Positions 1-64,000 of a stretch of 64,000 nt of DNA are shown here, piece after piece; within the stretch, counting starts at the first letter, position 1; the number at the start of each line of letters is the position of its first letter. The position numbers were made by a program, and so were the translations under genes. The notes under the pieces were generated by a model, which searched no databases, was not told the DNA's origin, and saw only the letters and a list, made by a program, of their open reading frames with translations. Source of the DNA: Clostridia bacterium (GTDB lineage Bacteria; Bacillota; Clostridia; Lachnospirales; Anaerotignaceae); NCBI GenBank assembly GCA_022651385.1, contig JALCQR010000002.1, forward strand, positions 248,001-312,000, in the 5' to 3' direction.

Positions 1-282
1 AAAAGACTGAAACACAAATCCTATTTTTCTGTTTCGTATATCCGCAAGTTTTGAATCGCGGAATTTAGCAACATCCTCACCATCAAGATAATATTCACCT
101 TCTGTAGGCCTGTCAAGACAGCCCAGAATATTCATCATTGTTGATTTTCCTGAACCGCTTGTTCCCATTATAGACACAAACTCGCCTTCTTCAATTGTAA
201 GGTTTATATCTTTAAGTGCCATAACGGCAAGCTCGCCCTGATTATATTTCTTATATATGTTTTCAAGCTTGAGTAAAGGCAT
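1..282 (-). CDS. ABC transporter ATP-binding protein, MacB/LolD type (partial)
   Basis: N-terminal 94 codons of an ABC ATPase that runs off the left edge. The reading begins MPLLKLENIYKKY and shows a Walker A of the form GTSGSGKST at about residues 40-48, followed by NILGCLDRPTEGEYYLDG and the Q-loop region GFVFQS. This pattern is typical of MacB/LolD/FtsE-type ATPases that power lipoprotein or peptide/antibiotic efflux. It starts 20 bases after the stop of the adaptor protein gene, with an AGGAAAGG ribosome binding site, so the two form an operon and the permease gene should follow to the left. The signature motif and Walker B are outside the window, so completeness cannot be judged. Confidence 0.9.
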   Translation of the reverse strand, partial: MPLLKLENIYKKYNQGELAVMALKDINLTIEEGEFVSIMGTSGSGKSTMMNILGCLDRPTEGEYYLDGEDVAKFRDSKLADIRNRKIGFVFQSF

Positions 283-302
283 ATTTCATCATCCTTTCCT
301 CA

Positions 303-1847
303 TTAATTCCTGCTTCGGGTGCTTGAATGGTTTCCGCCGCCTGACGGCATTTCTCCGCCACCGCCGGGGCCTCCGCCTGACTGTCCGGTTTTTCCGCCTC
401 CGAATAGGTTGCTTAAAAATCCTCCTGACGACGAGCTGGTGCTGGTACCTTCTTTAACTGTGGCATAATCCATCAAGTTGGCACCTTCCTTAACTGATGA
501 ATCCGGGCTTTCAAGTATTACATCACTACTTTCAAGACCGCTTATTAACTGCATATACATATCGCTTGATATTCCAAGCTCAACGATTTTCTTTTTGAGA
601 ATATTGTCATCACCTACAACAAAAACATAATATGTATCTGTTTTTGTATTTTTCATTACAGATGAAACTGGTATATAGTTTACGTTGCTTAAAGAAGCAA
701 CTATAATTTCCATATCAAACTCAAAGCCCGGTTTTACAAGCTCATCGTTATCGTCCATATGCACCAATACAGGAACAACTGTTTCGCTTCCGCTTATTGT
801 GCTCTTGCTTTCCGCACTGGGTTCAATTTTGGTGACATGGCCATGATATGTCTTATTCTCAATGCCGTCTGATGTAAGTTCAACTTCCTGTCCGACTTCT
901 ACTTTTGCTATATCATATTCACTTACATATGCAAGAACATCAAGATTTGTAAGATCGGCTATTTTCATTATAGCAGTTGAATCAGTAAGCATCTGCCCAG
1001 CTACGGCACTGTTTTCAAGAATTGTACCTGAAATAGGGCTGTATGTGGCTTCTGCCAGCTTTGAAAGATTTGTTTTGGCCTCATCAAGATTCATTTTTGC
1101 CGTCTCAGCAGCATTCTTCTGTTTTTCATAACTTTCTTTTGTTGATGAATCTTTTAATCTGTCCTGACCGTATTCAAGGTTAAGCTGTGCTTTTTCAAGA
1201 GCAAGTTTACAGGTTTTGATGTTTGACTGAAGTGTAGTTCTGTTTTTAACAAGACCGTTATAATCATCCATAAAATCATCATAGTCCGACTGGCTCATGC
1301 CTCCGAGAGAAAGCATTTGTTTATAATAATCCATGTCATTCTCGTCTTTTTTTATATCGTCCTCATTATCGCTGTAAGCCTTGTTGGCACTGTCTAAATC
1401 CTTTTGTGCAGACTGAACAGCGCTCTTAAGTTCTATAAGCTCCGTACCCTCTGCCGGTTTTACCATTTGATTTAATTCAAGCTCTGCATTATCCAAAGAA
1501 ATCTGTGCTGATTTGACTTTGTCCTCAAGCTCTTTTTTGTCATTATCAGTATCATATGTAACAAGAAGCTGTCCTTTTTCAACTTTGTCACCTACATCAG
1601 CATATACTTTTTTTACATCTTCGGAAAGTTCTATAAATATAGATTCCTCATCAGTTGGCTGAATCGTGCCTGATGCTGTAACTCTTTCATCAATGTCTCC
1701 GTTTTTAACTTTTACTGTTGTAGGAGGTACAACCGCTGTACTGCTTTGTTTTGTATTTCCTATTCTCAAAATAAGAACTGCCGCTGCAATAACAACAATA
1801 AAAACAATAATTAATATTATAATTACTTTTTTTCTTGATTTTTTCAC
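303..1847 (-). CDS. Efflux periplasmic-adaptor-like protein (HlyD/MacA family)
   Basis: About 514 residues. An N-terminal basic stretch and one hydrophobic segment (about residues 8-30) anchor it in the membrane; then come a biotinyl-lipoyl half-motif (GDKVEKGQLLVTYD, about 90-105), a long alpha-helical coiled coil (about 110-260), the second lipoyl half (ATYSPISGTI) and beta-barrel domains, as in MacA. The last ~40 residues are glycine/serine-rich and low complexity. In Gram-positive bacteria such proteins pair with MacB-like ABC transporters to export peptides or antibiotics; the ATPase gene lies directly downstream. I chose GTG at 1847 because AGAGGTG sits 6 bases before it; an in-frame GTG at 1856 lacks a ribosome binding site. 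The substrate is unknown. Confidence 0.85.
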   Translation of the reverse strand: MKKSRKKVIIILIIVFIVVIAAAVLILRIGNTKQSSTAVVPPTTVKVKNGDIDERVTASGTIQPTDEESIFIELSEDVKKVYADVGDKVEKGQLLVTYDTDNDKKELEDKVKSAQISLDNAELELNQMVKPAEGTELIELKSAVQSAQKDLDSANKAYSDNEDDIKKDENDMDYYKQMLSLGGMSQSDYDDFMDDYNGLVKNRTTLQSNIKTCKLALEKAQLNLEYGQDRLKDSSTKESYEKQKNAAETAKMNLDEAKTNLSKLAEATYSPISGTILENSAVAGQMLTDSTAIMKIADLTNLDVLAYVSEYDIAKVEVGQEVELTSDGIENKTYHGHVTKIEPSAESKSTISGSETVVPVLVHMDDNDELVKPGFEFDMEIIVASLSNVNYIPVSSVMKNTKTDTYYVFVVGDDNILKKKIVELGISSDMYMQLISGLESSDVILESPDSSVKEGANLMDYATVKEGTSTSSSSGGFLSNLFGGGKTGQSGGGPGGGGEMPSGGGNHSSTRSRN

Positions 1848-1976
1848 TTTTTTCACCTCTACAAAAATTTAAAAATATCTATAATTGGGATAAGTTTACA
1901 ATTTTTCTTTGTTCTTAAAATGATTGGTTTGTGAACTTAAGGTGAAAATTGGTTAATTAAAGCGGCATCTTTTTTG

Positions 1977-2046
1977 ATTATACAAAACCTTTTGCATCAA
2001 GTGTTCAGGTTTAAGTTAATTTAAGAGAAATTTAAGTTCATTTAAG
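1977..2046 (-). promoter_or_regulatory. Efflux operon promoter with four phased TTTAAG direct repeats
   Basis: Four TTTAAG copies start at 2010, 2020, 2031 and 2041, i.e. spaced 10, 11 and 10 bases and therefore on one face of the helix. Immediately to their left, on the minus strand, lies a TATAAT (1977-1982) without a good -35 element. Helically phased direct repeats abutting a weak -35 are typical of OmpR/PhoB-family response-regulator activators, and efflux genes of this kind are often so controlled. The 1848-2202 spacer holds nothing else coding; a TATAAT at 2100-2105 could serve coaBC on the plus strand. The regulator is not in the window. Confidence 0.6.
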
Positions 2047-2202
2047 ATTTTACAAAATATTTATTTACTTTCACAGTAGAAAAAATGCAGTTGCTTTGTT
2101 ATAATATATTCAAATAACAAACTGGGAAATTGGACACTTTTAGACAGATGTTTCAGATGTTATTTATAAGCAATACAATATCTGTTAAGGACGGTAATTA
2201 AA

Positions 2203-3399
2203 ATGTTAAAAGGCAAAACGGTACTCGTGGGAGTCACAGGAGGCATAGCTTCATACAAAATGGCAAACTGTGTAAGCATGCTTATAAAGCTTGGTGCTGA
2301 CGTACATGTACTGATGACTCAAAATGCAACTAACTTTATAAACCCTATCACATTTGAGACTTTAACTGGAAATAAATGTATAGTCGACACATTTGACAGA
2401 AATTTTCAGTTTAATGTAGCTCATGTTTCTTTGGCAAAAAAAGCCGATGTTTTTCTTATTTCGCCTGCTACTGCAAACATTATAGGCAAAATTGCAAACG
2501 GCATTGCCGACGATATGCTTACAACAACGGTTATGGCTTTCAACAAAAAAGTAATAATTGCTCCTGCCATGAATACTCAAATGTACCACAATCCTATATT
2601 GCAGTTAAATCTTCAAAAATTAAGAAAATTCGGGTACGAAATAATAGCCCCAGACAGCGGCCGTCTTGCCTGCGGAGATACCGGAGAAGGCAAAATGCCT
2701 GCGGAAAGCGTGCTTGTTGATTATGTTCTTAAAGAACTTGCGCATGAAAATGATATGAGTGGTCTGAAGGTTATAATAAGTGCCGGCCCTACACAGGAAG
2801 CCATGGACCCCGTAAGATATATAACAAACCATTCTTCAGGAAAAATGGGATACGAGCTTGCAAAAGCCGCAATGAGAAGGGGTGCCTCAGTTACACTTGT
2901 AAGCGGTGTTACAAACCTTGAAAAACCAAGATTTGTAGAAACAATAGACGTTATAAGCGCCCAAGATATGTTTGAGGTATTTAAAAGCAGATTTAAAGAC
3001 TATGACATAATAATAAAAGCTGCTGCCGTTGCCGACTATAAGCCGTCCGTAACCGCTGACGAGAAAATAAAGAAAAAAGACAGTGAAATGTCTATAAGCC
3101 TTTCAAGAACTCCCGACATAATAAAATATATGGGAGAAAACAGACGTGACGGGCAGTTAATATGCGGTTTTTCAATGGAGACACAAAACATGGTTGAAAA
3201 CAGCCGCACAAAGCTTGACAAAAAACATATAGACATGGTTGTTGCAAACAATCTTAAAGAAAGCGGCGCCGGATTCGGCACAGACACAAACATTGTTACA
3301 ATAATCACCAAAGACAGCATAAAGCCTCTTAAATGCATGAGCAAAGAGGAAGTCTCAATGGCGATACTTGATGAGATACTTATTAATATAAAGAAATAA
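2203..3399 (+). CDS. coaBC: Bifunctional phosphopantothenoylcysteine decarboxylase / phosphopantothenate-cysteine ligase
   Basis: 398 residues, the usual length of CoaBC, which makes 4'-phosphopantetheine in two steps of cytosolic coenzyme A synthesis. The CoaC flavoprotein half (1-~180) has VTGGIASYK, the catalytic histidine in AHVSLA (about H74), the PAMN motif with QMYHNP (about 121-131) and the substrate-recognition flap RLACGDTGEGKM containing the conserved cysteine (about C157). The CoaB half shows ISAGPTQEAMDPVRYITN, HSSGKMG and AAVADYKP. It stands alone upstream of a GntR-family regulator gene that begins 22 bases after its stop, so the two may share a transcript. Confidence 0.97.
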   Translation: MLKGKTVLVGVTGGIASYKMANCVSMLIKLGADVHVLMTQNATNFINPITFETLTGNKCIVDTFDRNFQFNVAHVSLAKKADVFLISPATANIIGKIANGIADDMLTTTVMAFNKKVIIAPAMNTQMYHNPILQLNLQKLRKFGYEIIAPDSGRLACGDTGEGKMPAESVLVDYVLKELAHENDMSGLKVIISAGPTQEAMDPVRYITNHSSGKMGYELAKAAMRRGASVTLVSGVTNLEKPRFVETIDVISAQDMFEVFKSRFKDYDIIIKAAAVADYKPSVTADEKIKKKDSEMSISLSRTPDIIKYMGENRRDGQLICGFSMETQNMVENSRTKLDKKHIDMVVANNLKESGAGFGTDTNIVTIITKDSIKPLKCMSKEEVSMAILDEILINIKK

Positions 3400-3420
3400 A
3401 TATGTCAGGAGAGATAAATT

Positions 3421-4068
3421 TTGATTAAACGCTTAACATTAAAAGTGCAGGCTTACAACTATCTTAAAAATGAAATTCTTGAAGGTCGTATTGCTTCGGG
3501 TGCTATATACTCAGAGCAGAAATTCGCTGATGACCTCAGCATTTCAAGAACACCTGTAAGAGATGCTATTTTACAGCTTGCCCACGAGGGATTTGTGAAA
3601 ATACATCCGAATAAAGGCATATCGGTAAAAGAACTTACGCCTGAGGATGTTAAACAAATATTCCAAGTAAGAAGTGCTATTGAAAGCTACTGTGCGATGT
3701 ATGCAGCCGAACATATAAATACCGACGAAGGCTACGAGCTTATAAAAAATCTTGAAAGTCATCTAAAAGCAGAAAAGGATATAATAGATACAGGCAGTGA
3801 CTTCCGACGATTTATGTCAGAAGATACCGCATTTCACATGTGCATTACTTCTTTCTGCAAAAATGAGCAAATCATAGACATAATGCTTAACCTTCGAGGA
3901 AAAATAGACCGTGTAGGAGCAATTTCATTATCACAGAAAAACAGACTTCCAAATACTTTAAGAGAACATACAAAAATTGTTGACGCAATAAAAAGCGGTG
4001 ACGCTTCAAAAGTATATGCCGCCATTACATATCATTTCAAATGCTGCCAAGATATATTTGTAAAATAA
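3421..4068 (+). CDS. GntR family transcriptional regulator, FadR/FCD subfamily
   Basis: 215 residues with a TTG start preceded by AGGAGAG at 3408-3414. The N-terminal winged helix has the GntR signature (EILEGRIASGAIYSEQKFADDL, then SRTPVRDAILQLAHEGFV, about residues 16-60). The C-terminal all-helical FCD ligand domain has the spaced Asp/His pattern expected of metal- and carboxylate-binding members (RSAIESYCAMYAAEH, FHMCITS, LREHTKIVDAI). Such regulators respond to sugar acids or organic acids. It is followed by a terminator and then an enolase-superfamily sugar-acid dehydratase gene, which is a plausible target. It is 22 bases after coaBC, which is an unusual neighbour and may be accidental. 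Confidence 0.9.
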   Translation: MIKRLTLKVQAYNYLKNEILEGRIASGAIYSEQKFADDLSISRTPVRDAILQLAHEGFVKIHPNKGISVKELTPEDVKQIFQVRSAIESYCAMYAAEHINTDEGYELIKNLESHLKAEKDIIDTGSDFRRFMSEDTAFHMCITSFCKNEQIIDIMLNLRGKIDRVGAISLSQKNRLPNTLREHTKIVDAIKSGDASKVYAAITYHFKCCQDIFVK

Positions 4069-4084
4069 AGCTGCATTTTCAGCA

Positions 4085-4108
4085 AAAGCCTTAAAACGAG
4101 GCTTTTTA
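4085..4108 (+). terminator. Rho-independent terminator after coaBC-gntR
   Basis: AAAGCC (4085-4090) pairs with GGCTTT (4100-4105) around a 9-base loop and is followed by more T. It lies 17 bases after the GntR-family stop. Confidence 0.65.
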
Positions 4109-4271
4109 ATCATTATGTTCGTATATCAAAACCTTCTTTTTATTTCTGAATTTCTCGTAAATACAACCAAGTCAAACCTATATTTATTGTTTATTAAGTT
4201 AATAGATTTAATATTCTCTTAATGTTATAATTTTTAATATGTTACATATTAAAGTTAAAGGAGGTATTAGA

Positions 4272-5492
4272 ATGAAAATTACAGCAGTAGAAACAATTCA
4301 GCTCCCGGCTCATCCGCGACATATTTGGGTAATGATCCATACCGATGAGGGAATAACAGGAATAGGCGAGGCTACAGACAAAGTCGAGCTTACAAAAATA
4401 GCCGTACATAATTTTTGTGCAGAAATAATACTTGGACAAAATCCGCTTGAAAACGAAAAGCTTTGGGCAACAATGTATGATAGTGCTAACTATACAGGAT
4501 ATATGGGTGCTGAGATGCGTGCTATTGGTGCTGTAGATATGGCTTTATGGGACATTAAAGGAAAAGCTGCTAATATGCCTGTATATGACCTTCTTGGCGG
4601 AAAAACACAGGAAAGTTTGAGAGTTTACAACACATGTATAAGCTACGGCAAAATCCGCGATCGTGAAATGTTTATGGATGATGCCGGCGCTCTTGCCGAG
4701 GACCTGCTTTCAGAAGGAATAAAGGCAATGAAAATATGGCCTCTTGACAGCCTTTCTACACGATATAATGGCCAATATGTAACAAGAGAAGAAATAAGGA
4801 ATGGTCTTATTCCATTTAAAAAAATTAGGGATGCTGTCGGGGACAAGATGGAAATAGCCCTTGAGATGCACTCAAGATGGAACCTTCCAATGGCTGTACG
4901 TATAGCCGAAGAAGTCGAACAGTATGATCCTATGTGGTTTGAAGATCCTATACCAGTGGACAATATAACCTGCTTTGCAAATTTAAGAAAAAAAGTCAGA
5001 CTGCCAATACTTGCAAGTGAGCGACTTTCAACAAAATATCAGTTTCGTGAACTCTTTGAAAAAGACGCCTGCGATATAGCCATGTTTGACGTTAGCTACT
5101 GCGGCGGAATAACCGAATGTAAAAAAATAGCTGCAATGGCTGATGCTTATCACCTGCCTGTAACTACCCATAACTGCGGCTCACCTATAATGACAATGGT
5201 TGTTGCTCATCTTATGATAAGTTGTCCTAACACAAATGGCATAGAAACAGTGCGATCATTGTACAAGACATTTGACATCACGGATGCTAAGGTTGATATA
5301 CGTGACGGCCATATATATTTAAGTGACCGTCCAGGGCTTGGAATTAACCTTTTGCCTGAGGTATACAATGCTAAAGATACAATACATACTATAACAAAAG
5401 ACGTACGCAATGACCAAATGTTTGCAATAACCGGAGATCCGTGGGCACAGTCACCTGGTGATGATAAAGCAGGAGTAATTAATGTAAAATAA
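4272..5492 (+). CDS. Mandelate racemase/muconate lactonizing enzyme family protein (probable sugar-acid dehydratase)
   Basis: About 406 residues of the enolase superfamily. The three metal-binding acidic residues appear in the usual order and spacing: IALEMHSRW (about 210), WFEDPIP (about 232) and LASERLS (about 258); the C-terminal catalytic-type histidine is in VTTHNCGSP (about 308). The barrel lysine region is GIKAMKIWPL. N-terminal capping domain motifs (ITGIGEATDK, AVDMALWDIKGKAANMPVYDLLGG) are clear. The overall pattern resembles galactonate/mannonate-type acid-sugar dehydratases, but the substrate cannot be read from sequence. I chose ATG at 4272 because AAAGGAGG lies at 4257-4264; an in-frame ATG at 4239 has no ribosome binding site. 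It is likely regulated by the FCD-type GntR protein upstream. Confidence 0.88.
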   Translation: MKITAVETIQLPAHPRHIWVMIHTDEGITGIGEATDKVELTKIAVHNFCAEIILGQNPLENEKLWATMYDSANYTGYMGAEMRAIGAVDMALWDIKGKAANMPVYDLLGGKTQESLRVYNTCISYGKIRDREMFMDDAGALAEDLLSEGIKAMKIWPLDSLSTRYNGQYVTREEIRNGLIPFKKIRDAVGDKMEIALEMHSRWNLPMAVRIAEEVEQYDPMWFEDPIPVDNITCFANLRKKVRLPILASERLSTKYQFRELFEKDACDIAMFDVSYCGGITECKKIAAMADAYHLPVTTHNCGSPIMTMVVAHLMISCPNTNGIETVRSLYKTFDITDAKVDIRDGHIYLSDRPGLGINLLPEVYNAKDTIHTITKDVRNDQMFAITGDPWAQSPGDDKAGVINVK

Positions 5493-5570
5493 CTTATAAC
5501 ATTTAACATTTGTACAACTTTGCATTATTAAAAACTTAATTATATCATCGGTACCAACACAAGAGGCTCA

Positions 5571-5598
5571 AATAAACCCATACAAATAAACCCATACA
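5571..5598. repeat. Two-copy 14-bp tandem repeat
   Basis: The unit AAATAAACCCATAC occurs twice in tandem (the first copy has one different base) in the spacer upstream of the 65-residue membrane protein gene. It looks like a local duplication; no function is evident. Confidence 0.6.
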
Positions 5599-5699
5599 AA
5601 TACATTTGACTTTCAGCAAGTAATTTTATAAAATAAACGTATAAAGAAAACAATATTTGAATGTGGTTGTATATATATTTTTTGCCGGAGGTAACTCAA

Positions 5700-5897
5700 A
5701 TGGATGATAAAAGCTTTAAAAACATGGACATGTATAAACAAACAATAAAAATGGAAACCGATGAAAAATTAAAAAAATACAAAGTCAAAGAAGAAAAGGA
5801 GCCAAAATCCGCTATATGGTGGATGATAATGATTTTCTGCATAGTATACGGTGTTCAGATTGTATACAGAAATATACTTGCAAACGGCGGTCTTTAA
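5700..5897 (+). CDS. Small single-span membrane protein of unknown function
   Basis: 65 residues. The N-terminal ~40 residues are highly charged and probably helical (KLKKYKVKEEKEPKS), followed by one transmembrane segment (AIWWMIMIFCIVYGVQIVY, about 40-58) and a short tail ending NGGL. ATG at 5700 was chosen because CCGGAGG precedes it at a good distance; an in-frame ATG at 5661 has none. It is a monocistronic gene with its own terminator. I do not recognise the family. Positive charge before the segment predicts the N-terminus inside the cell. Confidence 0.6.
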   Translation: MDDKSFKNMDMYKQTIKMETDEKLKKYKVKEEKEPKSAIWWMIMIFCIVYGVQIVYRNILANGGL

Positions 5898-5941
5898 TTA
5901 TTTAAATTAAAATTTCATAGTTTTAGAGATTTAGCGTGCAT

Positions 5942-5970
5942 AAGTGTAAATGTATAAAACATTTACACTT
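5942..5970. terminator. Convergent bidirectional terminator
   Basis: AAGTGTAAATG (5942-5952) is perfectly complementary to CATTTACACTT (5960-5970), with T-rich sequence on both sides (plus strand TTTTTTA). It serves the small membrane protein gene, and its right arm contains the stop codon of the minus-strand HxlR gene. Confidence 0.85.
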
Positions 5971-6361
5971 TTTTATTTTTCTGTAAGTCATGTGTCTGTT
6001 TATAATTTTTATAATTATTCCACCAAACATCTATTTCATGCAATAATGGAAAAAGGCTTTTCCCCAATTCCGTTAATGAATATTCCACTTTTACAGGCAT
6101 TTCATTATATTGAGTTCTTTTTATCAGTTCACTATATTCAAGTTCTCGAAGAGAACTCGAAAGCATTGTGTTGGTTATTCCTGGTATATCTCTTTTTAGC
6201 TCATTAAACCTGCACACTTCATGTCTCATTATTTGAGACAATACACGAAGTTTCCATTTGCCACCGATTATCTCAAGCGTACATTTTACCGGACATTCTT
6301 CTTGCTTCTCCGACTCTTTTATTAAATTTATGTATTCATTTTGCTCCAGTTTTCCCGCCAC
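5963..6361 (-). CDS. HxlR family winged-helix transcriptional regulator
   Basis: About 132 residues. The HxlR pattern is complete: CPVKCTLEIIGGKWKLRVL (with the conserved N-terminal cysteine), RFNELKRDIPGITNTMLSSSLRELE as recognition region and the wing VEYSLTELGKSLFPLL. HxlR proteins are dimeric redox- or electrophile-responsive regulators. The start is GTG at 6361, seven bases after AAGGAGG; the upstream in-frame ATG would place that ribosome binding site inside the gene. It is divergent from a nitroreductase gene, and both promoters share one palindrome (see 6414-6476), so it probably controls both. Confidence 0.9.
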   Translation of the reverse strand: MAGKLEQNEYINLIKESEKQEECPVKCTLEIIGGKWKLRVLSQIMRHEVCRFNELKRDIPGITNTMLSSSLRELEYSELIKRTQYNEMPVKVEYSLTELGKSLFPLLHEIDVWWNNYKNYKQTHDLQKNKKV

Positions 6362-6413
6362 TTTAATTTCCTCCTTGGTATAAAAAAACATACCTAATCA
6401 TAAAATTTTGCGT

Positions 6414-6476
6414 ACTTGTTATTATAAAAACAATTAAGTATAATAATTATACCAAGTATAATTTAAGTAAACAAGT
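6414..6476. promoter_or_regulatory. Symmetrical divergent promoters sharing one operator palindrome
   Basis: On the plus strand TTGTTA (6416-6421), 17 bases, TATAAT (6439-6444) faces the nitroreductase gene. On the minus strand TTGTTT (6474-6469), 17 bases, TATAAT (6451-6446) faces hxlR. The two -10 boxes are the two halves of the palindrome GTATAATAATTATAC (6438-6452), and an outer inverted repeat ACTTGTT/AACAAGT (6414-6420, 6470-6476) contains both -35 boxes. One repressor dimer on the central palindrome would block both promoters. Confidence 0.75.
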
Positions 6477-6499
6477 GTTTTTGAAAGGAGATATTAATA

Positions 6500-7027
6500 A
6501 TGGAATTTATGAAAACCATAGCAATGCGCAAATCTACAAGAAGTTACAAGACTGAGCAGATAAGCGACGAACAATTAAATACAATAATCAATGCCGGATG
6601 TGCAGCTCCGGTTGGACTTGGTGCTTATGACACAGTGCACCTGACAATCATTCAAAACCGTGGCTTACTTGATAAAATTACAAAAAGTTCCGCAAAAGTA
6701 TTTGGTCCAAATGCAAATCCATTGTATGGAGCGCCGACATTTATAGTCATTTCAGGTAAGCCAAATAATTCTCTGCCCAACATAGAACTTGCCGATGCAG
6801 CATGTATAATTGAAAACATGGCTCTTGCGGCAGCCGATATGGGCTTAGGCAGCGTATATTTATTCGGCGTAATAAGCGTACTTAATAAAGACAAAGAACT
6901 ACTTAAAGAACTTAATCTGCCTGACGGCTTTGCACCTGTATCCGGAATCGCAATCGGATATTCTACGGAACCTATTACCAAAGAAAAAGAATTAAAACAA
7001 ACAATAAAGACTAATACAATTAAATAA
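6500..7027 (+). CDS. Nitroreductase family flavoprotein
   Basis: 175 residues, a compact member of the FMN-dependent nitroreductase fold. The N-terminal FMN phosphate-binding motif MRKSTRSYK (about 9-17) and the C-terminal half AAADMGLGSVYLFGV plus AIGYS match the family. Length (175) fits the minimal subgroup found in anaerobes. It probably uses NAD(P)H to reduce nitro, quinone or disulfide-type substrates in the cytoplasm. GAAAGGAG precedes the ATG. The divergent HxlR regulator suggests induction by electrophiles. The natural substrate is unknown. Confidence 0.88.
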   Translation: MEFMKTIAMRKSTRSYKTEQISDEQLNTIINAGCAAPVGLGAYDTVHLTIIQNRGLLDKITKSSAKVFGPNANPLYGAPTFIVISGKPNNSLPNIELADAACIIENMALAAADMGLGSVYLFGVISVLNKDKELLKELNLPDGFAPVSGIAIGYSTEPITKEKELKQTIKTNTIK

Positions 7028-7067
7028 TCATTAAATTTATTTCTTTAACAAGTTTATAGCTTAAAAC

Positions 7068-7093
7068 AAGGGTGCTTTTTTCTAAGCACCCTT
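7068..7093. terminator. Convergent bidirectional terminator
   Basis: AAGGGTGCTT (7068-7077) pairs perfectly with AAGCACCCTT (7084-7093) around a short T-rich loop, between the convergent nitroreductase and ADP-ribosylglycohydrolase genes; A/T runs lie on both sides. Confidence 0.85.
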
Positions 7094-7116
7094 AAATATT
7101 TTTTTGGTTTTTCTTT

Positions 7117-8106
7117 TCATCTCTTAAGCAGTTCTTCGGCAGTCTTTTTGAAATCGGTGCTGCTCTTTTTCTGCACTATATCCATCCATCTGTCAGGAAG
7201 ATATTTTGTACCTGAATAAGCACCGCATATTGCGCCGCATATGGAACCGTTGGTGTCTGCATCATCCCCCGCATTTACAGCAGCAAGTATTCCGTCACGT
7301 GCATTGCCCTTTACAGCATAAAATACGGCAAGAGCAACAGGCACAGACTCATATGCAAACATACTTGCACCAAAAATTCCAACTATTTCGTCAAGAACAT
7401 CACTTATATCTTTTTCATCACCGCAGCCGTCAACTATATTCTCAATCATTCTAATTCTCTTTGACACACTTGGTGCACAAATATCCGCTCCCACTTTTTC
7501 ACCGTATTCGGCAGCGTCTGCCGCAATATTAAGTACATCACTTGCGCAGTAACCACCCTTTACTCCGGCGGCAACAGCAGCGGCTACGGCACATGCAGCG
7601 GCTACGGCAGGTTTGCTGCCATGGCTTGGAAGTGAGCTTTCGGCAGCAGCTTTAACGCATGCGTCAAAATCATCGTAATATTTTATGCCAACAGGCGCCA
7701 CACGCATTGCGGAACCGTTTGTACAGCCCTTGCCGGATGTGAGTTTAGGGTCCTTCCCCTCTATAAGTGCCTCAAGAAAACGTCTTGTAGAAGGACCTAT
7801 TACGGTGCTTTCAAGCATTTTCTGCTCTATTGCCCATTTCTTCATTTCCTCATTAAAGGCAGATTCGGAAAATCCGTTGTTTTCTATAAGAACTTTACTT
7901 AAAATTACGCCTTCCATTGTATCGTCGGTTATATCTCCGGCGTCAAGCTGGGCATGATACACCTGCTTTTCTGCTTCAGGCTTTAAAAAATCAGATATAA
8001 AGCCATATGTTTCTCTTATTTCCTTTCTTGTAAGAAATGACGCCGGCATCCCCATAGCGTCTCCTATTGCTCCTCCTACCAATGCTCCGTAAGCTCTGTC
8101 TATCAT
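7117..8106 (-). CDS. ADP-ribosylglycohydrolase family protein
   Basis: 329 residues, full length for the family (DraG/ARH fold). The dinuclear-metal motifs are present: GALVGGAIGDAMGMP at the N-terminus, GDITDDTMEG (about 57-66) and the C-terminal GDDADTNGSICGAICGAYSG (about 279-298). Members hydrolyse N- or O-glycosidic bonds of ADP-ribose, and some act on free ribosylated compounds. It is the last gene of an operon behind an ABC transporter and a PfkB sugar kinase (30-base gap), which argues for catabolism of an imported ribosyl or glycosyl compound rather than protein de-ADP-ribosylation; that is inference. GGGGAGG precedes the ATG. Confidence 0.9.
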   Translation of the reverse strand: MIDRAYGALVGGAIGDAMGMPASFLTRKEIRETYGFISDFLKPEAEKQVYHAQLDAGDITDDTMEGVILSKVLIENNGFSESAFNEEMKKWAIEQKMLESTVIGPSTRRFLEALIEGKDPKLTSGKGCTNGSAMRVAPVGIKYYDDFDACVKAAAESSLPSHGSKPAVAAACAVAAAVAAGVKGGYCASDVLNIAADAAEYGEKVGADICAPSVSKRIRMIENIVDGCGDEKDISDVLDEIVGIFGASMFAYESVPVALAVFYAVKGNARDGILAAVNAGDDADTNGSICGAICGAYSGTKYLPDRWMDIVQKKSSTDFKKTAEELLKR

Positions 8107-8136
8107 AAGTCAAGCCTCCCCTGATATATTCTATTT

Positions 8137-9006
8137 TTACAGCCTCCAAAAACCATGAGGGCCTTTTATCTCAACTGTTTTAGCTGCACATACTGAAGCC
8201 ATTTGCGACGCGGTTCTTACATCAATTCCGTTTGCCATGCAATATGTCAGCGCTCCGGCAAAGCTGTCTCCCGCACCTGTGGTATCAACTGCCTTTGCTT
8301 TTACGCTTTTATAATCAAAAGTACTTTCAGGCGTATAAACCGTGCCGCCGTTTGAGCCTTTTTTCAAAAACACCGTACCGCCGTTATTTATGAAATCCTT
8401 TATCCATTTACTCGTATCTTCTGAAAAATAGCGTATTTCAGTTTCATTCGGCGTAACAACAGTGCTTACTTTTATCATTCTTTCAAGAAGTTCTTTTTTT
8501 ATATCACCTGCAAGAGGGCTTGGGTCAAAAAGTATCTTTATACCATTTTTACTTACATTCTCAATACAGCTCATAATTTCATCTGCGTTTTCATTAAGCA
8601 GGTAATACCCTGTTACAGCGGCGGCTCCTACATTATCAAAATCAGGAACAAGGCCACTAACAAATACGCCTTCCGCTCCCTTTTTAGTCAGAAAAGTTCT
8701 CTCGCCGTCAGGCTCGATAAAAACAAAACAGTATCCGGAAGGCTTATCAACTCTCTTAATATATTTTTCAGAAAAACCATGTTTTTTTATATAATCAATA
8801 ATTGTATCTCCAACTTTATCGTTTCCGACACTCGATACAATATGAGCTTTTCCGCCTATATTGTTTACAGTGGCCGCCATATTTATAGCACAGCCGCCTA
8901 CAAATTCTTCCTCACTATTTATAAATCCGTCTTGTCCTCTTTCAGGATACTTTTCTATATCAAAATATCTGTCAAGCACAAGACCTCCAAAAATAATACA
9001 GTCCAT
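8137..9006 (-). CDS. PfkB family carbohydrate kinase
   Basis: 289 residues with the ribokinase fold. PfkB signature 1 region is GGCAINMAATVNNIGGKAHIVSSVG (about 37-61, quoted in part) and signature 2 is DTTGAGDSFAGAL (about 240-252), which contains the catalytic aspartate and the anion hole. Members phosphorylate ribose, nucleosides, fructose derivatives or other small sugars with ATP. It begins two bases after the ATPase gene stop and is followed by an ADP-ribosylglycohydrolase gene, so it probably phosphorylates a sugar released by that enzyme. The substrate cannot be named. Confidence 0.92.
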   Translation of the reverse strand: MDCIIFGGLVLDRYFDIEKYPERGQDGFINSEEEFVGGCAINMAATVNNIGGKAHIVSSVGNDKVGDTIIDYIKKHGFSEKYIKRVDKPSGYCFVFIEPDGERTFLTKKGAEGVFVSGLVPDFDNVGAAAVTGYYLLNENADEIMSCIENVSKNGIKILFDPSPLAGDIKKELLERMIKVSTVVTPNETEIRYFSEDTSKWIKDFINNGGTVFLKKGSNGGTVYTPESTFDYKSVKAKAVDTTGAGDSFAGALTYCMANGIDVRTASQMASVCAAKTVEIKGPHGFWRL

Positions 9007-9008
9007 AA

Positions 9009-10073
9009 TTATACCTCAATCTTTACGCTTGACGCTGAGTCCCATGTTACAAAAACTTTGTCTCCTCTTTGAGGTCTTTCGCTTATCATGTCGTTTGTCA
9101 CTTCGCAGAGTATACTTTCACCGCCGCAGTTTATATTACATGTGGAAATATTACCCGAATATGTTATATGTTCTATTGTGCCTTTAAGAGCACCTGTTTT
9201 CGGCTCTTTTGAAATACGCATTTTTTCCGGTCTTACTGCATAGAGCGCATTTTCGCCAATTTTTGCTTTTTCGGCTGGTATTGCTACAGTTCCTTTTTCA
9301 TTTTCCAAAACAACATATTTTTCGTCGCTGTTTACATTTGTTACTTTACCCTCAAAGAAATTGGCTTTGCCTAAAAATCCGGCTACAAAACGGCTGTTTG
9401 GCTTTTCATATACTTCATACGGTGTACCTACCTGTTCAATAGCACCGTTATTCATAACAACTATTTTGTCAGAAAGAGTCATCGCCTCTTCTTGGTCATG
9501 AGTAACGAAAAACGTGGTTACTCCTGTTTCCTCAAGAATTCTTCTAAGCTCTACCTGCATTTCAACTCTGAGTTTTTTATCAAGTGCGCTGAGACATTCA
9601 TCCAAAAGAAGAACATCAGGTTTTATAACCAAAGCTCTGGCAAGCGCCACCCTCTGCTGCTGGCCGCCTGAAAGCTCTTTCGGCTTTCTTTTGGAATATT
9701 CCTCCATATGCACCAGTTTCATAATTTCTTCTACTCTTTTATTTATCTCATCAGGTTTTATTTTCCTCTGGCAAAGGCCGTATGCTATATTATCAAACAC
9801 AGTCATGTGCGGAAAAAGAGCGTAACTTTGAAAAACCATACCTATATTTCTTTTATTTACAGGTACTTTTCCCATTGGCTTATCATCAAAATATACCTCT
9901 CCGCCGTCTGTTTTCTCAAACCCTGCTATCATTCTAAGCGTTGTGGTTTTACCGCATCCTGAAGGTCCCAATATAGATACAAGTTTTCCGTCTTCGGCTG
10001 TAAGGTCTATACCCTTAACTACTGTATTTTGTCCATATTTTTTTACTAATCCTTTTAACACAACTGTTGACAT
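9009..10073 (-). CDS. ABC transporter ATP-binding protein, PotA/spermidine-iron-phosphonate type
   Basis: 354 residues: an ABC domain (1-~235) with Walker A GPSGCGKTT, Q-loop GMVFQSYALFPHMTVFDNI, signature LSGGQQQRVALARAL, Walker B DVLLLDECLSALD and H-loop TFFVTHDQEEA, then a C-terminal TOBE domain (~275-350). Walker B ends in Glu-Cys rather than the more common Glu-Pro. This architecture drives importers for polyamines, ferric iron, thiamine, or phosphonates. The start codon follows the permease stop without any gap, so translation is coupled. Confidence 0.93.
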   Translation of the reverse strand: MSTVVLKGLVKKYGQNTVVKGIDLTAEDGKLVSILGPSGCGKTTTLRMIAGFEKTDGGEVYFDDKPMGKVPVNKRNIGMVFQSYALFPHMTVFDNIAYGLCQRKIKPDEINKRVEEIMKLVHMEEYSKRKPKELSGGQQQRVALARALVIKPDVLLLDECLSALDKKLRVEMQVELRRILEETGVTTFFVTHDQEEAMTLSDKIVVMNNGAIEQVGTPYEVYEKPNSRFVAGFLGKANFFEGKVTNVNSDEKYVVLENEKGTVAIPAEKAKIGENALYAVRPEKMRISKEPKTGALKGTIEHITYSGNISTCNINCGGESILCEVTNDMISERPQRGDKVFVTWDSASSVKIEV

Positions 10074-10868
10074 TTATTTACCACCTTTTCCCATCATACT
10101 TTTAAGGCTTGAACCCATTATTATACCTGTTACTGTAAGACAGATAAGAGATATGCCTATAATTACCGTTGAAACAGCATTTATCTCCGGAGTAAAACCA
10201 AATTTAATTGAACTTTGTATCTCTATAGGCAATGTGCTTACGCCGTTTGGCATAAGAAAATAGCTGATAGGGAAGTTATCAAAACTAATCATAAAAGACA
10301 AAAAACCGCCGGCTACCATTGCAGGAGCTATTGCCGGAAGCGTTACCCGTCTGAAAGTAGTAAAAGGAGTAGCGCCCAATGATGCGCTCATTTCCTCCAA
10401 AGACTGGTCCATAGACGCCATTCTTGCCTTTAACACCAAAAGTGAATACGGAAGTGATATAACCACATGCCCTGCACCTACAAAAAACATCGATTTATCA
10501 AGATTAACGGCTCTTATCAGGAGAAGAAGAGAAAGACCCATTATAAGCCAAGGTATACTCATAGGCATCATAGAAACGCTGTCAAAAAGCCCTTTGACTT
10601 TATCAGAAAGAAATCTATGTCCCAAAATGAAAAATGTTGCCAAAATAACACAAATTATGCCCGTAACAATAGCAAGCAAAAATGAGTTTCTTGCCGCCAT
10701 TATAAGTTTTGTATCTTTTATGAGTGCCTGATACCACTGTAGGCTGAATTTAAACGGCATTGAATTATACCTCGACTGGTTAAAGCCCATAAGCATAAGC
10801 ACAAGTATAGGCACATAAAGATAAAGAAGTATAAGCAGTACATATATTCTCGAAAGTGCTTTTTTCAT
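10074..10868 (-). CDS. ABC transporter permease, PotC-like
   Basis: 264 residues with six predicted membrane segments and the cytoplasmic EAA loop EEMSASLGATPFTTFRRVTLPAI (about 155-177, shown in part), which contacts the ATPase. The N-terminus (LSRIYVLLILLYLYVPILVLMLMGFNQSR, in part) is like PotC/PhnV permeases. It overlaps the preceding permease by 4 bases and touches the ATPase gene. No periplasmic/lipoprotein solute-binding protein gene is found in the operon. Confidence 0.92.
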   Translation of the reverse strand: MKKALSRIYVLLILLYLYVPILVLMLMGFNQSRYNSMPFKFSLQWYQALIKDTKLIMAARNSFLLAIVTGIICVILATFFILGHRFLSDKVKGLFDSVSMMPMSIPWLIMGLSLLLLIRAVNLDKSMFFVGAGHVVISLPYSLLVLKARMASMDQSLEEMSASLGATPFTTFRRVTLPAIAPAMVAGGFLSFMISFDNFPISYFLMPNGVSTLPIEIQSSIKFGFTPEINAVSTVIIGISLICLTVTGIIMGSSLKSMMGKGGK

Positions 10869-11701
10869 TCTTCATACCTCTTTCCCCATTTACTTATTGC
10901 GGCCATACTCAAAAGCACCATGGCAAGGAGTATAAACGCTATTGCCGCACCGAAATTCCAGCCATAAATTTCAAAGAACTGGTCCTCAATAACAGTGCCT
11001 ATTACAGTACCGTTTACACCGCCTAATATACGAGGCTCAACAAATGTACCAAGGCACGGAACAAACACAATCATTATACCGGAAATAACACCCGGCATCG
11101 AAATAGGAAATATGACTTTTCTGAAAGTTGTAAATGTCGACGCTCCAAGGCATGTGCTTGCCTCAATAAGAGAGTTGTCCATTCTCTCAAGAGCCATATA
11201 AATAGTAATTACCATATACGGAAAAAAGGCATGTACAAGGCCTATTATTACAGCCGCTTTTGTATAAAGAATACCAAGAGAGCCATGCACAAGACCTACT
11301 GAATTTAAAATGCTTTGAAGTATTCCTCCGTCCTGAAGGAATATAAGCCAGCTGTAGACACGCACAAGCTGATTTGTAAAAAACGGTATTATTATAAGCA
11401 CCATTATAATGTTTTTCATACCTTTTAGTTTTTTCGCCATTATATATGCAAGTGGATATGAAATCAAAAGGCTTATCACAGTTACGAGAACACTGTTAAA
11501 TACAGTACGTCCCGTTAGTTTAAGATATGTAGATTTTGAAAAAAATCTCGCATAGTTTGTAAACACTATACCGGCAGCGCCGCTGTCGCTTTTAAAGCTG
11601 TCTACAAACATTATAAGAAGAGGAAAAATAGCAAAAACAAACAGCACAGCCATTGCAGGCCATGTAAGCATCTGTCTTTTATTCCTGTTCAAAAATACCA
11701 C
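10865..11701 (-). CDS. ABC transporter permease, PotB-like
   Basis: 278 residues, six membrane segments; EAA loop LIEASTCLGASTFTTFRKVI (about 185-204). It has the typical PotB N-terminus with a long loop after the first span. The start is GTG at 11701, with AAGGGAAG upstream. It is the first gene of the operon PotB-like, PotC-like, ATPase, PfkB kinase, ADP-ribosylglycohydrolase. The short upstream spacer contains the 8-bp palindrome AACGCGTT (near 11744), which could be part of an operator; no convincing promoter was assigned. Confidence 0.92.
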   Translation of the reverse strand: MVFLNRNKRQMLTWPAMAVLFVFAIFPLLIMFVDSFKSDSGAAGIVFTNYARFFSKSTYLKLTGRTVFNSVLVTVISLLISYPLAYIMAKKLKGMKNIIMVLIIIPFFTNQLVRVYSWLIFLQDGGILQSILNSVGLVHGSLGILYTKAAVIIGLVHAFFPYMVITIYMALERMDNSLIEASTCLGASTFTTFRKVIFPISMPGVISGIMIVFVPCLGTFVEPRILGGVNGTVIGTVIEDQFFEIYGWNFGAAIAFILLAMVLLSMAAISKWGKRYEE

Positions 11702-11819
11702 TTCCCTTTTTTAAGATATTTAACTTTTTTATTGTACAACAAAACGCGTTGAAGTGCAAAAAATTTTACGGAATATGAGAATTATTTAATCAAAATAAAT
11801 CAAAGGATGTGATTTATAT

Positions 11820-11960
11820 ATGGAAATAAAAGATATCTTTATTTCCAAAGAAAAAAAAGAACGAGACAAAAACTTTTCAGATATTTGCCGTCAATTTTTA
11901 TCAGAAAAAGCTGAAATTGAAAAAGAACAAAAAAAGAACAAAAGACACAAAAATCCATAA
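11820..11960 (+). CDS. Possible 46-residue charged protein
   Basis: ATG at 11820 follows CAAAGGATGTGA at a usable distance. The 46-codon frame reads MEIKDIFISKEKKERDK at its start and ends KKNKRHKNP; it is very rich in Lys/Glu and probably helical. It lies between the divergent-to-it transporter operon and the dispersed repeat, and its stop touches the repeat boundary. I do not recognise it. Composition of this AT-rich spacer could produce such a frame by chance. Confidence 0.35.
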   Translation: MEIKDIFISKEKKERDKNFSDICRQFLSEKAEIEKEQKKNKRHKNP

Positions 11961-12168
11961 ATAAAACCTTGGTGGCTCTGCTTAGCTGGTTCAGTGATTT
12001 CCTTGCAGGATATAGCCTTCGGCTGCCGTCCTTTTTCTGACGGTCACGCACCCAATACTCTTGCAAGCCTTTACTGTCAGTAATTTTGCAAAGCAAAATC
12101 CGCCTGTGGCGTCCGCATATCTTTGCGGTACTTAAAGGTTGACCTAAATTTTACAACTGGCTTCGCCA
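11961..12168. repeat. Dispersed intergenic repeat, copy A (left-truncated, with two inserts)
   Basis: Related to copies at 17141-17464 and 61727-62013. It shares AAAACCTTGGT, the CCAATACTC..TGCAAGCCTTTA block, TTGACCTAAA and the closing hairpin, here TGGC-TTC-GCCA (12158-12168). Relative to the other copies it has an extra ~65-bp hairpin-rich segment (about 11979-12047, with AGCC-TTC-GGCT and CCGTC..GACGG) and a ~59-bp module (12073-12131) that matches, in reverse complement, a module inside copy B. The right end is intact; the left half of the element is missing. Confidence 0.8.
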
Positions 12169-12179
12169 AAACAAACATA

Positions 12180-12211
12180 TAAAAAACAGCGGCAGAGCAA
12201 TGCTCTGCCGC
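12180..12211 (-). terminator. nifJ terminator
   Basis: GCGGCAGAGCA (12189-12199) and TGCTCTGCCGC (12201-12211) form an 11-bp perfect stem 13 bases after the nifJ stop; on the minus strand it is followed by TGTTTTTTA. Confidence 0.92.
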
Positions 12212-12224
12212 AAAATTTATATGT

Positions 12225-15200
12225 TTATTTCTGGTCAGCAAGTTTTATATAACTTTCAAGTCTTTCCTTAGCATTTTCTTCTGCTTTTTCAAAGAGTTCG
12301 CCTGCAATTTCAGGGAATGTTCTGAGAAGTGATGAATATCTTACCTCACCTTTAATGAAGTCTTGGAAACTGCCCTTCGGCTCTCTTGTTGAATCGAGAG
12401 TAAACGGATTCTTTCCCTCTTTTTTAAGCTCAGGATTGAATCTATAGCAATGCCAATAACCGGCTTCAACAGCCTTCTTTATCTCAGTCTGTGCTCCAGA
12501 CATCTTAATACCATGGTTAATACATGGAGCATATCCAATTATAAGTGATGGACCGTGATACTTTTCTGCTTCCACAACGGCTTTTACAAGCTGTGCAGGA
12601 TTTGCGCCCATTGCAACCTGTGCTACGTATACATAGCCATAGCTCATAGCCATCATACCAAGGTCTTTCTTCTTTACTCTCTTGCCGCTTGCTGCAAACT
12701 CAGCAACTGCTCCGGCAGGTGTTGCCTTTGAAGCCTGACCACCTGTATTTGAGTAAACTTCTGTATCAAATACGAATACATTTACATCTTCGCCTGATGC
12801 AAGTACATGGTCAAGTCCGCCGTAACCGATATCGTATGCCCAGCCGTCGCCGCCGAATATCCACTGGCTCTTTTTAGCAAGCTGGTCTTTATTTTCAAGA
12901 ACATCAGCGATTATTTCTTTTGCTTCGGCGCTGTCGCCCTTATAATCTTCAAGAAGTTTTATAAGGTCTGCTGTTGCCTGCTGATTTGTGTCGCCGTCAT
13001 TCATTGTCTCAATCCATTTATCAACTGTATCAGCCATTGTTGAGCAGCCCTGAACAGCTTTGAGTTTTTCAAGCTGGTCTTTAAGACGTTCTCTCATATG
13101 TTTTACTGCAACTGCCATACCAAGGCCATATTCGGCATTATCCTCAAAAAGCGAGTTTGCCCAAGCAGGGCCATGTCCATTGTGGTTTGTTGTATATGGT
13201 GTTGAAGGTGCGCTGCCGCCCCATATTGATGAACATCCTGTTGCATTAGCTATATACATTCTGTCACCGAAAAGCTGAGTTACAAGTTTTGCGTAAGGTG
13301 TTTCACCGCATCCTGCACATGCGCCGCTGAACTCAAGAAGCGGCTGTTTAAGCTGGCTGCCTTTTACGCTGTCTTTCGGTATAAGGTTTTCTTTAGGTGA
13401 AAGAGTCATAGCGTAATCCCAATTTTCAATCTGTTTTTCCTGTGTATGTGCCGGCTGCATTACAAGTGCCTTACCCTTAGCAGGGCATACCGTTACACAG
13501 CTTCCGCATCCGAGGCAGTCAAGAGGTGAAATCTGGATTCTGAATTCATATCCTTCAAGGCCCTTGCCGAAAGCTTTTTTGGTTTCAAATGAAGCAGGAA
13601 CGCCTTTCTTTTCATCAGGTGAAACTAAAAACGGTCTTATTGCTGCATGAGGGCATACATATGAACACATATTGCACTGGATACATTTTGTAATATCCCA
13701 CTCAGGAACATCTACGGCTACGCCACGTTTTTCATAAGCAGTAGTGCCGTCTGGGAATGTTCCGTCTTCTCTGCCTTTGAAAGCACTTACAGGAAGCTTG
13801 TCGCCTTGCTGTGCATTCATAGGTTCTGCCACATTCTTTACAAAGTCAGGTTTGTCTTTTCCCTCTGCTTTTGGAGCGTCTACAGCATTTTTCCATGAAG
13901 CAGGCACTTCAACTTTTACCATCTTATCTACACCCTGGTCAACAGCGGCATAATTCATTTTAAGTATATTTTCACCCTTCTTGCCGTAGCTCTTAGTAAT
14001 AGCTTCTTTCATATACTTAACTGCATCATCAATAGGAATGATATTTGCAAGTTTAAAGAATGCTGCCTGAAGAACTGAGTTTACACGGTTTCCAAGGCCA
14101 ATTTCTTTTGCAATCTGTGTACCGTTTATAATATAGAATTTAATATTGTTTTCAGCAAAGTATTTCTTCATTGCTGCCGGAAGCTTTTCGTCAAGCTCCG
14201 ATACCGGCCACTCTGTATTGAGAAGGAAAATACCGCCCGGATTTAAGTCTGAATACATATCATAAAGATTTACGTATTCCTGTTTATGACATGCTACAAA
14301 ATCAGCTGTCTTAACAAGATATGTACTTCTTATAGGCTTCTTTCCGAAACGAAGGTGGCTTTGTGTAACACCGCCGGACTTCTTTGAGTCATATGAAAAA
14401 TAAGCCTGAGCATACATATCAGTATGGTCGCCGATAATCTTAATTGAGTTTTTGTTTGCGCCTACTGTACCGTCTGAGCCAAGGCCCCAGAATTTACAGC
14501 TTATTGTGCCGTCGTTTTCAGTTACGTTTACCTCTGCTCCTACAGGAAGCGAAAGATTTGTAACATCATCAATGATACCTACTGTAAAGTGATGTTTCGG
14601 ATTTTCAAGTTTAAGATTGTTATATACGGCTATAATCTGTGCCGGTGTTACGTCTTTTGAACCAAGGCCGTAACGTCCTGCTACAACTGTAGGTTTCATA
14701 TCTGATTCAAACATTGCTGTACATACATCCTGGTATAACGGTTCTCCAAGTGCGCCAGGTTCTTTTGTTCTGTCAAGAACAGCAATCTTCTTTACACTCT
14801 CAGGAAGAGCTGCAAGAAGATGCTTTGTTGAGAACGGTCTGAAAAGATGTACTTTTATAAGACCAACTTTTTCACCTTTAGCCATAAGGTAATCTATTGT
14901 TTCTTCTATTGCCTCACATGCTGAGCCCATAGCAATTATTACTCTGTCTGCATCAGGAGCGCCGTAATAATTGAAAAGTTTATAATCTCTGCCTGTAAGT
15001 TTACTTATTTCATTCATATAGTTTTCGCAAACACCTACTACATTTTCATAGAAAGGATTGCTTGCCTCTCTTGCCTGGAAGAATATATCCGGGTTCTGAG
15101 CCGTGCCTCTTAAAACAGGATGCTCAGGATTGAGAGCATTTCTCTTAAATTTATTTACTGCGTCCATATCAACGAGCTTTGCAAGGTCGTTATAGTCAAG

Positions 15201-15755
15201 ACATTCTATTTTCTGGATTTCATGTGATGTTCTGAAACCATCAAAGAAATGAAGGAAAGGTACTCTGCCTTTTATAGCTGAAAGATGTGCAACTGCTGCA
15301 AGATCCATTACTTCCTGAACCGAGTTTGACGCAAGCATTGCAAAACCTGTCTGACGGCATGCCATTACGTCGGAATGATCGCCGAAAATTGAAAGCGCAT
15401 GCGAAGCAACTGCTCTGGCGCTTACATGAAATACGCATGGAAGAAGCTCTCCTGCAATTTTATACATATTAGGGATCATAAGAAGAAGGCCCTGGCTTGC
15501 TGTGTAAGTTGTTGTAAGAGCACCTGCTGCAAGTGAACCGTGAACCGTACCTGATGCGCCGCCCTCCGACTGCATTTCAACAACCTTTACTGTCTGTCCG
15601 AAAATGTTTTTCTTTCCATTGGCTGCCCACTCATCATCGTGTTCTGCCATTGGTGACGATGGTGTAATAGGGTAAATGCCCGCAACTTCAGTAAACGCAT
15701 ATGAAGAATATGCGGCAGCCTCATTACCGTCCATTGTTTTCATGATCTTAGCCAT
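12225..15755 (-). CDS. nifJ: Pyruvate:ferredoxin (flavodoxin) oxidoreductase
   Basis: 1176 residues, the normal single-chain length. The enzyme converts pyruvate, CoA and oxidised ferredoxin to acetyl-CoA, CO2 and reduced ferredoxin in the cytosol, central to clostridial fermentation. The N-terminus has the alpha-subunit pattern MDGNEAAAYSSYAFTEVAGIYPITPSSPMAEH, given here in part as YPITPSSPMAE. The ferredoxin-like insert has CIQCNMCSYVCP (about 690) and CLGCGSCVTVCP (about 747). The TPP domain has CAGCGETPY (about 815-823, also a cluster ligand) and GGDGWAYDIGYGGLDHVLAS (about 960). GAAAGGAAG precedes the ATG. It stands alone with its own promoter and terminator. Confidence 0.98.
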   Translation of the reverse strand: MAKIMKTMDGNEAAAYSSYAFTEVAGIYPITPSSPMAEHDDEWAANGKKNIFGQTVKVVEMQSEGGASGTVHGSLAAGALTTTYTASQGLLLMIPNMYKIAGELLPCVFHVSARAVASHALSIFGDHSDVMACRQTGFAMLASNSVQEVMDLAAVAHLSAIKGRVPFLHFFDGFRTSHEIQKIECLDYNDLAKLVDMDAVNKFKRNALNPEHPVLRGTAQNPDIFFQAREASNPFYENVVGVCENYMNEISKLTGRDYKLFNYYGAPDADRVIIAMGSACEAIEETIDYLMAKGEKVGLIKVHLFRPFSTKHLLAALPESVKKIAVLDRTKEPGALGEPLYQDVCTAMFESDMKPTVVAGRYGLGSKDVTPAQIIAVYNNLKLENPKHHFTVGIIDDVTNLSLPVGAEVNVTENDGTISCKFWGLGSDGTVGANKNSIKIIGDHTDMYAQAYFSYDSKKSGGVTQSHLRFGKKPIRSTYLVKTADFVACHKQEYVNLYDMYSDLNPGGIFLLNTEWPVSELDEKLPAAMKKYFAENNIKFYIINGTQIAKEIGLGNRVNSVLQAAFFKLANIIPIDDAVKYMKEAITKSYGKKGENILKMNYAAVDQGVDKMVKVEVPASWKNAVDAPKAEGKDKPDFVKNVAEPMNAQQGDKLPVSAFKGREDGTFPDGTTAYEKRGVAVDVPEWDITKCIQCNMCSYVCPHAAIRPFLVSPDEKKGVPASFETKKAFGKGLEGYEFRIQISPLDCLGCGSCVTVCPAKGKALVMQPAHTQEKQIENWDYAMTLSPKENLIPKDSVKGSQLKQPLLEFSGACAGCGETPYAKLVTQLFGDRMYIANATGCSSIWGGSAPSTPYTTNHNGHGPAWANSLFEDNAEYGLGMAVAVKHMRERLKDQLEKLKAVQGCSTMADTVDKWIETMNDGDTNQQATADLIKLLEDYKGDSAEAKEIIADVLENKDQLAKKSQWIFGGDGWAYDIGYGGLDHVLASGEDVNVFVFDTEVYSNTGGQASKATPAGAVAEFAASGKRVKKKDLGMMAMSYGYVYVAQVAMGANPAQLVKAVVEAEKYHGPSLIIGYAPCINHGIKMSGAQTEIKKAVEAGYWHCYRFNPELKKEGKNPFTLDSTREPKGSFQDFIKGEVRYSSLLRTFPEIAGELFEKAEENAKERLESYIKLADQK

Positions 15756-15841
15756 AGATGAACTTCCTTTCTTTTTTTTATTTTTCTCTCCGGTATTGCC
15801 CTGTAATTAAAACTTTTGCTGATTATTAATTGCATCAACAA

Positions 15842-15879
15842 ATTGTATTTATTATAGTACAATTTTCAGTGTAATTCAA
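15842..15879 (-). promoter_or_regulatory. nifJ promoter with inverted repeat over the -10
   Basis: On the minus strand TTGAAT (15879-15874), a 17-base spacer and TATAAT (15856-15851) make a strong sigma-A promoter about 95 bases before the nifJ start. An inverted repeat AATTGTA (15841-15847) / TACAATT (15858-15864) encloses the -10 box and could be an operator. The rest of the 15880-16229 spacer is AT-rich and noncoding apart from a hairpin at 16051-16071 and a terminator at 16159-16191. Confidence 0.7.
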
Positions 15880-16050
15880 TAGATATTTTGTAAAGATAAT
15901 TTTAAAGCTACCAATTTTTCACAAATTTTGCAACAGAATCTTTTCTACTGTGCAGAACAGGATACAGTGTTTTGTATACTAAAATGTTTTTATTGATTTT
16001 TCCTTGAAACTACGGTTTTCAGGTATTTTTCACACGTTACATGCTATTGT

Positions 16051-16071
16051 GGCGGCCAATTTTGGACGCCC
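16051..16071. other. Isolated hairpin in spacer
   Basis: GGCGGCCAA and TTGGACGCC pair with one mismatch around TT in an otherwise AT-rich spacer. There is no T-run on either side, so it does not look like a terminator. Function unknown. Confidence 0.4.
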
Positions 16072-16158
16072 AAATTTATATTTTATATCACAAATACGAG
16101 ATATTAATTTTTCAATACGTGTATAATTTAAGGTGCAAATGATAATATAAACAAAAAA

Positions 16159-16191
16159 ACAGGTCTTTTAATGAATACATTTTCAGCCTGT
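16159..16191 (-). terminator. Probable terminator of the DMT transporter gene
   Basis: On the minus strand ACAGG .. CCTGT with an inner AATG-TATT-CATT helix is followed by TTTTTTTG, about 40 bases after the stop at 16230. Confidence 0.55.
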
Positions 16192-16229
16192 AAAAACCAT
16201 ATCATGTTTATTTAATAAAAAATATTTTA

Positions 16230-17078
16230 TTATTTTTTTAATGTCGTGTATAAAACCACAGACAAAATTATAACCCCACCTATTATCTCTCTCATACTCG
16301 GAATTTCCCTCAGTATAAATATGGCAAGAACTATGCCGTATACTGTTTCCATTCCGGATACTACGCCGGCTGTCGTGACTTTTACGTTTTTTAAACTTTC
16401 AACAAAAAGCGTGTGTGCAACTGCGGTACATAAAACTCCAAGAATTATAAGCAGCACTATGTCTTTTGGAGTAAATGTCGGTCTGACTAAAAACAATACA
16501 GGCAAAAGAAGTATTGTTGCCGTGCCCTGCTCATAAAGACATACCGTTCGCCCTGCATAGCACGATGATAGATGCCTGTTAAGAAGCGACAAAACAGCAT
16601 ATGTTATACTGCTTACCATTCCCCATATTATGCCTAAAGTCATAGTGTTTTGAAAGCTGAATTCAGGTATTGTTATAATAAGGCCGATAAGAACCATTGC
16701 AGCCTGAATTATGCCTGATGCACTAAACTTTTCCTTATATATTAAAGGTTCAAGAAAAGATACAAAAACCGGAAACGTAGAATATGTAATTGTGCCAATA
16801 GCAACTGTAGAAAGACGTATGGAGTGCATAAAAGAAAACCAGTGCACTGCCATCACTACCCCTGCAAAAATCGCTATAAAAACATCAAATTTGTTTTTAA
16901 GTTTCAAATTATCATGGCCGGCCTCAGCAAATATTAAAAGCACAGCCGATGAGAAAAAAACTCGTCCAAAAGTTATAACTGCCGAAGGATATGACACAAA
17001 CTTGATTATTACTCCGGCAAAACCCATAAGAAGTACGGATATGTGTAGATATATTATGCTTTTTTTGGACTTTGTCAT
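16230..17078 (-). CDS. EamA/DMT superfamily permease
   Basis: 282 residues with about ten hydrophobic segments arranged as two EamA repeats (SIIYLHISVLLMGFAGVIIKF at the N-terminus in part; SITYAVLSLLNRHLS starts the second). Typical motifs are a lysine/proline-containing start of each repeat and the ends ETVYGIVLAIFILREIPSMREIIGG and AALP-like segments. Members export amino acids or small metabolites through the cytoplasmic membrane; the substrate is unknown. It has GGGAG before the ATG, is monocistronic, and has a dispersed repeat immediately upstream. Confidence 0.9.
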   Translation of the reverse strand: MTKSKKSIIYLHISVLLMGFAGVIIKFVSYPSAVITFGRVFFSSAVLLIFAEAGHDNLKLKNKFDVFIAIFAGVVMAVHWFSFMHSIRLSTVAIGTITYSTFPVFVSFLEPLIYKEKFSASGIIQAAMVLIGLIITIPEFSFQNTMTLGIIWGMVSSITYAVLSLLNRHLSSCYAGRTVCLYEQGTATILLLPVLFLVRPTFTPKDIVLLIILGVLCTAVAHTLFVESLKNVKVTTAGVVSGMETVYGIVLAIFILREIPSMREIIGGVIILSVVLYTTLKK

Positions 17079-17140
17079 TTTAATACTCCCATAGTTCTAT
17101 ATTTCTGTTTATAAGTTTTGGTGCAATATTCCAGATTTGT

Positions 17141-17464
17141 GACGAAGCCCATTAAAATTTAGAGCCAGCTTTTAAGTACCGCTAAGATGCGCGGATGCCG
17201 CAGGCGGATTTTGCTTTAGCAAAATTACTGCCCATTAAGGCTGGTTAAGTTTGGGACAGAGTCCCAAGGTCTTTACCTTCATACAAGCGCATTTATAAAA
17301 GTTTTCTGATGTAGAATTTAGCAATAACGTATACAGCAGCTTGTGCATTATTATCCTTACGGAATAATGCTGAAATTTTCAATTAAAACCTTGGTTGCTC
17401 CGCCCCCAATACCCCTGCAAGCCTTTAAAAAAACTTGACCTAAACTTTAATATGCCTTTGGCAC
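17141..17464. repeat. Dispersed intergenic repeat, copy B (full length with 60-bp module)
   Basis: About 324 bp with imperfect terminal inverted repeats: left 17141-17161, right 17441-17464, sharing ..AAGCC-CATTAAAATTTA with the reverse complement of the right end. It contains the stem GCATTATT .. AATAATGC (17345-17370), the block AAAACCTTGGTTGCTC, GCAAGCCTTTAAAAAAACTTGACC, and the closing hairpin TGCC-TTT-GGCA (17453-17463). A ~60-bp module (17175-17234) sits inside the loop of the hairpin formed by CCAGCTTTTAA and TTAAGGCTGG and has its own three small hairpins. It fills the spacer between the DMT transporter and M20 genes. Confidence 0.85.
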
Positions 17465-17493
17465 TTATCCGTAAATCACCCAAAACTTCAGCA

Positions 17494-18633
17494 TTATCTT
17501 ATTTCCTTTATAAATTTATGAAGCATCTCAACAGCCTTATATAATCTGCTGTCGTCCATTATATACCTCGAGTTATGAAGGGTATAGCGTTCATCCACAT
17601 GCTTACATCTGAAAACCATGAAAATGCCCTCTGTATACTTAAAATAAGCAGAAGCATTATCTCCTGCCAGAAACAGAAAATCAATAGGGTAAAACTCATC
17701 TTTAAATACTTCTTTTCCGACAATATCGGCTTTTTCTGTCATTTGCTTGTCATTTACTATAGGAAGTATAGGTTCACGGCTTATATCGGCCTTTATTTCG
17801 GTACCGGTTTCATTTGCAATTTTTTGGATATTTTCCCTTATTTTTTCTGCTATGGCATTATACTCATCCACTGTATAGGTGCGTATACCGCCGGAAAGAG
17901 TGGCTGATTCAGCCATCATATTTGACGAAGTTCCGCTTTCAAGCATGCCGACTCCAATGCAAAACGGATTTTTAGACTTATAAGAGTCATTCATGTCATT
18001 CAACATTACGGCCACCTTAGCTCCGGCAAAAAGTGCATCATGTCCCTTTTCTCTTATACACCAATGAACTGCATTGCCATTTACCTTAATGTCAAATCTT
18101 CCAACAGTAGCCGAAGCCGCATAATGGTTTATCTCAAGGCCCCATGTTTCTTTGTTGGCAAAGTGAAACATTATAAAATAATCCGCTTTCGGATTTTCAA
18201 GCACTCCCTGACGTATCATTTCCGCCGAACCTTTTCCCTGTTCCTCAGCCGGCTCAAAAAGAAAGCGTATATTACATTTCATATCGCGTTTTTCATATGC
18301 CATTTTTGCCAATACAAGAACAACCGCGATATTGGCGTCATGTCCGCAGGCATGCATTGCGCCCTCGTTTTCGGATTTATAATCCACGTCAGCCCTTTCG
18401 GTTATGGGAACAGCATCTATTTCTGCTCTCAAAACCACTGTGGGATAATTTTTATCAAGTTCCAAAAACGCACTGCATCCCGTAGGTGTATAGCTTTTTA
18501 CCTTATAGCCTATTTTTTCCAGATAATTTTTTATAAATGCCGTTGTTTTAAATTCTCTAAATGCCGTTTCCGGATGACGGTGTAAAAACCGTCTTAAATT
18601 TATAAGTTCTTTCTGATAAATATAGTAGTCCAT
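17494..18633 (-). CDS. M20 family metallopeptidase / amidohydrolase
   Basis: 379 residues, usual for the HipO/AbgB/IAA-amino-acid hydrolase group that cleaves N-acyl amino acids or aminobenzoyl-glutamate. Visible are RRFLHRHPETAFREF at the N-terminus, the metal motif HACGHDANIAVVL (about 92-104), FEPAEEQGKGSAEMI with the catalytic glutamate pair (about 127-141) and the C-terminal DNASAYF/CKHVDERYT region with a metal-ligand histidine. The dimerisation-domain stretch reads NGNAVHWCIREKGHDAL, more divergent than the usual GKGGHGAxPHxGxD. TTTGGAG precedes the ATG. It is divergent from a decayed HutC-type regulator. Confidence 0.9.
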   Translation of the reverse strand: MDYYIYQKELINLRRFLHRHPETAFREFKTTAFIKNYLEKIGYKVKSYTPTGCSAFLELDKNYPTVVLRAEIDAVPITERADVDYKSENEGAMHACGHDANIAVVLVLAKMAYEKRDMKCNIRFLFEPAEEQGKGSAEMIRQGVLENPKADYFIMFHFANKETWGLEINHYAASATVGRFDIKVNGNAVHWCIREKGHDALFAGAKVAVMLNDMNDSYKSKNPFCIGVGMLESGTSSNMMAESATLSGGIRTYTVDEYNAIAEKIRENIQKIANETGTEIKADISREPILPIVNDKQMTEKADIVGKEVFKDEFYPIDFLFLAGDNASAYFKYTEGIFMVFRCKHVDERYTLHNSRYIMDDSRLYKAVEMLHKFIKEIR

Positions 18634-18736
18634 TTTTTCTCCAAATTATTTTAATATTTTTAAGTAATTATATCATATGAAAATAAATATTACACAATTT
18701 TTTGTTTGTATGTTAGAAAATTTTTATTGATTTATT

Positions 18737-18744
18737 GGTATACC
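18737..18744. promoter_or_regulatory. GGTATACC palindrome, probable GntR/HutC operator
   Basis: An 8-bp perfect palindrome with the GTATAC core favoured by HutC-type GntR proteins, in the spacer between the M20 gene and the HutC-type regulator remnant, 23 bases before its ribosome binding site. Confidence 0.5.
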
Positions 18745-18767
18745 TGTTTTGAAAGGCGGAAACGCAT

Positions 18768-19358
18768 ATGGATTCATTTGTACAGCTTTCTGAAGAGGTT
18801 GTAAACAGACTTTTAAAAGAGATAAAATATGGCAAATACGCCGGACTTTTAAAGCATTCTTCAGAAGTAAAAATGGCAGAGGAAATGGGGGTAAGCCTCA
18901 GCGTTATAAGAGACAGTCTTTCTGTTCTTGAACAGGAGGGATTTGTAATACGAAAACACGGCGTAGGCACCATTATTATAAACAAGCATGTTTTAAACGT
19001 GGTTAAAAGAATAGGCCTTGAAAAAGAATTTATGGGAACGATAAGTGATGCAGGTTATACTCCGGATGTTGCTTTTGCAAAGGCGCAGATAGTAAAAGCA
19101 AACGAAACTTTTGCAAAAAAGCTTGTTACGGCAGACGGAAAACCGGCTATATACTGCGTCGATTATATACCAAAAATGCTTGATACTCCTAAAAAAATAT
19201 ATAAAATCAGGCCTTCGCATATCAGATTTAATGAAGGCCTTTTTTATTTAAAAATACATTATTTAAGTCTAAACAGAAAATATTTTAATTTACATACGTT
19301 TGGCAATAGCTGCCATATGACGATTGTCTGTTCCGCAGCAGCCTCCCAAAATTTTTAA
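18768..19358 (+). pseudogene. GntR/HutC-family regulator, decayed UTRA domain
   Basis: The N-terminal HTH is normal: KYAGLLKHSSEVKMAEEMG, VSLSVIRDSLSVLEQEGFVI, HGVGTIIIN (residues ~20-70). The UTRA domain begins well (FMGTISDAGYTPDVAFAKAQ) but the segment between KKL and VTADGKPAIYCVDYIPK is too short, consistent with loss of a dozen or so residues, and after PKMLDTP nothing family-like follows. The frame then runs through a strong terminator hairpin (19209-19240) and into the antisense of the next gene, so the last ~55 codons are not a real protein end. The family norm is about 235-250 residues. AAAGGCGG precedes the ATG. Best read as a deletion-damaged gene, possibly still making a DNA-binding fragment. 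Confidence 0.7.
19209..19246. terminator. Terminator inside the regulator remnant
   Basis: AGGCCTTC (19209-19216) pairs with GAAGGCCT (19234-19241 approximately) and TTTTTTA follows on the plus strand. On the minus strand a T-rich stretch follows at a few bases, so it may also serve the methyltransferase gene. Confidence 0.75.
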
Positions 19359-20207
19359 ATGCTTGTCATTTTTTAGTTTTATCATGTCGCGTGCAAAATC
19401 GTCAGGTTCCGAACACTTCAGGTCTGCCGAGCCGTCAAGCTCAGAGTAAGAAAGGGGAGACGTATTTGCCTGAATACCCTTAAACCTTGTTCTCACTCTG
19501 TCAGTCATATTAAACGGCTGTGAAAGTGCTTCGTAAACAACAGTCGGATGAACGCAATTTGTCATATAACAAAGCGGCGGCGTTCCCGCTTTTAAGTCAA
19601 TTTCAGAAATAGCCCTATCTATTGTTGTACCGTCAATTAGCTTACCATTTTTTTGTATTGTAAAGCTGATTATGTATGGAAGTTTTGTTTCTGCCATTGC
19701 CTCTGCCATTCCTTCTGCTTCATTTAAGTTCGGCATAATACCTGCATAAAGAAAATCGACTCCCGCTTTTTTGAATGCCTCTGCCTGCCAGCTATGAAAT
19801 TCTTTTGCGGTCTTTTCGTCCAATGCGCCCTCGCCTGTATAAGCGTCACCGCGGCAACCCATAAGACCGCCTACGTACATCTCAATTCCGCTTTGTGCTT
19901 TTATTTCTTTCAAAAAGCGAACATTATCATATATTACAGATTCATCAAGTTTAACTTGTTTTATACGTTCTATATTTGCACGTCGTGTCGGAGTTGTGGC
20001 CAAAAACGGTAATTTATAAATTCTCGCAATAGAAATATATTCTTCCCACAATTCTTTCAGTGCTTTACGCCCGGCTGACGTATATACCAACCCAGCCATG
20101 GCAATAGGACCATCAATTGATAAGTTGTATTCTCTTTTAAGGCGTTCGCCTAAAGCACCCTCCATAAGAATATTTTTGTTTGTTAAAAAACAATTTATAA
20201 TGTCCAT
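19290..20207 (-). CDS. Homocysteine S-methyltransferase family protein
   Basis: About 305 residues. The zinc-binding motif of the family is seen as LGGCCGTDNRHM near the C-terminus (two adjacent cysteines, about 287-298), and the third zinc cysteine in NCVHPTVVYEAL (about 214). The N-terminus has LMEGALGERLKREY, like the MDGAMGT motif with the aspartate replaced by Glu. ATG at 20207 was chosen: it lies 10 bases after the thiM stop, behind GAGGTATAGG; the longer frame to 20327 overlaps thiM and is not family-like. It is the third gene of the TPP-riboswitch operon, an unexpected position for a methionine-type enzyme, so its methyl acceptor may not be homocysteine. Confidence 0.85.
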   Translation of the reverse strand: MDIINCFLTNKNILMEGALGERLKREYNLSIDGPIAMAGLVYTSAGRKALKELWEEYISIARIYKLPFLATTPTRRANIERIKQVKLDESVIYDNVRFLKEIKAQSGIEMYVGGLMGCRGDAYTGEGALDEKTAKEFHSWQAEAFKKAGVDFLYAGIMPNLNEAEGMAEAMAETKLPYIISFTIQKNGKLIDGTTIDRAISEIDLKAGTPPLCYMTNCVHPTVVYEALSQPFNMTDRVRTRFKGIQANTSPLSYSELDGSADLKCSEPDDFARDMIKLKNDKHLKILGGCCGTDNRHMAAIAKRM

Positions 20208-20217
20208 ACTTATATAC

Positions 20218-21012
20218 CTATACCTCATACTTATTATTTGAAATATTATATAACGCGTCAAACATAGATGTTTTAAGCATGGCGGGACCATCTTTTGAAC
20301 CAAGGTTTTTATATCCCTCTTCAGCACTTATTCCCACGGTGGCAACTCCAAACAACGCCGCGTATACATAGTCTTTTTCAATAGCCGCAAATGCCGCTAT
20401 AACTGAACCAGTCATGCATCCGCTTCCGCTTATATTCTTAAGCATATCTACTCCGTGATTTGACACTAATGACCGTTTGCCGTCTGTTACAAAATCTGTT
20501 TTGCCTGTGCATACAACAGCACAATTATATTTTTGTGAAAGCAAGACAGCCGTTTTTTCACTTTCATTATCTATCTGCTCAACAGAGTCTACAGCTTTAT
20601 TTATATCTGGCTTTATATCCATAAGAGCCTTTATTTCAGTTATATTTCCTTTTATTATAGAAACATGAATTTTTTTTAGCAGTTCTTTAATATTTTTAAT
20701 ACGAAAATCAGACGCCGCAACCCCCACAGGGTCCAGTACAACCGGTATTCCTTTTTTATTGGCTTCCATTCCGGCTAAAAGCGCCGCTTTAAACCGCCTG
20801 TTGTCGGGAGTACCCATATTTAAAAGCAGTGAGTCTGCATTTTTCGTTATATCGGCTACTTCTTCTATATCTGCAGCCATTATAGGCGCAGCACCAATTA
20901 TTGTTGTTATCTCAGCACAAGCACTCATTGTTACATAGTTTGTAATCTGATGTACAACAGGTTTTGTCTGCCTGATTTTTTTCAAGTCATTACATAAACG
21001 CTGTGTATCCAT
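20218..21012 (-). CDS. thiM: Hydroxyethylthiazole kinase
   Basis: 264 residues, the family's usual length. It phosphorylates the thiazole moiety salvaged for thiamine synthesis. Motifs: PVVHQITNYVTMSACAEITTIIGAAPIMA (in part; the QxTNxVT region), VVLDPVGVAASDFR, the ATP-binding region VVCTGKTDFVTDG and the catalytic-cysteine loop NISGSGCMTGSVIAAF (about 197-212). CGGAG precedes the ATG; 3 bases separate it from thiW. It belongs to the TPP-controlled operon. Confidence 0.97.
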   Translation of the reverse strand: MDTQRLCNDLKKIRQTKPVVHQITNYVTMSACAEITTIIGAAPIMAADIEEVADITKNADSLLLNMGTPDNRRFKAALLAGMEANKKGIPVVLDPVGVAASDFRIKNIKELLKKIHVSIIKGNITEIKALMDIKPDINKAVDSVEQIDNESEKTAVLLSQKYNCAVVCTGKTDFVTDGKRSLVSNHGVDMLKNISGSGCMTGSVIAAFAAIEKDYVYAALFGVATVGISAEEGYKNLGSKDGPAMLKTSMFDALYNISNNKYEV

Positions 21013-21015
21013 TTT

Positions 21016-21513
21016 TTATCTCCGATTATTATATTTTTCTCCAAGTTTCAGTACAACAGAAGATTTTAATATTATAAGCGCTATTATGCTTCCGCCTACA
21101 GTGCTTAAAAGGAACGGAACAATATAAACAAAAGCACCTGTCTTTTTGCCCATTACAAGAAGCGCTATAGGAAAAGCCACAAGTCCGCCCAATATTCCTG
21201 TGCCGAAAACCTCGCCCAAAGCACACAGATACTTGTTTTTTGTACGCTTAAATACAATGCCTGCTATAAAAGCACCTATCATGCTTCCCGGAAACGCCAA
21301 AAGAGAACCTGTCTGCAAAATATTGCGCAAAAGCGATATACAAAAGGCATTTAAAACAGCATATGACGGACCAAGGAGCACTGCCGAAAGTACATTTATA
21401 GTGTGCTGAACCGGAAAACATTTCGATGCCCCCACAGGTATGTATATTACATTTCCCGCAACCACTCCTATTGCCACAAACATAGCAGATATTGTAAGTT
21501 TTTTTGTTTTCAT
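21016..21513 (-). CDS. thiW: Thiazole-specific ECF transporter S component
   Basis: About 165 residues with five or six hydrophobic segments; KLTISAMFVAIGVVAGN and PVGASKCFPVQHTINVLSAV match ThiW, the membrane substrate-binding component proposed to bring in hydroxyethylthiazole with the shared ECF module. The gene follows a TPP riboswitch and precedes thiM, the standard context. ATG at 21513 was chosen because AAAGGAGAG stands just before it; the longer frame begins inside the riboswitch terminator. The ECF A/A'/T components are not in this window. Confidence 0.93.
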   Translation of the reverse strand: MKTKKLTISAMFVAIGVVAGNVIYIPVGASKCFPVQHTINVLSAVLLGPSYAVLNAFCISLLRNILQTGSLLAFPGSMIGAFIAGIVFKRTKNKYLCALGEVFGTGILGGLVAFPIALLVMGKKTGAFVYIVPFLLSTVGGSIIALIILKSSVVLKLGEKYNNRR

Positions 21514-21555
21514 TTTTTTGCTCTCCTTTTTATCTGCCTTCCTGTTGCGGTATTT

Positions 21556-21585
21556 AAAAAAGCGCAATCCAGTTTTGGATTGCGC
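21556..21585 (-). terminator. Intrinsic terminator of the TPP riboswitch
   Basis: GCGCAATCC and GGATTGCGC (21585-21577 and 21570-21562, minus strand) form a 9-bp perfect stem followed by TTTTTT. It sits between the TPP aptamer and thiW, so ligand binding should cause premature termination. Confidence 0.92.
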
Positions 21586-21589
21586 CCAC

Positions 21590-21692
21590 TAAAACCAATA
21601 TTAACGCTTCCCTACGCAGGCATTATCCAATTCAGGTTATAAGGGTTAAAGGATTTCCTTTTCTCAGCCGTTTATAGGCACCCCCAGCAGAT
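21590..21692 (-). ncRNA. TPP riboswitch (THI element)
   Basis: On the minus strand the conserved parts appear in order: GGGGGTGCC, GGCTGAGA, AACCCTTATAACCTGA, TGGATAATGCC and GCGTAGGGAA. These are the thi-box core sequences that bind thiamine pyrophosphate. A terminator follows directly, and the operon thiW-thiM-methyltransferase lies downstream. Confidence 0.97.
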
Positions 21693-21708
21693 ATTTTATT
21701 TTTGTTTT

Positions 21709-21737
21709 AGAATACCACTATTTTAATTAAAAATCAA
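21709..21737 (-). promoter_or_regulatory. Promoter of the thi operon
   Basis: Minus strand TTGATT (21737-21732), 17 bases, TATTCT (21714-21709), starting RNA about 10-15 bases before the TPP aptamer and just after the ftsH stop. Confidence 0.65.
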
Positions 21738-21739
21738 TA

Positions 21740-23575
21740 CTAAGCCACAACTTCATCATTAAGAAGTTTCATAAACTGCTCGCCTGTTATGGTTTCCTTC
21801 TCATAAAGATATTTTGAAAGCAAGTCAAGTTTTTCTCTGTTTTCCGTAAGAATTGCGCTTGCTTTTTTATGCTGTCTTTTTACTATTTCAATAACTTTTC
21901 TGTCTATAACTGTAGAAGTCTCATTGCTGCACATAAGGTCATAATCGCAGCTAAGATACTGGCCTTGGCATGATTCAAGAGCTACCATGTCAAAATCATC
22001 AGTCATACCGTAACGCGTTACAAGCGACCTTGCAAGTTTCGTGGCCTGTTCTATATCATTTGCCGCTCCTGTTGTAATGCTGTTAAATACTATTTCCTCA
22101 GCCGCACGGCCGCCGGCAAGAGTGGCTATTTTATTTTCTAATTCTACCTTCGACATGAGGTTTTTCTGCTGCTGTTCAACCTGCATAGTATAACCTAAGG
22201 CACCCGAAGTACGAGGTATTATAGTTATTTTCTGTACAGGTGCAGAATGGTCCTGAAGTGCAGCCACAAGCGCATGTCCTATTTCATGATATGCTACTAT
22301 ATGTTTTTCTTCGTCTGAAAGTATAGCGTTCTTTTTCTGGTATCCCGCTATAACAACTTCCACGCTCTCCTCAAGGTCACTTTGTGACACCGCTTTTCTG
22401 CCGTGCCTTACAGCACCAAGCGCAGCTTCGTTTATCATATTCGCAAGTTCCGCTCCTGAAGCACCGCTGGCCATTTTTGCTATAGTTGAAAAGTCACAGC
22501 TGTCATCTATTTTTACCTTTTTAGCATGAAGTTTTAATATGCTTATTCTTCCCTGAAGGTCCGGAAGCTCAACAGGAACACGTCTGTCAAAACGTCCCGG
22601 TCTTAAAAGAGCCGGGTCTAAAATTTCTGGCCTGTTTGTAGCAGCAAGTATTATTACGCCCTTTGTAGCGTCAAAGCCGTCCATTTCCGTAAGGAGTTGA
22701 TTAAGCGTCTGTTCCCGCTCATCATTTCCCGCAATACCTTTTGAGTCTCTCTTTTTGCCTATTGTGTCTATCTCATCAATAAATACTATACACGGCGCTT
22801 TTTCGGATGCCTGTTTAAAAAGGTCACGCACCTTGCTTGCACCCATACCTACAAACATTTCTACAAATTCACTTCCGGCTATTGAGAAAAACGGCACAGA
22901 TGCCTCTCCGGCAACCGCTTTTGCCAAAAGTGTTTTACCTGTTCCCGGAGGGCCCACAAGAAGCACACCTTTAGGCATTTTTGCTCCGACTTCCTCATAC
23001 TTCATTGGATTATGTAAAAAATCCACAACTTCCTGAAGATTTTCCTTTGCCTCATCTTCACCCGCTACATCACAAAACTTTATTCCGGACTTGTCCTCCA
23101 CATACATTTTGGCACCGGACCGGTTATTGCCGAAAATCATAGAGTTCGGCGATATTCCGCCCCCCATTTTCTTTGCCATGTTTCTCATGAAAAACTTCCA
23201 TATAAAATAGAATATTACAGCCGGAAGCACCCAATTTGTAAGAAACGATGTCAAAGCATTTGTTTTCTGAACAACTCGGTCAAATTTTACTCCTGCTTTA
23301 TATAGTCTGTCCACAAGATTTGCATCATTAAACGTTGCAGTGCTGTACAAATTTTGACTCTTATCCACAAAATATATTTCGTTATCATGCATTTCAACAG
23401 TATCAAGCTTTTTTTCATTAAGCATAGTAAGAAATGTACCGTAATCCACATTTTGTATTTTGTTTTTTACCATACGAGGAAAAACCAATACATTTAAAAG
23501 CAAAATTGCCACCAAAACTATAACATAATAGTAAAGCGCGGTTTTTTTCCCCTCTGGTTCTTTAATTTCTTTCAT
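21740..23575 (-). CDS. ftsH: ATP-dependent zinc metalloprotease FtsH
   Basis: 611 residues. Two N-terminal membrane segments (about 14-33 and 105-128) flank an extracytoplasmic domain; the AAA domain has Walker A GPPGTGKT (about 207), Walker B IVFIDEID, the SRH region [20 protein letters not shown]; the protease domain has the zinc motif HEIGH (usually HEAGH) with the third ligand near [18 protein letters not shown]. It degrades membrane and soluble regulatory proteins at the cytoplasmic membrane. It lacks the tilS-hpt context in which the main clostridial ftsH is often found, so this may be an additional paralogue. GAAAGGAA precedes the ATG. Confidence 0.95.
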
Positions 23576-23686
23576 AGGACTTCATTCCTTTCTTGAAATG
23601 AATTTTCTAAGCTATTATTTATATTTTTTTAATTATAATACAAAATCAATAATTAGTGGTGAACAAAACGTAAATAAAATAAAAAA

Positions 23687-23720
23687 AGCCCCAAAACGGG
23701 GTTAGGCCGCTTTCGCGGCC
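23687..23720 (-). terminator. Double-hairpin terminator of the usp gene
   Basis: On the minus strand GGCCGC-GAAA-GCGGCC (GNRA loop) is followed at once by CCCC-GTTTT-GGGG and then CTTTTTTT. The second hairpin with its T-run is the terminator proper; the first is an extra stable stem. Confidence 0.88.
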
Positions 23721-23767
23721 CTATAGAGATAGTGAGATTATGAAAAATAGATTGTTTTATGCATAAT

Positions 23768-24181
23768 TTAAAAATCTTTTTCCGGAACTATCATTACTAT
23801 ACACGGCGCATTTTTTACAACACTTGATGTTACCGAACCAAGCACTCTCTTAAACGCCGTCTTTGTTGATTTTGTCATTACTATTGCATGTGCCTTTATA
23901 TTCTCAGCGTAATGTATTATTTCTTCTGAAGCACTTTTACCCACAAGTACCTCTTTCTTTATTTTATATCCCTCAAGTATTGAGGCAGCTTTATTGATTA
24001 TAGGCATTGATTCACGGTCAACCTTAGCCATATTGTAATCTTTTTCAAGCATGGCCTCGTAATCTTCTCTAACAGTAACAACGTATACTTCGCATTCATC
24101 AGCACTATAAAGTTTTTTTACAAGCTCAGCGGCTTTCATGCTTCTTGGAGTACCATCTACCGGCAATAATACCTTCTTCAT
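23768..24181 (-). CDS. Universal stress protein (UspA family)
   Basis: About 137 residues with the Usp alpha/beta fold: MKKVLLPVDGTPRSMKAAELV at the start and VLVGKSASEEIIHYAENIKAHAIVM in the second half. The ATP-binding loop normally G-x2-G-x9-G-[ST] is incomplete here (MTKSTKTAFKRVLGSVTSSV keeps only the last glycine-serine), so nucleotide binding is doubtful. ATG at 24181 was chosen because CAAGGAGG precedes it; the upstream extension lies in the structured leader. It is a single gene with its own long 5' leader and a double-hairpin terminator. Confidence 0.9.
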   Translation of the reverse strand: MKKVLLPVDGTPRSMKAAELVKKLYSADECEVYVVTVREDYEAMLEKDYNMAKVDRESMPIINKAASILEGYKIKKEVLVGKSASEEIIHYAENIKAHAIVMTKSTKTAFKRVLGSVTSSVVKNAPCIVMIVPEKDF

Positions 24182-24241
24182 AAAAAACAACCTCCTTGCT
24201 GTTTTTAAACTGCAACCATTTACAGCTATATTTGAAATCAA

Positions 24242-24322
24242 TTTCCACAGGAAACGCATTTCTATTTAACCAGGGGGAATCCTGCGGAAATAAAATTATT
24301 AAATATCTCTTTAAGAGATATT
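24242..24322 (-). ncRNA. Structured 5' leader of the usp gene
   Basis: The transcript predicted from the 24349-24377 promoter has about 160 untranslated bases. It contains AATATCTCTT-A-AAGAGATATT (24322-24302, a perfect 10-bp stem) and an 11-bp stem TTTCCGCAGGA/TCCTGTGGAAA (24290-24280 with 24252-24242, one G-U pair) with a 27-base loop containing CCCCC. I do not recognise a known riboswitch class; regulatory role is inferred. Confidence 0.5.
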
Positions 24323-24348
24323 ATCTTCTAATTTCATCTTATGTTTTT

Positions 24349-24377
24349 ATTATACAATATTGTACTATACAGGTCAA
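24349..24377 (-). promoter_or_regulatory. usp promoter
   Basis: Minus strand TTGACC (24377-24372), 17 bases, TATAAT (24354-24349): close to the sigma-A consensus. The palindrome TACAATATTGTA overlaps the region upstream of the -10 box. Confidence 0.8.
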
Positions 24378-24497
24378 TAATAAAATCAAATATTTTCCAT
24401 TAATATTGTGTTTTTCGACATAATAATATAAATTTGTTCATAGATTGTACTATAGTGATTATTGCTGCACAATATTTTATACAACGTATTTTATTAT

Positions 24498-24531
24498 AAA
24501 AAAACGGCAGACACAAATTATGTGACTGCCG
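24498..24531 (-). terminator. Terminator of the sodium/solute symporter gene
   Basis: Minus strand CGGCAG..CACA-TAAT-TTGTG..CTGCCG followed by TTTTTTT, 15 bases after the stop at 24546. Confidence 0.88.
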
Positions 24532-24545
24532 GATTTACTATATAA

Positions 24546-26078
24546 TTAATTATTAACTTTATCAAATTCATCAGTAATTTCTTCTGAAGGTGGAGATGTA
24601 ACAAGACTTACTACAACTATAGCAATACATGCACATATAAACGCCGGAAGAAGCTCATATATATTCCATGCGCCACCAATTGGTCTTATACAATATTTCC
24701 AAACAAATACCATAACACCTCCGACAATCATACCAGCAAGAGCACCGTTTTTATTTGACCTTCTCCAAAACAGGGCAAAAAGCACAACCGGACCAAAAGA
24801 TGCTCCAAAGCCCGCCCATGCAAATGACACTATTCCAAATACAGAGCTGTTTGGGTTTCTGGCAATTATAACGCCAATTACCGCTATTACAAATAGTGTG
24901 CCTCTGGCAACAAGCATTGTATGTTTACTGTCAAGCTTAAGACCAAAAACTTCATCAAGTATATTTTTGGATACAGCAGATGATGCCGCAAGAAGCTGTG
25001 AATCCGCAGTAGACATTGTTGAAGCAAGTATCCCGGCAAGTATAAGACCGGCTATAAGTGCAGGTATTATTCCGTATGTACTTAAAAGAGCAGAAATTTT
25101 CACAATTATGGTTTCTGAGGCAGAACCTTTTAGCACATCAATTGCTCCGGCGTTTGACATACCAAGTCCGACAATACCAATCATTATTGCCACGCACATT
25201 GATATAACTACCCATACCGACGCTATTCTTCTTGAAAGAGTAAGCTTTTTTTCATCCTCAATTGCCATAAAACGAAGAAGTATATGAGGCATACCGAAAT
25301 ATCCAAGCCCCCATGCCAAAGTTGATATTATTGTTAAAAAACCATAAGGCGCCGACGCTTTCGAAGACACATCATATACAGCACTCATACTCAGGTATCC
25401 AGGCAGAGCTTTTGCGTTTTCCACAACCGCTTCAAAACCTCCTGCCGAATGTATACCAAATATAAGCACTATAAAAAGTGCTATTGTCATTATTATACTT
25501 TGAAAAAAATCTGTTGTGCTTGCTGCAAGAAAGCCGCCCAACGTAGTGTATCCAACAATTATTATTGCGCTTATTATCATAGCAGGAAAATAATCAACAC
25601 CAAAAAGGCTTGCAAAAAGTTTGCCGCATGCCGCAAAACCAGATGCAGTATACGGAACAAAGAAAATTATAATTATAAGAGCAGAAAATATCATAAGAGC
25701 CTTGCTTTTGTCACGATACCTATTTGTAAAAAAGTCAGGAATAGTTATAGAGTTTCCGGCAACTATAGAATATTTTCTTATTTTTTTAGCAACTATGAGC
25801 CAGTTAAGATATGTACCTACGGCAAGGCCTATGGCTGTCCATCCGGCATCGGCTATACCTGAAAGATATGCAACTCCCGGAAGGCCCATAAGCAGCCAAC
25901 TTGACATATCCGAGGCTTCGGCGCTCATTGCCGTTACAAAAGGCCCCAGCTTCCTTCCTCCAAGATAAAAATCATCGGCTGTTTTATTCTTGTTTGAACA
26001 TCTAAAACCTATAGCAATAACAACAACAAGATATGCTACTATAGATATCATTATAAATATCGAACTTGAAACTACCAT
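24546..26078 (-). CDS. Sodium/proline symporter-like protein (SSS family)
   Basis: 510 residues with about 13 hydrophobic segments of the LeuT-type sodium/solute symporter family. PutP-like motifs are DFYLGGRKLGPFVTAMSAEASDMSSWLL (in part, about 35-62), GLPGVAYLSGIADAGWTAIG, and in the second half ASTMSTADSQLLAASSAVS with the sodium-site serines (about 345-363). PutP takes up L-proline with Na+; the substrate assignment rests on overall pattern only. It is monocistronic; TATAAT at 26207-26202 on the minus strand is the best promoter element. The ribosome binding site (AGGGGG) is about 14 bases from the ATG, longer than usual. Confidence 0.88.
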   Translation of the reverse strand: MVVSSSIFIMISIVAYLVVVIAIGFRCSNKNKTADDFYLGGRKLGPFVTAMSAEASDMSSWLLMGLPGVAYLSGIADAGWTAIGLAVGTYLNWLIVAKKIRKYSIVAGNSITIPDFFTNRYRDKSKALMIFSALIIIIFFVPYTASGFAACGKLFASLFGVDYFPAMIISAIIIVGYTTLGGFLAASTTDFFQSIIMTIALFIVLIFGIHSAGGFEAVVENAKALPGYLSMSAVYDVSSKASAPYGFLTIISTLAWGLGYFGMPHILLRFMAIEDEKKLTLSRRIASVWVVISMCVAIMIGIVGLGMSNAGAIDVLKGSASETIIVKISALLSTYGIIPALIAGLILAGILASTMSTADSQLLAASSAVSKNILDEVFGLKLDSKHTMLVARGTLFVIAVIGVIIARNPNSSVFGIVSFAWAGFGASFGPVVLFALFWRRSNKNGALAGMIVGGVMVFVWKYCIRPIGGAWNIYELLPAFICACIAIVVVSLVTSPPSEEITDEFDKVNN

Positions 26079-26589
26079 TGTTAATATGAACCCCCTGTCT
26101 ATGACTTTGCAAAAATTTCCATATTTATCAACACAGTCAATTAATAGTACTCTTTTCGTTATTTCTTTACAATCTTCATTTTATTGCCGCAAAACATAGA
26201 CATTATACCATAAAATTTATTAGACTGAAATACAGAATATAGTTTAGACTTTATTCTATATTCTTTGATATATATTTTTGCTTTTTCTTTATTTTACTAT
26301 ATTTATTACTCATACTTATATTGATATTAAAGACAGACAAAACAAAATACAGTTAAATAGCTAAACATAGGAAATTTTTAAGAGGTGTAAAATCTGTAAA
26401 TAAATCATGATTATATAGCATATTTACAACAAAATCCCCTGCTTCTCTTTTAAATTTAAAGAAATGCAAGGGATTTTATTGTGCTCGGTGCAATACGATG
26501 AGATTTAATTGACCGGTAACATTGTGATATTTTAATTTGTTGTTTCCTCATGTGTTTTAAGCAAATTATTAATCTGCATCCACCTATGT
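26079..26589. other. Noncoding spacer, 511 bp
   Basis: AT-rich region between the symporter start and the malic enzyme stop. It holds a TATAAT for the symporter (26202-26207, minus), and a probable malic enzyme terminator (26431-26477: AAAATCCC .. GGGATTTT). No open frame or repeat of note was seen in the rest. Confidence 0.5.
26431..26477 (-). terminator. Probable terminator of the asp-fum-mae operon
   Basis: Minus strand AAAATCCCTTGC .. GCAGGGGATTTT with a long AT-rich loop, followed by TTG; about 110 bases after the malic enzyme stop. Confidence 0.5.
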
Positions 26590-27762
26590 TTAAATTCTTG
26601 CCACACCGCTCTTGCGAGCAGCATCCGCAACAGCAGAAGCAACAGCATCCTTTACTCTGCAATCAAAAGCTGCCGGCAAAATATAGTCAGCATTCAGTTC
26701 CTCGTCAGACACCAGGCCAGCCAGTGCATAAGCAGCAGCAATTTTCATCTCATCATTAATTTCAGAAGCTCTAACATCTAATGCCCCACGGAAGATTCCC
26801 GGAAATGCCAGCACGTTATTAACCTGGTTAGGATAATCGCTGCGGCCTGTGGATACTACAGCAGCACCGCCTGCTTTAGCTTCTTCCGGAAAGATTTCCG
26901 GTGTAGGGTTGGCACAGGCAAAAATTATAGCGTCACTGTTCATTGTCTGTACAATCTCTTTATTCAGTGTACCAGGCGCCGACACCCCAATGAATACATC
27001 CGCACCATGAATAACTTCGGCCAGTGTACCAGCCTCCTTATTCAGATTCGTGACTTGTGCAAGTTCCTCCTTAATGGGGTTCAGACCCTCCCGCCCAGCA
27101 TAAATAGCACCCTTGCGGTCAGTCATAATAACATTTCTAAGGCCCATGCTCATAAGCAGTTTGATAATTGCGATGCCTGCTGCTCCCGCACCAGAAGTGA
27201 CAATCTTTATATCTTTGATATTTTTTCCAACAAGCTTCAGTGCATTCAGAAGACCAGCTAATGTAATAACTGCGGTACCATGTTGGTCATCATGAAAAAT
27301 AGGAATGTCACAGCGTTCTTTTAGCTTTTTTTCAATTTCAAAACAACGCGGTGCAGAAATGTCCTCCAGATTTACTCCGCCAAAAGAACCTGCCAAAAGG
27401 GCAACTGTATTTACAATATCATCTACGTTCTTGCTTCGTATACACAGAGGAATAGCATCTACATCCCCAAAAGCCTTAAATAAGACACATTTTCCTTCCA
27501 TGACAGGCATTCCGGCCTCAGGGCCAATGTCACCCAAGCCCAGAACCGCAGAACCGTCTGTAACAACTGCTACAGTATTCCAGCGGCGTGTTAACTCATA
27601 GCTTTTGCTGATATCCTTCTGGATTTCCAGACACGGCTGAGCAACCCCTGGGGTATAAGCCAAGGACAGTGCTTCCTTGCTGTCTACTGATGCACGCGCT
27701 TTGACTTCAATTTTGCCCTTAAGCTTATAGTGCATTTTTAATGATTCAGATGCATAATCCAT
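26590..27762 (-). CDS. Malic enzyme (malate dehydrogenase, oxaloacetate-decarboxylating, NAD(P)+)
   Basis: 390 residues, the short bacterial malic enzyme without a phosphotransacetylase tail. It oxidatively decarboxylates malate to pyruvate and CO2. Motifs: SLAYTPGVAQPCLEI, TDGSAVLGLGDIGPEAGMPVMEGK (in part), the metal/catalytic region IPIFHDDQHGTAV (about 152-164), the nucleotide fold VTSGAGAAGIAI (about 186-197) and FACANPTPEI. It is the last gene of an operon aspartase-fumarase-malic enzyme that together turn aspartate into pyruvate. The gene looks clearly richer in G+C and in CAG/CTG codons than its neighbours, suggesting acquisition. Confidence 0.95.
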   Translation of the reverse strand: MDYASESLKMHYKLKGKIEVKARASVDSKEALSLAYTPGVAQPCLEIQKDISKSYELTRRWNTVAVVTDGSAVLGLGDIGPEAGMPVMEGKCVLFKAFGDVDAIPLCIRSKNVDDIVNTVALLAGSFGGVNLEDISAPRCFEIEKKLKERCDIPIFHDDQHGTAVITLAGLLNALKLVGKNIKDIKIVTSGAGAAGIAIIKLLMSMGLRNVIMTDRKGAIYAGREGLNPIKEELAQVTNLNKEAGTLAEVIHGADVFIGVSAPGTLNKEIVQTMNSDAIIFACANPTPEIFPEEAKAGGAAVVSTGRSDYPNQVNNVLAFPGIFRGALDVRASEINDEMKIAAAYALAGLVSDEELNADYILPAAFDCRVKDAVASAVADAARKSGVARI

Positions 27763-27857
27763 TATATCGACTCCATTCTTTTTATTTGCTATTGTATATC
27801 CGCTAAATTATAATTAACCAACATTATAAGAATAACCATGGCAGAGAGTTGTTTGAC

Positions 27858-29222
27858 TCAGACCATCTTTTCAGGTTTTACAAGCTTGTCGAATTCGTTG
27901 TCTGTTAACAGGCCAAGATGTAACACAGCTTCTTTTAGTGACAGATTTTTTTTATAGGCAAGCAGAGATGCCTGTGCCGCGTTTTCATAGCCAATAGCAC
28001 TGTTGAGACATGTAGCCAGCATCAGAGAACGGTGAAGATTCCGTTCCATAGTATCTCTATTTGCAACAATACCCCGCAGACAGCGCATTTCAAAGGAATT
28101 AATAGAGTCGCTGAGAATTCGGGCAGAATGCAGATAATTGAGAATAATCACCGGCATAAACACGTTAAGCTGGAAATTGCCTTGAGATGCAGCAATGCCC
28201 ACAGCTGTATCATTTGCCATAACCTGAACTGCGACCATAGTCACAGATTCGCACTGCGTAGGATTTATCTTACCTGGCATAATGGAAGAACCGGGCTCAT
28301 TTTCAGGAATTTTAATTTCCCCAATGCCGCAGCGAGGCCCGCTGGACAGCCAGCGCACATCATTAGCAATTTTCATCATATTAGCAGCAAGAGCTTTTAA
28401 GGCTCCGTGGGAGAAAACGAGAGCATCCTTTGATGTGAGCGCATGGAACTTGTTTGGATCTGTACAAAACGGAAGACCGGTTAATTCTGAAATTGAAGCC
28501 GCAACAGACGCATCAAAACCCGCAGGCGCATTGATACCTGTTCCGACTGCTGTACCTCCAAGTGCAAGCTTATATAGTCCAGTGCAGGAAGACTGTATCT
28601 GTTCCAATGAATTTTCTAACATCCCACGCCATCCGGAAATCTCCTGAGAGAAACGAATGGGCGTAGCATCCTGTAAATGCGTTCTTCCAATTTTAATTAT
28701 ATCACTGTTCTGTTCCTCAAGTTTCTTGCATGTGGAAATAATGTTTTTAAGCGCCGGGATAAGATTTGCCTGCAATATCTTTACTGCCGAAATATGCATA
28801 GCTGTAGGAAAGGTATCATTTGAACTTTGCGACATATTGACTGTGTCATTTGGATGAAGCAGAATTTCCCCCGCAATCTCATTGCCACGGTTAGAGATTA
28901 CTTCATTGACATTCATGTTGGTCTGGGTTCCGCTTCCGGTTTGCCATACAGACAGCGGAAAATGCTCATCCAACTTTCCCAATAAAATTTCGTCACAAAC
29001 CTGTGAAATTAACTGACAGCGTTCTTCATCCAGTTTTCCCATTTTGCAATTCGTGACCGCAGCCGCTTTTTTTAGAATTGCAAATGCATAAATAACTTCC
29101 ATTGGCATTTTATCGTTACCAATGGGGAAATTCTGAAAACTGCGCTGTGTCTGCGCTCCCCAATAACGGTTGCTTGGAACATCAACCTGTCCAAGCGCAT
29201 CATGTTCTTTTCGAAATTTCAT
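27858..29222 (-). CDS. fumC: Class II fumarate hydratase
   Basis: About 454 residues. Class II fumarase/aspartase superfamily motifs: GSGTQTNMNVNEVISNRGNEI, SSNDTFPTAMHISAV (the family SSN/THNDxxPT region), GRTHLQDATPIRF with the catalytic His, GGTAVGTGINAP and the flexible loop GSSIMPGKINPTQCE (about 315-329), whose NPTQCE end marks fumarases rather than aspartases. It hydrates fumarate to malate without an iron-sulfur cluster. ATG at 29222 follows AGGGGAG; an in-frame TTG at 29243 overlaps that ribosome binding site. It sits between aspartase and malic enzyme genes on one transcript. Confidence 0.95.
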   Translation of the reverse strand: MKFRKEHDALGQVDVPSNRYWGAQTQRSFQNFPIGNDKMPMEVIYAFAILKKAAAVTNCKMGKLDEERCQLISQVCDEILLGKLDEHFPLSVWQTGSGTQTNMNVNEVISNRGNEIAGEILLHPNDTVNMSQSSNDTFPTAMHISAVKILQANLIPALKNIISTCKKLEEQNSDIIKIGRTHLQDATPIRFSQEISGWRGMLENSLEQIQSSCTGLYKLALGGTAVGTGINAPAGFDASVAASISELTGLPFCTDPNKFHALTSKDALVFSHGALKALAANMMKIANDVRWLSSGPRCGIGEIKIPENEPGSSIMPGKINPTQCESVTMVAVQVMANDTAVGIAASQGNFQLNVFMPVIILNYLHSARILSDSINSFEMRCLRGIVANRDTMERNLHRSLMLATCLNSAIGYENAAQASLLAYKKNLSLKEAVLHLGLLTDNEFDKLVKPEKMV

Positions 29223-29281
29223 ATAAATAAATTCTCCCCTCAATGCCTAATTCACAGGCGATTAAATATAAATATTCGTTA

Positions 29282-30766
29282 TTATGCACCTTCAGCAATT
29301 TTATCAAGTATTAATTCTTTTCCGGAAATTCCAGGAGTTGTCATATTGTAAGCGTTCAAGATAACATCCAGTTGCTTTTGGTCAAGAATATTTTCACTCA
29401 GAATTAAATCACGTACAGAAATATTTTTAGCCAAAGCTTCTTTAGCAAGTTCCGCAGACTTGGTATAACCAATATGCGGGCAGAGTGCAGTTATAATACC
29501 AACACTTGAATTCAGAAATGCCCTGCACCGCTCTTCATTTGCTGTAATTCCTTCAATACAGTTACCGACAAAAGTATCAACCGCATTGCCGAGCATGTCA
29601 ATAGACTGAAACAGGCAGTCGAACACAACTGGCTCAAATGCATTTAATTCAAGCTGGCCAGCTTCAACGGCCATAGTAATTGTAACATCATTTCCAACGA
29701 TTTTAAATGCAACCTGACTTACAACTTCCGGAATTACAGGATTTACTTTTCCAGGCATGATTGAAGATCCGTTTTGCTTCGCAGGCAAGTTGATTTCTCC
29801 CAATCCTGTTTTAGGTCCAGATGACATCAGTCTCAAATCATTGGCAATTTTTGAAATTGAAATTGCACAGTTTTTTATAGCACCTGACACAGATGCAAAA
29901 CAGTCAATATTCTGCGTTGCGTCAATCAGATCATCAGCCTGCTTAAATGGAATTCCAGTAATGTCAGCCAGAGACTGAGCAATAGCGGAAAAGTATGTAT
30001 CATCTGCATTCAGACCGGTGCCGATTGCTGTTCCACCCATGTTAATCGTATAAAGCTGGGTTTCTGCCTTTTTTATAAGTTTAACACCTCTGTCCACAAC
30101 TGTAGCATATGCATGAAACTCTTGGCCCAGACGAATAGGCACAGCATCTTGAAGCTGCGTCCGTCCCATTTTAATTACGGAATCAAACTCTTTAGCTTTC
30201 TTTGCAAATGAATTCTTAAGCACTTTAAGTTTTTTCTCAAGAGTATGCAGCAGAACTATAGCTGTAATTTTTCCCGCAGTAGGAATAACATCGTTTGTGG
30301 ACTGCCCAAAGTTCACGTGATCATTTGGATGAATAACAGAGTAATCCCCTTTATCTTTGCCTAAACTTTCGATAGCAATATTGGCAATTACTTCGTTGGC
30401 ATTCATATTCATAGATGTTCCTGCACTGCCCTGAATAGGGTCAACAATAAACTGATCGTGATAATTGCCCTCAATAATTTTATCGCAAGCATATTCAATT
30501 GCCTTTGCAATTTTTTGATTTAATACACCTGCGGAGGCGTTAGTTATTGCACAGGCCTTCTTAAGCTGTGCTATACTTTTAATCATTTCAGGATGCATCC
30601 TCTTGCCAGTAATATGAAAATTTTCTAAAGCACGGGCAGCATGAATGCCGTAATAAGCTTCGCAAGGAATATATTTGCTTCCAATGGAATCATACTCCAA
30701 ACGCATGCCGTCTCTCTGTTGCTGCGTTTTTTCAATATGCGGATTAACTATTTTCATTGTATCCAT
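29282..30766 (-). CDS. aspA: Aspartate ammonia-lyase
   Basis: 494 residues. It deaminates L-aspartate to fumarate. Motifs: YYGIHAARALENFHITGKRMH (in part), GSAGTSMNMNANEVIANIA (in part), STNDVIPTAGKITAI, GRTQLQDAVPIRLGQEF, GGTAIGTGLNA and the catalytic SS loop GSSIMPGKVNPVIPEVVSQV (about 325-344). The NPVIPEV ending is the aspartase form, in contrast to NPTQCE in the next gene. GAAAGGGG precedes the ATG. It is the first gene of the operon and is divergent from a LysR gene. Length is somewhat greater than the usual ~470 because of an N-terminal extension of ~20 residues. Confidence 0.94.
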   Translation of the reverse strand: MDTMKIVNPHIEKTQQQRDGMRLEYDSIGSKYIPCEAYYGIHAARALENFHITGKRMHPEMIKSIAQLKKACAITNASAGVLNQKIAKAIEYACDKIIEGNYHDQFIVDPIQGSAGTSMNMNANEVIANIAIESLGKDKGDYSVIHPNDHVNFGQSTNDVIPTAGKITAIVLLHTLEKKLKVLKNSFAKKAKEFDSVIKMGRTQLQDAVPIRLGQEFHAYATVVDRGVKLIKKAETQLYTINMGGTAIGTGLNADDTYFSAIAQSLADITGIPFKQADDLIDATQNIDCFASVSGAIKNCAISISKIANDLRLMSSGPKTGLGEINLPAKQNGSSIMPGKVNPVIPEVVSQVAFKIVGNDVTITMAVEAGQLELNAFEPVVFDCLFQSIDMLGNAVDTFVGNCIEGITANEERCRAFLNSSVGIITALCPHIGYTKSAELAKEALAKNISVRDLILSENILDQKQLDVILNAYNMTTPGISGKELILDKIAEGA

Positions 30767-30812
30767 AATGCTTCCCCTTTCATATCTTTATATACTTTAT
30801 CAAGATGTTCTT

Positions 30813-30841
30813 AGTATAACGCTCTGTTTTTTTATATTCAA
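30813..30841 (-). promoter_or_regulatory. Promoter of the aspA-fumC-malic enzyme operon
   Basis: Minus strand TTGAAT (30841-30836), 17 bases, TATACT (30818-30813), about 40 bases before the aspA start. The 30767-31124 spacer to the divergent LysR gene is otherwise noncoding, with an alternating AT-rich tract at about 30850-30885 that could hold LysR-type sites. Confidence 0.65.
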
Positions 30842-31124
30842 ATATAAATATTTTTATAAATATTATATATAAATATATATATCAATGCTGGAATCAGTAT
30901 ATAAATAACAGTATTCAATAGACACTTTAGTGATTTCCATACAGGTGAGGATGACATTGGATATCCTTATGTTAATTTGCTTGCAGTTTTTACGCAACTT
31001 AATTTCGTAAACTACAAAATACAAACTTATACATATATTGCTTTTTGACCGTTTACCGTATAAAATAGCTTTATATAAATGTATTTATTTTAGTTATAAA
31101 TTTTTATTTATATAGGAGGCTACA

Positions 31125-32069
31125 ATGTTTGAAAATAAAGAGTATGTTTATGAGGTTTACAAAGAAAGAAGTTTTTCAAAAGCAGCTGAAAACCTATTTA
31201 TATCTCAGCCTTCATTGAGTCTTACAATAAAAAAAGTTGAGAGCAAGATTGGAACAAAGCTTTTTGACCGCAGCACCACTCCCATACAGCTAACCGAAAG
31301 CGGGATGGAATACATAAAATGCACTGAACGTATTATGGATATTGAAAATGAGTTTCAATGCTTTCTTAGCGAGCTAAATGAACTGAAAGTCGGAAGCCTT
31401 ACTATTGGGGCAAGCAACTTTTTTACCTCTTATATCCTTCCTCCGTATATCACTCGCTTTATGTCAAAATATCCGATGGTAAAAGTCAATCTCGTAGAAG
31501 CTGATACTGTAACCCTTGAAAAAAGACTTTTTGCAGGCGACCTGGACCTTATCGTTGAAAATTGCAGTTTAGATGAAACTATATACAAAAAACTGCATTT
31601 CTACAAAGAGCAGATGATTTTGGCGGTGCCCGAAATACTTCTGAAAAATAAAGCGGCAAAAAAATATCGGCTGACAGCCAATGACATTATCCGCGACCTC
31701 CACAAAAAGTCATGGACAGCTGCCGTTCCTCTAAAGCTGTTTGAGGATGTCCCTTTTATTCTGCTTAGACATGGTAACGATACCAGAAACAGAGCAGATC
31801 TTATATTTGAAGAACAGGGCATTCACCCTAAGATTATTTTAGAGTTAGATCAATTAGCCACTGCCTACAACACAGCTTGCCACGGTTTAGGTGCCACATT
31901 GGTAAGCGATACCCTGGTTAAAAAAACCTTGCCGGATTCCCGCATTGCATACTATAAAATCGACGGTCAAAATGTGGAAAGAGAAAACTATTTTTACCAT
32001 AAAATAAACAAGTATATTACAAGAGCAATGCAAAAATTCTTTGATTTAACACAGGTTCAAGAGTTATAA
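31125..32069 (+). CDS. LysR family transcriptional regulator
   Basis: 314 residues. The N-terminal HTH reads VYEVYKERSFSKAAENLFISQPSLSLTIKKVE (in part, about 7-45) with IGTKLFDRSTTPIQLTESG. The effector domain is the periplasmic-binding-protein type (GSLTIGASNFFTSYILPPYITRF, in part). AGGAGG precedes the ATG. It is divergent from the aspartase operon and shares its apparent composition, so it very probably controls that operon in response to aspartate or a C4 dicarboxylate; the effector is inferred. Confidence 0.92.
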   Translation: MFENKEYVYEVYKERSFSKAAENLFISQPSLSLTIKKVESKIGTKLFDRSTTPIQLTESGMEYIKCTERIMDIENEFQCFLSELNELKVGSLTIGASNFFTSYILPPYITRFMSKYPMVKVNLVEADTVTLEKRLFAGDLDLIVENCSLDETIYKKLHFYKEQMILAVPEILLKNKAAKKYRLTANDIIRDLHKKSWTAAVPLKLFEDVPFILLRHGNDTRNRADLIFEEQGIHPKIILELDQLATAYNTACHGLGATLVSDTLVKKTLPDSRIAYYKIDGQNVERENYFYHKINKYITRAMQKFFDLTQVQEL

Positions 32070-32107
32070 TTCTTTGAATTTCATTTAACAGCTACTTTTT
32101 AAGGATT

Positions 32108-32142
32108 AAGGGGAGCTTTTTTCAAGTGAAAAAGCTCCCCTT
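32108..32142. terminator. Convergent bidirectional terminator between two LysR genes
   Basis: AAGGGGAGCTTTTT and AAAAAGCTCCCCTT form a long perfect stem with a 7-base loop; T-runs flank it in both directions. Confidence 0.9.
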
Positions 32143-32168
32143 AAATTAAAGAGATTTACTCTTTTTTG

Positions 32169-33059
32169 CTATTGTTTTATTTTCTTTTTTCTAATTATCT
32201 TTTCCGAATATTCAATAAATTTTAATGCCGCAGGAGATATGTTTTTAAAAGAATCAACGCCTACTCCCAACATCCTGCAGGAATACGGCTTCATAGGCAT
32301 GGTACGCACTCTTTCAGAATGATTTATAGTTATAAGTTCAGGCAATATACTAAGCCCTAAATTATACTCAACCATGCTAATTATTGCTATATCATCATTT
32401 GATGACAATATTATATTCAAATCAAGGTTATTTTCTTTCACAGCTCTTTCCGTATCACAGTCATATCCTTTTTCCATAGCAGCCATTATAAACGGATATT
32501 TTTCAAAAATTTTTACATCAAACGGTCTATCAACATCAAGCTCAAAATCTTTTGGTATTACTGCCAACAGCGGGTCTTCAAACAATATTTTATATTCAAA
32601 CTCGTCCCCCTCCTGTATGCTTGTAAAACCTATATCAACAGTATGGTCCATTATCCATTCACGTATCTTTGTTATTGAGCCCTCTTTTAAATCTATTTGG
32701 ATTCCCGGATAATCACGTCCGAAAGCTTTAAGCACAGGAGGCAGTATATTCATTGATATACTTGAAAAAGTGCCAATTGTTACACAGCCTTTTTGGATTC
32801 CCTGTATAGATGTTATTGTTTCATACAGCTTTTCGGCGCTATGTTCTACTTCTTTTGCAACAGGAAGAAGAAGTTTTCCTTCTTTTGTAAGCGCTACTCC
32901 TGTTTTTGACCTTATAAAAAGTTTAAACCCCAGTTCGTCTTCAACTCTGTTTAGCGTATGGCTTAAGCCGCTTTGTGTATATCCCATTTTTTCGGCAGCT
33001 TTTGTTATGCTTCCATACTCTGATATTTGTATAAGTGTTTTTGAAAATGACGCATCCAC
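32169..33059 (-). CDS. LysR family transcriptional regulator
   Basis: 296 residues, GTG start behind GAGGAGATGA. HTH: ISEYGSITKAAEKMGYTQSGLSHTLNRVEDELG (in part) and FKLFIRSKTGVALTKEGK. The effector domain begins GCVTIGTFSSISMNILPPVL. It is divergent from a haloacid-dehalogenase-type gene whose promoter region contains a CATGTC/GACATG inverted repeat, so that gene is the likely target. Confidence 0.93.
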   Translation of the reverse strand: MDASFSKTLIQISEYGSITKAAEKMGYTQSGLSHTLNRVEDELGFKLFIRSKTGVALTKEGKLLLPVAKEVEHSAEKLYETITSIQGIQKGCVTIGTFSSISMNILPPVLKAFGRDYPGIQIDLKEGSITKIREWIMDHTVDIGFTSIQEGDEFEYKILFEDPLLAVIPKDFELDVDRPFDVKIFEKYPFIMAAMEKGYDCDTERAVKENNLDLNIILSSNDDIAIISMVEYNLGLSILPELITINHSERVRTMPMKPYSCRMLGVGVDSFKNISPAALKFIEYSEKIIRKKKIKQ

Positions 33060-33080
33060 TATATCTCATCTCCTCGTAAG

Positions 33081-33100
33081 CATGTCGTTTTGACATGTCA
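33081..33100. promoter_or_regulatory. Inverted repeats between LysR and HAD genes
   Basis: CATGTC-GTTTT-GACATG (33081-33097) overlaps the 10-bp palindrome TGACATGTCA (33091-33100), just upstream of the LysR gene. TTTACT-16-TATAAT (33119-33146, plus) is a candidate promoter for the HAD gene. Likely LysR autoregulatory site. Confidence 0.5.
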
Positions 33101-33235
33101 GCTAATAAAAAGTGTCGCTTTACTATTAGATAAAAATAATTATAATAGGTCTTGTAAGGAAGTTCAATATAAATGAGCTTCAAAAAACGGAATTTCAATA
33201 GTAATAATTTACAATAAATCAAAGGAGTGTTTTCA

Positions 33236-33976
33236 ATGAATAAGTTAGTACCAAAGGCAATAACTTTTGACGTTTATGGCACAATAATAGACTGGGAAGG
33301 AGAAATTCAAAATTTCTTCAAAGATTTCCTTGCTAAAAAGGGAATTACAAATGTTACACCTTATCAGGTACAGCAGAGATGGGAAATTCTTCAGTTTGAC
33401 TACATTAAGGAATACAGACCATATCGCCAGGTACTTAAAGATACACTCGCTATAACATGCAAAGATTTCGGATTTGAATTTACAGATAAAGACTGCGATG
33501 CTTTTGCACAGTCTATGGGAAAATGGAAGGCATTCCCTGATTCAAAAGATGCCATTGCCGAACTTAGAAAATATACAAAAGTTGTTATGCTTACAAATAC
33601 AGATAATGATATTATTCGTGAAAGCCTTAAAAATGCAGGTATCGTCGTTGACGGTATAATCACTGCTCAGGATGCCAAATGCTATAAGCCACAGCTTGGC
33701 GGATTTCTTCTTTCACAGAAAAAGCTTGGCCTTACAGTAGACGAAATGATGCATGCAGGTTTTGGTTTTAAATATGATGTAATTCCTGGTAACAAACTTG
33801 GCTACAGAACAATTTGGGTAAATCGTCAGGGTATTGTAAGACCTATCGACGGAGTTGACGGTTCTGAGCTTGAATATTGCAAAGAAGATATTATGTGCGG
33901 CGACCTTAAGACACTTGCTTATATAATTAAGGGCATGGCTGCTACAGACGCAGAAAATGAAGCTGCAAATAAATAA
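33236..33976 (+). CDS. HAD superfamily hydrolase, haloacid dehalogenase type II-like
   Basis: About 246 residues. HAD motif I is TFDVYGTIID with the nucleophilic aspartate and Tyr at +2 as in L-2-haloacid dehalogenases; motif II is VVMLTNTDND; motif III lysine is in AQDAKCYKPQ; motif IV region is MMHAGFGFKYDVIPGNKLGYRTIW (in part), where usual acidic residues are partly replaced (GFGFKYD). The cap domain is helical. Type-II members hydrolyse 2-haloacids or act as phosphatases; the substrate is not certain. ATG at 33236 follows AAAGGAG. It is divergent from a LysR gene that probably regulates it. Confidence 0.88.
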   Translation: MNKLVPKAITFDVYGTIIDWEGEIQNFFKDFLAKKGITNVTPYQVQQRWEILQFDYIKEYRPYRQVLKDTLAITCKDFGFEFTDKDCDAFAQSMGKWKAFPDSKDAIAELRKYTKVVMLTNTDNDIIRESLKNAGIVVDGIITAQDAKCYKPQLGGFLLSQKKLGLTVDEMMHAGFGFKYDVIPGNKLGYRTIWVNRQGIVRPIDGVDGSELEYCKEDIMCGDLKTLAYIIKGMAATDAENEAANK

Positions 33977-34046
33977 GATTTAGATTTTAAATTCAGGTAA
34001 TTAATTCTGTTCCCTCAGATTTAATTGTGTATAAAAAATGCCACAA

Positions 34047-34210
34047 CACACAACAAAAAATATCATCCATTTTTTATGGGTGGTATTTTTTGTGTTTTTT
34101 AGTATTTTCTTTTTATTGTGAAGTCTTATTTTCATCAAATTACTGATAACTTAAAAATATCCATGCTTATTTTTAAAAGAAAAGTCGCAAGATAATCCTG
34201 CGGCTTTTCT
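34047..34210 (+). terminator. Two tandem hairpins after the HAD gene
   Basis: First, a long stem ACACAACAAAAAATA..CATCCAT / ATGGGTGGTATTTTTTGTGT ending in TTTTTTAG (about 34047-34108) is a good terminator. Second, AGAAAAG-T-CGCA / TGCG-G-CTTTTCT (34178-34210) is a further terminator-like hairpin. The 33977-34446 spacer holds these and the operator at 34382-34402; no gene was seen. Confidence 0.7.
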
Positions 34211-34381
34211 AAATTGATAAAACTACTTTCATTTTCCTATAAAAATATCAAAATCAAATTAAAGGACATTTATTAAGTCATACGACATCCCATACAAAGG
34301 TATGATAATACATTTATTGTATTAATGTCAATATATTTTATTTAAATTCTAAAAAAATTACTTTTTATAATTTTTTATATT

Positions 34382-34402
34382 ATACAAACTTGTAATTTGT
34401 AT
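34382..34402. promoter_or_regulatory. Inverted-repeat operator and promoter of the FadR-type gene
   Basis: ATACAAA (34382-34388) and TTTGTAT (34396-34402) are perfect 7-bp arms with a 7-bp spacer. TTGTAA (34390-34395), 16 bases, TACAAT (34412-34417) overlaps it as a plausible promoter. This suggests autoregulation. Confidence 0.55.
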
Positions 34403-34446
34403 ATACTCAATGTACAATAGATTCAATGAAAGGACAGGGATCAATT

Positions 34447-35130
34447 TTGGAAACTAAAAAGAAAATGCTTTATGAAAATGTTGCCCGCGAAATGCTTGAA
34501 CTTATAAACAAAAATTTCTCAGTGGGTGATAAGATTCCAAATGAAATGGAACTTGCCGAAAAATTTCAGGTAGGCAGAAACACTATAAGAGAGGCTGTCA
34601 GATTTCTTGTTCTGCACGGTGTACTTGAAGTTCGCCGAGGAAGAGGCACTTATATTTCATCAGTAAAAAGAATAGAAAACGATACTATATTCGACGACAT
34701 CTCAAACCTTAAAATTGAAATTAAGGATATGTTTGAGACACGTCTGGCAATTGAGCCTCAGATAGCTTATTACGTTGCAAAACGCGCTTCCGACAAAGAG
34801 CTAAAAAAGATTGATGAGCTGTGTGCAGTTATTGAATATGGATTTGAGCATAACAGCCAGAACCGATTTAAAGATGAAGTTGCTTTCCACGTAGCTATTG
34901 TACGCGCGGCCAAAAATGAATTTATGATGAAACTCATACCGGTTATAAAAGAATGTATAGACAAAGCACTTAAATATGAATACAAAGAAGAAGTGATTTT
35001 AAGCAGTTCTATTCAGGACCACCGAATACTTGTTGAGTTTTTGCTTGCGCGTGATGCCGAAAGTGCAAAATATGCCATGAGAAACCACATAACAAGATGT
35101 ATGCACAACATGAACATAGAAATTGATTAA
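34447..35130 (+). CDS. GntR family transcriptional regulator, FadR/FCD subfamily
   Basis: About 227 residues. The HTH is LYENVAREMLELINKNFSVGDKIPNEMELAEKF (in part) and GRNTIREAVRFLVLHGVLEVRRGRGTYI (in part), ending by residue ~75. The FCD domain has FETRLAIEPQIAYYVAKRAS, FHVAIVRAAKNEFM and SIQDHRILVEFLLARDAESA, with the metal-binding Asp/His pattern. I prefer TTG at 34447, six bases after CAGGGA, because a leader then exists; ATG at 34426 lies at the predicted transcript start. The target is not evident: it is closed off by a terminator on its right. Confidence 0.88.
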   Translation: METKKKMLYENVAREMLELINKNFSVGDKIPNEMELAEKFQVGRNTIREAVRFLVLHGVLEVRRGRGTYISSVKRIENDTIFDDISNLKIEIKDMFETRLAIEPQIAYYVAKRASDKELKKIDELCAVIEYGFEHNSQNRFKDEVAFHVAIVRAAKNEFMMKLIPVIKECIDKALKYEYKEEVILSSSIQDHRILVEFLLARDAESAKYAMRNHITRCMHNMNIEID

Positions 35131-35135
35131 TTAAA

Positions 35136-35166
35136 AAAAGCTGTCCTAAAAACTCGGACAGCTTTT
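35136..35166. terminator. Convergent bidirectional terminator
   Basis: AAAAGCTGTCC and GGACAGCTTTT form a perfect 11-bp stem between the GntR gene (plus) and the NSS transporter gene (minus). Confidence 0.88.
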
Positions 35167-35170
35167 AAGT

Positions 35171-36655
35171 TTAAAGGTTTTTATTTGACTTTCTTTTTCC
35201 GCCTCTTATAAGGAAGAATATAAGATAAAGAAACGCAAGCGCAACTATCATCCACCCTATAAACACAGGTGCAGGTTTGCTTTTAAACATATCATAATAG
35301 CCTTTGAGATATACAACTATTATTATAAACGGCAATACATATGTCATATATGACCTTAATATATTCGAGCTTGGAAATTTTCTTCCTATTCCGGAATTGG
35401 CTTCGTCAAGAAAGCCCTGCCAGTCCCAGCCGTTTTTGCTTGCGCAGTAAAGCACAAATACTAATGAGCCGAGAGGAAGAATGTTGTTAGAAACAATAAA
35501 ATCCTCAAGATCCATTATTGCCGTGCCTTTTCCAAGAGGCTGTATTACTGAAAGAATATTAAATCCCATAACAGCAGGAAGCGACAAAAGTATTACAAGA
35601 ACTATATTTATTGACACAGCTTTCTTTCTCGTTAAACCCCATTTATCAATTCCCATAGATATAATGTTTTCAAAAACCGCTATCTCTGTTGAAAGCGCTG
35701 CAAAAGACATAAATACAAAAAACATCGTCCCCCATAAACGTCCGCCAATCATATTATTAAAAATATTCGGCATTGTTATAAAAAGCAGTGAAGGACCTGC
35801 TCCAACTTCTACATTATAAGAAAAACAAGCTGGTATAATTATAAATCCGGCCATTATAGCCACAAATGTATCAAGCAGTGTTATATTTATTGCCTCACTT
35901 GTTATGGCATGCTTTCTGTCCATATAGCTTCCGAAAATTTCCATTGAGCCCATGCCAATACTAAGTGTGAAAAATGCCTGCGAAAGAGCACCGTACACAA
36001 CTGTTCCCACACCGTTTTCACTCATTCTGCCAAAATTAGGTATAAGGTAAAACTGAATGCCTTCCTCTGCGTTTTTCAGCATAAGAGAATGAGCTGCAAG
36101 CACAACCATAAGTATTATAAGGGCAAGCATCATTACCTTAGATACTTTTTCGACACCCTTATTAAGTCCCAAAGAACATATTCCAAAAGATATAATAACA
36201 CCTACTATCATCCAAAACGCCATTGTAGGAAACGAGCCCAGCATACTGGTAAATACTCCGGCTACGGCATCACTTCCAAGGCCTTCAAATTTTCCAACAA
36301 GTGTCAGATATGCGTAATAAAGCATCCATCCGCACACCATTGTATAAAACATCATAAGAAGGTAATTGCCTATTATTCCAAACCATCCGAATCTATGCCA
36401 TTTTGTACCCTTTGGTTCTATTTCCTGAAAAGCAGTGGCTATACTTCTTTTACTTCCTCGGCCTACTGATATTTCACATACAAGAACCGGTATGCCTAAT
36501 ATTGCCAAAAACACAAGATATATAAGTATAAACGCCGCTCCTCCATACTGTCCTGCCATATAGGGGAATTTCCATACATTACCAAGACCTATGGCACACC
36601 CTGCCGACACAAGTATGAAACCCAGACGGGAACCAAACTTTTCTCTTTCCTGCAA
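35171..36655 (-). CDS. Sodium-dependent transporter, neurotransmitter:sodium symporter (NSS) family
   Basis: 494 residues with about 11-12 membrane segments. The NSS signature is FILVSAGCAIGLGNVWKFPYMAGQYGG (in part, about 12-38), with unwound-helix glycines; later GALSQAFFTLSIGMGSMEIFGSY carries helix 6. Bacterial NSS members (LeuT, MhsT, Tyt1, TnaT) import amino acids with Na+. TTG start at 36655 behind AAGGGGTGGG. A chorismate mutase-ACT gene lies upstream on the same strand, separated by a terminator, so an aromatic amino acid substrate is possible but unproven. Confidence 0.93.
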   Translation of the reverse strand: MQEREKFGSRLGFILVSAGCAIGLGNVWKFPYMAGQYGGAAFILIYLVFLAILGIPVLVCEISVGRGSKRSIATAFQEIEPKGTKWHRFGWFGIIGNYLLMMFYTMVCGWMLYYAYLTLVGKFEGLGSDAVAGVFTSMLGSFPTMAFWMIVGVIISFGICSLGLNKGVEKVSKVMMLALIILMVVLAAHSLMLKNAEEGIQFYLIPNFGRMSENGVGTVVYGALSQAFFTLSIGMGSMEIFGSYMDRKHAITSEAINITLLDTFVAIMAGFIIIPACFSYNVEVGAGPSLLFITMPNIFNNMIGGRLWGTMFFVFMSFAALSTEIAVFENIISMGIDKWGLTRKKAVSINIVLVILLSLPAVMGFNILSVIQPLGKGTAIMDLEDFIVSNNILPLGSLVFVLYCASKNGWDWQGFLDEANSGIGRKFPSSNILRSYMTYVLPFIIIVVYLKGYYDMFKSKPAPVFIGWMIVALAFLYLIFFLIRGGKRKSNKNL

Positions 36656-36772
36656 AACAACCCACCCCTTTATAAGTATATAATGTATTAATAATACACG
36701 AATTTAGTTAAAATTACAACTTGGCATTTACAAGTTCTTAATATAATGTGCAAAATTTTTGAACTTTTAACA

Positions 36773-36804
36773 AAAAAAACGCCCTTTTATACACAATAAA
36801 AGGG
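36773..36804 (-). terminator. Terminator after the chorismate mutase-ACT gene
   Basis: Minus strand CCCTTTTAT-TGTGT-ATAAAAGGG followed by CGTTTTTTTTG, about 50 bases after the stop at 36853. Confidence 0.85.
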
Positions 36805-36852
36805 TATTCACATTTATGTAAAATACCCCAGGCTATTTAAGATTAAATTAAG

Positions 36853-37668
36853 TTAATAGCTTCCCAAGATTCTGAAATTATTACCCTCTTCATTTATCTG
36901 AAAAAGCATAGCTTTTGTCTCTTTTTCAAGCACAGTTCCCTCAAATTCTATAAAAAACAGGAAATTTGGTTCTCCGTCCTGCATAAACTTAAACGTTCTT
37001 ATATCACAGGCATTTCTGCCGTGGTCTCCTATCACTGAAAGCATTCCCGAAAGACTTCCGCTTTTATTCGGGCAAGTAAAAGCTATTTCTGTACGTGTAT
37101 CATTTTCGCTTACTGTAAGCTCATTTGAAAAAACGATTGTTTTAGTTTGGCTTTTTACAAGTGTTTTATTTATATAAAATCTATTTTTATACAAATAAGT
37201 AAGAATATGCTCATCTATTCCGTTTTCATCAGCAATATATACACCGCAGTCGCATATTTTCTGACTTATGGCTGCTGCCGCAGCATCAGGCATTTTAACT
37301 GTTTTGGCATTTTTAAGAACACATGAATACTTTGACTCCAAAACAATAGGATTTTTATACCTTTTTTTGCCTTTATAAAAATCTATATTAAAAAGCTCTT
37401 TCATTTCAAGCATTTTTCCATACTGATACTGGCGGCTTAACGACATTGTTTTTTTTACAAAAGCCGTATATTCCTTTAATACGTCCTCTTTTACGTCTCC
37501 CGTCAGTTTTTTTACAATTTCTTTTTCTCTGTCAGGCTTAAATATTACATCTCCGTTTACTGCCTTTACCTCGGTTACATTTTTCGAAAGTGCTATTCTT
37601 TTAAGAAACAGCTTTTTTATTTCTCTGTCAACTTCATCTATATTTTTTCTCACTTCTTCAAGTGTCAT
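36853..37668 (-). CDS. Chorismate mutase-ACT domain protein (P-protein-like, dehydratase domain degenerate)
   Basis: 271 residues. Residues 1-90 are an AroQ-type chorismate mutase: TLEEVRKNIDEVDREIKKLFLKRIALSKNV (in part), KPDREKEIVKKL and YGKM. Residues ~197-271 are an ACT domain like that ending prephenate dehydratases (TEIAFTCPNKSGSLSGMLSVIG, NACDIRTFKF). The middle (~100 residues) is far too short for a prephenate dehydratase (~180) and lacks the TRF catalytic motif; a normal P-protein is ~360-390 residues. The ACT specificity motif ESRP is also absent. So it may be a feedback-controlled chorismate mutase. GGAGGG precedes the ATG; the BTAD regulator gene lies 68 bases upstream on the same strand. 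Confidence 0.82.
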   Translation of the reverse strand: MTLEEVRKNIDEVDREIKKLFLKRIALSKNVTEVKAVNGDVIFKPDREKEIVKKLTGDVKEDVLKEYTAFVKKTMSLSRQYQYGKMLEMKELFNIDFYKGKKRYKNPIVLESKYSCVLKNAKTVKMPDAAAAAISQKICDCGVYIADENGIDEHILTYLYKNRFYINKTLVKSQTKTIVFSNELTVSENDTRTEIAFTCPNKSGSLSGMLSVIGDHGRNACDIRTFKFMQDGEPNFLFFIEFEGTVLEKETKAMLFQINEEGNNFRILGSY

Positions 37669-37736
37669 TTATAATCCCTCCGGTACATTTTACCCGTTTA
37701 TAAAAAACGTTTAAAAATTTAACAAAATGCGGATTT

Positions 37737-38933
37737 TCAGCATACCGGTTTCATAGGCTGTATGCTGTACTGTAGATTTGCAGGCGAATGCGGAAATTTT
37801 CTTTTGAATTTTTTGTTTATCCTCTCCATAACCAAACAGCTGTCCTCATAATTAGCATGCGGAAGCATTATTATATATTGTGACACACTGCATTTTGAAA
37901 CAACATCTCCGCGCCTTAACGAAACATGTATCAGCTCATCAAGATTTGCCATACAAGTATTAAGCGATCTTCTTGTAAGCTCCGAATCATTTATACCAAC
38001 TACACTTAAAAGACATACGTTTATAACGTCTCCGTTTCTTTCTAAAGCCCTTGCCTGTGAACGATACAAAATCTTAAAAAAATCATAATCACAGAAATAA
38101 GCACCGTTAACTTTGTCAGATTCTTTTATCTGTTCTATAACTTCGGAAATATTCATTTCGCACATATTTATTGTGCTTGTCGCTTCACGGTAGAGTGCAC
38201 GTATATCTTCTGAAGGAAATATCCCGAATTCTTCAAAAAACATACAGCTCATATTATTATAAATTTTTGCGGCTCTTTTTGACTTTCCTACCTTAATAAG
38301 AGCCTCCATATAATCATAATATAAAGATTCCTCATATGGTTCTATTTTTATAGCGTTTGAACATATTTCAACAATTTTCTCCGGATTTTTATTCTTTTTC
38401 AATATATCAATCATTTCTTTAACTATCTGCACATACATATTATGGTAATAAGAACTAAGTGATATTACCCAGAATTCATTGTTTTGTTTAGGCAAGAAAT
38501 CCCCGTTAATTCCATATACTTCAATAGCAGATTTATAACATGCAAGTTTTTCACTTTCTGTAACACTTGCTTTTCCCTCATTATACAGCTTTTCAAATTC
38601 TTCACAGTCAACACTGCATTGTATTTTATTGTTAAATCTATTTGAACCTCTTTGACGTACTATAATATCCGAGCCTATGCCGTTTCCAAATCTGTCAAGA
38701 AGTTTTCTTGCTCTGTGAAACATAGTTTTAAGTGCGTTTGAAGGATTTTCAATTTCTTCGTTGTTACCCCATAAAAGCCTAATTAATTCATTTTGTGTGA
38801 TTTCTCTTTTTCGATAAAAAAACATATATGCAAGTAAAAGCCATACTTTATTTGAACGGCTGCCGCTGTCAACTATAATTTTTTCTCCACATTTCAAAGA
38901 CAGCTCGCCGAACATTTTTATTTTAAGTATCAT
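37737..38933 (-). CDS. BTAD-domain (SARP/AfsR-like) regulator with degenerate GGDEF-like C-terminus
   Basis: About 398 residues. N-terminal OmpR-like winged helix (ILKIKMFGELSLKCG, REITQNELIRLLWGN, ALKTMFHRARKLLDRFG; about 1-100), then a bacterial transcriptional activation domain of TPR-like helices (CSVDCEEFEKLYNEGKAS to MFFEEFGIFPSEDIRALY; about 110-245). The last ~110 residues (CLLSVVGINDSELT, RRGDVVSKCSVSQYIIMLP, ERINKKFKRKF) have the outline of a GGDEF domain, but SVSQY replaces GGDEF, so no cyclase activity is expected. ATG at 38933 (GGGAGAG upstream) is preferred to 38969. It may activate the chorismate mutase-ACT gene downstream; this is inference. Confidence 0.75.
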   Translation of the reverse strand: MILKIKMFGELSLKCGEKIIVDSGSRSNKVWLLLAYMFFYRKREITQNELIRLLWGNNEEIENPSNALKTMFHRARKLLDRFGNGIGSDIIVRQRGSNRFNNKIQCSVDCEEFEKLYNEGKASVTESEKLACYKSAIEVYGINGDFLPKQNNEFWVISLSSYYHNMYVQIVKEMIDILKKNKNPEKIVEICSNAIKIEPYEESLYYDYMEALIKVGKSKRAAKIYNNMSCMFFEEFGIFPSEDIRALYREATSTINMCEMNISEVIEQIKESDKVNGAYFCDYDFFKILYRSQARALERNGDVINVCLLSVVGINDSELTRRSLNTCMANLDELIHVSLRRGDVVSKCSVSQYIIMLPHANYEDSCLVMERINKKFKRKFPHSPANLQYSIQPMKPVC

Positions 38934-39331
38934 TTTTGTCAAACTCTCCCATTCACATATAATACACATCCTATACTTTCTTTTATTATAATTTTACCAC
39001 ATGACAATTATTTTGTAACCTGTACAATTGTAAAAAATCCTTATTTTTTTACGAATTATGGTTTTTTATTGTAAAAACAGCAGTATTTTTTTATAAAATA
39101 CAAAAAAAGATCAAATGTTATCTATTTAGTGGACGGGTTTAGTAAACCAAGGGGTTTTCAACTCTAATCGCAGACGGAATCTATTTTTGTCGAGGAAAAC
39201 AGTTGGTTTCAAGGCATATGTGGAACACATCTGTATATTCATTCAGTAGTTGTCAAAAGGCTGCCGATATTATCGACAGCCTCAGATTATACCATATTAA
39301 ATGTAATATTGTTTTTATGCCGGCATTAGAT
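38934..39331. other. Noncoding spacer with unexplained conserved-looking segment
   Basis: The left part is AT-rich. From about 39125 to 39257 base composition changes to a balanced sequence with the palindrome GGTTTAGTAAACC, not part of any recognisable gene, followed by the hairpin AGGCTG.CGATA/TATCG.CAGCCT (39258-39282), which on the minus strand is followed by TTTTG and could end the GGDEF transcript. A plus-strand frame covers this part but is not supported. Confidence 0.4.
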
Positions 39332-41143
39332 TTATTGTTTTTCGTCATGCGGCTTTTCCCGATTTTTTATTTTTTCTCTGCGTTTATTTTTATTTTCATA
39401 CATACGTTTATCGGCAATATTCAGTGCAGCCTCTATATTTATTTCCTTTGAATAATCCATTTCAAAAACACCGTAGCTTATTCCGCGTGGATTATAAGAA
39501 GTATCCCCAAAATGAGAGTCTGCTATCATAGAGCAAAATTCCATTTTTTTATCTGCGTCTTTTTATTCACAATTTTTAAAAAGTATTGCAAATTCATCTC
39601 CGCCTATTCTTGCAAAAATATCATTTTCACGTATAGAACTTGAAATAATCGACACAACTTCTTTGATATACGAATCTCCATAAACATGACCGTAAGTATC
39701 ATTTATATATTTCAGGTTGTCCAAATCAAAAAAGCATAATGTGAATTTAATTTTTTTTGATACCCAGTCTTTCATCTTCATAAGCAGGTACCTTCTGTTA
39801 TATATTCCGGTAATATCGTCTTTATACGCTTTTTCTTCAAGGTTCTTTTCTTTGAATCTCTTAGATGTAATGTCCTCTGCTATATGAAAATACACGTCTT
39901 GATTATCTTTTCTGCTTTTAAAAGATGAAATACCAAAATATTTATTTTCAGTCTCCAAAAATACTTCCCATTGCTTATCATGTGTATCAGAATTTATAAT
40001 TTTGTTGAATAAACACTTAAATGTTTTTTTATCACTATTGTTTTTATTTATTTCATTAAAGTTTGAATAAATCAGTTTATTATCAGTTGATATAATTAAA
40101 ATAATGTCTGCCATTTGGTCCGAAATTTCAACAAGCATGTTATTGGTATCATGTAAGTTTTGATTTTCATATTTAATCTTTTTCAATTCTTCCTTTTTCA
40201 TAATCTCACGCTGATTAAGCTGTTTTAACATCATATTAAAGGAATCAGAAAATTCTCCCATAAAATATACTTTTTGACTATAATCCCCTTCTGCCACCTT
40301 TTTTGTCTGCCAAACAAGATGCTTAAGGTTTGCTTCAAGGCTTTTTATAGGAGAACATAGGGGGTTTTGCTCAATCAGTTTTTCATCAGGAAATATTCCG
40401 TTTGACATAGCTTCGGCTATCTTTTTGTAATCATTAAGCAAAAAATACAACTTTTTTAAGCCTTTAAATAATTTTAAATTTTCAGGCTGTATGTCTTTCT
40501 CATCCGGAATGCTAGTATTGGAATTATAAATCATATCCCTTAAAAACTCAAAAAGTATATCTTTGTTCTTATCTTTATTCTCATCTTTGTTCTCATCTTC
40601 TTTCAAATTATTCAGTTTCTCTTCAGGCTCAGCTTCAAATTTACATACTCTAACACCTGTTGCCGAGCAGTCAATTCCTTTTACTTTATATTTTTTATGT
40701 GTATAATTTTCAAGGATACCAGCTACCATTCCTTCTTCATACACACATATTGTTTTATCAAGAATGGGTAAATCAGAATAATCTTGATTTTCTGATACGG
40801 TAACAACTATTTTTTCATTGCTCCAGCTTTCTATTTTAATTATTCCTATTCTAAAATACTCAAATTTTTTTTGAATTTCATTAAAAAAATTATTTATGTC
40901 ACATAAATTGTCTGAAATATTTTCACAAATGAAATCAGCTGCTCTGTAACCTGCCTTTCTGAAAAGCTCATCGGCTTTTTCATTTCCGCATTCGTTATTA
41001 AGCGTATTTTTAATGGAATACTGAATCAGACGATATAAAACAACGGGCATATTGTCTTCCATGTATTTTTCGCCGTCTTTTATATTCGCCGTTACATAGT
41101 CCGAAATTTTAGTATTTTTATCATCGTCAAGAATATTACTCAT
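39332..41143 (-). pseudogene. V4R-PAS-GGDEF protein interrupted by an in-frame stop codon
   Basis: A single reading frame of ~603 codons is broken only by TAA at 39563-39565. Before it: a V4R-like domain (MPVVLYRLIQYSIKNTLNN to GVRVCKFEAEP, about 30-170), an acidic/lysine low-complexity linker, a linker/HAMP-like helix, a PAS-like region (EISDQMADIILIISTDNKLI, about 345) and GGDEF with DDITGIYNRRYLL, FFDLDNLKYINDTYGH and intact RIGGDEFAILF. After the stop, in the same frame, the last GGDEF part continues: GISYGVFEMDYSKEINIEAA and ADKRMYENKNKRREK. The truncated product (526 residues) lacks the last ~75 residues of the cyclase fold. One base change or a sequencing error would explain it. Confidence 0.8.
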
Positions 41144-41265
41144 ATTTATCCCTTCTTTATTGAAAGTGACTATATAATCATAATAATATATTATTATTAT
41201 ACATATAGCGTCCTATTATTTCAATAAACGCTTAACTTAAAAATTTCTTAAAAAAAATCGTCTTA

Positions 41266-41306
41266 TGTGATAATAGTCACAGAAAATACTATATGATTAT
41301 GATAAT
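41266..41306 (+). promoter_or_regulatory. CRP/FNR-type site upstream of the ferredoxin-thioredoxin cluster
   Basis: TGTGA-TAATAG-TCACA (41266-41281) is an exact match to the CRP-type consensus TGTGA-N6-TCACA. GATAAT (41301-41306) is the likely -10; with a start site near 41314-41315 the site is centred at about -41, the class II activator position. A weak -35 is hidden under the site, as expected for an activated promoter. Confidence 0.65.
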
Positions 41307-41341
41307 ATATGTTCAAAAGATAAAACATCGGAGGTTTCGAT

Positions 41342-41542
41342 ATGACCAAGAAAAATGCTGTTGTTGACAAAGAGTTTTGTGTTGCTTGCGGAGCATGTAC
41401 GAAGGTTTGTCCAAAAAATGCAATTTCGGTTTTTTGCGGAAAATATGCCGTTACAGCCGAAAACTTATGTATCGGATGCGGTATATGTGAAAAAATATGT
41501 CCTGCCGGTGTAATTGACATTATGGAGGCGAGAACATTATGA
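41342..41542 (+). CDS. 2[4Fe-4S] ferredoxin-like protein
   Basis: 66 residues with two complete cluster motifs: CVACGACTKVCP (about 13-24) and CIGCGICEKICP (about 43-54). Such proteins carry low-potential electrons, for example from PFOR. A ribosome binding site (CGGAGG) precedes the ATG. The stop overlaps the start of the membrane Fe-S protein by 4 bases, so they are co-translated and probably work together. It is the first gene of a four-gene cluster ending in thioredoxin and an FTR-like protein. Confidence 0.93.
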   Translation: MTKKNAVVDKEFCVACGACTKVCPKNAISVFCGKYAVTAENLCIGCGICEKICPAGVIDIMEARTL

Positions 41543-42114
41543 AAACAAAGAAAAAATGGAATGACTGGCTTTGGATATGGTCGGCATTATATCTTTCCCT
41601 TGGTTTTTTCAACATAATGTTCGCATGGCTCGGGCTGATATGTTTTATTACACCTTTATTGGTGGCAATATTTGGAAAAAGCAAGGCATACTGCAACAGT
41701 TACTGCGGCAGAAGTCAGCTTTTTAACTTACTTGGAAATAAGCTTCATTTATCAAGAAACAAACCTACTCCAAAATGGGTTCGTTCAAAATGGTGGCGAT
41801 ATGGTTTCTTAACATTTTTTATGACAATGTTCTTAAACATGCTTTATGTTACGTTTCTTGTCTTTAACGGCACAAACGGACTGAAACAAGCCGTAAAGCT
41901 TTTATGGACATTTAAACTGCCTTGGCAATTTGCATATCATGGCACACCATTTATAGCTGAATGGACAGCACAATTTGCTTTTGGATTTTACAGTATTATG
42001 TTGACATCTACGGTGCTTGGCATAATAACAATGATTTTATTTAAGCCCCGTTCATGGTGTGTTTACTGTCCTATGGGCACAATGACTCAAACAATATGCC
42101 GGATACAAAAATAA
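41539..42114 (+). CDS. Membrane 4Fe-4S-type protein, NapH/CcoG-like
   Basis: 191 residues with about four membrane segments (about 12-45, 88-108, 145-165). Cysteines are arranged as CNSYCGR (about 52-58) on one loop and CVYCPMGTMTQTIC near the C-terminus (about 174-187), the CxxxCP-type pairs seen in NapH/NosR/CcoG polyferredoxin membrane proteins, but with no soluble ferredoxin domain of its own; the preceding gene supplies one. It may pass electrons between ferredoxin and a membrane partner. Function is inferred. Confidence 0.75.
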   Translation: MKTKKKWNDWLWIWSALYLSLGFFNIMFAWLGLICFITPLLVAIFGKSKAYCNSYCGRSQLFNLLGNKLHLSRNKPTPKWVRSKWWRYGFLTFFMTMFLNMLYVTFLVFNGTNGLKQAVKLLWTFKLPWQFAYHGTPFIAEWTAQFAFGFYSIMLTSTVLGIITMILFKPRSWCVYCPMGTMTQTICRIQK

Positions 42115-42203
42115 AAATTTTTAAAAAAAGATAAAATCTACTTTAAACGGCATATAATATATTTATGTTATGTTATTTGTATAACTTAAAAGGAGGACTT
42201 AAT

Positions 42204-42518
42204 ATGATTAAGAATATAACAAAGGAAAATTTTGAAACAGAAGTATTGCAGTCAAAAATTCCGGTAATGCTTGACTTTTTTGCTACATGGTGCGGGCCAT
42301 GTAAAATGCTTTCACCTACTATAGAAACACTCTCCCGCGAATCCGACAAATACACTGTTGGAAAAGTAAACATAGATGAGCAACCTGAACTTGCAGTTAA
42401 ATTCGGTGTAAACGCCGTACCTACCGTTCTTGTTTTTAACGAAGGCAAATGCGTAGGACAGTCTGTTGGCTATACTTCAAAGGGTGAACTCTTGAAGCTT
42501 ATCCCAAATAGGGGGTAA
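42204..42518 (+). CDS. trxA: Thioredoxin
   Basis: 104 residues, full length. Active site FFATWCGPCKML (about 26-37), the cis-proline loop NAVPTVLVF and KVNIDEQPELAVKFGV are all standard. ATG at 42204 follows AAAGGAGG; an in-frame ATG at 42165 does not. It reduces disulfides of cytosolic proteins. The next gene, 6 bases downstream, is a ferredoxin:thioredoxin reductase-like protein, suggesting that this thioredoxin is reduced from ferredoxin rather than from NADPH. Confidence 0.95.
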   Translation: MIKNITKENFETEVLQSKIPVMLDFFATWCGPCKMLSPTIETLSRESDKYTVGKVNIDEQPELAVKFGVNAVPTVLVFNEGKCVGQSVGYTSKGELLKLIPNRG

Positions 42519-42524
42519 TCATTT

Positions 42525-42722
42525 ATGAAAGTTCGTTTTAATGAAAACAAAGAAGTTGTGGAAACTGTAAAGGAAGGTCTTAAAAAGACAGGCGGCTATT
42601 GTCCCTGCAGAGTTGAAAGAACAGAGGATACAAAATGCATGTGCAAAGAATTCCGTAATCAGATAGCAGACCCTGATTTCGAAGGATATTGCCACTGCAT
42701 GTTATATTATAAAGAAAAATAA
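42525..42722 (+). CDS. Mini ferredoxin:thioredoxin reductase catalytic-chain-like protein
   Basis: 65 residues with all six conserved cysteines of the FTR catalytic (beta) chain in order: CPCR (C26, C28), CMCKEF (C38, C40) and CHCMLYY (C56, C58). In FTR these hold a 4Fe-4S cluster beside a redox-active disulfide and pass ferredoxin electrons to thioredoxin. Known catalytic chains are ~110 residues; this one is near the minimum, with a shortened CPC-to-CxC interval. It follows trxA by 6 bases and ends at a terminator. Confidence 0.85.
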   Translation: MKVRFNENKEVVETVKEGLKKTGGYCPCRVERTEDTKCMCKEFRNQIADPDFEGYCHCMLYYKEK

Positions 42723-42753
42723 CAAAAAGACAAAACATTTACCCCTTTTAAAA

Positions 42754-42795
42754 CATCCGTGTTTATTCTGACATTAAATATACACGGATGCTTTT
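42754..42795 (+). terminator. Terminator of the ferredoxin-thioredoxin cluster
   Basis: CATCCGTGT (42754-42762) and ACACGGATG (42782-42790) pair, followed by CTTTTATTTTT. Confidence 0.75.
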
Positions 42796-42887
42796 ATTTT
42801 TAATTTAATTTAACAAAACTATAACGGCAAGAAAACTAATATATAAAATATACAGTTTTGGCTAAAGATAGTGATTTTATCAACAGC

Positions 42888-43445
42888 TCATGATATATAT
42901 TTTTTTATTCCCTTAACATCTTCTATGTATATTTCTTTCAGGCCTCTGTTATAAATAACCGATGCCGGATGATAGAGAGGATATAATTTATACCCGTTTA
43001 TATTTATCTCTTTACCATGATAATTGCCTATGGTAATGCTTTTACTGTTCATAAGTGCTCTTAATGGCACATTTCCAAGGGATACTATAAGTTTTGGATT
43101 AATTGTTTCTATTTCTTTTTTAAGAAGCGGCATAAAATCCATCATTTCTTCCCATGACGGTGTACGATTTATAACTTTTCCCGTTTTTTCACTTATGCTT
43201 ATAGGTCTATATTTTACCACGTTTGTTATATATAGTTTTTTTCTGTCAATACCAACCGTAAGAAGAAACTCATCAAGATTTTTACCGGCTCTTCCAACAA
43301 ACGGACGCCCGAGTTTTTCTTCTTCCCCTCCCGGAGCTTCCCCTACAAGCATTATAAGACTATTTACATTTCCATCACCAAATACAAGTTTTTTATCGCT
43401 GTATTTTTCAACATATTTATGTTTCATTTCCTCTAATGTTTCCAT
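42888..43445 (-). CDS. Uracil-DNA glycosylase family 4-like protein lacking Fe-S cysteines
   Basis: 185 residues. Family 4 motifs are plain: LMLVGEAPG-like LIMLVGEAPGGEEEKLGRPF (about 29-48), VGRAGKNLDEFL, YITNVVKYRP, LIVSLGNVPLRALM and the catalytic-type YHPAS (about 155-159). They indicate removal of uracil or a related base from DNA. Family 4 enzymes normally hold a 4Fe-4S cluster with four cysteines; here the N-terminal CxxC is gone, KCRP is KYRP and the last cysteine is Phe. The whole protein contains no cysteine. ATG at 43445 follows GGAGGGG. It lies next to a DnaA-box cluster. Confidence 0.88.
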   Translation of the reverse strand: METLEEMKHKYVEKYSDKKLVFGDGNVNSLIMLVGEAPGGEEEKLGRPFVGRAGKNLDEFLLTVGIDRKKLYITNVVKYRPISISEKTGKVINRTPSWEEMMDFMPLLKKEIETINPKLIVSLGNVPLRALMNSKSITIGNYHGKEININGYKLYPLYHPASVIYNRGLKEIYIEDVKGIKKYIS

Positions 43446-43509
43446 AATGCCCCTCCGTTTTCCGCCGTAAATATTAATTTTGTGAACAAATACTGTTAAA
43501 AATACAAAG

Positions 43510-43952
43510 TTATCCACAATTAAACCGCCTTATCCACAAAAAAAAGTTGATAACTTTAGATATGCACATTCTTATCAACTTGTGCACTTTTATTTTAACA
43601 CATTATATAGTAACATGCAGTACATTTATTTCAAAATATTGATATATTTACACAAAATATTAAAGTTATCAACATTTTAATATTTTCTTGTGCTTTTATT
43701 TTAAAATTCTCTCCACAATCACTCTTTTTTCTGCATTAGAAATTATTGTAAACCTGTATTTGTTATCATAATTTCTGATACTTTATAAATGCCGATTTTT
43801 CATTGTTTTTTGACTTTTTTTACCTGAATTTTAAAAAATATCATTTTTTTCTTATTTCTTATGTCAACCGAACGTATGAGTTATGCACATTATCCACAAT
43901 TTATATGTTGATAACTCATATTTATGTTTTCTCTTATTCACATTTATTCACT
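43510..43952. other. DnaA-box cluster in an AT-rich spacer
   Basis: Three perfect TTATCCACA boxes start at 43510, 43530 and 43890 (plus). TTATGCACA (43881) and TTATTCACA (43934) fit TTATNCACA. TTATCAACA occurs at 43666 (plus) and 43906-43914 (minus), TTATCAACT at 43572 (plus) and 43545-43553 (minus), and TTATTCACT at 43944. Some form inverted pairs (AAAGTTATC..GATAACTTT; GAGTTAT..ATAACTC). The middle (43600-43870) is strongly AT-rich. The 43446-43933 spacer has no gene. It could be a DnaA titration or replication-control locus. Confidence 0.7.
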
Positions 43953-44983
43953 GCTTTATTAATTTTTTCAATAATGAATACCATTAAAAAGCCGAAAATT
44001 ACTCCGCCCATATGTGCAAAATTATCAACATTTTTATCCATCATGCTTAGGCCAATTCCCGCTACTATAAATAGAAAAAGCGTAGGATAATTAAATCCCT
44101 GAACATCACGTTTATTTATCCTTACATATGCAAGCAGTGCTCCCATTATGCCGTAAACAGCTCCTGATGCGCCTATAGAATAACCTGTTAAAAACAAGGC
44201 GCTTACAAATGACGCAATTATTCCCGAAGCAATATATATTAACGTATACTTTAAATATCCAAAACATTTCTCACATATTCTGCCGAAAATATAGAGAGAA
44301 AAGCAATTATAAAACAAATGTACAAATGATATATGAATAAACATACACGTAAAAAGCCTATAAAACTGATGATTTTGAAAAACATCAGCACCGTTATTTG
44401 CAAAAATATAAGCTGTGTCTGTTCCAAACATATTAAGCAAAAGCCATATAACCGCGTTTATTGCTATTAACGAGTATGTAACAATAGGAGTTATATTTTT
44501 CTTCGACTCTTTATAAGCAGACGTTTTATTTTTAGAAAAGTCAAAATTATCCGAAAGAGATTTGTATATTGTATTTTGTATGCCAAATACCTTTGTCGGC
44601 TGATTTTTGCCAAAAAATAAGTTTTTGCCGTCTGTATACCACCAGACATTATTTAGTTTTGAATAATCCGGTTCTTTTGAGTCACAGTATTTTTTTAACT
44701 CATTCGTTTTAATATTGTCTGTATAAAGCAGATTAACAACTACAGCGTTAGTACATCGCATTTGATTTAACTTGGACTCTATATTTTTTTCAAGCACAGG
44801 CATTCTATCTTCTATCGACTCAAAAGAAATCATATCACAGTTAAAAACTTGTACCAAATACACAACTGGGTTTGAGATACGTATATAGATAGAAACTGAC
44901 GCTGAAGTTTCATTCGGTATCATAGATGTAAAATCCGAATCATTCATGCTTGTCTTAAATTTAATAAAAAAATCACTGTACAA
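43934..44983 (-). CDS. Rhomboid family intramembrane serine protease
   Basis: 349 residues. The C-terminal half has six membrane segments with the catalytic serine in GYSIGASGAVYGIMGALLAY (about 265-284) and the catalytic histidine in NFAHMGGVIFGF (about 325-336); the HISFVHLFYNCFSLYIFG segment carries the conserved HxxxxHxxxN-type region. The first ~180 residues form a soluble cytoplasmic-type domain with no recognised family. It cleaves membrane proteins within the bilayer; targets unknown. TTG start at 44983 behind AAGGCGGTGA. Some DnaA-box-like sites overlap its 3' end. Confidence 0.92.
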   Translation of the reverse strand: MYSDFFIKFKTSMNDSDFTSMIPNETSASVSIYIRISNPVVYLVQVFNCDMISFESIEDRMPVLEKNIESKLNQMRCTNAVVVNLLYTDNIKTNELKKYCDSKEPDYSKLNNVWWYTDGKNLFFGKNQPTKVFGIQNTIYKSLSDNFDFSKNKTSAYKESKKNITPIVTYSLIAINAVIWLLLNMFGTDTAYIFANNGADVFQNHQFYRLFTCMFIHISFVHLFYNCFSLYIFGRICEKCFGYLKYTLIYIASGIIASFVSALFLTGYSIGASGAVYGIMGALLAYVRINKRDVQGFNYPTLFLFIVAGIGLSMMDKNVDNFAHMGGVIFGFLMVFIIEKINKAVNKCE

Positions 44984-45050
44984 TTAAAAATCACCGCCTT
45001 TTTATTTCAGTTATATTTTAAATTGTACAGTGCGGCACATACAATGTCAA

Positions 45051-45311
45051 TCACAGTAATTTATGTATTAGAATAAGTGTAAAAAACCCAGGTATACCAA
45101 GCAGCCCCACAAAAAATACCGTAAGAGCATTAAGTCCTATATATATACCGACAGGTTTAAGCAGCAAATCAGCCACAACTATCATTACTCCCCCGACAGC
45201 TGAACGCAGCAGAAATTTTAACAGCGCTGCCATAGGTCCTGCCAATATTATTATCGCCATCAAGACCAAAAAAGCGGCCGTTATTACAAACATCATAGAT
45301 GTAGAGCCCAT
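45051..45311 (-). CDS. bofA: Pro-sigma-K processing inhibitor BofA family protein
   Basis: About 86 residues, almost wholly hydrophobic, with the C-terminal pattern LLRSAVGGVMIVVADLLLK and GLNALTVFFVGLLGIPGFF typical of BofA. In sporulation BofA holds the SpoIVFB protease inactive in the mother-cell-derived membrane. ATG at 45311 follows GGGAGG. The DUF2508/YaaL gene upstream reproduces the yaaL-bofA order of Bacillus near the origin. This supports a spore-forming lineage. Confidence 0.92.
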   Translation of the reverse strand: MGSTSMMFVITAAFLVLMAIIILAGPMAALLKFLLRSAVGGVMIVVADLLLKPVGIYIGLNALTVFFVGLLGIPGFFTLILIHKLL

Positions 45312-45351
45312 TTCTAACACCTCCCAAAAAAAGCAAAAAAATATTTTTTTA

Positions 45352-45585
45352 TCAGAAATCTCTTGCCGTAAAACCTTTTCTTTTAGCAGCTTTCAAAAAA
45401 TACTGATAGCGCTTATTTAAAGCCTGTATCTCATATATAAGGCTATCAATTAAATATTCATCTGTTTCCATTTGGAAATTTTGATTTAAAATATCGAGCT
45501 GCTTTTTAATTTCTGAAATGTTTTCAATTATTGCTCGTTTTTCATCATACACATAATACTCCTGTTTTTTTTCACTGTTTCGCAC
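45352..45585 (-). CDS. DUF2508 family protein (YaaL-like)
   Basis: 77 residues, charged and helical (KKQLDILNQNFQMETDEYLI, YEIQALNKRYQYFLKAAKRK), matching the small YaaL/DUF2508 proteins found between recR and bofA in Firmicutes. GTG start behind AGGAGTGA. It is 40 bases upstream of bofA and shares its transcript. Function unknown. Confidence 0.85.
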   Translation of the reverse strand: MRNSEKKQEYYVYDEKRAIIENISEIKKQLDILNQNFQMETDEYLIDSLIYEIQALNKRYQYFLKAAKRKGFTARDF

Positions 45586-45722
45586 TCGCTATCACTCCTA
45601 TCCTCATTATAATATAATCAAGAATTGGAATATTTATACTGCTTTTAATTAAAAAAGCGTATCTTTTAAGACACGCTTCATACATTTTTATTATTCTTAA
45701 ATTAGTTCACATTATTTTTATA

Positions 45723-46226
45723 CTACTTTATTATATGTCTATCTGTATAAACTATACAATATTTTGATACAAGCCCTATACCTATACCCGTTACAATTCC
45801 GCTTACCATAAGAACCGGTATAAGATACAGCACAACAACACCTCTTCCAAGCACAAACCATGCTACAATTATCTGTCCTATATTATGAAATACTCCTCCG
45901 GCAACGCTTGTACCAATTATACTTACTTTTTTACTTTTGCTCAAAGGCATCATTACAATATAGCTTAATGCAGCTCCGGCTAAACTATACCAAAACCCGG
46001 CAAATCCTTTAAAAAGCAATGCCGATACCGCAACTCTTACAACTGATATCGCAAATCCGTCTTTGCTGCCCATAACATACAATGCAAGCAGAACAACTAT
46101 ATTTGAAAGGCCTATTTTTACACCAGGAATAGGAACAGGCATCGGTATCATTGTTTCCACATAGCCCATTAATATAGCCAATGCCGACAGTATACCGTAA
46201 TACGCAACTTTCCTGCTTTTGCTCAT
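45723..46226 (-). CDS. Gx transporter family membrane protein
   Basis: 167 residues with five or six membrane segments; it has the ECF-S-like start KVAYYGILSALAILMGYVETMIP (in part) and PGVKIGLSNIVVLLALYVMG, the pattern once annotated as heptaprenyl diphosphate synthase component I. It lies 29 bases after a NusG domain II protein gene, a pair that in many Firmicutes occurs with flavin-based extracellular electron transfer or isoprenoid/quinone genes. Here the pair is alone. AGGTGG precedes the ATG. Confidence 0.85.
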   Translation of the reverse strand: MSKSRKVAYYGILSALAILMGYVETMIPMPVPIPGVKIGLSNIVVLLALYVMGSKDGFAISVVRVAVSALLFKGFAGFWYSLAGAALSYIVMMPLSKSKKVSIIGTSVAGGVFHNIGQIIVAWFVLGRGVVVLYLIPVLMVSGIVTGIGIGLVSKYCIVYTDRHIIK

Positions 46227-46255
46227 TTATGCCACCTCATTACTTTTAATACCGT

Positions 46256-46618
46256 CTATTTTGCTATTGCGTCAACGTCGCTTTTTTCTCCGCCCTCTAT
46301 TTCCACAACAAATTTATGCGGCAGACATATTATGCTTTCATTTTCCTTTGAAATAGGTTTATGATTAACACATATTTGGTCGGGACAGTCTGCACTTTCC
46401 ATACTTACTTCTCCGTTTTCTATCTTTATTGTATTAGTTCCGTATTTTGTGCTGAAAGTCTTTTCAATATCTTCATCAAGAGGAAATTCGGCTTCTTTCT
46501 CACCGTCTATATACACAACGGCAACTGCGCCTCCCTTTCCCGGCTTAAGCACTGTTGTATACATAACCGCCGCCAAAGCAAGAAGCACCAAAATTATAAC
46601 AAAATCAAGTTTTTTCAA
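46256..46618 (-). CDS. NusG domain II-containing protein
   Basis: 120 residues: one N-terminal membrane segment (about 5-22) and an extracytoplasmic NusG-II beta domain with the typical ADCPDQICVNHKPIS (about 82-96; two cysteines four residues apart) and IICLPHKFVVEI. TTG start behind GAGGTG. It is co-transcribed with the Gx transporter gene. Related pairs accompany electron-transfer membrane proteins; the exact role is unknown. Confidence 0.88.
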   Translation of the reverse strand: MKKLDFVIILVLLALAAVMYTTVLKPGKGGAVAVVYIDGEKEAEFPLDEDIEKTFSTKYGTNTIKIENGEVSMESADCPDQICVNHKPISKENESIICLPHKFVVEIEGGEKSDVDAIAK

Positions 46619-46722
46619 TACAGCACCTCATATATTTTAGATATAATTTAAAAACATCGGGTACGACAAGTTTATTCCCGTACCCGACCTATTATTTTGT
46701 TATATATTTTTCTGCATTGACT

Positions 46723-47994
46723 TTATTTAATGACTTCCATACCATGCATATATGGTCTTAATACCTCAGGAATTACAATTGAGCCGTCTGCCTGCTGATA
46801 GTTTTCCATAATTGCGGCTGTTGTTCTTCCGGCTGCAAGTCCGCTTCCGTTAAGTGTATGAACATACTGTGCTTTATCCTTTGGATTATCTTTAAACCTA
46901 ATGTTTGCTCTTCTTGCCTGATATGATTCAAAGTTTGAGCAGCTTGAAATCTCTACATATCTGTTATAGCTTGGCATCCAAACTTCAATATCATATGTCA
47001 TTGCAGCACTGAATCCAAGGTCGCCGCCGCAAAGACGAACTACTCTATAAGGAAGTCCGAGAAGTTTAAGTATTTCTTCAGCATCGTTTGTAAGTGTTTC
47101 AAGCTCTGCATATGAATTTTCCGGCTTTGCAAATTTAACCATTTCTACTTTATTAAACTGATGCTGACGTATTATTCCTCTTGTATCTCTGCCGGCTGAG
47201 CCTGCTTCTTCTCTGAAGCATGCTGTATATGCACAGTGTTTAATAGTAAGGTCTTTACCGTCAAGAATCATATCGGAATACATATTTGTTACTGGCACTT
47301 CTGCAGTAGGAATAAGGAAATAATCTGTTCCTGCTACTTTAAACGCGTCGTCCTCAAATTTTGGAAGCTGACCGGTACCTATCATTGATTTTCTGTTAAC
47401 CATAAATGGAGGGAATATTTCAGTATATCCTTGTTTGTCTACATGAAGGTCAAGCATAAAGTTTATTATTGCTCTTTCAAGTCTTGCTCCGGCTCCCCTA
47501 TATACTGTAAATCTTGAGCCTGTTATCTTTCCTGCCGTATCAGGATCGAGTATTCCCAAATCTTTTCCGAGGTCCCAATGAGCCTTGTAATCAAAATCAA
47601 ACTTTTTCGGCTCGCCCCATTTTCTAAGCTCAACATTTTCAGTATCATCTTTTCCTTTTGTTACATCTTTATAAGGCATATTAGGAACTGAAAGCATAAA
47701 ATCAGTAAGCTTTTCATCTGCCTGAGCAACCTGTGCGTCAAGTTCTTTTATCTTACTTGAAAGAGCCTTCATATCTGCCATAAGAGCTGTTGTGTCTTTA
47801 CCTTCTTTTTTTAGTTTAGGTATCTCTTTTGTATCGGCATTCTGCTTTGCTTTTAGTTCCTCAACCTTACCTATAAGTTCTCTCCTCTGAAGGTCAATGG
47901 CTGTGAAATCATCAAGATGATAGTCTTTCTCTCTTTTAGCAAGTGCTGCTTTAACGCTTTCCATATCTGTTCTTAAGAGTTTAATGTCTAACAT
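46723..47994 (-). CDS. serS: Seryl-tRNA synthetase
   Basis: 423 residues, the standard class IIa bacterial SerRS. The N-terminal coiled-coil arm (about 30-100) binds tRNA-Ser; catalytic motifs follow: motif 2 [21 protein letters not shown] (in part, about 265-284) and motif 3 [17 protein letters not shown] (about 382-398), plus TSEVPVTN-like [17 protein letters not shown] precedes the ATG. A structured leader RNA lies upstream (48092-48165), with no recognisable T-box core. Confidence 0.98.
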
Positions 47995-48091
47995 TTATAT
48001 TCTCCTCCATTGTATTTTATATATTATTTTCTTTTATGTATTTTTGTGCTTATGTGAATATTTATGTATTTAATACAAATAATACTATTGC

Positions 48092-48165
48092 AACATCCTT
48101 TTGACGACGCGCCGACGGATGTTTTAAAGTCCGACCAGTCACTCCCCCCGACTTGTCGGGCTTTT
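48092..48165 (-). ncRNA. Candidate structured leader RNA upstream of serS
   Basis: On the minus strand, right after the DUF4446 stop: CCCGAC-AA-GTCGGG (48160-48147) can form a tight hairpin, but the same CCCGAC can instead pair with GTCGG at 48135-48131 (AAAGCCCGAC/GTCGGACTTT). A second hairpin AACATCC .. GGATGTT (48123-48092) encloses another GTCGG. No T-run follows, so these are not plain terminators. The T-box sequence GGGTGGNACCGCG is not seen. Confidence 0.45.
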
Positions 48166-48174
48166 AATTTATCC

Positions 48175-48810
48175 TTATATTTCAGACGGTTTATGTTCTT
48201 TCTTTACAAAAGGAACATGCCCCTTTTTTTTCTTTTTTAATCTTGACGGAAGTATTTCTTCCTCATACTGTTTTTTTATTTCTTTCATAATTGCTTCTCT
48301 TTCATCAGAAGTATAAGAACCATTCATTGCTCTTTCAATAGCCTGTTTTTCTTCCTGCGACAATACATATTCACTTACACCAAGTTCTATAGGCTTAGCA
48401 TAAGTGAAACATCCGGAACGGCTATGTATTCCGTTTAACACAACACCGTTATTTTCACTGTCAAGAAGTGCTACTGCATAACACAGATTGCCTCCAGACT
48501 CTGGAAACGGATTATATCTTATTACTCCAACTTTTTGCACGCACTTATTGATATTATTATTCATATCCATAAGTGCTTCTATCATACGGTCATACTTTTC
48601 TTGTATTTCCTTTGATTTGGTCTCAAATTCAACTATTCTTCCCTCCAATGTTTCTTCTTTATCGGAAATATCAGGAGAAGTCTTTTTATTTAATTTCAAA
48701 ATCTTTACTATGCATACTATAACAGCTATAATCAAAATTATGGTTACAGCCATAAGCACAAACACGGCATACGCCAGATTTTGATTTAAAAATTCCATAA
48801 AAAAATCCAT
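48175..48810 (-). CDS. DUF4446 family membrane protein
   Basis: 211 residues: one N-terminal membrane segment (about 13-38), a short coiled coil (EGRIVEFETKSKEIQEKYDRM, in part) and a conserved core with RYNPFPESGGNLCYAVALLDSENNGVVLNGIHSR (in part) and YAKPIELG. This family commonly sits directly after parB in Clostridia, as here (8-base gap). Its function is unknown; the location suggests a link to chromosome segregation or the cell surface. Confidence 0.9.
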   Translation of the reverse strand: MDFFMEFLNQNLAYAVFVLMAVTIILIIAVIVCIVKILKLNKKTSPDISDKEETLEGRIVEFETKSKEIQEKYDRMIEALMDMNNNINKCVQKVGVIRYNPFPESGGNLCYAVALLDSENNGVVLNGIHSRSGCFTYAKPIELGVSEYVLSQEEKQAIERAMNGSYTSDEREAIMKEIKKQYEEEILPSRLKKKKKGHVPFVKKEHKPSEI

Positions 48811-48818
48811 ATCTCACA

Positions 48819-49703
48819 CTATCCTTTTATTCCTGATATGAGAGACATAAGTCTTTCAAGATCAGCGTCTGAGTAATATTCTATTTCAATTTTTCCCTTA
48901 TTTGTCTGGCTTTTTAACTTTACTTTTGTACCAAATATATTTTTAAGCGAATCTTCTATTGTTTTATAATTTTCAGTATTGAACTTTGAAGTTCTTTTTT
49001 CTTTAGGCTTCTTTTCCAAAAAGCGCTTTATCGTATCTTCAGCTTGTCTTACGCTCATTTCTTCTTCAATTATTCTTTCGGCAAACTCAAACTGAGTATC
49101 ACCGTCTGTTATGCTAAGAAGTGTACGGGCATGCCCTGCCGACAGCTTGCCACATCTTACAAGCTCCTGCACTCTCTCGTCAAGATTTAACAGACGCAAA
49201 ACATTTGCAACAGCCGAACGGCTTTTTCCAACTTTTGCAGCCAACTCTTCCTGACTTAAATTAAAATCATCGCAGAGCTTTTTATATCCTGAAGCTTCCT
49301 CCATAGGGTTAAGGTCTTCTCTTTGCAGATTTTCAGCAAGAGCAATTTCAAACAGCTGTTTATCCTCATAATCTTTAATTATAGACGGTATTTCTGTAAG
49401 CCCGGCTATTTTGGATGCTCTCCATCTTCTTTCCCCGGCAACTATCTCATAACAGTCATCATTTTTTTTAACAACTACAGGCTGAATTACGCCATACTGC
49501 TTTATCGAAGACGCAAGCTCTTCAAGACTTTCTTCCTGAAACTGCTTTCTCGGCTGATTTTTATTAGGCTCTATCTGATTTATGTCAATCATTACAACCT
49601 TATCTTTTGAAAAAGCCGGTTCAGACGCCATCTCAGACTCGAACAATGCGTCAAGACCTTTGCCTTTTCCCTTAGGCCCAAGACCGCTTTTTCTTATTGC
49701 CAA
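48819..49703 (-). CDS. parB: Chromosome-partitioning protein ParB
   Basis: 294 residues. It has the N-terminal KGLGxGLDAL-like lead (GPKGKGKGLDALFE), the CTP-binding/clamp motifs IEPNKNQPRKQF and EIVAGERRWRA, the ALAENLQREDLNPMEEA box, and the parS-binding HTH NLSQEELAAKVGKSRSAVANVLRLL (in part). ParB loads on parS sites as a CTP-gated clamp; two perfect parS sites lie ~0.9 kb upstream. TTG start one base after the parA stop, implying coupled translation. Confidence 0.97.
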   Translation of the reverse strand: MAIRKSGLGPKGKGKGLDALFESEMASEPAFSKDKVVMIDINQIEPNKNQPRKQFQEESLEELASSIKQYGVIQPVVVKKNDDCYEIVAGERRWRASKIAGLTEIPSIIKDYEDKQLFEIALAENLQREDLNPMEEASGYKKLCDDFNLSQEELAAKVGKSRSAVANVLRLLNLDERVQELVRCGKLSAGHARTLLSITDGDTQFEFAERIIEEEMSVRQAEDTIKRFLEKKPKEKRTSKFNTENYKTIEDSLKNIFGTKVKLKSQTNKGKIEIEYYSDADLERLMSLISGIKG

Positions 49704-49704
49704 A

Positions 49705-50478
49705 TCAATTCCACTCCTTTTCTATAACTTCTTCCGCAAGAAGACGATAGCTTTCTGCTCCTTTTGAACGATTATCGTACATTGTAATAGGTAGACCGTG
49801 GCTTGGTGCTTCACCAAGTCTTACGTTACGGGGTATTATAGTTTTATAAATATTACTCTTTAGCTCTTGTTTAACTTCCTCCACAACTTCCATTGAAAGA
49901 TTTGTTCTCGCATCATACATGGTAAATACTACACCTTCAAGCGATAACCGTGAATTAAGACGTTTTTTTACAAGACTTATGGTATACATAAGCTGTTCAA
50001 GGCCCTCAAGAGCAAAATACTCACACTGTATAGGCACAAGCACAGTGTCTGAAGCAGTTAGCGCATTTATTGTAATAAGATTAAGTGAAGGCGGACAATC
50101 TATCAATATAAAGTCATAATTTTTTTTAATGTCTTTAAGTGCAGAGTCAAGAATATATTCTCTTCTCTCTTGTCCAATAAGTTCTATTTCAGCTCCGGAA
50201 AGATTTATATTAGAAGGAATTATATAAAGCCCCTTAACACATGTATCATAAATAACATCTTCTATTTGTTTTTCTCCAAGCATCAAATTATAAACTGTAT
50301 TTTCAACTTCATTTTTTTCAAGGCCAAGCCCGCTTGTTGTATTGCCCTGAGGATCAGCGTCAATTACAAGCACCTTTTTGTCGGCCTCAGCAAGGCAGGC
50401 AGAAAGATTTATAGCTGTAGTTGTTTTGCCAACACCGCCTTTTTGATTTGTTATCGAAATTATTCTTACTCTGCCCAT
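49705..50478 (-). CDS. parA: Chromosome-partitioning ATPase ParA (Soj)
   Basis: 257 residues. Deviant Walker [21 protein letters not shown] (about 8-27), switch [18 protein letters not shown] and Walker [12 protein letters not shown] are all present. It acts with ParB in origin segregation and regulates replication initiation. AGGAG precedes the ATG; parB follows directly. Two parS sites lie 110-180 bases upstream. Confidence 0.98.
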
Positions 50479-50589
50479 TTTTTACTCCTCATTCTTTTTA
50501 CATATTTTTACTATGCGTTGTTATTTTACCACATTTCAATTTAAAAATAAACACAATATAAATATTTTGTTGCTTTTTTTGACGATAAA

Positions 50590-50605
50590 TGTTTCACGTG
50601 AAACA
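50590..50605. promoter_or_regulatory. parS site 1
   Basis: TGTTTCACGTGAAACA, the exact 16-bp Firmicute parS palindrome, between parA and argS. Confidence 0.97.
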
Positions 50606-50610
50606 TACAA

Positions 50611-50643
50611 AAAAATTAAGACCAGTTGGAGGCCAACCGGTCT
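50611..50643 (-). terminator. argS terminator between two parS sites
   Basis: Minus strand GACCGGTTGG-CCT-CCAACTGGTC (one mismatch) followed by TTAATTTTTTTG. It lies exactly between the two parS palindromes. Confidence 0.8.
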
Positions 50644-50658
50644 GTTTCACGTGAAACA
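50643..50658. promoter_or_regulatory. parS site 2
   Basis: TGTTTCACGTGAAACA, a second perfect parS 53 bases from the first, just after the argS stop. Confidence 0.97.
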
Positions 50659-50675
50659 TTTATTTACATTTTACG

Positions 50676-52370
50676 TCACATTTGCTCAGGAGCTTGGATA
50701 CCGAGAAGTGATAGTCCTGCTTTGATTACAGTGCTTACCGATTTTACAACGGCAAGTCTTGCCTTACAAACTTCTTTTTCTGCCGAAAGTATAGGATTGT
50801 CATGGTAAAACTTATTAAATGCCTGTGAAAGGTCCACAAGGTACCTTGATACAATAGAAGGTTCATATTTTGAAGCCGCATCACATACTTTATCAGAAAA
50901 AATATCCAAAAGCCGGCAGACATCAACTGAAGCACCATCTGTAAGAGATGTATAATCTATATTTTCAAAGTTAATATTTTCTGCCTTTCTCAATATGCTG
51001 CATGCTCTGGCATTTGTGTACTGAACGTAAGGTCCTGTCTCCCCTTCAAAGTTAAGCATTTTATCCCACGAAAAAACTACGTCCTTAATTCTTCCGTTAT
51101 ATAAATCATCAAATATAACTGCTCCTATACCGACCTGTCTTGCAACTTTCTCTTTGTCTGGAAGCTCAGGGTTTTTATCTTCAATTATATTTCTTGTCTT
51201 ATTTACAGCTTCTTTCAAAAGTTCTTCCATAAGCACTACTTTTCCACGGCGTGTAGATAGTTTTCCATCTGGAAGGCTTACAAGACCAAAAGGCACATGA
51301 ACTAAATCTTTTGACCAAGGATAGCCCATTTTTTCTATTACCTTAAACCATTGTGCAAAATGAAGATTTTGGTCAACCGCCGTAACGTAAAGACATTTAT
51401 CAAAATTATACGTTTTCTTTCTGTAAAAAGCAGCGGCTATATCTCTTGTTGCATAAAGTGTCCCACCGTCGCTTCTTATTATAAGACACGGAGGCATATC
51501 TGCTTCCTCAAGGTCTACAATTTCAGCTCCGTTGCTTTTTTTAAGGAGTTTCTTTTCTTTAAGCTCATCCACAACAGCTGCCATTTTGTCATTGTAAAAA
51601 CTTTCTCCAGTAAATGCGTCAAACTTAACACCAAGCACGTCATATATACGATTAAATTCCTTCATACTCATGTCATGAAACCATTTCCAAAGTGACAGCG
51701 CTTCTTTGTCGCCGTCCTGCATTTTCTTAAACCATGCTCTTGCCTCATCATTTAATGAAGGCTCTTTTTCCGCCTCTTCATGAAATTTAACATAAATGCG
51801 CATAAGCTCTGAAATGCCGTCTTTCTCAACTGCTTCCTTGCTTCCCCATCTTTTATAAGCAGATATAAGCTTTCCGAATTGAGTTCCCCAATCTCCAAGA
51901 TGATTTATGCCTACACATTTATAGCCCATAAATTCATATATCTTATAAAGGGAGTTTCCTATAACGGTAGAACGAAGGTGACCTACGTGGAAAGGCTTTG
52001 CAATATTAGGGGACGAATAATCTATAACAACCGTCTTTCCGTTTCCTTCTGTAGAACGGCCGTAGTTTTCTTTCTCTGCAATTACTTTTGATATAACTTT
52101 TTCAGCAAAAACGCTTTTGTCTGTAAAAAAGTTGAGATAAGCACTTTGAACCTTTATTTCAGATATAAAGTCAGGTTTTTCTATTTTAGATGATATCTCC
52201 TGCGCAATAAGAGGCGGAGCTTTTCTAAGCGTTTTTGCCAGCCTGAAACATGGAAAAGCATAATCGCCCATTTTTTTATCCGGCGGAGTTTCTATATTTA
52301 AATATACTTCATTTTTATCAAGATTAGCCGCCGCCGCAATAGCGGAAGCGATTTCCAATTTGAAATCCAT
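50676..52370 (-). CDS. argS: Arginyl-tRNA synthetase
   Basis: 564 residues, class I. The HIGH motif is SPNIAKPFHVGHLRSTVIGN (HVGH, about 118-121); the second signature is the ArgRS variant GKLSTRRGKVVLM in place of KMSKS (about 372). The N-terminal ArgRS domain (YLNIETPPDKKMGDYAFPCF) and the C-terminal anticodon-binding DALR domain with EPSIVSRYLVDLSQAFNKFYH (in part) and ending LGIQAPEQM are complete. GAAAGGA precedes the ATG. Confidence 0.98.
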   Translation of the reverse strand: MDFKLEIASAIAAAANLDKNEVYLNIETPPDKKMGDYAFPCFRLAKTLRKAPPLIAQEISSKIEKPDFISEIKVQSAYLNFFTDKSVFAEKVISKVIAEKENYGRSTEGNGKTVVIDYSSPNIAKPFHVGHLRSTVIGNSLYKIYEFMGYKCVGINHLGDWGTQFGKLISAYKRWGSKEAVEKDGISELMRIYVKFHEEAEKEPSLNDEARAWFKKMQDGDKEALSLWKWFHDMSMKEFNRIYDVLGVKFDAFTGESFYNDKMAAVVDELKEKKLLKKSNGAEIVDLEEADMPPCLIIRSDGGTLYATRDIAAAFYRKKTYNFDKCLYVTAVDQNLHFAQWFKVIEKMGYPWSKDLVHVPFGLVSLPDGKLSTRRGKVVLMEELLKEAVNKTRNIIEDKNPELPDKEKVARQVGIGAVIFDDLYNGRIKDVVFSWDKMLNFEGETGPYVQYTNARACSILRKAENINFENIDYTSLTDGASVDVCRLLDIFSDKVCDAASKYEPSIVSRYLVDLSQAFNKFYHDNPILSAEKEVCKARLAVVKSVSTVIKAGLSLLGIQAPEQM

Positions 52371-52567
52371 TTATTTCAATCCTTTCGGTTTATGTTTAAG
52401 CAAACTTAAGTTTAACATGTAAAGAGCCAAAAATCAAGGTGAATAGTAAGTTCAATAAAGCTTAAAAACTTATTCTTTTTTATTATCCCCCTTTTCTTTT
52501 TTATTAAAATGTATCATAATAATAAGGTAGAAAACAACTGCAAAAAGTTACGAAAGAAGTGAATTAA

Positions 52568-53515
52568 ATGAAAAAATTATCAAAAGGTTTACTTGCCGCT
52601 GCAGCAGTACCGGCTGCATTAACAGGCATAATTGCGCTTTTTAATAAGGCAATATATGTAAAGGCCAATAAAAATTCCGATTCTTCTTACAATAATGAAA
52701 CTTACTGCTGGAAATACGGAAATGTAAACTATGAAAAAACAGGAAGCGGACAGCCTCTTATACTCATTCATTCCCTTTATGCAGGCTCATCGCTTGCAGA
52801 ATGGAAAAAGACTGCAAAATCACTGTCTAAATTTTATACCGTATATAATATAGACCTTCCGGGATACGGTCATTCAGAAAAACCTAAAATGACATATGCC
52901 GCTTTCACATATGCCGCATTTTTAAATGATTTTGCCACAGATGTTATTAAAAAGCCGGTGTTTCTGATAGCCGCAAACGGCTCGTCCGAAGCTGCTGTGA
53001 TGTCTGCTAAAAATTACGAGACAATAGAAAAACTTATGGTCGTGTCTCCGCAGACATTTGAAACGGGAATAGTTAAAAAAGCAAACAAATTAAAACGATT
53101 TCTTATGGAGCTTCCTGTGTTCGGCACAGCCTTCTATAACCTTAACACAACACATTTGGCGCTTAAAAAAAATATATCTGATTACGGATTCTTTGCCAAA
53201 GAAAATATTGACAACGATTTTATAGATGAATGTTTTAAGGCCGCTCACAGCGAAAAAGGCTCGGCACGATATGCTTTTGCGGCACTTTTGACAGATTATA
53301 TGGATATGGATGTACGAAATATCATGAGCAAGCTTGAAATACCATGCGCTGTATGCTGGGGCGAGGAAAACACAAGAAATCCAATTAAAAATATGGAAAA
53401 GCTTGAAGAAATAGTGCCGAATGCACAATATTTGATTTTTGAGAAAACCAAAGCATATCCGCATATTGAAAATGCTGCTGAATTTGCAAATGAGGCACAT
53501 GCTTTCTTTAATTAA
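52568..53515 (+). CDS. Alpha/beta hydrolase
   Basis: 315 residues. An N-terminal hydrophobic segment (about 6-28) suggests membrane anchoring or export. The hydrolase core has ILIHSLYAGSSLAEWKKTA (oxyanion region), YNIDLPGYGHSEKP, the nucleophile elbow LIAANGSSEAAVMSA (serine at the GxSxA position, about 143), CAVCWGEENTRNP with the acid and PHIENAAEFANEAHAFF with the catalytic histidine. Substrate unknown. The upstream ribosome binding site is weak. It begins a plus-strand group hydrolase-thioesterase-EamA transporter with short gaps. Confidence 0.85.
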   Translation: MKKLSKGLLAAAAVPAALTGIIALFNKAIYVKANKNSDSSYNNETYCWKYGNVNYEKTGSGQPLILIHSLYAGSSLAEWKKTAKSLSKFYTVYNIDLPGYGHSEKPKMTYAAFTYAAFLNDFATDVIKKPVFLIAANGSSEAAVMSAKNYETIEKLMVVSPQTFETGIVKKANKLKRFLMELPVFGTAFYNLNTTHLALKKNISDYGFFAKENIDNDFIDECFKAAHSEKGSARYAFAALLTDYMDMDVRNIMSKLEIPCAVCWGEENTRNPIKNMEKLEEIVPNAQYLIFEKTKAYPHIENAAEFANEAHAFFN

Positions 53516-53535
53516 TATACTTTTGAGGTGGAAAT

Positions 53536-54045
53536 ATGACAGAAAACGAAGAACAGACATTACTGGAAAAAACTATGAAGAGCGTTATTTCACTCACAGC
53601 ATCAGAAAAAGGCAGCGGGATAATGCTTATGATGAAGCCTGAATATGTAAAATGCTCAGCAAAAGAAAAAAGTCTGACTATATATTATGATATTGAAAAA
53701 TGGGAGCTTAACCCACAAGGCATAATGCACGGCGGCATGCTTACAACGGCAATAGACAACACATACGGCACTCTTACCCATTACTACGCAGGAGACAAAT
53801 TTATAACAACTATAGAACTTTCTATGCACTTTCTTAAGCCTCTGCACGAGGGCGACCGTCTTGAAATAACAGTCAAGGCAGATCATGTAGGAAAAACGAT
53901 AATAAACCTTTCAGCGGCAGGAAAAATTAACAATAAAAACAATGTTCTTGCCGTTACAAGCAGTGCCACATATATGATAATAAACAATATAAGGACAGAT
54001 ATAAATAAAATTTCTGACGGTCAGATGCATATAGAAAAAATATAA
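53536..54045 (+). CDS. PaaI family (hotdog) thioesterase
   Basis: 169 residues. The hotdog core has NPQGIMHGGMLTTAIDNTYG (about 57-76) with the HGG and aspartate active-site residues and ITTIELSMHFLKPLHEGDRLEI (in part). These enzymes hydrolyse acyl-CoA thioesters in the cytosol. GAGGTGG precedes the ATG; it is 20 bases after the hydrolase stop. The N-terminal ~45 residues exceed the minimal PaaI domain. Confidence 0.9.
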   Translation: MTENEEQTLLEKTMKSVISLTASEKGSGIMLMMKPEYVKCSAKEKSLTIYYDIEKWELNPQGIMHGGMLTTAIDNTYGTLTHYYAGDKFITTIELSMHFLKPLHEGDRLEITVKADHVGKTIINLSAAGKINNKNNVLAVTSSATYMIINNIRTDINKISDGQMHIEKI

Positions 54046-54073
54046 TAAAAACACAAAAGAGCAGGTAAAATAA

Positions 54074-55012
54074 ATGAACAAAAGAAAAAATGGGAATCTA
54101 AAAGGCTCTGCACTGCTTTTTACCGCGGCTTTTATTTGGGGCACCGCATTTGTGGCGCAAAGCAAAGGGATGGATTATCTCGGTCCGTTTTCTTTTAATG
54201 CAGTCAGAAATCTTATAGCCGGAACTGTGCTTATTCTTATAATTTTTGTAATGAAATTATTTAACAAAAATATAAAAGATTTTTCATGTAAACAAAAATA
54301 TGATAAAAACGACCTAATAAAAGGCGGAATATTATGCGGATTTATATTGTTTTTTTCAAGCTCGTTTCAGCAGGTCGGCCTCAAATACACAACTGTAGGA
54401 AAAGCCGGATTTATTACAACACTTTACATAATAATTATACCTATAATGGGCATTTTTATAAAAAAGAGACTGCCGGCATTTAAAATATGGATAAGTCTCT
54501 TTCTTGCAATAGTTGGAATGTATATGCTTTGTATGACTGAAAGTTTCAGACTATCAAAAGGCGACTTTTTTATGCTTATATGTGCATTTTTTAATGCGGC
54601 GCATATTATTACAATAGACCACTTTTCATGCAGAGTTGAGGCTGTTAAAATGAGCTGTATACAGTTTTTTCTGTGCGGACTAATATCTCTTATACCTACA
54701 TTTATACTTGAAACACCTACAATAGCAAATATATATAAAAGCATATGGCCGCTTTTATATACGGCAGTGCTTTCAAGCGGAGTGGCTTTTACATTGCAAA
54801 TAGCCGGGCAAAAATACACAAACCCGGTTTTGGCCTCTCTTGTAATGAGTCTTGAGTCTGTATTTTCCGCACTTGCGGGATGGGTTGTGCTAAAACAGGC
54901 AATGAGTACAAGGGAAACAATGGGATGCATACTTGTATTCGCGGCTGTTATACTGGCACAGATACCAATATTGAACTTAAAAAAGACAATACCAAAACAG
55001 AAAATTATTTAA
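54074..55012 (+). CDS. EamA/DMT superfamily permease
   Basis: 312 residues, about ten membrane segments in two EamA repeats (ALLFTAAFIWGTAFVAQSKG, GPFSFNAVRNLIAG; second repeat KGDFFMLICAFFNAAHIITI, ASLVMSLESVFSALAGWVVL). Members are exporters or importers of small metabolites. It closes the short plus-strand group with the hydrolase and thioesterase genes (28-base gap). Substrate unknown; it differs clearly from the DMT protein at 16230. Confidence 0.9.
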   Translation: MNKRKNGNLKGSALLFTAAFIWGTAFVAQSKGMDYLGPFSFNAVRNLIAGTVLILIIFVMKLFNKNIKDFSCKQKYDKNDLIKGGILCGFILFFSSSFQQVGLKYTTVGKAGFITTLYIIIIPIMGIFIKKRLPAFKIWISLFLAIVGMYMLCMTESFRLSKGDFFMLICAFFNAAHIITIDHFSCRVEAVKMSCIQFFLCGLISLIPTFILETPTIANIYKSIWPLLYTAVLSSGVAFTLQIAGQKYTNPVLASLVMSLESVFSALAGWVVLKQAMSTRETMGCILVFAAVILAQIPILNLKKTIPKQKII

Positions 55013-55035
55013 GCTGTTTTTGCAAAATATATGCT

Positions 55036-55064
55036 TTGACAATAAATTTTTATTGATTTATCAT
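55036..55064 (+). promoter_or_regulatory. Promoter of the C45-like peptidase gene
   Basis: TTGACA (55036-55041), 17 bases, TATCAT (55059-55064), about 48 bases before the ATG at 55112. Confidence 0.65.
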
Positions 55065-55111
55065 TAGCTCATACTAAAAATGTTTACACTTATTTTAAGG
55101 AGCTGATAAAG

Positions 55112-56116
55112 ATGTATCATAAAAGATTTACAGGAACGCATTATGAAGCCGGATATAAATTTGGTAAAAAACTGTCCGAATACGGTGTATCTCTCGGATA
55201 CTGCCCTACTTATGAAATTGATGAAAGCAGAAAATCATTTGCTGAGAAATGCAAAGAACAATATAAGGTATATTATCCTGAAATACTGGATGAAATAAAA
55301 GGTATATCCGACGGTCAAAATCTTGATTCATCTATAATAGAAACTATACTTTTAACAATGTACTGCATGAATTTTGATAATAAATGCACATGTATGGCTT
55401 ATAAAAACGGTGAAGATATAGTTTTTGCAAGAAACAGTGACTTTCTTGTAAATATTGAAAAACTAAATTTGAACTGTATATACAAACTTGACAACAGCTT
55501 TGCTTTTAATGGCAATACAACAGCTTATACCCAAATGGAAGACGGAATAAACGAATACGGACTTGCAGCAGGTTTAACTTTCGTCTTTCCTAAATTAAGC
55601 AAGCCCGGAATTAATGCAGGAATGATTATAAGATATATACTTGAGAAATGCAAAACGACTAAAGAGGCTCTGGAATTTATAAAAAATGTTCCAAAGGCAT
55701 CTTCTCAGACAATTACAATTGCAGACGCCTCCGGTGATTTGGCGGTAGCTGAATGTAACTATGAAAAAACAGTAATTATAAGACCTGAAGACAAAAACTT
55801 TGTTGCGGCCGCAAACTGCTTTGTATCAGAAGAAATGAAAAAGTATAATGAAACAAAAATTGATAACTGGCGAGCAGAGGAACGATATAATACTGCATAT
55901 AACGCACTTAACGAACATTCAAATGAACTTTCTGTTAAGCTTATGGGAGATATATTATCAGGAAAGTATGGCTTTATGTGCCAATATGACAGAAAGAAAA
56001 ACGCCGACACTGTATGGTCAGTAATTTATGATATTAAAAACAAGAAAATATTCAGAGCAGAAGGCAATCCTTCAAGGAAAAAATATAAGGAAGACACAAG
56101 AATGAAATTCATATAA
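55112..56116 (+). CDS. C45 / acyl-CoA:6-aminopenicillanic-acid acyltransferase-like Ntn hydrolase
   Basis: 334 residues. The arrangement of a ~90-residue N-terminal propeptide followed by an Ntn core starting near C92 (KCTCMAYKNGEDIVFARNSDF, in part, about 91-111) is that of peptidase family C45/NAAA-like enzymes, which self-cleave and then hydrolyse amides. Further matches are INEYGLAAGLTFVF and ASSQTITIADASGDLAVAEC. Its N-terminal GTHYEAGYKFGKKL is also typical. TAAGGAG precedes the ATG. A PucR-type regulator gene follows on the same strand after 131 bases and may control it. Substrate unknown. Confidence 0.85.
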   Translation: MYHKRFTGTHYEAGYKFGKKLSEYGVSLGYCPTYEIDESRKSFAEKCKEQYKVYYPEILDEIKGISDGQNLDSSIIETILLTMYCMNFDNKCTCMAYKNGEDIVFARNSDFLVNIEKLNLNCIYKLDNSFAFNGNTTAYTQMEDGINEYGLAAGLTFVFPKLSKPGINAGMIIRYILEKCKTTKEALEFIKNVPKASSQTITIADASGDLAVAECNYEKTVIIRPEDKNFVAAANCFVSEEMKKYNETKIDNWRAEERYNTAYNALNEHSNELSVKLMGDILSGKYGFMCQYDRKKNADTVWSVIYDIKNKKIFRAEGNPSRKKYKEDTRMKFI

Positions 56117-56247
56117 TCATACAAACTGTATTATAATATTTAAATAAATATTTTAAAAACGGCATTTGTGTCTGCAAAACATATGTGATATTATTAAAAT
56201 AATTAAATTTATTCATACAAATTGCAATACAAAGGCGGCCGATAAAC

Positions 56248-57813
56248 ATGAAGTATACTGTAAATGATTTTTTAAATATACCAATACTAAAAAAATATGA
56301 AATACTGAATGAAAACGCCGACAGAAATCATATAATTGAGCATATATGCGTAACGGAACCGCCGGCAGAGGGCTTTGTACGAAGAAACGAGCTTGTTCTT
56401 TCAACACTATTAGGATGCGACAATGACGATAAGATAATAAAATTTATATCTGACCTTGAAAATATCAACGCTTCCGCGCTTATAATATCATTAAAAGATA
56501 GCAAAAAAATAAGCCAAAACATATATAAAGCCATACAAAATACCGGCCTATCCGTTATAGTAATACCATGGGAATACCGTTTTGCAGAAATAGTTGAAGC
56601 TGTGCTTTCAAATTTAAGAAAACAAAACGAGGAAGACGAAAAGAAATTCTCAATGCTGCAAAAAACTCTGCTTCAGCTTTTTATGGACCAAAAAACGCTC
56701 TTTGATGCATCAGAGGCAATTTCTAAAGCTGTAGGGGTTCCGTCTGCAGTATCCGACATGGACGGAAATATATATTACCGCAATTTTACATTTTCAGCAG
56801 GAAAAAAAGCAGATGACTATGATTTTAAAACACCTATTGAAATCAAAAACAGATTTTACGGCTATATAATATGTAATTACAAAAAAAATGAACTTGAAAC
56901 TGAATCTGTTCTTAGTTTGCTTATGAAATATGCTGTTTTGCCTCTTTCATTATGGTTTGAAAGAGAACAGACGGCAGAAGGCTCCAAACAGCAGAAAAAA
57001 AGCGATTTTATATGGTCTTTGGCTTCTGACTCGTACACAAGCACCGAAGAGCTTAAAAAAAATGCCTATAAGCTTGATATTGACTTAGATTTGCCATATT
57101 TATGTGTAACCGCAAAAGCAGGATTTATAAAAAGCGACTCGTTTTTAGATGAAACCTATTGGATTGAGCTAAATAATTCGGCTATTCAATCAGAAATGTC
57201 AAAAACAGGTGCTGTTGAAGGCAGAAATATACTTACTACATTCCAAAACGGGATTTTTATATTATATATACAAGTAATGCCCGGAGATAATATATTTACT
57301 ATATACAAATTAATAGACAGTATTGAAATAAAAATAAAAACGTATTTTCCGAGACTTTCATGTACATGGGGAATAAGCGGTATTTACAACAAAAAACAAA
57401 GCATGAGCAGATTATACATAGACGCAAAGCTTGCAATGGACATATGCTACAGGCAAAAAGGCTTGGGCTTTAGAAACAGCTATAACGATACAGGCCTTTT
57501 CAGAATACTTTCAGCAGCTTCGGAAATAGGCGAGATTAAAAAAACGGTTTATGATACATTAAATCCTATTATTGAGCATGATAAAAATCACAGTCAAAAT
57601 TTTATGGATACCCTAAACGTCCTTTTTGAAAATAACTTTAATATTTGCAAAACGTCAAGAGCTCTTTTTATACACCGTCAGACTTTGCTTTACCGTATAA
57701 AAAAAATAGAAAGTATTACGGGAATGTCACTTTCAAACCACAACGACACCTTTATGCTTGAGATATGTATAAGACTATTTATGAGTTTTTACTACACAAG
57801 AAAAAAAGAATAA
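56248..57813 (+). CDS. PucR family transcriptional regulator
   Basis: 521 residues. N-terminal PucR purine-catabolism-type domain (MKYTVNDFLNIPILKKYEIL, VCVTEPP-like HICVTEPPAEGFVRRNELVLST, in part; about 1-125), a middle GAF/PAS-like region and a GGDEF-like CdaR fold, then the C-terminal HTH_30: LFENNFNICKTSRALFIHRQTLLYRIKKIESITG (in part, about 455-490). Such proteins sense purines, amino acids or sugar acids. AAAGGCGG precedes the ATG. The only gene it could obviously control is the preceding C45-like hydrolase. Confidence 0.92.
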   Translation: MKYTVNDFLNIPILKKYEILNENADRNHIIEHICVTEPPAEGFVRRNELVLSTLLGCDNDDKIIKFISDLENINASALIISLKDSKKISQNIYKAIQNTGLSVIVIPWEYRFAEIVEAVLSNLRKQNEEDEKKFSMLQKTLLQLFMDQKTLFDASEAISKAVGVPSAVSDMDGNIYYRNFTFSAGKKADDYDFKTPIEIKNRFYGYIICNYKKNELETESVLSLLMKYAVLPLSLWFEREQTAEGSKQQKKSDFIWSLASDSYTSTEELKKNAYKLDIDLDLPYLCVTAKAGFIKSDSFLDETYWIELNNSAIQSEMSKTGAVEGRNILTTFQNGIFILYIQVMPGDNIFTIYKLIDSIEIKIKTYFPRLSCTWGISGIYNKKQSMSRLYIDAKLAMDICYRQKGLGFRNSYNDTGLFRILSAASEIGEIKKTVYDTLNPIIEHDKNHSQNFMDTLNVLFENNFNICKTSRALFIHRQTLLYRIKKIESITGMSLSNHNDTFMLEICIRLFMSFYYTRKKE

Positions 57814-57832
57814 TTTTATTTTTATTTTTAAA

Positions 57833-57855
57833 GCAGCCCCATATAAGGGCTGCCT
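57833..57855. terminator. Convergent terminator between pucR-type gene and noc
   Basis: GCAGCCC-CATATAA-GGGCTGC with AT-rich flanks (TTTAAAAATAAAAAT on the minus side). Weak T-runs in both directions. Confidence 0.6.
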
Positions 57856-57922
57856 TAAAACATGTTGAAAAAGGTATTTTAAAACATGTGGGACTTCTTC
57901 ATCGACTTTGCCTATGATATAA

Positions 57923-58792
57923 TTAACTTTCCGCAATAGAAATAGTGATTTTTACACCGTTTTCATCTTTCTCTATATCGTAATCGGCATCTACACCGGA
58001 ACGTTTTATAATTTCAACAGAATGCTTTATCGTATTTGTAAAAAGACGTATATCAGAAAAACTTCTTTTTTCTCTTTTTGCTGCATAATATTCATCATTT
58101 CGCATTTTTTCAAGCTCACTGTTTACAAGCTCTTCTGTCTTTTTTGAGCTGAGTTCTTCTGTTATTACTTTATCCAATACCGATTTTTGAACATATTCAT
58201 CAGGTATACGCAGTATTGCTTTTGCGTGCCGCTCAGAAAGGCCGTTAATTACTATCATGCTGCGGACTTCTTTTGAAAGCTTCAAAAGACGGACTTTTCC
58301 GGAAATACATGCCGGACTTTTGCCAAACATATTAGAAATTTCTTCTACACTGAAATTATACTCGCTTATGAGCATATTATATCCTTCCGCTTCCTCCATA
58401 AAATTAAGGTTTTGGCGGTGCATATTCTCAGAAAGCGCCAAAAGAGCACTTTTGTCATCGTTTATTGAAAGAATTATAGCCGGTATTTTTTCAAGGCCTG
58501 CCGCTTTTGAAGCCATAAGCCTGCGTTCTCCGGATACAAGTTCATATGTACCATGGCCTAAAAAACGAACAGTTATAGGCTGTACAACACCAAATTTTTT
58601 TACCGATGCCGTTAGTTCATCCATACTTTCTCGGCTGAAATATCTCCTTGGCTGAGAGGGATTCGGCAATATATCATTTACAGGTATCATACTTGTATTA
58701 AGCGTTTCAGGCTTATTACTGGCAACAACAGCCTTACCCTGATTTTCACTCCTTTTGGTACAGAAATCTGAAAATTTGATTATATTTATCAT
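57923..58792 (-). CDS. noc: Nucleoid occlusion protein (ParB/Noc family)
   Basis: About 289 residues. ParB-fold motifs: LPNPSQPRRYFSRESMDELT (in part), YELVSGERRLMASKAAGL, LALSENMHRQNLNFMEEAEGY (in part) and the HTH FSVEEISNMFGKSPACISGKVRLL (in part). A second ParB-type gene directly beyond rsmG-mnmG is the Noc position in Firmicutes; the first is parB at 48.8 kb. Noc blocks FtsZ assembly over the nucleoid. ATG at 58792 follows GGGGAGGA; the longer frame starts inside the leader. No Noc-binding ATTTCCCGGGAAAT was seen nearby. Confidence 0.9.
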   Translation of the reverse strand: MINIIKFSDFCTKRSENQGKAVVASNKPETLNTSMIPVNDILPNPSQPRRYFSRESMDELTASVKKFGVVQPITVRFLGHGTYELVSGERRLMASKAAGLEKIPAIILSINDDKSALLALSENMHRQNLNFMEEAEGYNMLISEYNFSVEEISNMFGKSPACISGKVRLLKLSKEVRSMIVINGLSERHAKAILRIPDEYVQKSVLDKVITEELSSKKTEELVNSELEKMRNDEYYAAKREKRSFSDIRLFTNTIKHSVEIIKRSGVDADYDIEKDENGVKITISIAES

Positions 58793-58956
58793 TGAGCGTC
58801 CTCCCCTTTTATGCTTGTCCATTTATCAACTCTGTCTTTGATTATACCAGCTACTTTTCAACACATACACTATTTTTATACACTTTTTTATGTAATAAAT
58901 CGACATAAATTAAATAATTATTTATTATTTTTTATCGCAATTAGTGCAATTTAAAC

Positions 58957-58993
58957 GAAAAAAAACACATCCTGTTGAATAACAGTGATGTGT
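58957..58993 (-). terminator. Terminator of the mnmG-rsmG transcript
   Basis: Minus strand ACACATC-A-CTGTT-ATTC-AACAG-GATGTGT followed by a long T-run (TTTTTTTTTCG). Confidence 0.88.
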
Positions 58994-59031
58994 ATAAACT
59001 TAATTGCATAAGGAAAAATTTTTTTTCGGCA

Positions 59032-59742
59032 TCATAATGGTTTTTTTACAGCCATACCTGCCTTCCTCGGATATGTCTTAGGAGTTTGAGCAACCTTTTT
59101 TATAAACACAATACTATGAACTATATCACTTTCAGGCACTTTTATTTTCTTAATATCAGAAACTTCACCGCCAAGTTTTTTTACTGCGTTTATTCCGTCT
59201 TTCAGCTCTTCTTCAACATCAGGTCCTTTAAGAGATATGAAATATCCGCCTAACTTTACAAAAGGAAGACAATATTCACTAAGTACCGATATTTTAGCAA
59301 CCGCTCTTGAAACACAATAATCAAAACTTTCTCTAAGACCGGAATCTTTGCCTCCGTCCTCAGCTCTCGAGTGTATACAGATTATATCTATATCAATTTT
59401 ATTTTTAAGTTCCTCAAGAAAATTAATACGTTTATTAAGCGAATCAAGTAGCGTAACTTTAAAATCCGGATTAGCTATTTTAAGCGGCACTCCCGGAAAG
59501 CCTGCTCCTGTTCCCACATCTATCAATGTACCGTCTTTTTTATCCATAAAAGGCAGAGGTGAAACACTATCTGCAAAATGTTTTATCATTATCTCTCTTT
59601 CATCAGTAATTGCCGTCAGATTGATTTTTTTGTTCCAGTCAAGCAAAGTATCTTTATAGCTCTTAAATTGGCTCAGCTGGCCTTCTGTGAGGCTTATACC
59701 CATATCAAGACACGCTTTTGACAAAAGCTCTTTACTTCCCAT
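59032..59742 (-). CDS. rsmG: 16S rRNA (guanine(527)-N(7))-methyltransferase
   Basis: About 236 residues. SAM-binding motif I is [17 protein letters not shown] (about 68-84); also LNLTAI-like [25 protein letters not shown] (in part) and [19 protein letters not shown]. It methylates G527 of 16S rRNA, the streptomycin-site base. ATG at 59742 lies inside the end of mnmG (11-base overlap) behind GGGAGG; the longer frame to 59826 overlaps mnmG further and is not family sequence. Standard gidB position. Confidence 0.96.
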
Positions 59743-61648
59743 TTCTTGCCTCCCTTTTAATCTGCTCAAGGTGTATAAGAAGCACAGATATATCGGCAGG
59801 CGAAACACCGGCAATTCTTGAGGCATGGCCTATTGAAACGGGACGGATATCATTAAGCTTCTGAGCGGCTTCTATACGAAGACCCTTAATAGTGCTGTAA
59901 TCAATGTCTTCAGGAAGCACACGGTTTTCAAGCTTTATAAACTGCTCTACAGTATTCATCTGCTGTTTTATATAGCCTTCATATTTTATTTTGATAGCCG
60001 CTTCGTCACGTACATCTTTAGGCAAATCAGGTCTTTGGGTATCTATTTCAGCAAGAGATTCATAATTAAGCTCCGGTCGCTTTAAAAGGTCTGAAAGGCG
60101 TACTCCGCTTTTAATTTGAGCTGAATGATGTTTTTCAAGAAATTCCTGAACTTCCGGACGCTTACCAATTGTTACTGAGCAGATACGCTCTTTTTCGGCT
60201 TCAATCATTTCTTCTTTTTTAAGGAATTTTGCGTATCTTTCGTCGGAAATCAGGCCCACTTCATGACCTATAGGCGTAAGACGTTCATCGGCATTATCCT
60301 GTCTTAAAAGCAAACGGTATTCGGCACGGGAAGTCATCATTCTATACGGCTCACGGCTGCCTTTTGTAACAATATCGTCTATCAAAACGCCTATATACGC
60401 ATCTGAACGCTTTAATATAACAGGTTCTTTTTTCTGTACATACCGTGCTGCATTTATACCGGCAATTATTCCCTGTGCCGCAGCTTCCTCATATCCGCTT
60501 GTTCCGTTAAACTGTCCGGCTCCGAAAAGACCTTTTATTTTTTTAAACTCAAGGCTTAATTTGAGCTGTGTAGCATCAATACAGTCATATTCAATAGCAT
60601 ATGCCGTGCGCATAAACTCGCAGTGCTCAAGGCCTGGTACTGTATGATAAAGCGCAATCTGTACCTCCTCAGGAAGCGACGAGCTCATTCCCTGAACATA
60701 AAGCTCATTTGTGCTTTCTCCTTCAGGCTCAATAAATATCTGATGTCTGTCTTTATCGGCAAATCTTACTACCTTGTCCTCTATTGACGGGCAATATCTC
60801 GGTCCCGTGCCCTCTATTACTCCGGCATAAAGCGGTGAACGGTTTAAGTTTTTACGTATAATACTATGCGTTTTTTCATTTGTATACGTAAGATAACACT
60901 TTACCTGCTCACGTGCTATTTTTTCCGGAGTATCCTCAAACGAAAACGGCACTATTTCTTTATCCCCATACTGCGGTATCATTTTTGAAAAGTCAACCGT
61001 CTTCTTGTCTATTCTGGCAGGCGTACCTGTCTTAAAGCGGTATATCTTAATACCATTGTCAATAAGGCTTTGGCTAAGTCCCGTAGCAGCTTTAAAACCG
61101 CTTGGCCCAGACTGTATTATTGTTTCGCCAAACAGACAGCGTGCTTTAAGATATGTACCCGTGGCTATTATAACTGCTTTTGAATAAAAAATAGCTCCTG
61201 AGCTTGTTTTAACACCTTTTATCTCACCGTTTTCAACTATTATATCCGTTACCTCTGCCTGCTTTATCTTTAAATTAGGAGTTTCCTCCATTGTCTTTTT
61301 CATTGTTTCTTTATATCTGTTTTTGTCGGCCTGCGCCCTTAACGAATATACTGCCGGGCCCTTTGAGGTATTAAGCATTTTTATTTGGAGATATGTTTTA
61401 TCAATGTTTTTGCCCATTTCGCCTCCAAGAGCATCTATCTCTCTTACAAGGTGGCCTTTTGAGCTTCCGCCTACAGAAGGATTGCACGGCATCATAGCAA
61501 TTGAGTCGAGATTTATAGCAAAAACTACAGTATTAAGCCCAAGTCTGGCACAGGCAAGTGCAGCTTCGCATCCGGCATGTCCCGCACCTACAACAGCCAC
61601 ATCAACATTATCTGCAACATATGTTGTTTTTGAATTGTTATCAGGCAT
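59732..61648 (-). CDS. mnmG: tRNA uridine-5-carboxymethylaminomethyl modification enzyme MnmG
   Basis: 638 residues. The FAD-binding fold is [21 protein letters not shown] (in part, about 13-33); conserved [23 protein letters not shown] (in part) and [16 protein letters not shown] follow; the catalytic-cysteine loops are [20 protein letters not shown] (in part). The C-terminal helical domain reads [34 protein letters not shown] (in part) and contacts MnmE. With MnmE it modifies U34 of several tRNAs. AGGAG precedes the ATG. A 385-base spacer with a dispersed repeat separates it from mnmE, although the two are usually adjacent. Confidence 0.98.
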
Positions 61649-61726
61649 CTTTTATTTTCAACTCCTAAATATAGTATATATTAATGGTGTAAATGTTTAA
61701 GTTTTTTTGAAAAACGTAACGTTCTG

Positions 61727-62013
61727 GAGCCGAAGGCTATTAAAGTTTACGGCCGCACTTTTTAAAGGGCGGTTGGAGGTTGGTGCAAAGCTCCAAGGAC
61801 TTAATCTGTATACAGGCACATTTTGAATTTTTGCAAGTGAAAAGTTTTCTGATATAGAATTTTGCAATAAGTTGTACGTATACAATAACTTACGCATTAT
61901 TATCCTTACGGAATAATGCTGAAACTTTTTGATTAAGACCTTGGTTACTCTGTCCCCAAACCCCTGCAAGCCTTTAAAAAGGCTTGACCTAAACTTTATT
62001 ATGCCTTCGGCAC
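61727..62013. repeat. Dispersed intergenic repeat, copy C (full length, no insert)
   Basis: About 287 bp, between mnmE and mnmG. Terminal inverted repeats: left 61727-61749, right 61990-62013, each with a GCCGAAGGC hairpin followed by ATNNTAAAGTTTA. Inside are the stem GCATTATT/AATAATGC around ATCCTTACGG (about 61894-61919), GTTTTCTGATATAGAATTTT, GACCTTGGTTACTC and AAGCCTTTAAAAAGGCTT. It is about 80-85% identical by eye to copy B over the right ~170 bp. The closing hairpin is TGCC-TTC-GGCA. Confidence 0.85.
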
Positions 62014-62032
62014 CATGTCATACAGCTTAGAA

Positions 62033-63415
62033 TTATTTTCCAACACAGAATCTCTCAAATATTCTATTTAAAAGATCTTCCTGCATACTTTCTCCGGTTA
62101 TCTCTCCTAAATTCTCAACAGCCTGCGAAAGGTCCATAGACACAAAATCCTCCGGCATTCCGCTGTCTATTGTGTTTATCGCTCTTTTCAAACTTTGAGT
62201 GGCTTCATAAAGTGCATTTTTATGCCGGCTGTTGCTTATTATAAGTCCGTTTTTAATCTCTATGTCACCGCCGAAAAACATGTTTTTCAATCGCTCCACA
62301 AGTTCTTGAGTACCGATATTTTCCCTCACCGACATTTCTATTACATTTTTCTTGTCTATTTTTAAATCATCAGCCGTAAATTTTGGCTCAAGGTCCGTTT
62401 TATTAAGAAGTATAAGACATTTCTTATCTTTTACAAAATCAAGCAGTTTTCTGTCATCATCATCAATTTCCCTTGATGTGTCAAGAATGAGAAGTATCAA
62501 ATCGGCCATTTTCGCACTTTCAAAAGAACGCTCCACCCCCATTTTTTCAACAATATCATCTGTATGTCGTATTCCGGCGGTATCGGCTATATTTACAGGT
62601 ACTCCAGCTATATTTACAAATTCCTCTACAGTATCTCTTGTTGTTCCCGGAACATCCGTTACTATTGCACGTTCCTCATCCAAAAGAAAGTTTAAAAGTG
62701 AGCTTTTTCCTACATTCGGCTTACCAAGTATAACGGTTTTTATTCCTTCACGGACAATCTTTCCCATATCAGCCGTTTCAAGAAGTTTCTCTATTTCCGA
62801 AAGTACACTTTGGCTTTTTTCTTTAAGCACCGCGTATGTTTCTTCTTCTATGTCATGCTCAGGATAATCTATAGCAGCCTCAATAGTAGATATGGCGTCA
62901 AGAAGTTTGCTTCTCATTTCCTTAACTTTTCTGCCAAGTCTGCCTTCAAGCTGATTAACGGCAGACTGCCGGCCCATATCGGTTTTTGAATTTATTATAT
63001 CTATTACAGCTTCTGCCTGTGAAAGGTCTATTCTGCCGTTTAAAAAAGCACGTTTTGTAAATTCTCCGCCCTCTGCAAGCCTTGCTCCAGCATTAAGAAC
63101 TCTTTCAAGCACTTTTGAAGTTGACACAAAACCGCCGTGACAGTTTATTTCAACCACATCCTCACAGGTATATGTGTTTGGCTTTTTCATCATACTTACA
63201 AGTACTTCATCTATTACACTTCCGTCTTCGGCTTTTATTTTGCCATATGTTATTGTGTGACTCTTTTTGTCAGACAGTCTTATACCTGTTTTGCTTTCAA
63301 ATATTTTATCGGCTACGTCTATACATCCGTCTCCGCTCATTCTGACTATTCCTATTCCCCCGGTGCCTGCCGGAGTCGATATGGCCGCTATAATATCATC
63401 AAGATATGATTTCAT
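62033..63415 (-). CDS. mnmE: tRNA modification GTPase MnmE
   Basis: About 460 residues. N-terminal folate-binding domain (IAAISTPAGTGGIGIVRMSG, TCEDVVEINCHGG), helical domain (GRIDLSQAEAVIDIINSKT), inserted G domain with G1 GKPNVGKSSLL (about 225), G2 DVPGTTRDTVEE, G3 DTAGIRHTDD and G4 NKTD, and the C-terminal CVGK whose cysteine is conserved. Partner of MnmG in wobble-uridine modification. ATG at 63415 follows GGAGGAAAG; the frame to 63451 is an unsupported extension. Confidence 0.97.
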   Translation of the reverse strand: MKSYLDDIIAAISTPAGTGGIGIVRMSGDGCIDVADKIFESKTGIRLSDKKSHTITYGKIKAEDGSVIDEVLVSMMKKPNTYTCEDVVEINCHGGFVSTSKVLERVLNAGARLAEGGEFTKRAFLNGRIDLSQAEAVIDIINSKTDMGRQSAVNQLEGRLGRKVKEMRSKLLDAISTIEAAIDYPEHDIEEETYAVLKEKSQSVLSEIEKLLETADMGKIVREGIKTVILGKPNVGKSSLLNFLLDEERAIVTDVPGTTRDTVEEFVNIAGVPVNIADTAGIRHTDDIVEKMGVERSFESAKMADLILLILDTSREIDDDDRKLLDFVKDKKCLILLNKTDLEPKFTADDLKIDKKNVIEMSVRENIGTQELVERLKNMFFGGDIEIKNGLIISNSRHKNALYEATQSLKRAINTIDSGMPEDFVSMDLSQAVENLGEITGESMQEDLLNRIFERFCVGK

Positions 63416-63535
63416 TCTTTTCACTTTCCTCCGAAAACAAAAAATTAGCACGTATATTTAAAATATAAGTATAGCTTAAATCTTTTTTAATGCCAATACC
63501 TTTATATTATACAAACAGATATTTACCTAATAATT

Positions 63536-63566
63536 AAAGGTGCCTTTAAAAAAAGCACCTTTTTTG
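63536..63566. terminator. Hairpin between mnmE and jag
   Basis: AAAGGTGC and GCACCTTTTTT form a 7-8 bp stem around a T/A-rich loop; the better T-run is on the plus strand, and the minus-strand side (TTTAATT) is weak, so readthrough from jag into mnmE is possible. Confidence 0.55.
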
Positions 63567-63574
63567 TATCGTTA

Positions 63575-64000
63575 TTATTTTTCCCTGTCTTTGTCCTTAA
63601 GAGCTATAACAACGTTTCTGAAAGGTTCCTCACCCTCAGAATATGTAGTTACGTAACGGTTATTCTGGAGACTTGAGTGAATTATCCTTCTTTCGTAAGG
63701 ATTCATTGGCTCAAGCACTACTTTACGTCCAGTCTGTTTTACTTTCTTGGCAAGATTATAAGCCAAAGATTCAAGAGTTTCCTTTCTTCTCTGACGATAA
63801 TTTTCAGTATCAAGCGTTATACTTAAATATGGGGCATTGCCTTTATTTACCACAAGGTTTACAAGATACTGTATGGAATCAAGAGTCTGGCCTCTCTTTC
63901 CTATAAGTATACCCATATCACTGCCTTTGAGATTTATCAGAAGCTGCTTTTCTTTTAGCTCAGTATCTATCTCAACTACTATTCCCATGGCCGCAAACAT
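63575..64000 (-). CDS. jag: RNA-binding protein Jag/KhpB (partial)
   Basis: The C-terminal 141 codons; the N-terminus (Jag-N domain) lies beyond the right edge. A KH domain with the GxxG-type loop DMGILIGKRGQTLDSIQYLV (about 28-47 of the fragment) is followed by an R3H domain: TENYRQRRKETLESLA, and PMNPYERRIIHSSLQ with the R-x3-H motif. Jag/EloR helps control cell elongation in Firmicutes and lies in the rpmH-rnpA-yidC-jag block beside the origin. Confidence 0.95.
   Translation of the reverse strand: MFAAMGIVVEIDTELKEKQLLINLKGSDMGILIGKRGQTLDSIQYLVNLVVNKGNAPYLSITLDTENYRQRRKETLESLAYNLAKKVKQTGRKVVLEPMNPYERRIIHSSLQNNRYVTTYSEGEEPFRNVVIALKDKDREK

Follow-up and report, generated by a model that had tools for sequence, protein, structure and literature searches.

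What is a dense group of DnaA boxes doing between a uracil-DNA glycosylase (UDG) gene and a rhomboid protease gene, some 23 kb from dnaA? The group lies in a 64,000-nucleotide stretch of a Clostridia bacterium contig (hereafter, the window, to which all plain coordinates refer). We describe the boxes and their place relative to the origin, compare the locus across related genomes, and weigh the possible functions.

The box cluster in the window

The sequence-only reading of this stretch had listed three perfect boxes and further variants on both strands within ~440 bp, an AT-rich core, and flanking UDG and rhomboid genes. All of these boxes are present at their sites, the stretch is 76% AT, and the neighboring genes match the respective Pfam families. 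At positions 43501-43952, there are seven DnaA boxes with at most one mismatch to TTATCCACA, three of which are perfect (starting at 43510, 43530, and 43890). The boxes form two modules within a single intergenic spacer, along with some additional sites:

42888-43445, minus strand: UDG-superfamily uracil-DNA glycosylase gene (PF03167, E 6e-30), directly downstream of the element
43447-43933, no strand: intergenic spacer that houses nearly the whole element
43510-43553, minus strand: core three-box module (module 2), read toward UDG, 1 mismatch in 27
43545-43553, minus strand: module 2 box I, TTATCAACT, 15 bp to the inverted box II
43530-43538, plus strand: module 2 box II, inverted, TTATCCACA, 20 bp to box III
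43510-43518, plus strand: module 2 box III, TTATCCACA
43666-43674, plus strand: DnaA-box variant TTATCAACA between the modules
43881-43914, minus strand: second module (module 1), inverted pair and a third box
43906-43914, minus strand: module 1 first box, TTATCAACA, 16 bp to the inverted box
43890-43898: module 1 inverted box, TTATCCACA, 9 bp to the next box
43881-43889: module 1 third box, TTATGCACA
43934-43942, plus strand: DnaA box TTATTCACA, which overlaps the rhomboid gene at its 3' end
43934-44947, minus strand: rhomboid protease gene (PF01694, E 2e-35), directly upstream of the element; start codon chosen inside the longer ORF 43934-44983
44022-44030, plus strand: TTATCAACA within the rhomboid gene, a possible outlying box that may be due to chance

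The cluster is genuine and far above chance. Dinucleotide shuffling of this stretch (2,000 rounds) yields 0.26 boxes on average and 3 at most. When all 452-bp windows across the 64 kb were scanned with a step of 50, those with at least four boxes were confined to starts 43451-43851. The reservation that AT-rich spacers in general might carry boxes at a similar density falls away: windows with at least 72% AT located away from the cluster contain 0.20 boxes on average. The genome-wide count that had been suggested as a check finds 42 perfect boxes across the 2.61 Mb; the reversed-pattern control has more matches, 65. At least two perfect boxes occur within 500 bp at four places in the genome, one of which is the dnaA-dnaN spacer, and the cluster is the sole place with three. 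In a separate region of this genome (G000:C3:83159-83188, L161), flanked by a macro-domain gene on one side and a ribosome hibernation (S30AE) gene on the other, a tandem array combines two perfect boxes with one TTATCCACT.

As anticipated from gene order, dnaA lies past the right end of the 64 kb, with its ATG at window-equivalent position 66,861, 22.9 kb to the right of the cluster. In the window's genome (G000), dnaA is flanked by box groups. The cumulative GC skew, computed from position 30,001 over 44 kb, falls through the cluster and rises only after the bin that contains the dnaA start. In a complete relative (G035; 100 kb examined), in which the cluster is ~35 kb from dnaA, the skew also turns at dnaA. 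There is no skew switch at the cluster in either genome and, because the skew turns at dnaA, the cluster is not an origin. The proposed additional initiation site is thus abandoned, and a second replication origin or a part of a split oriC, which would fit the clustering of boxes in AT-rich DNA, is extremely improbable given the skew minimum at dnaA and the box groups that flank this gene. Between the cluster and dnaA, there are two ParB-family genes ~8 kb apart (57923-58822 and 48819-50478), one of them in a soj-parB pair.

A three-box core across the family

We searched 60 genomes, including that of the window, and found a UDG match in 42. Close UDG relatives (E <= 3e-48) are present in 35 of the 36 genomes of the window's family, its own included, and the DNA upstream of these 35 genes, from 17 genera, was compared; the remaining genome (G032), in which a distant paralogue is the only UDG relative, was excluded. 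For G018, the contig end limits the upstream DNA to 284 bp; UDG starts in the relatives are estimated from alignments rather than from start codons, and gene names were confirmed by Pfam. The family (f1) includes Anaerotignum lactatifermentans (G006), Tyzzerella sp. An114 (G008), and Candidatus Metalachnospira gallinarum (G016). The NCBI taxonomy assigns Anaerotignum to Anaerotignaceae, order Lachnospirales, and we infer that f1 corresponds to Anaerotignaceae.

Relatives keep the cluster. The 700 bp beside the UDG start contain 199 boxes with at most one mismatch across the 35 genomes, compared to a mean of 9.5 and a maximum of 19 in 200 rounds of shuffling. Five upstream regions lack boxes, namely, those of G002, G016, and G028 (all of genus g3), G005, and G015; G005 has only a partial cluster that is separated from UDG by a gene. 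Conservation of the boxes extends to upstream DNA of 45-51% GC. A chance accumulation of AT-rich words, suggested by the 76% AT of the stretch, is refuted by this conservation and by shuffles of the window stretch, of the upstream regions, and of the three-box core, all of which fall far below the observed values; the probability of this reading is negligible.

The sequence-only reading saw the cluster itself but missed its principal feature, a fixed geometry of three boxes (the triad) that is kept across the family. Read toward UDG, the core consists of box I, 15-16 bp to the inverted box II, and another 20 bp to box III, which faces the same direction as box II. Of the 35 genomes, 27, from 14 of the 17 genera, contain the inverted pair at 16 bp, and 25, from 12 of the 17, contain the direct pair at 20 bp; in shuffled sequences, no geometry is common to more than two genera. 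The entire core (27 positions) is present in 24 of the 35 upstream regions at up to three mismatches and in 30 at up to five, a level that none of 1,400 shuffles reached. The 15-16/20 geometry at up to four mismatches is observed in 28 genomes and is kept in 13 of the 17 genera. Even G014, which has only two boxes at the one-mismatch threshold, retains the triad at two mismatches. The spacing of module 1 (16 and 9 bp) is less widespread, with 16 genomes from 9 genera at up to four mismatches; a second inverted pair or extra boxes are common in many genomes of the family. The triad keeps its inner geometry at variable distances from the UDG start (62-612 bp). The sequence comparison indicates that the element is old.

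Two further regularities were considered and rejected. A 125-bp spacing of same-strand boxes across the modules, reminiscent of helical phasing, was seen in 5 genomes from 3 genera and is not kept in most genera. An RNA hairpin, for which the palindromic pair could form a stem, is disfavored as well, as many genomes pair TTATCAACA with TGTGGATAA, leaving an uncompensated A-G mismatch, and we accordingly read the inverted pair as a site for a protein.

Among the best 80 of 353 named UDG loci, which total 1.12 Mb, the core is found beside UDG in 25 and at no other position; the 35 genomes already include 15 of these 25 records, and two (L074 and L075) come from one genome. Two more of the 80 loci belong to family genomes without the triad. 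The remaining 53 comprise 50 without an upstream box and 3 with one each, so that boxes are not a general feature of the UDG family. In nine loci outside the box-bearing group (L019, L073, L077, L079, L081-L083, L109, and L127), rhomboid and UDG abut or overlap, so that a spacer does not fit between them; just two of the nine, L082 and L127, have a box, one each. The two loci from one genome, that of Anaerotignum neopropionicum (NZ_LRVM01000001.1, at ~311 and ~465 kb), reflect 20,570 bp that occur identically twice on one contig, each copy with rhomboid, cluster, and UDG, which is either a large duplication or an assembly duplicate.

UDG and dnaA are on the same contig in 16 of the 35 family genomes; in the other 19, dnaA is on a separate contig (17) or was not found (2). 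Where the distance is measurable, it is usually short: 15 of the 16 genomes have UDG 4.3-35.8 kb to one or the other side of dnaA, and the distance is 351 kb in G002. Among the 15 is G015, which nevertheless lacks the cluster. UDG is ~30 kb from dnaA in Anaerotignum sp. MB30-C6 and 16 kb in the genome of locus L065, whereas the two identical copies of A. neopropionicum are 50 and 203 kb away; G024, where the distance is ~64 kb or more, is a clear exception. Symmetric inversions about the origin preserve such distances by themselves, so nearness to dnaA alone is modest evidence.

Locus specificity and the departure of genus g3

Across the 60 whole genomes, the inverted pair TTATNNACA-N7-TGTGNATAA occurs at 26 distinct places in 21 genomes, with 20 of the 36 family genomes represented, and 23 of these places are upstream of UDG. 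With both strands counted, the pattern read backwards yields 4 matches versus 36. The three places elsewhere are G000:C1:16567, G013:C172:1131, and G053:C12:37190, the last of which adjoins dnaA of another family. The first of these (G000:C1:16567-16622, L160) is a second head-on box pair (N7) in the window's genome, accompanied by a third box and located between a UPF0047 (YjbQ-like) gene and an HlyD-type membrane-fusion gene; the second (L186) is a head-on pair beside an smpB gene. The exact pair TTATCMACA-N7-TGTGGATAA is found at 22 distinct places in the 60 genomes, one of which is module 1. The exact direct pair TGTGGATAA-N11-TGTGGATAA occurs once each in 14 of the 36 family genomes, always upstream of UDG; read backwards, it has no match in the 60 whole genomes. 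Mismatch-free pairs are thus limited to 20 (inverted) and 14 (direct) of the 36 family genomes, and the boxes are degenerate elsewhere.

We also compared the core with the dnaA loci, taken as 1.5 kb on either side of the C-terminal match, which covers part of the DNA before dnaA. In the family, none of 19 such loci contains the core at up to four mismatches, the best scores ranging from 5 (3 loci) to 10. In 11 dnaA loci of other families, the best scores range from 4 (2 loci) to 9, with 4-5 reached in 4 of the 11. Because dnaA loci also reach 4-5 mismatches, core scores in that range are weak evidence on their own.

The most informative departure from the common setting is genus g3, presumably Candidatus Metalachnospira, represented by G002, G016, and G028. 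In all three genomes, UDG lacks boxes, and the triad, with one or two mismatches, is located in a short gap between a DUF4446 gene and a gene for a HAD-like hydrolase, and is oriented the opposite way relative to the hydrolase gene. In G002, the only one of the three in which the distance from the triad to dnaA is measurable, the triad follows a soj-parB-DUF4446 run ~19 kb from dnaA, with UDG 351 kb away. The equivalent DUF4446 place in G000, G014, and G005 has no such box group. The g3 triad may have moved to this location or may have arisen there anew. Around dnaA of G002 (G002:C2:20165-22066, L146), seven of the nine strong DnaA boxes have the TTATCAACA form. In a departure of another kind, G013 and G027 carry the cluster upstream of UDG with no rhomboid gene found alongside.

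Candidate functions and known DnaA-box systems

Of the roles suggested by the sequence-only reading, a titration locus akin to datA or to the Bacillus clusters and a DnaA-regulated promoter both remain under consideration, with a control locus favored over regulation of UDG alone. We lean, if only slightly, toward the view that the spacer is an origin-proximal cis element that would bind DnaA and act on its pool or activity. Under this scenario, several DnaA molecules would assemble on the triad into a defined complex that tunes the amount of DnaA, or of its active ATP form, that is free to fire the dnaA-oriC region 23 kb away, in a mode comparable to that of the Bacillus DnaA-box clusters or of E. 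coli datA and DARS. Such a complex could well also influence transcription of the neighboring UDG gene as a side effect. We favor such a control element because its inner geometry is fixed while its distance from the gene varies, and because of the g3 case.

The strongest competitor is the possibility that the boxes are the regulatory region of UDG, such that DnaA bound at the promoter or in the 5' leader would repress or activate this gene with the cell cycle or under replication stress. We entertain this explanation seriously, if tentatively, because UDG accompanies the core in 30 of the 35 genomes. In 24 of the 30 core-bearing genomes, the core is located 62-121 bp upstream of the UDG start; it also stays with UDG in the two genomes that have no rhomboid gene found alongside (G013 and G027); a promoter-like block just 5' of the core appears, by eye, to be kept in several genera; and DnaA acts at several Bacillus promoters. 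However, the three g3 genomes have UDG without boxes and a triad that persists behind the DUF4446 gene, pointing the opposite way to the HAD-like hydrolase gene. Furthermore, the distance from the triad to the UDG start varies tenfold, 50 of the 53 named UDG loci outside the box-bearing group have no upstream box (the other 3 have one), and a promoter consensus scan of the window spacer gives no clear excess (8 matches versus 5.2 +/- 2.3 in shuffles). Control of the DnaA pool and control of UDG can both be true.

A plain titration sink, in which the geometry of the boxes is irrelevant, would explain why many boxes are gathered at one place, and there is a precedent in the early initiation that, according to the review PMC5295017, follows deletion of six clusters in B. 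subtilis. However, a sink could dispense with fixed spacing and orientation, whereas 14 of the 17 genera share the 16-bp spacing and 12 the 20-bp spacing, and G014, with two boxes at up to one mismatch, retains the triad at two mismatches; we regard a mere sink as improbable. Still less probable, in our judgment, is an operator of another dimeric regulator that resembles DnaA boxes, with a 25-bp palindrome TTATCMACA-N7-TGTGGATAA as its site. The pair is indeed palindromic and unusually specific to one locus, but its half-site is an exact 9-bp DnaA box, the third box is not inverted but in line, and the TTATCAACA variant is also used in the regions around dnaA in G002 and G016.

The putative control element can be compared to several well-known systems. 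The DARS loci of E. coli are far from oriC, unlike the element described here. The core spacing, start to start, is 14 and 12 bp in both DARS1 and DARS2, compared to 15-16 and 20 bp (or 16 and 9 bp) here, and no upstream region among the 35 has the 14/12 spacing at up to four mismatches. The resemblance lies in orientation: as in the triad, box I of the DARS1 and DARS2 cores is opposed to boxes II and III (PMC5742627, in the section on the core; NC_000913, in which we assigned boxes I-III by place and orientation). This arrangement is described as essential for the release of ADP from DnaA in the relevant passages of PMC10380432 and PMC5742627. The triad may work like DARS but differs from it in spacing, so we do not assign it to DARS. 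The neighborhoods are similar as well, with repair genes near the DARS cores as UDG is here: in E. coli (NC_000913), the DARS1 core is in the bioD-uvrB spacer, and the DARS2 core precedes mutH by ~0.5 kb, rppH and the small ORF ygdT being closer to it.

The DnaA-box clusters of B. subtilis are, like the cluster analyzed here, multi-box groups outside oriC in Bacillota, and the pertinent passages of PMC4447404 and PMC5295017 place five of the six strong clusters upstream of genes and describe effects on initiation timing as well as use as promoter sites. The genes involved, as listed there, differ from UDG: ywcI/vpr, gcp/ydiF, trmE/jag, ywlC, yqeG/sda, and yydA. A definition given in PMC7561715, at least three DnaA boxes with a mean distance below 100 bp outside oriC, covers the present case, with seven boxes in 452 bp located 23 kb from dnaA. 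In E. coli, datA offers a functional analogy as an intergenic group of DnaA boxes that lowers active DnaA; it needs an IHF site between the boxes, as stated in the part of PMC4585315 concerned. Within 900 bp scanned at datA, there are two boxes with at most one mismatch, facing the same direction 67 bp apart, unlike the inverted triad. The oriC1 and oriC2 regions of C. difficile share the box motif and multi-box groups with the cluster, but this bipartite oriC flanks dnaA and contains an unwinding region, according to the corresponding passages of PMC7561715, whereas the triad is absent from the dnaA loci of the family (0 of 19 at up to four mismatches).

A bolder variant of the DnaA control element would be an autonomous regulator of the DARS type, in which a fixed three-box complex near the origin, with a spacing of its own, remodels DnaA via nucleotide exchange or forced hydrolysis; such a device would usually precede a repair gene but could leave it, as in g3. 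We deem this variant rather unlikely. Should it be true, Gram-positive bacteria would have, to our knowledge, their first DnaA-activity locus with a defined architecture. Initiation control in B. subtilis is described as acting on DnaA assembly, and the account in PMC5295017, in the passages on such control, mentions no regulator found for the nucleotide state of DnaA.

Clusters of DnaA boxes outside oriC are a known kind of locus, and the apparently new part is the three-box geometry that is fixed family-wide, tied to one locus in most genera and to another in one genus; among the matches listed in our search of open papers, in the portions available, there is no such element from Lachnospirales. 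A putative DnaA element that has a fixed geometry and occurs beside differing genes is a defined, testable object. It raises the question of whether a device similar to DARS or datA has evolved in Gram-positive bacteria and that of whether it is a coincidence that such elements neighbor DNA-repair genes (uvrB, mutH, UDG). Genus g3 provides a natural experiment that parts replication control from regulation of the neighboring gene.
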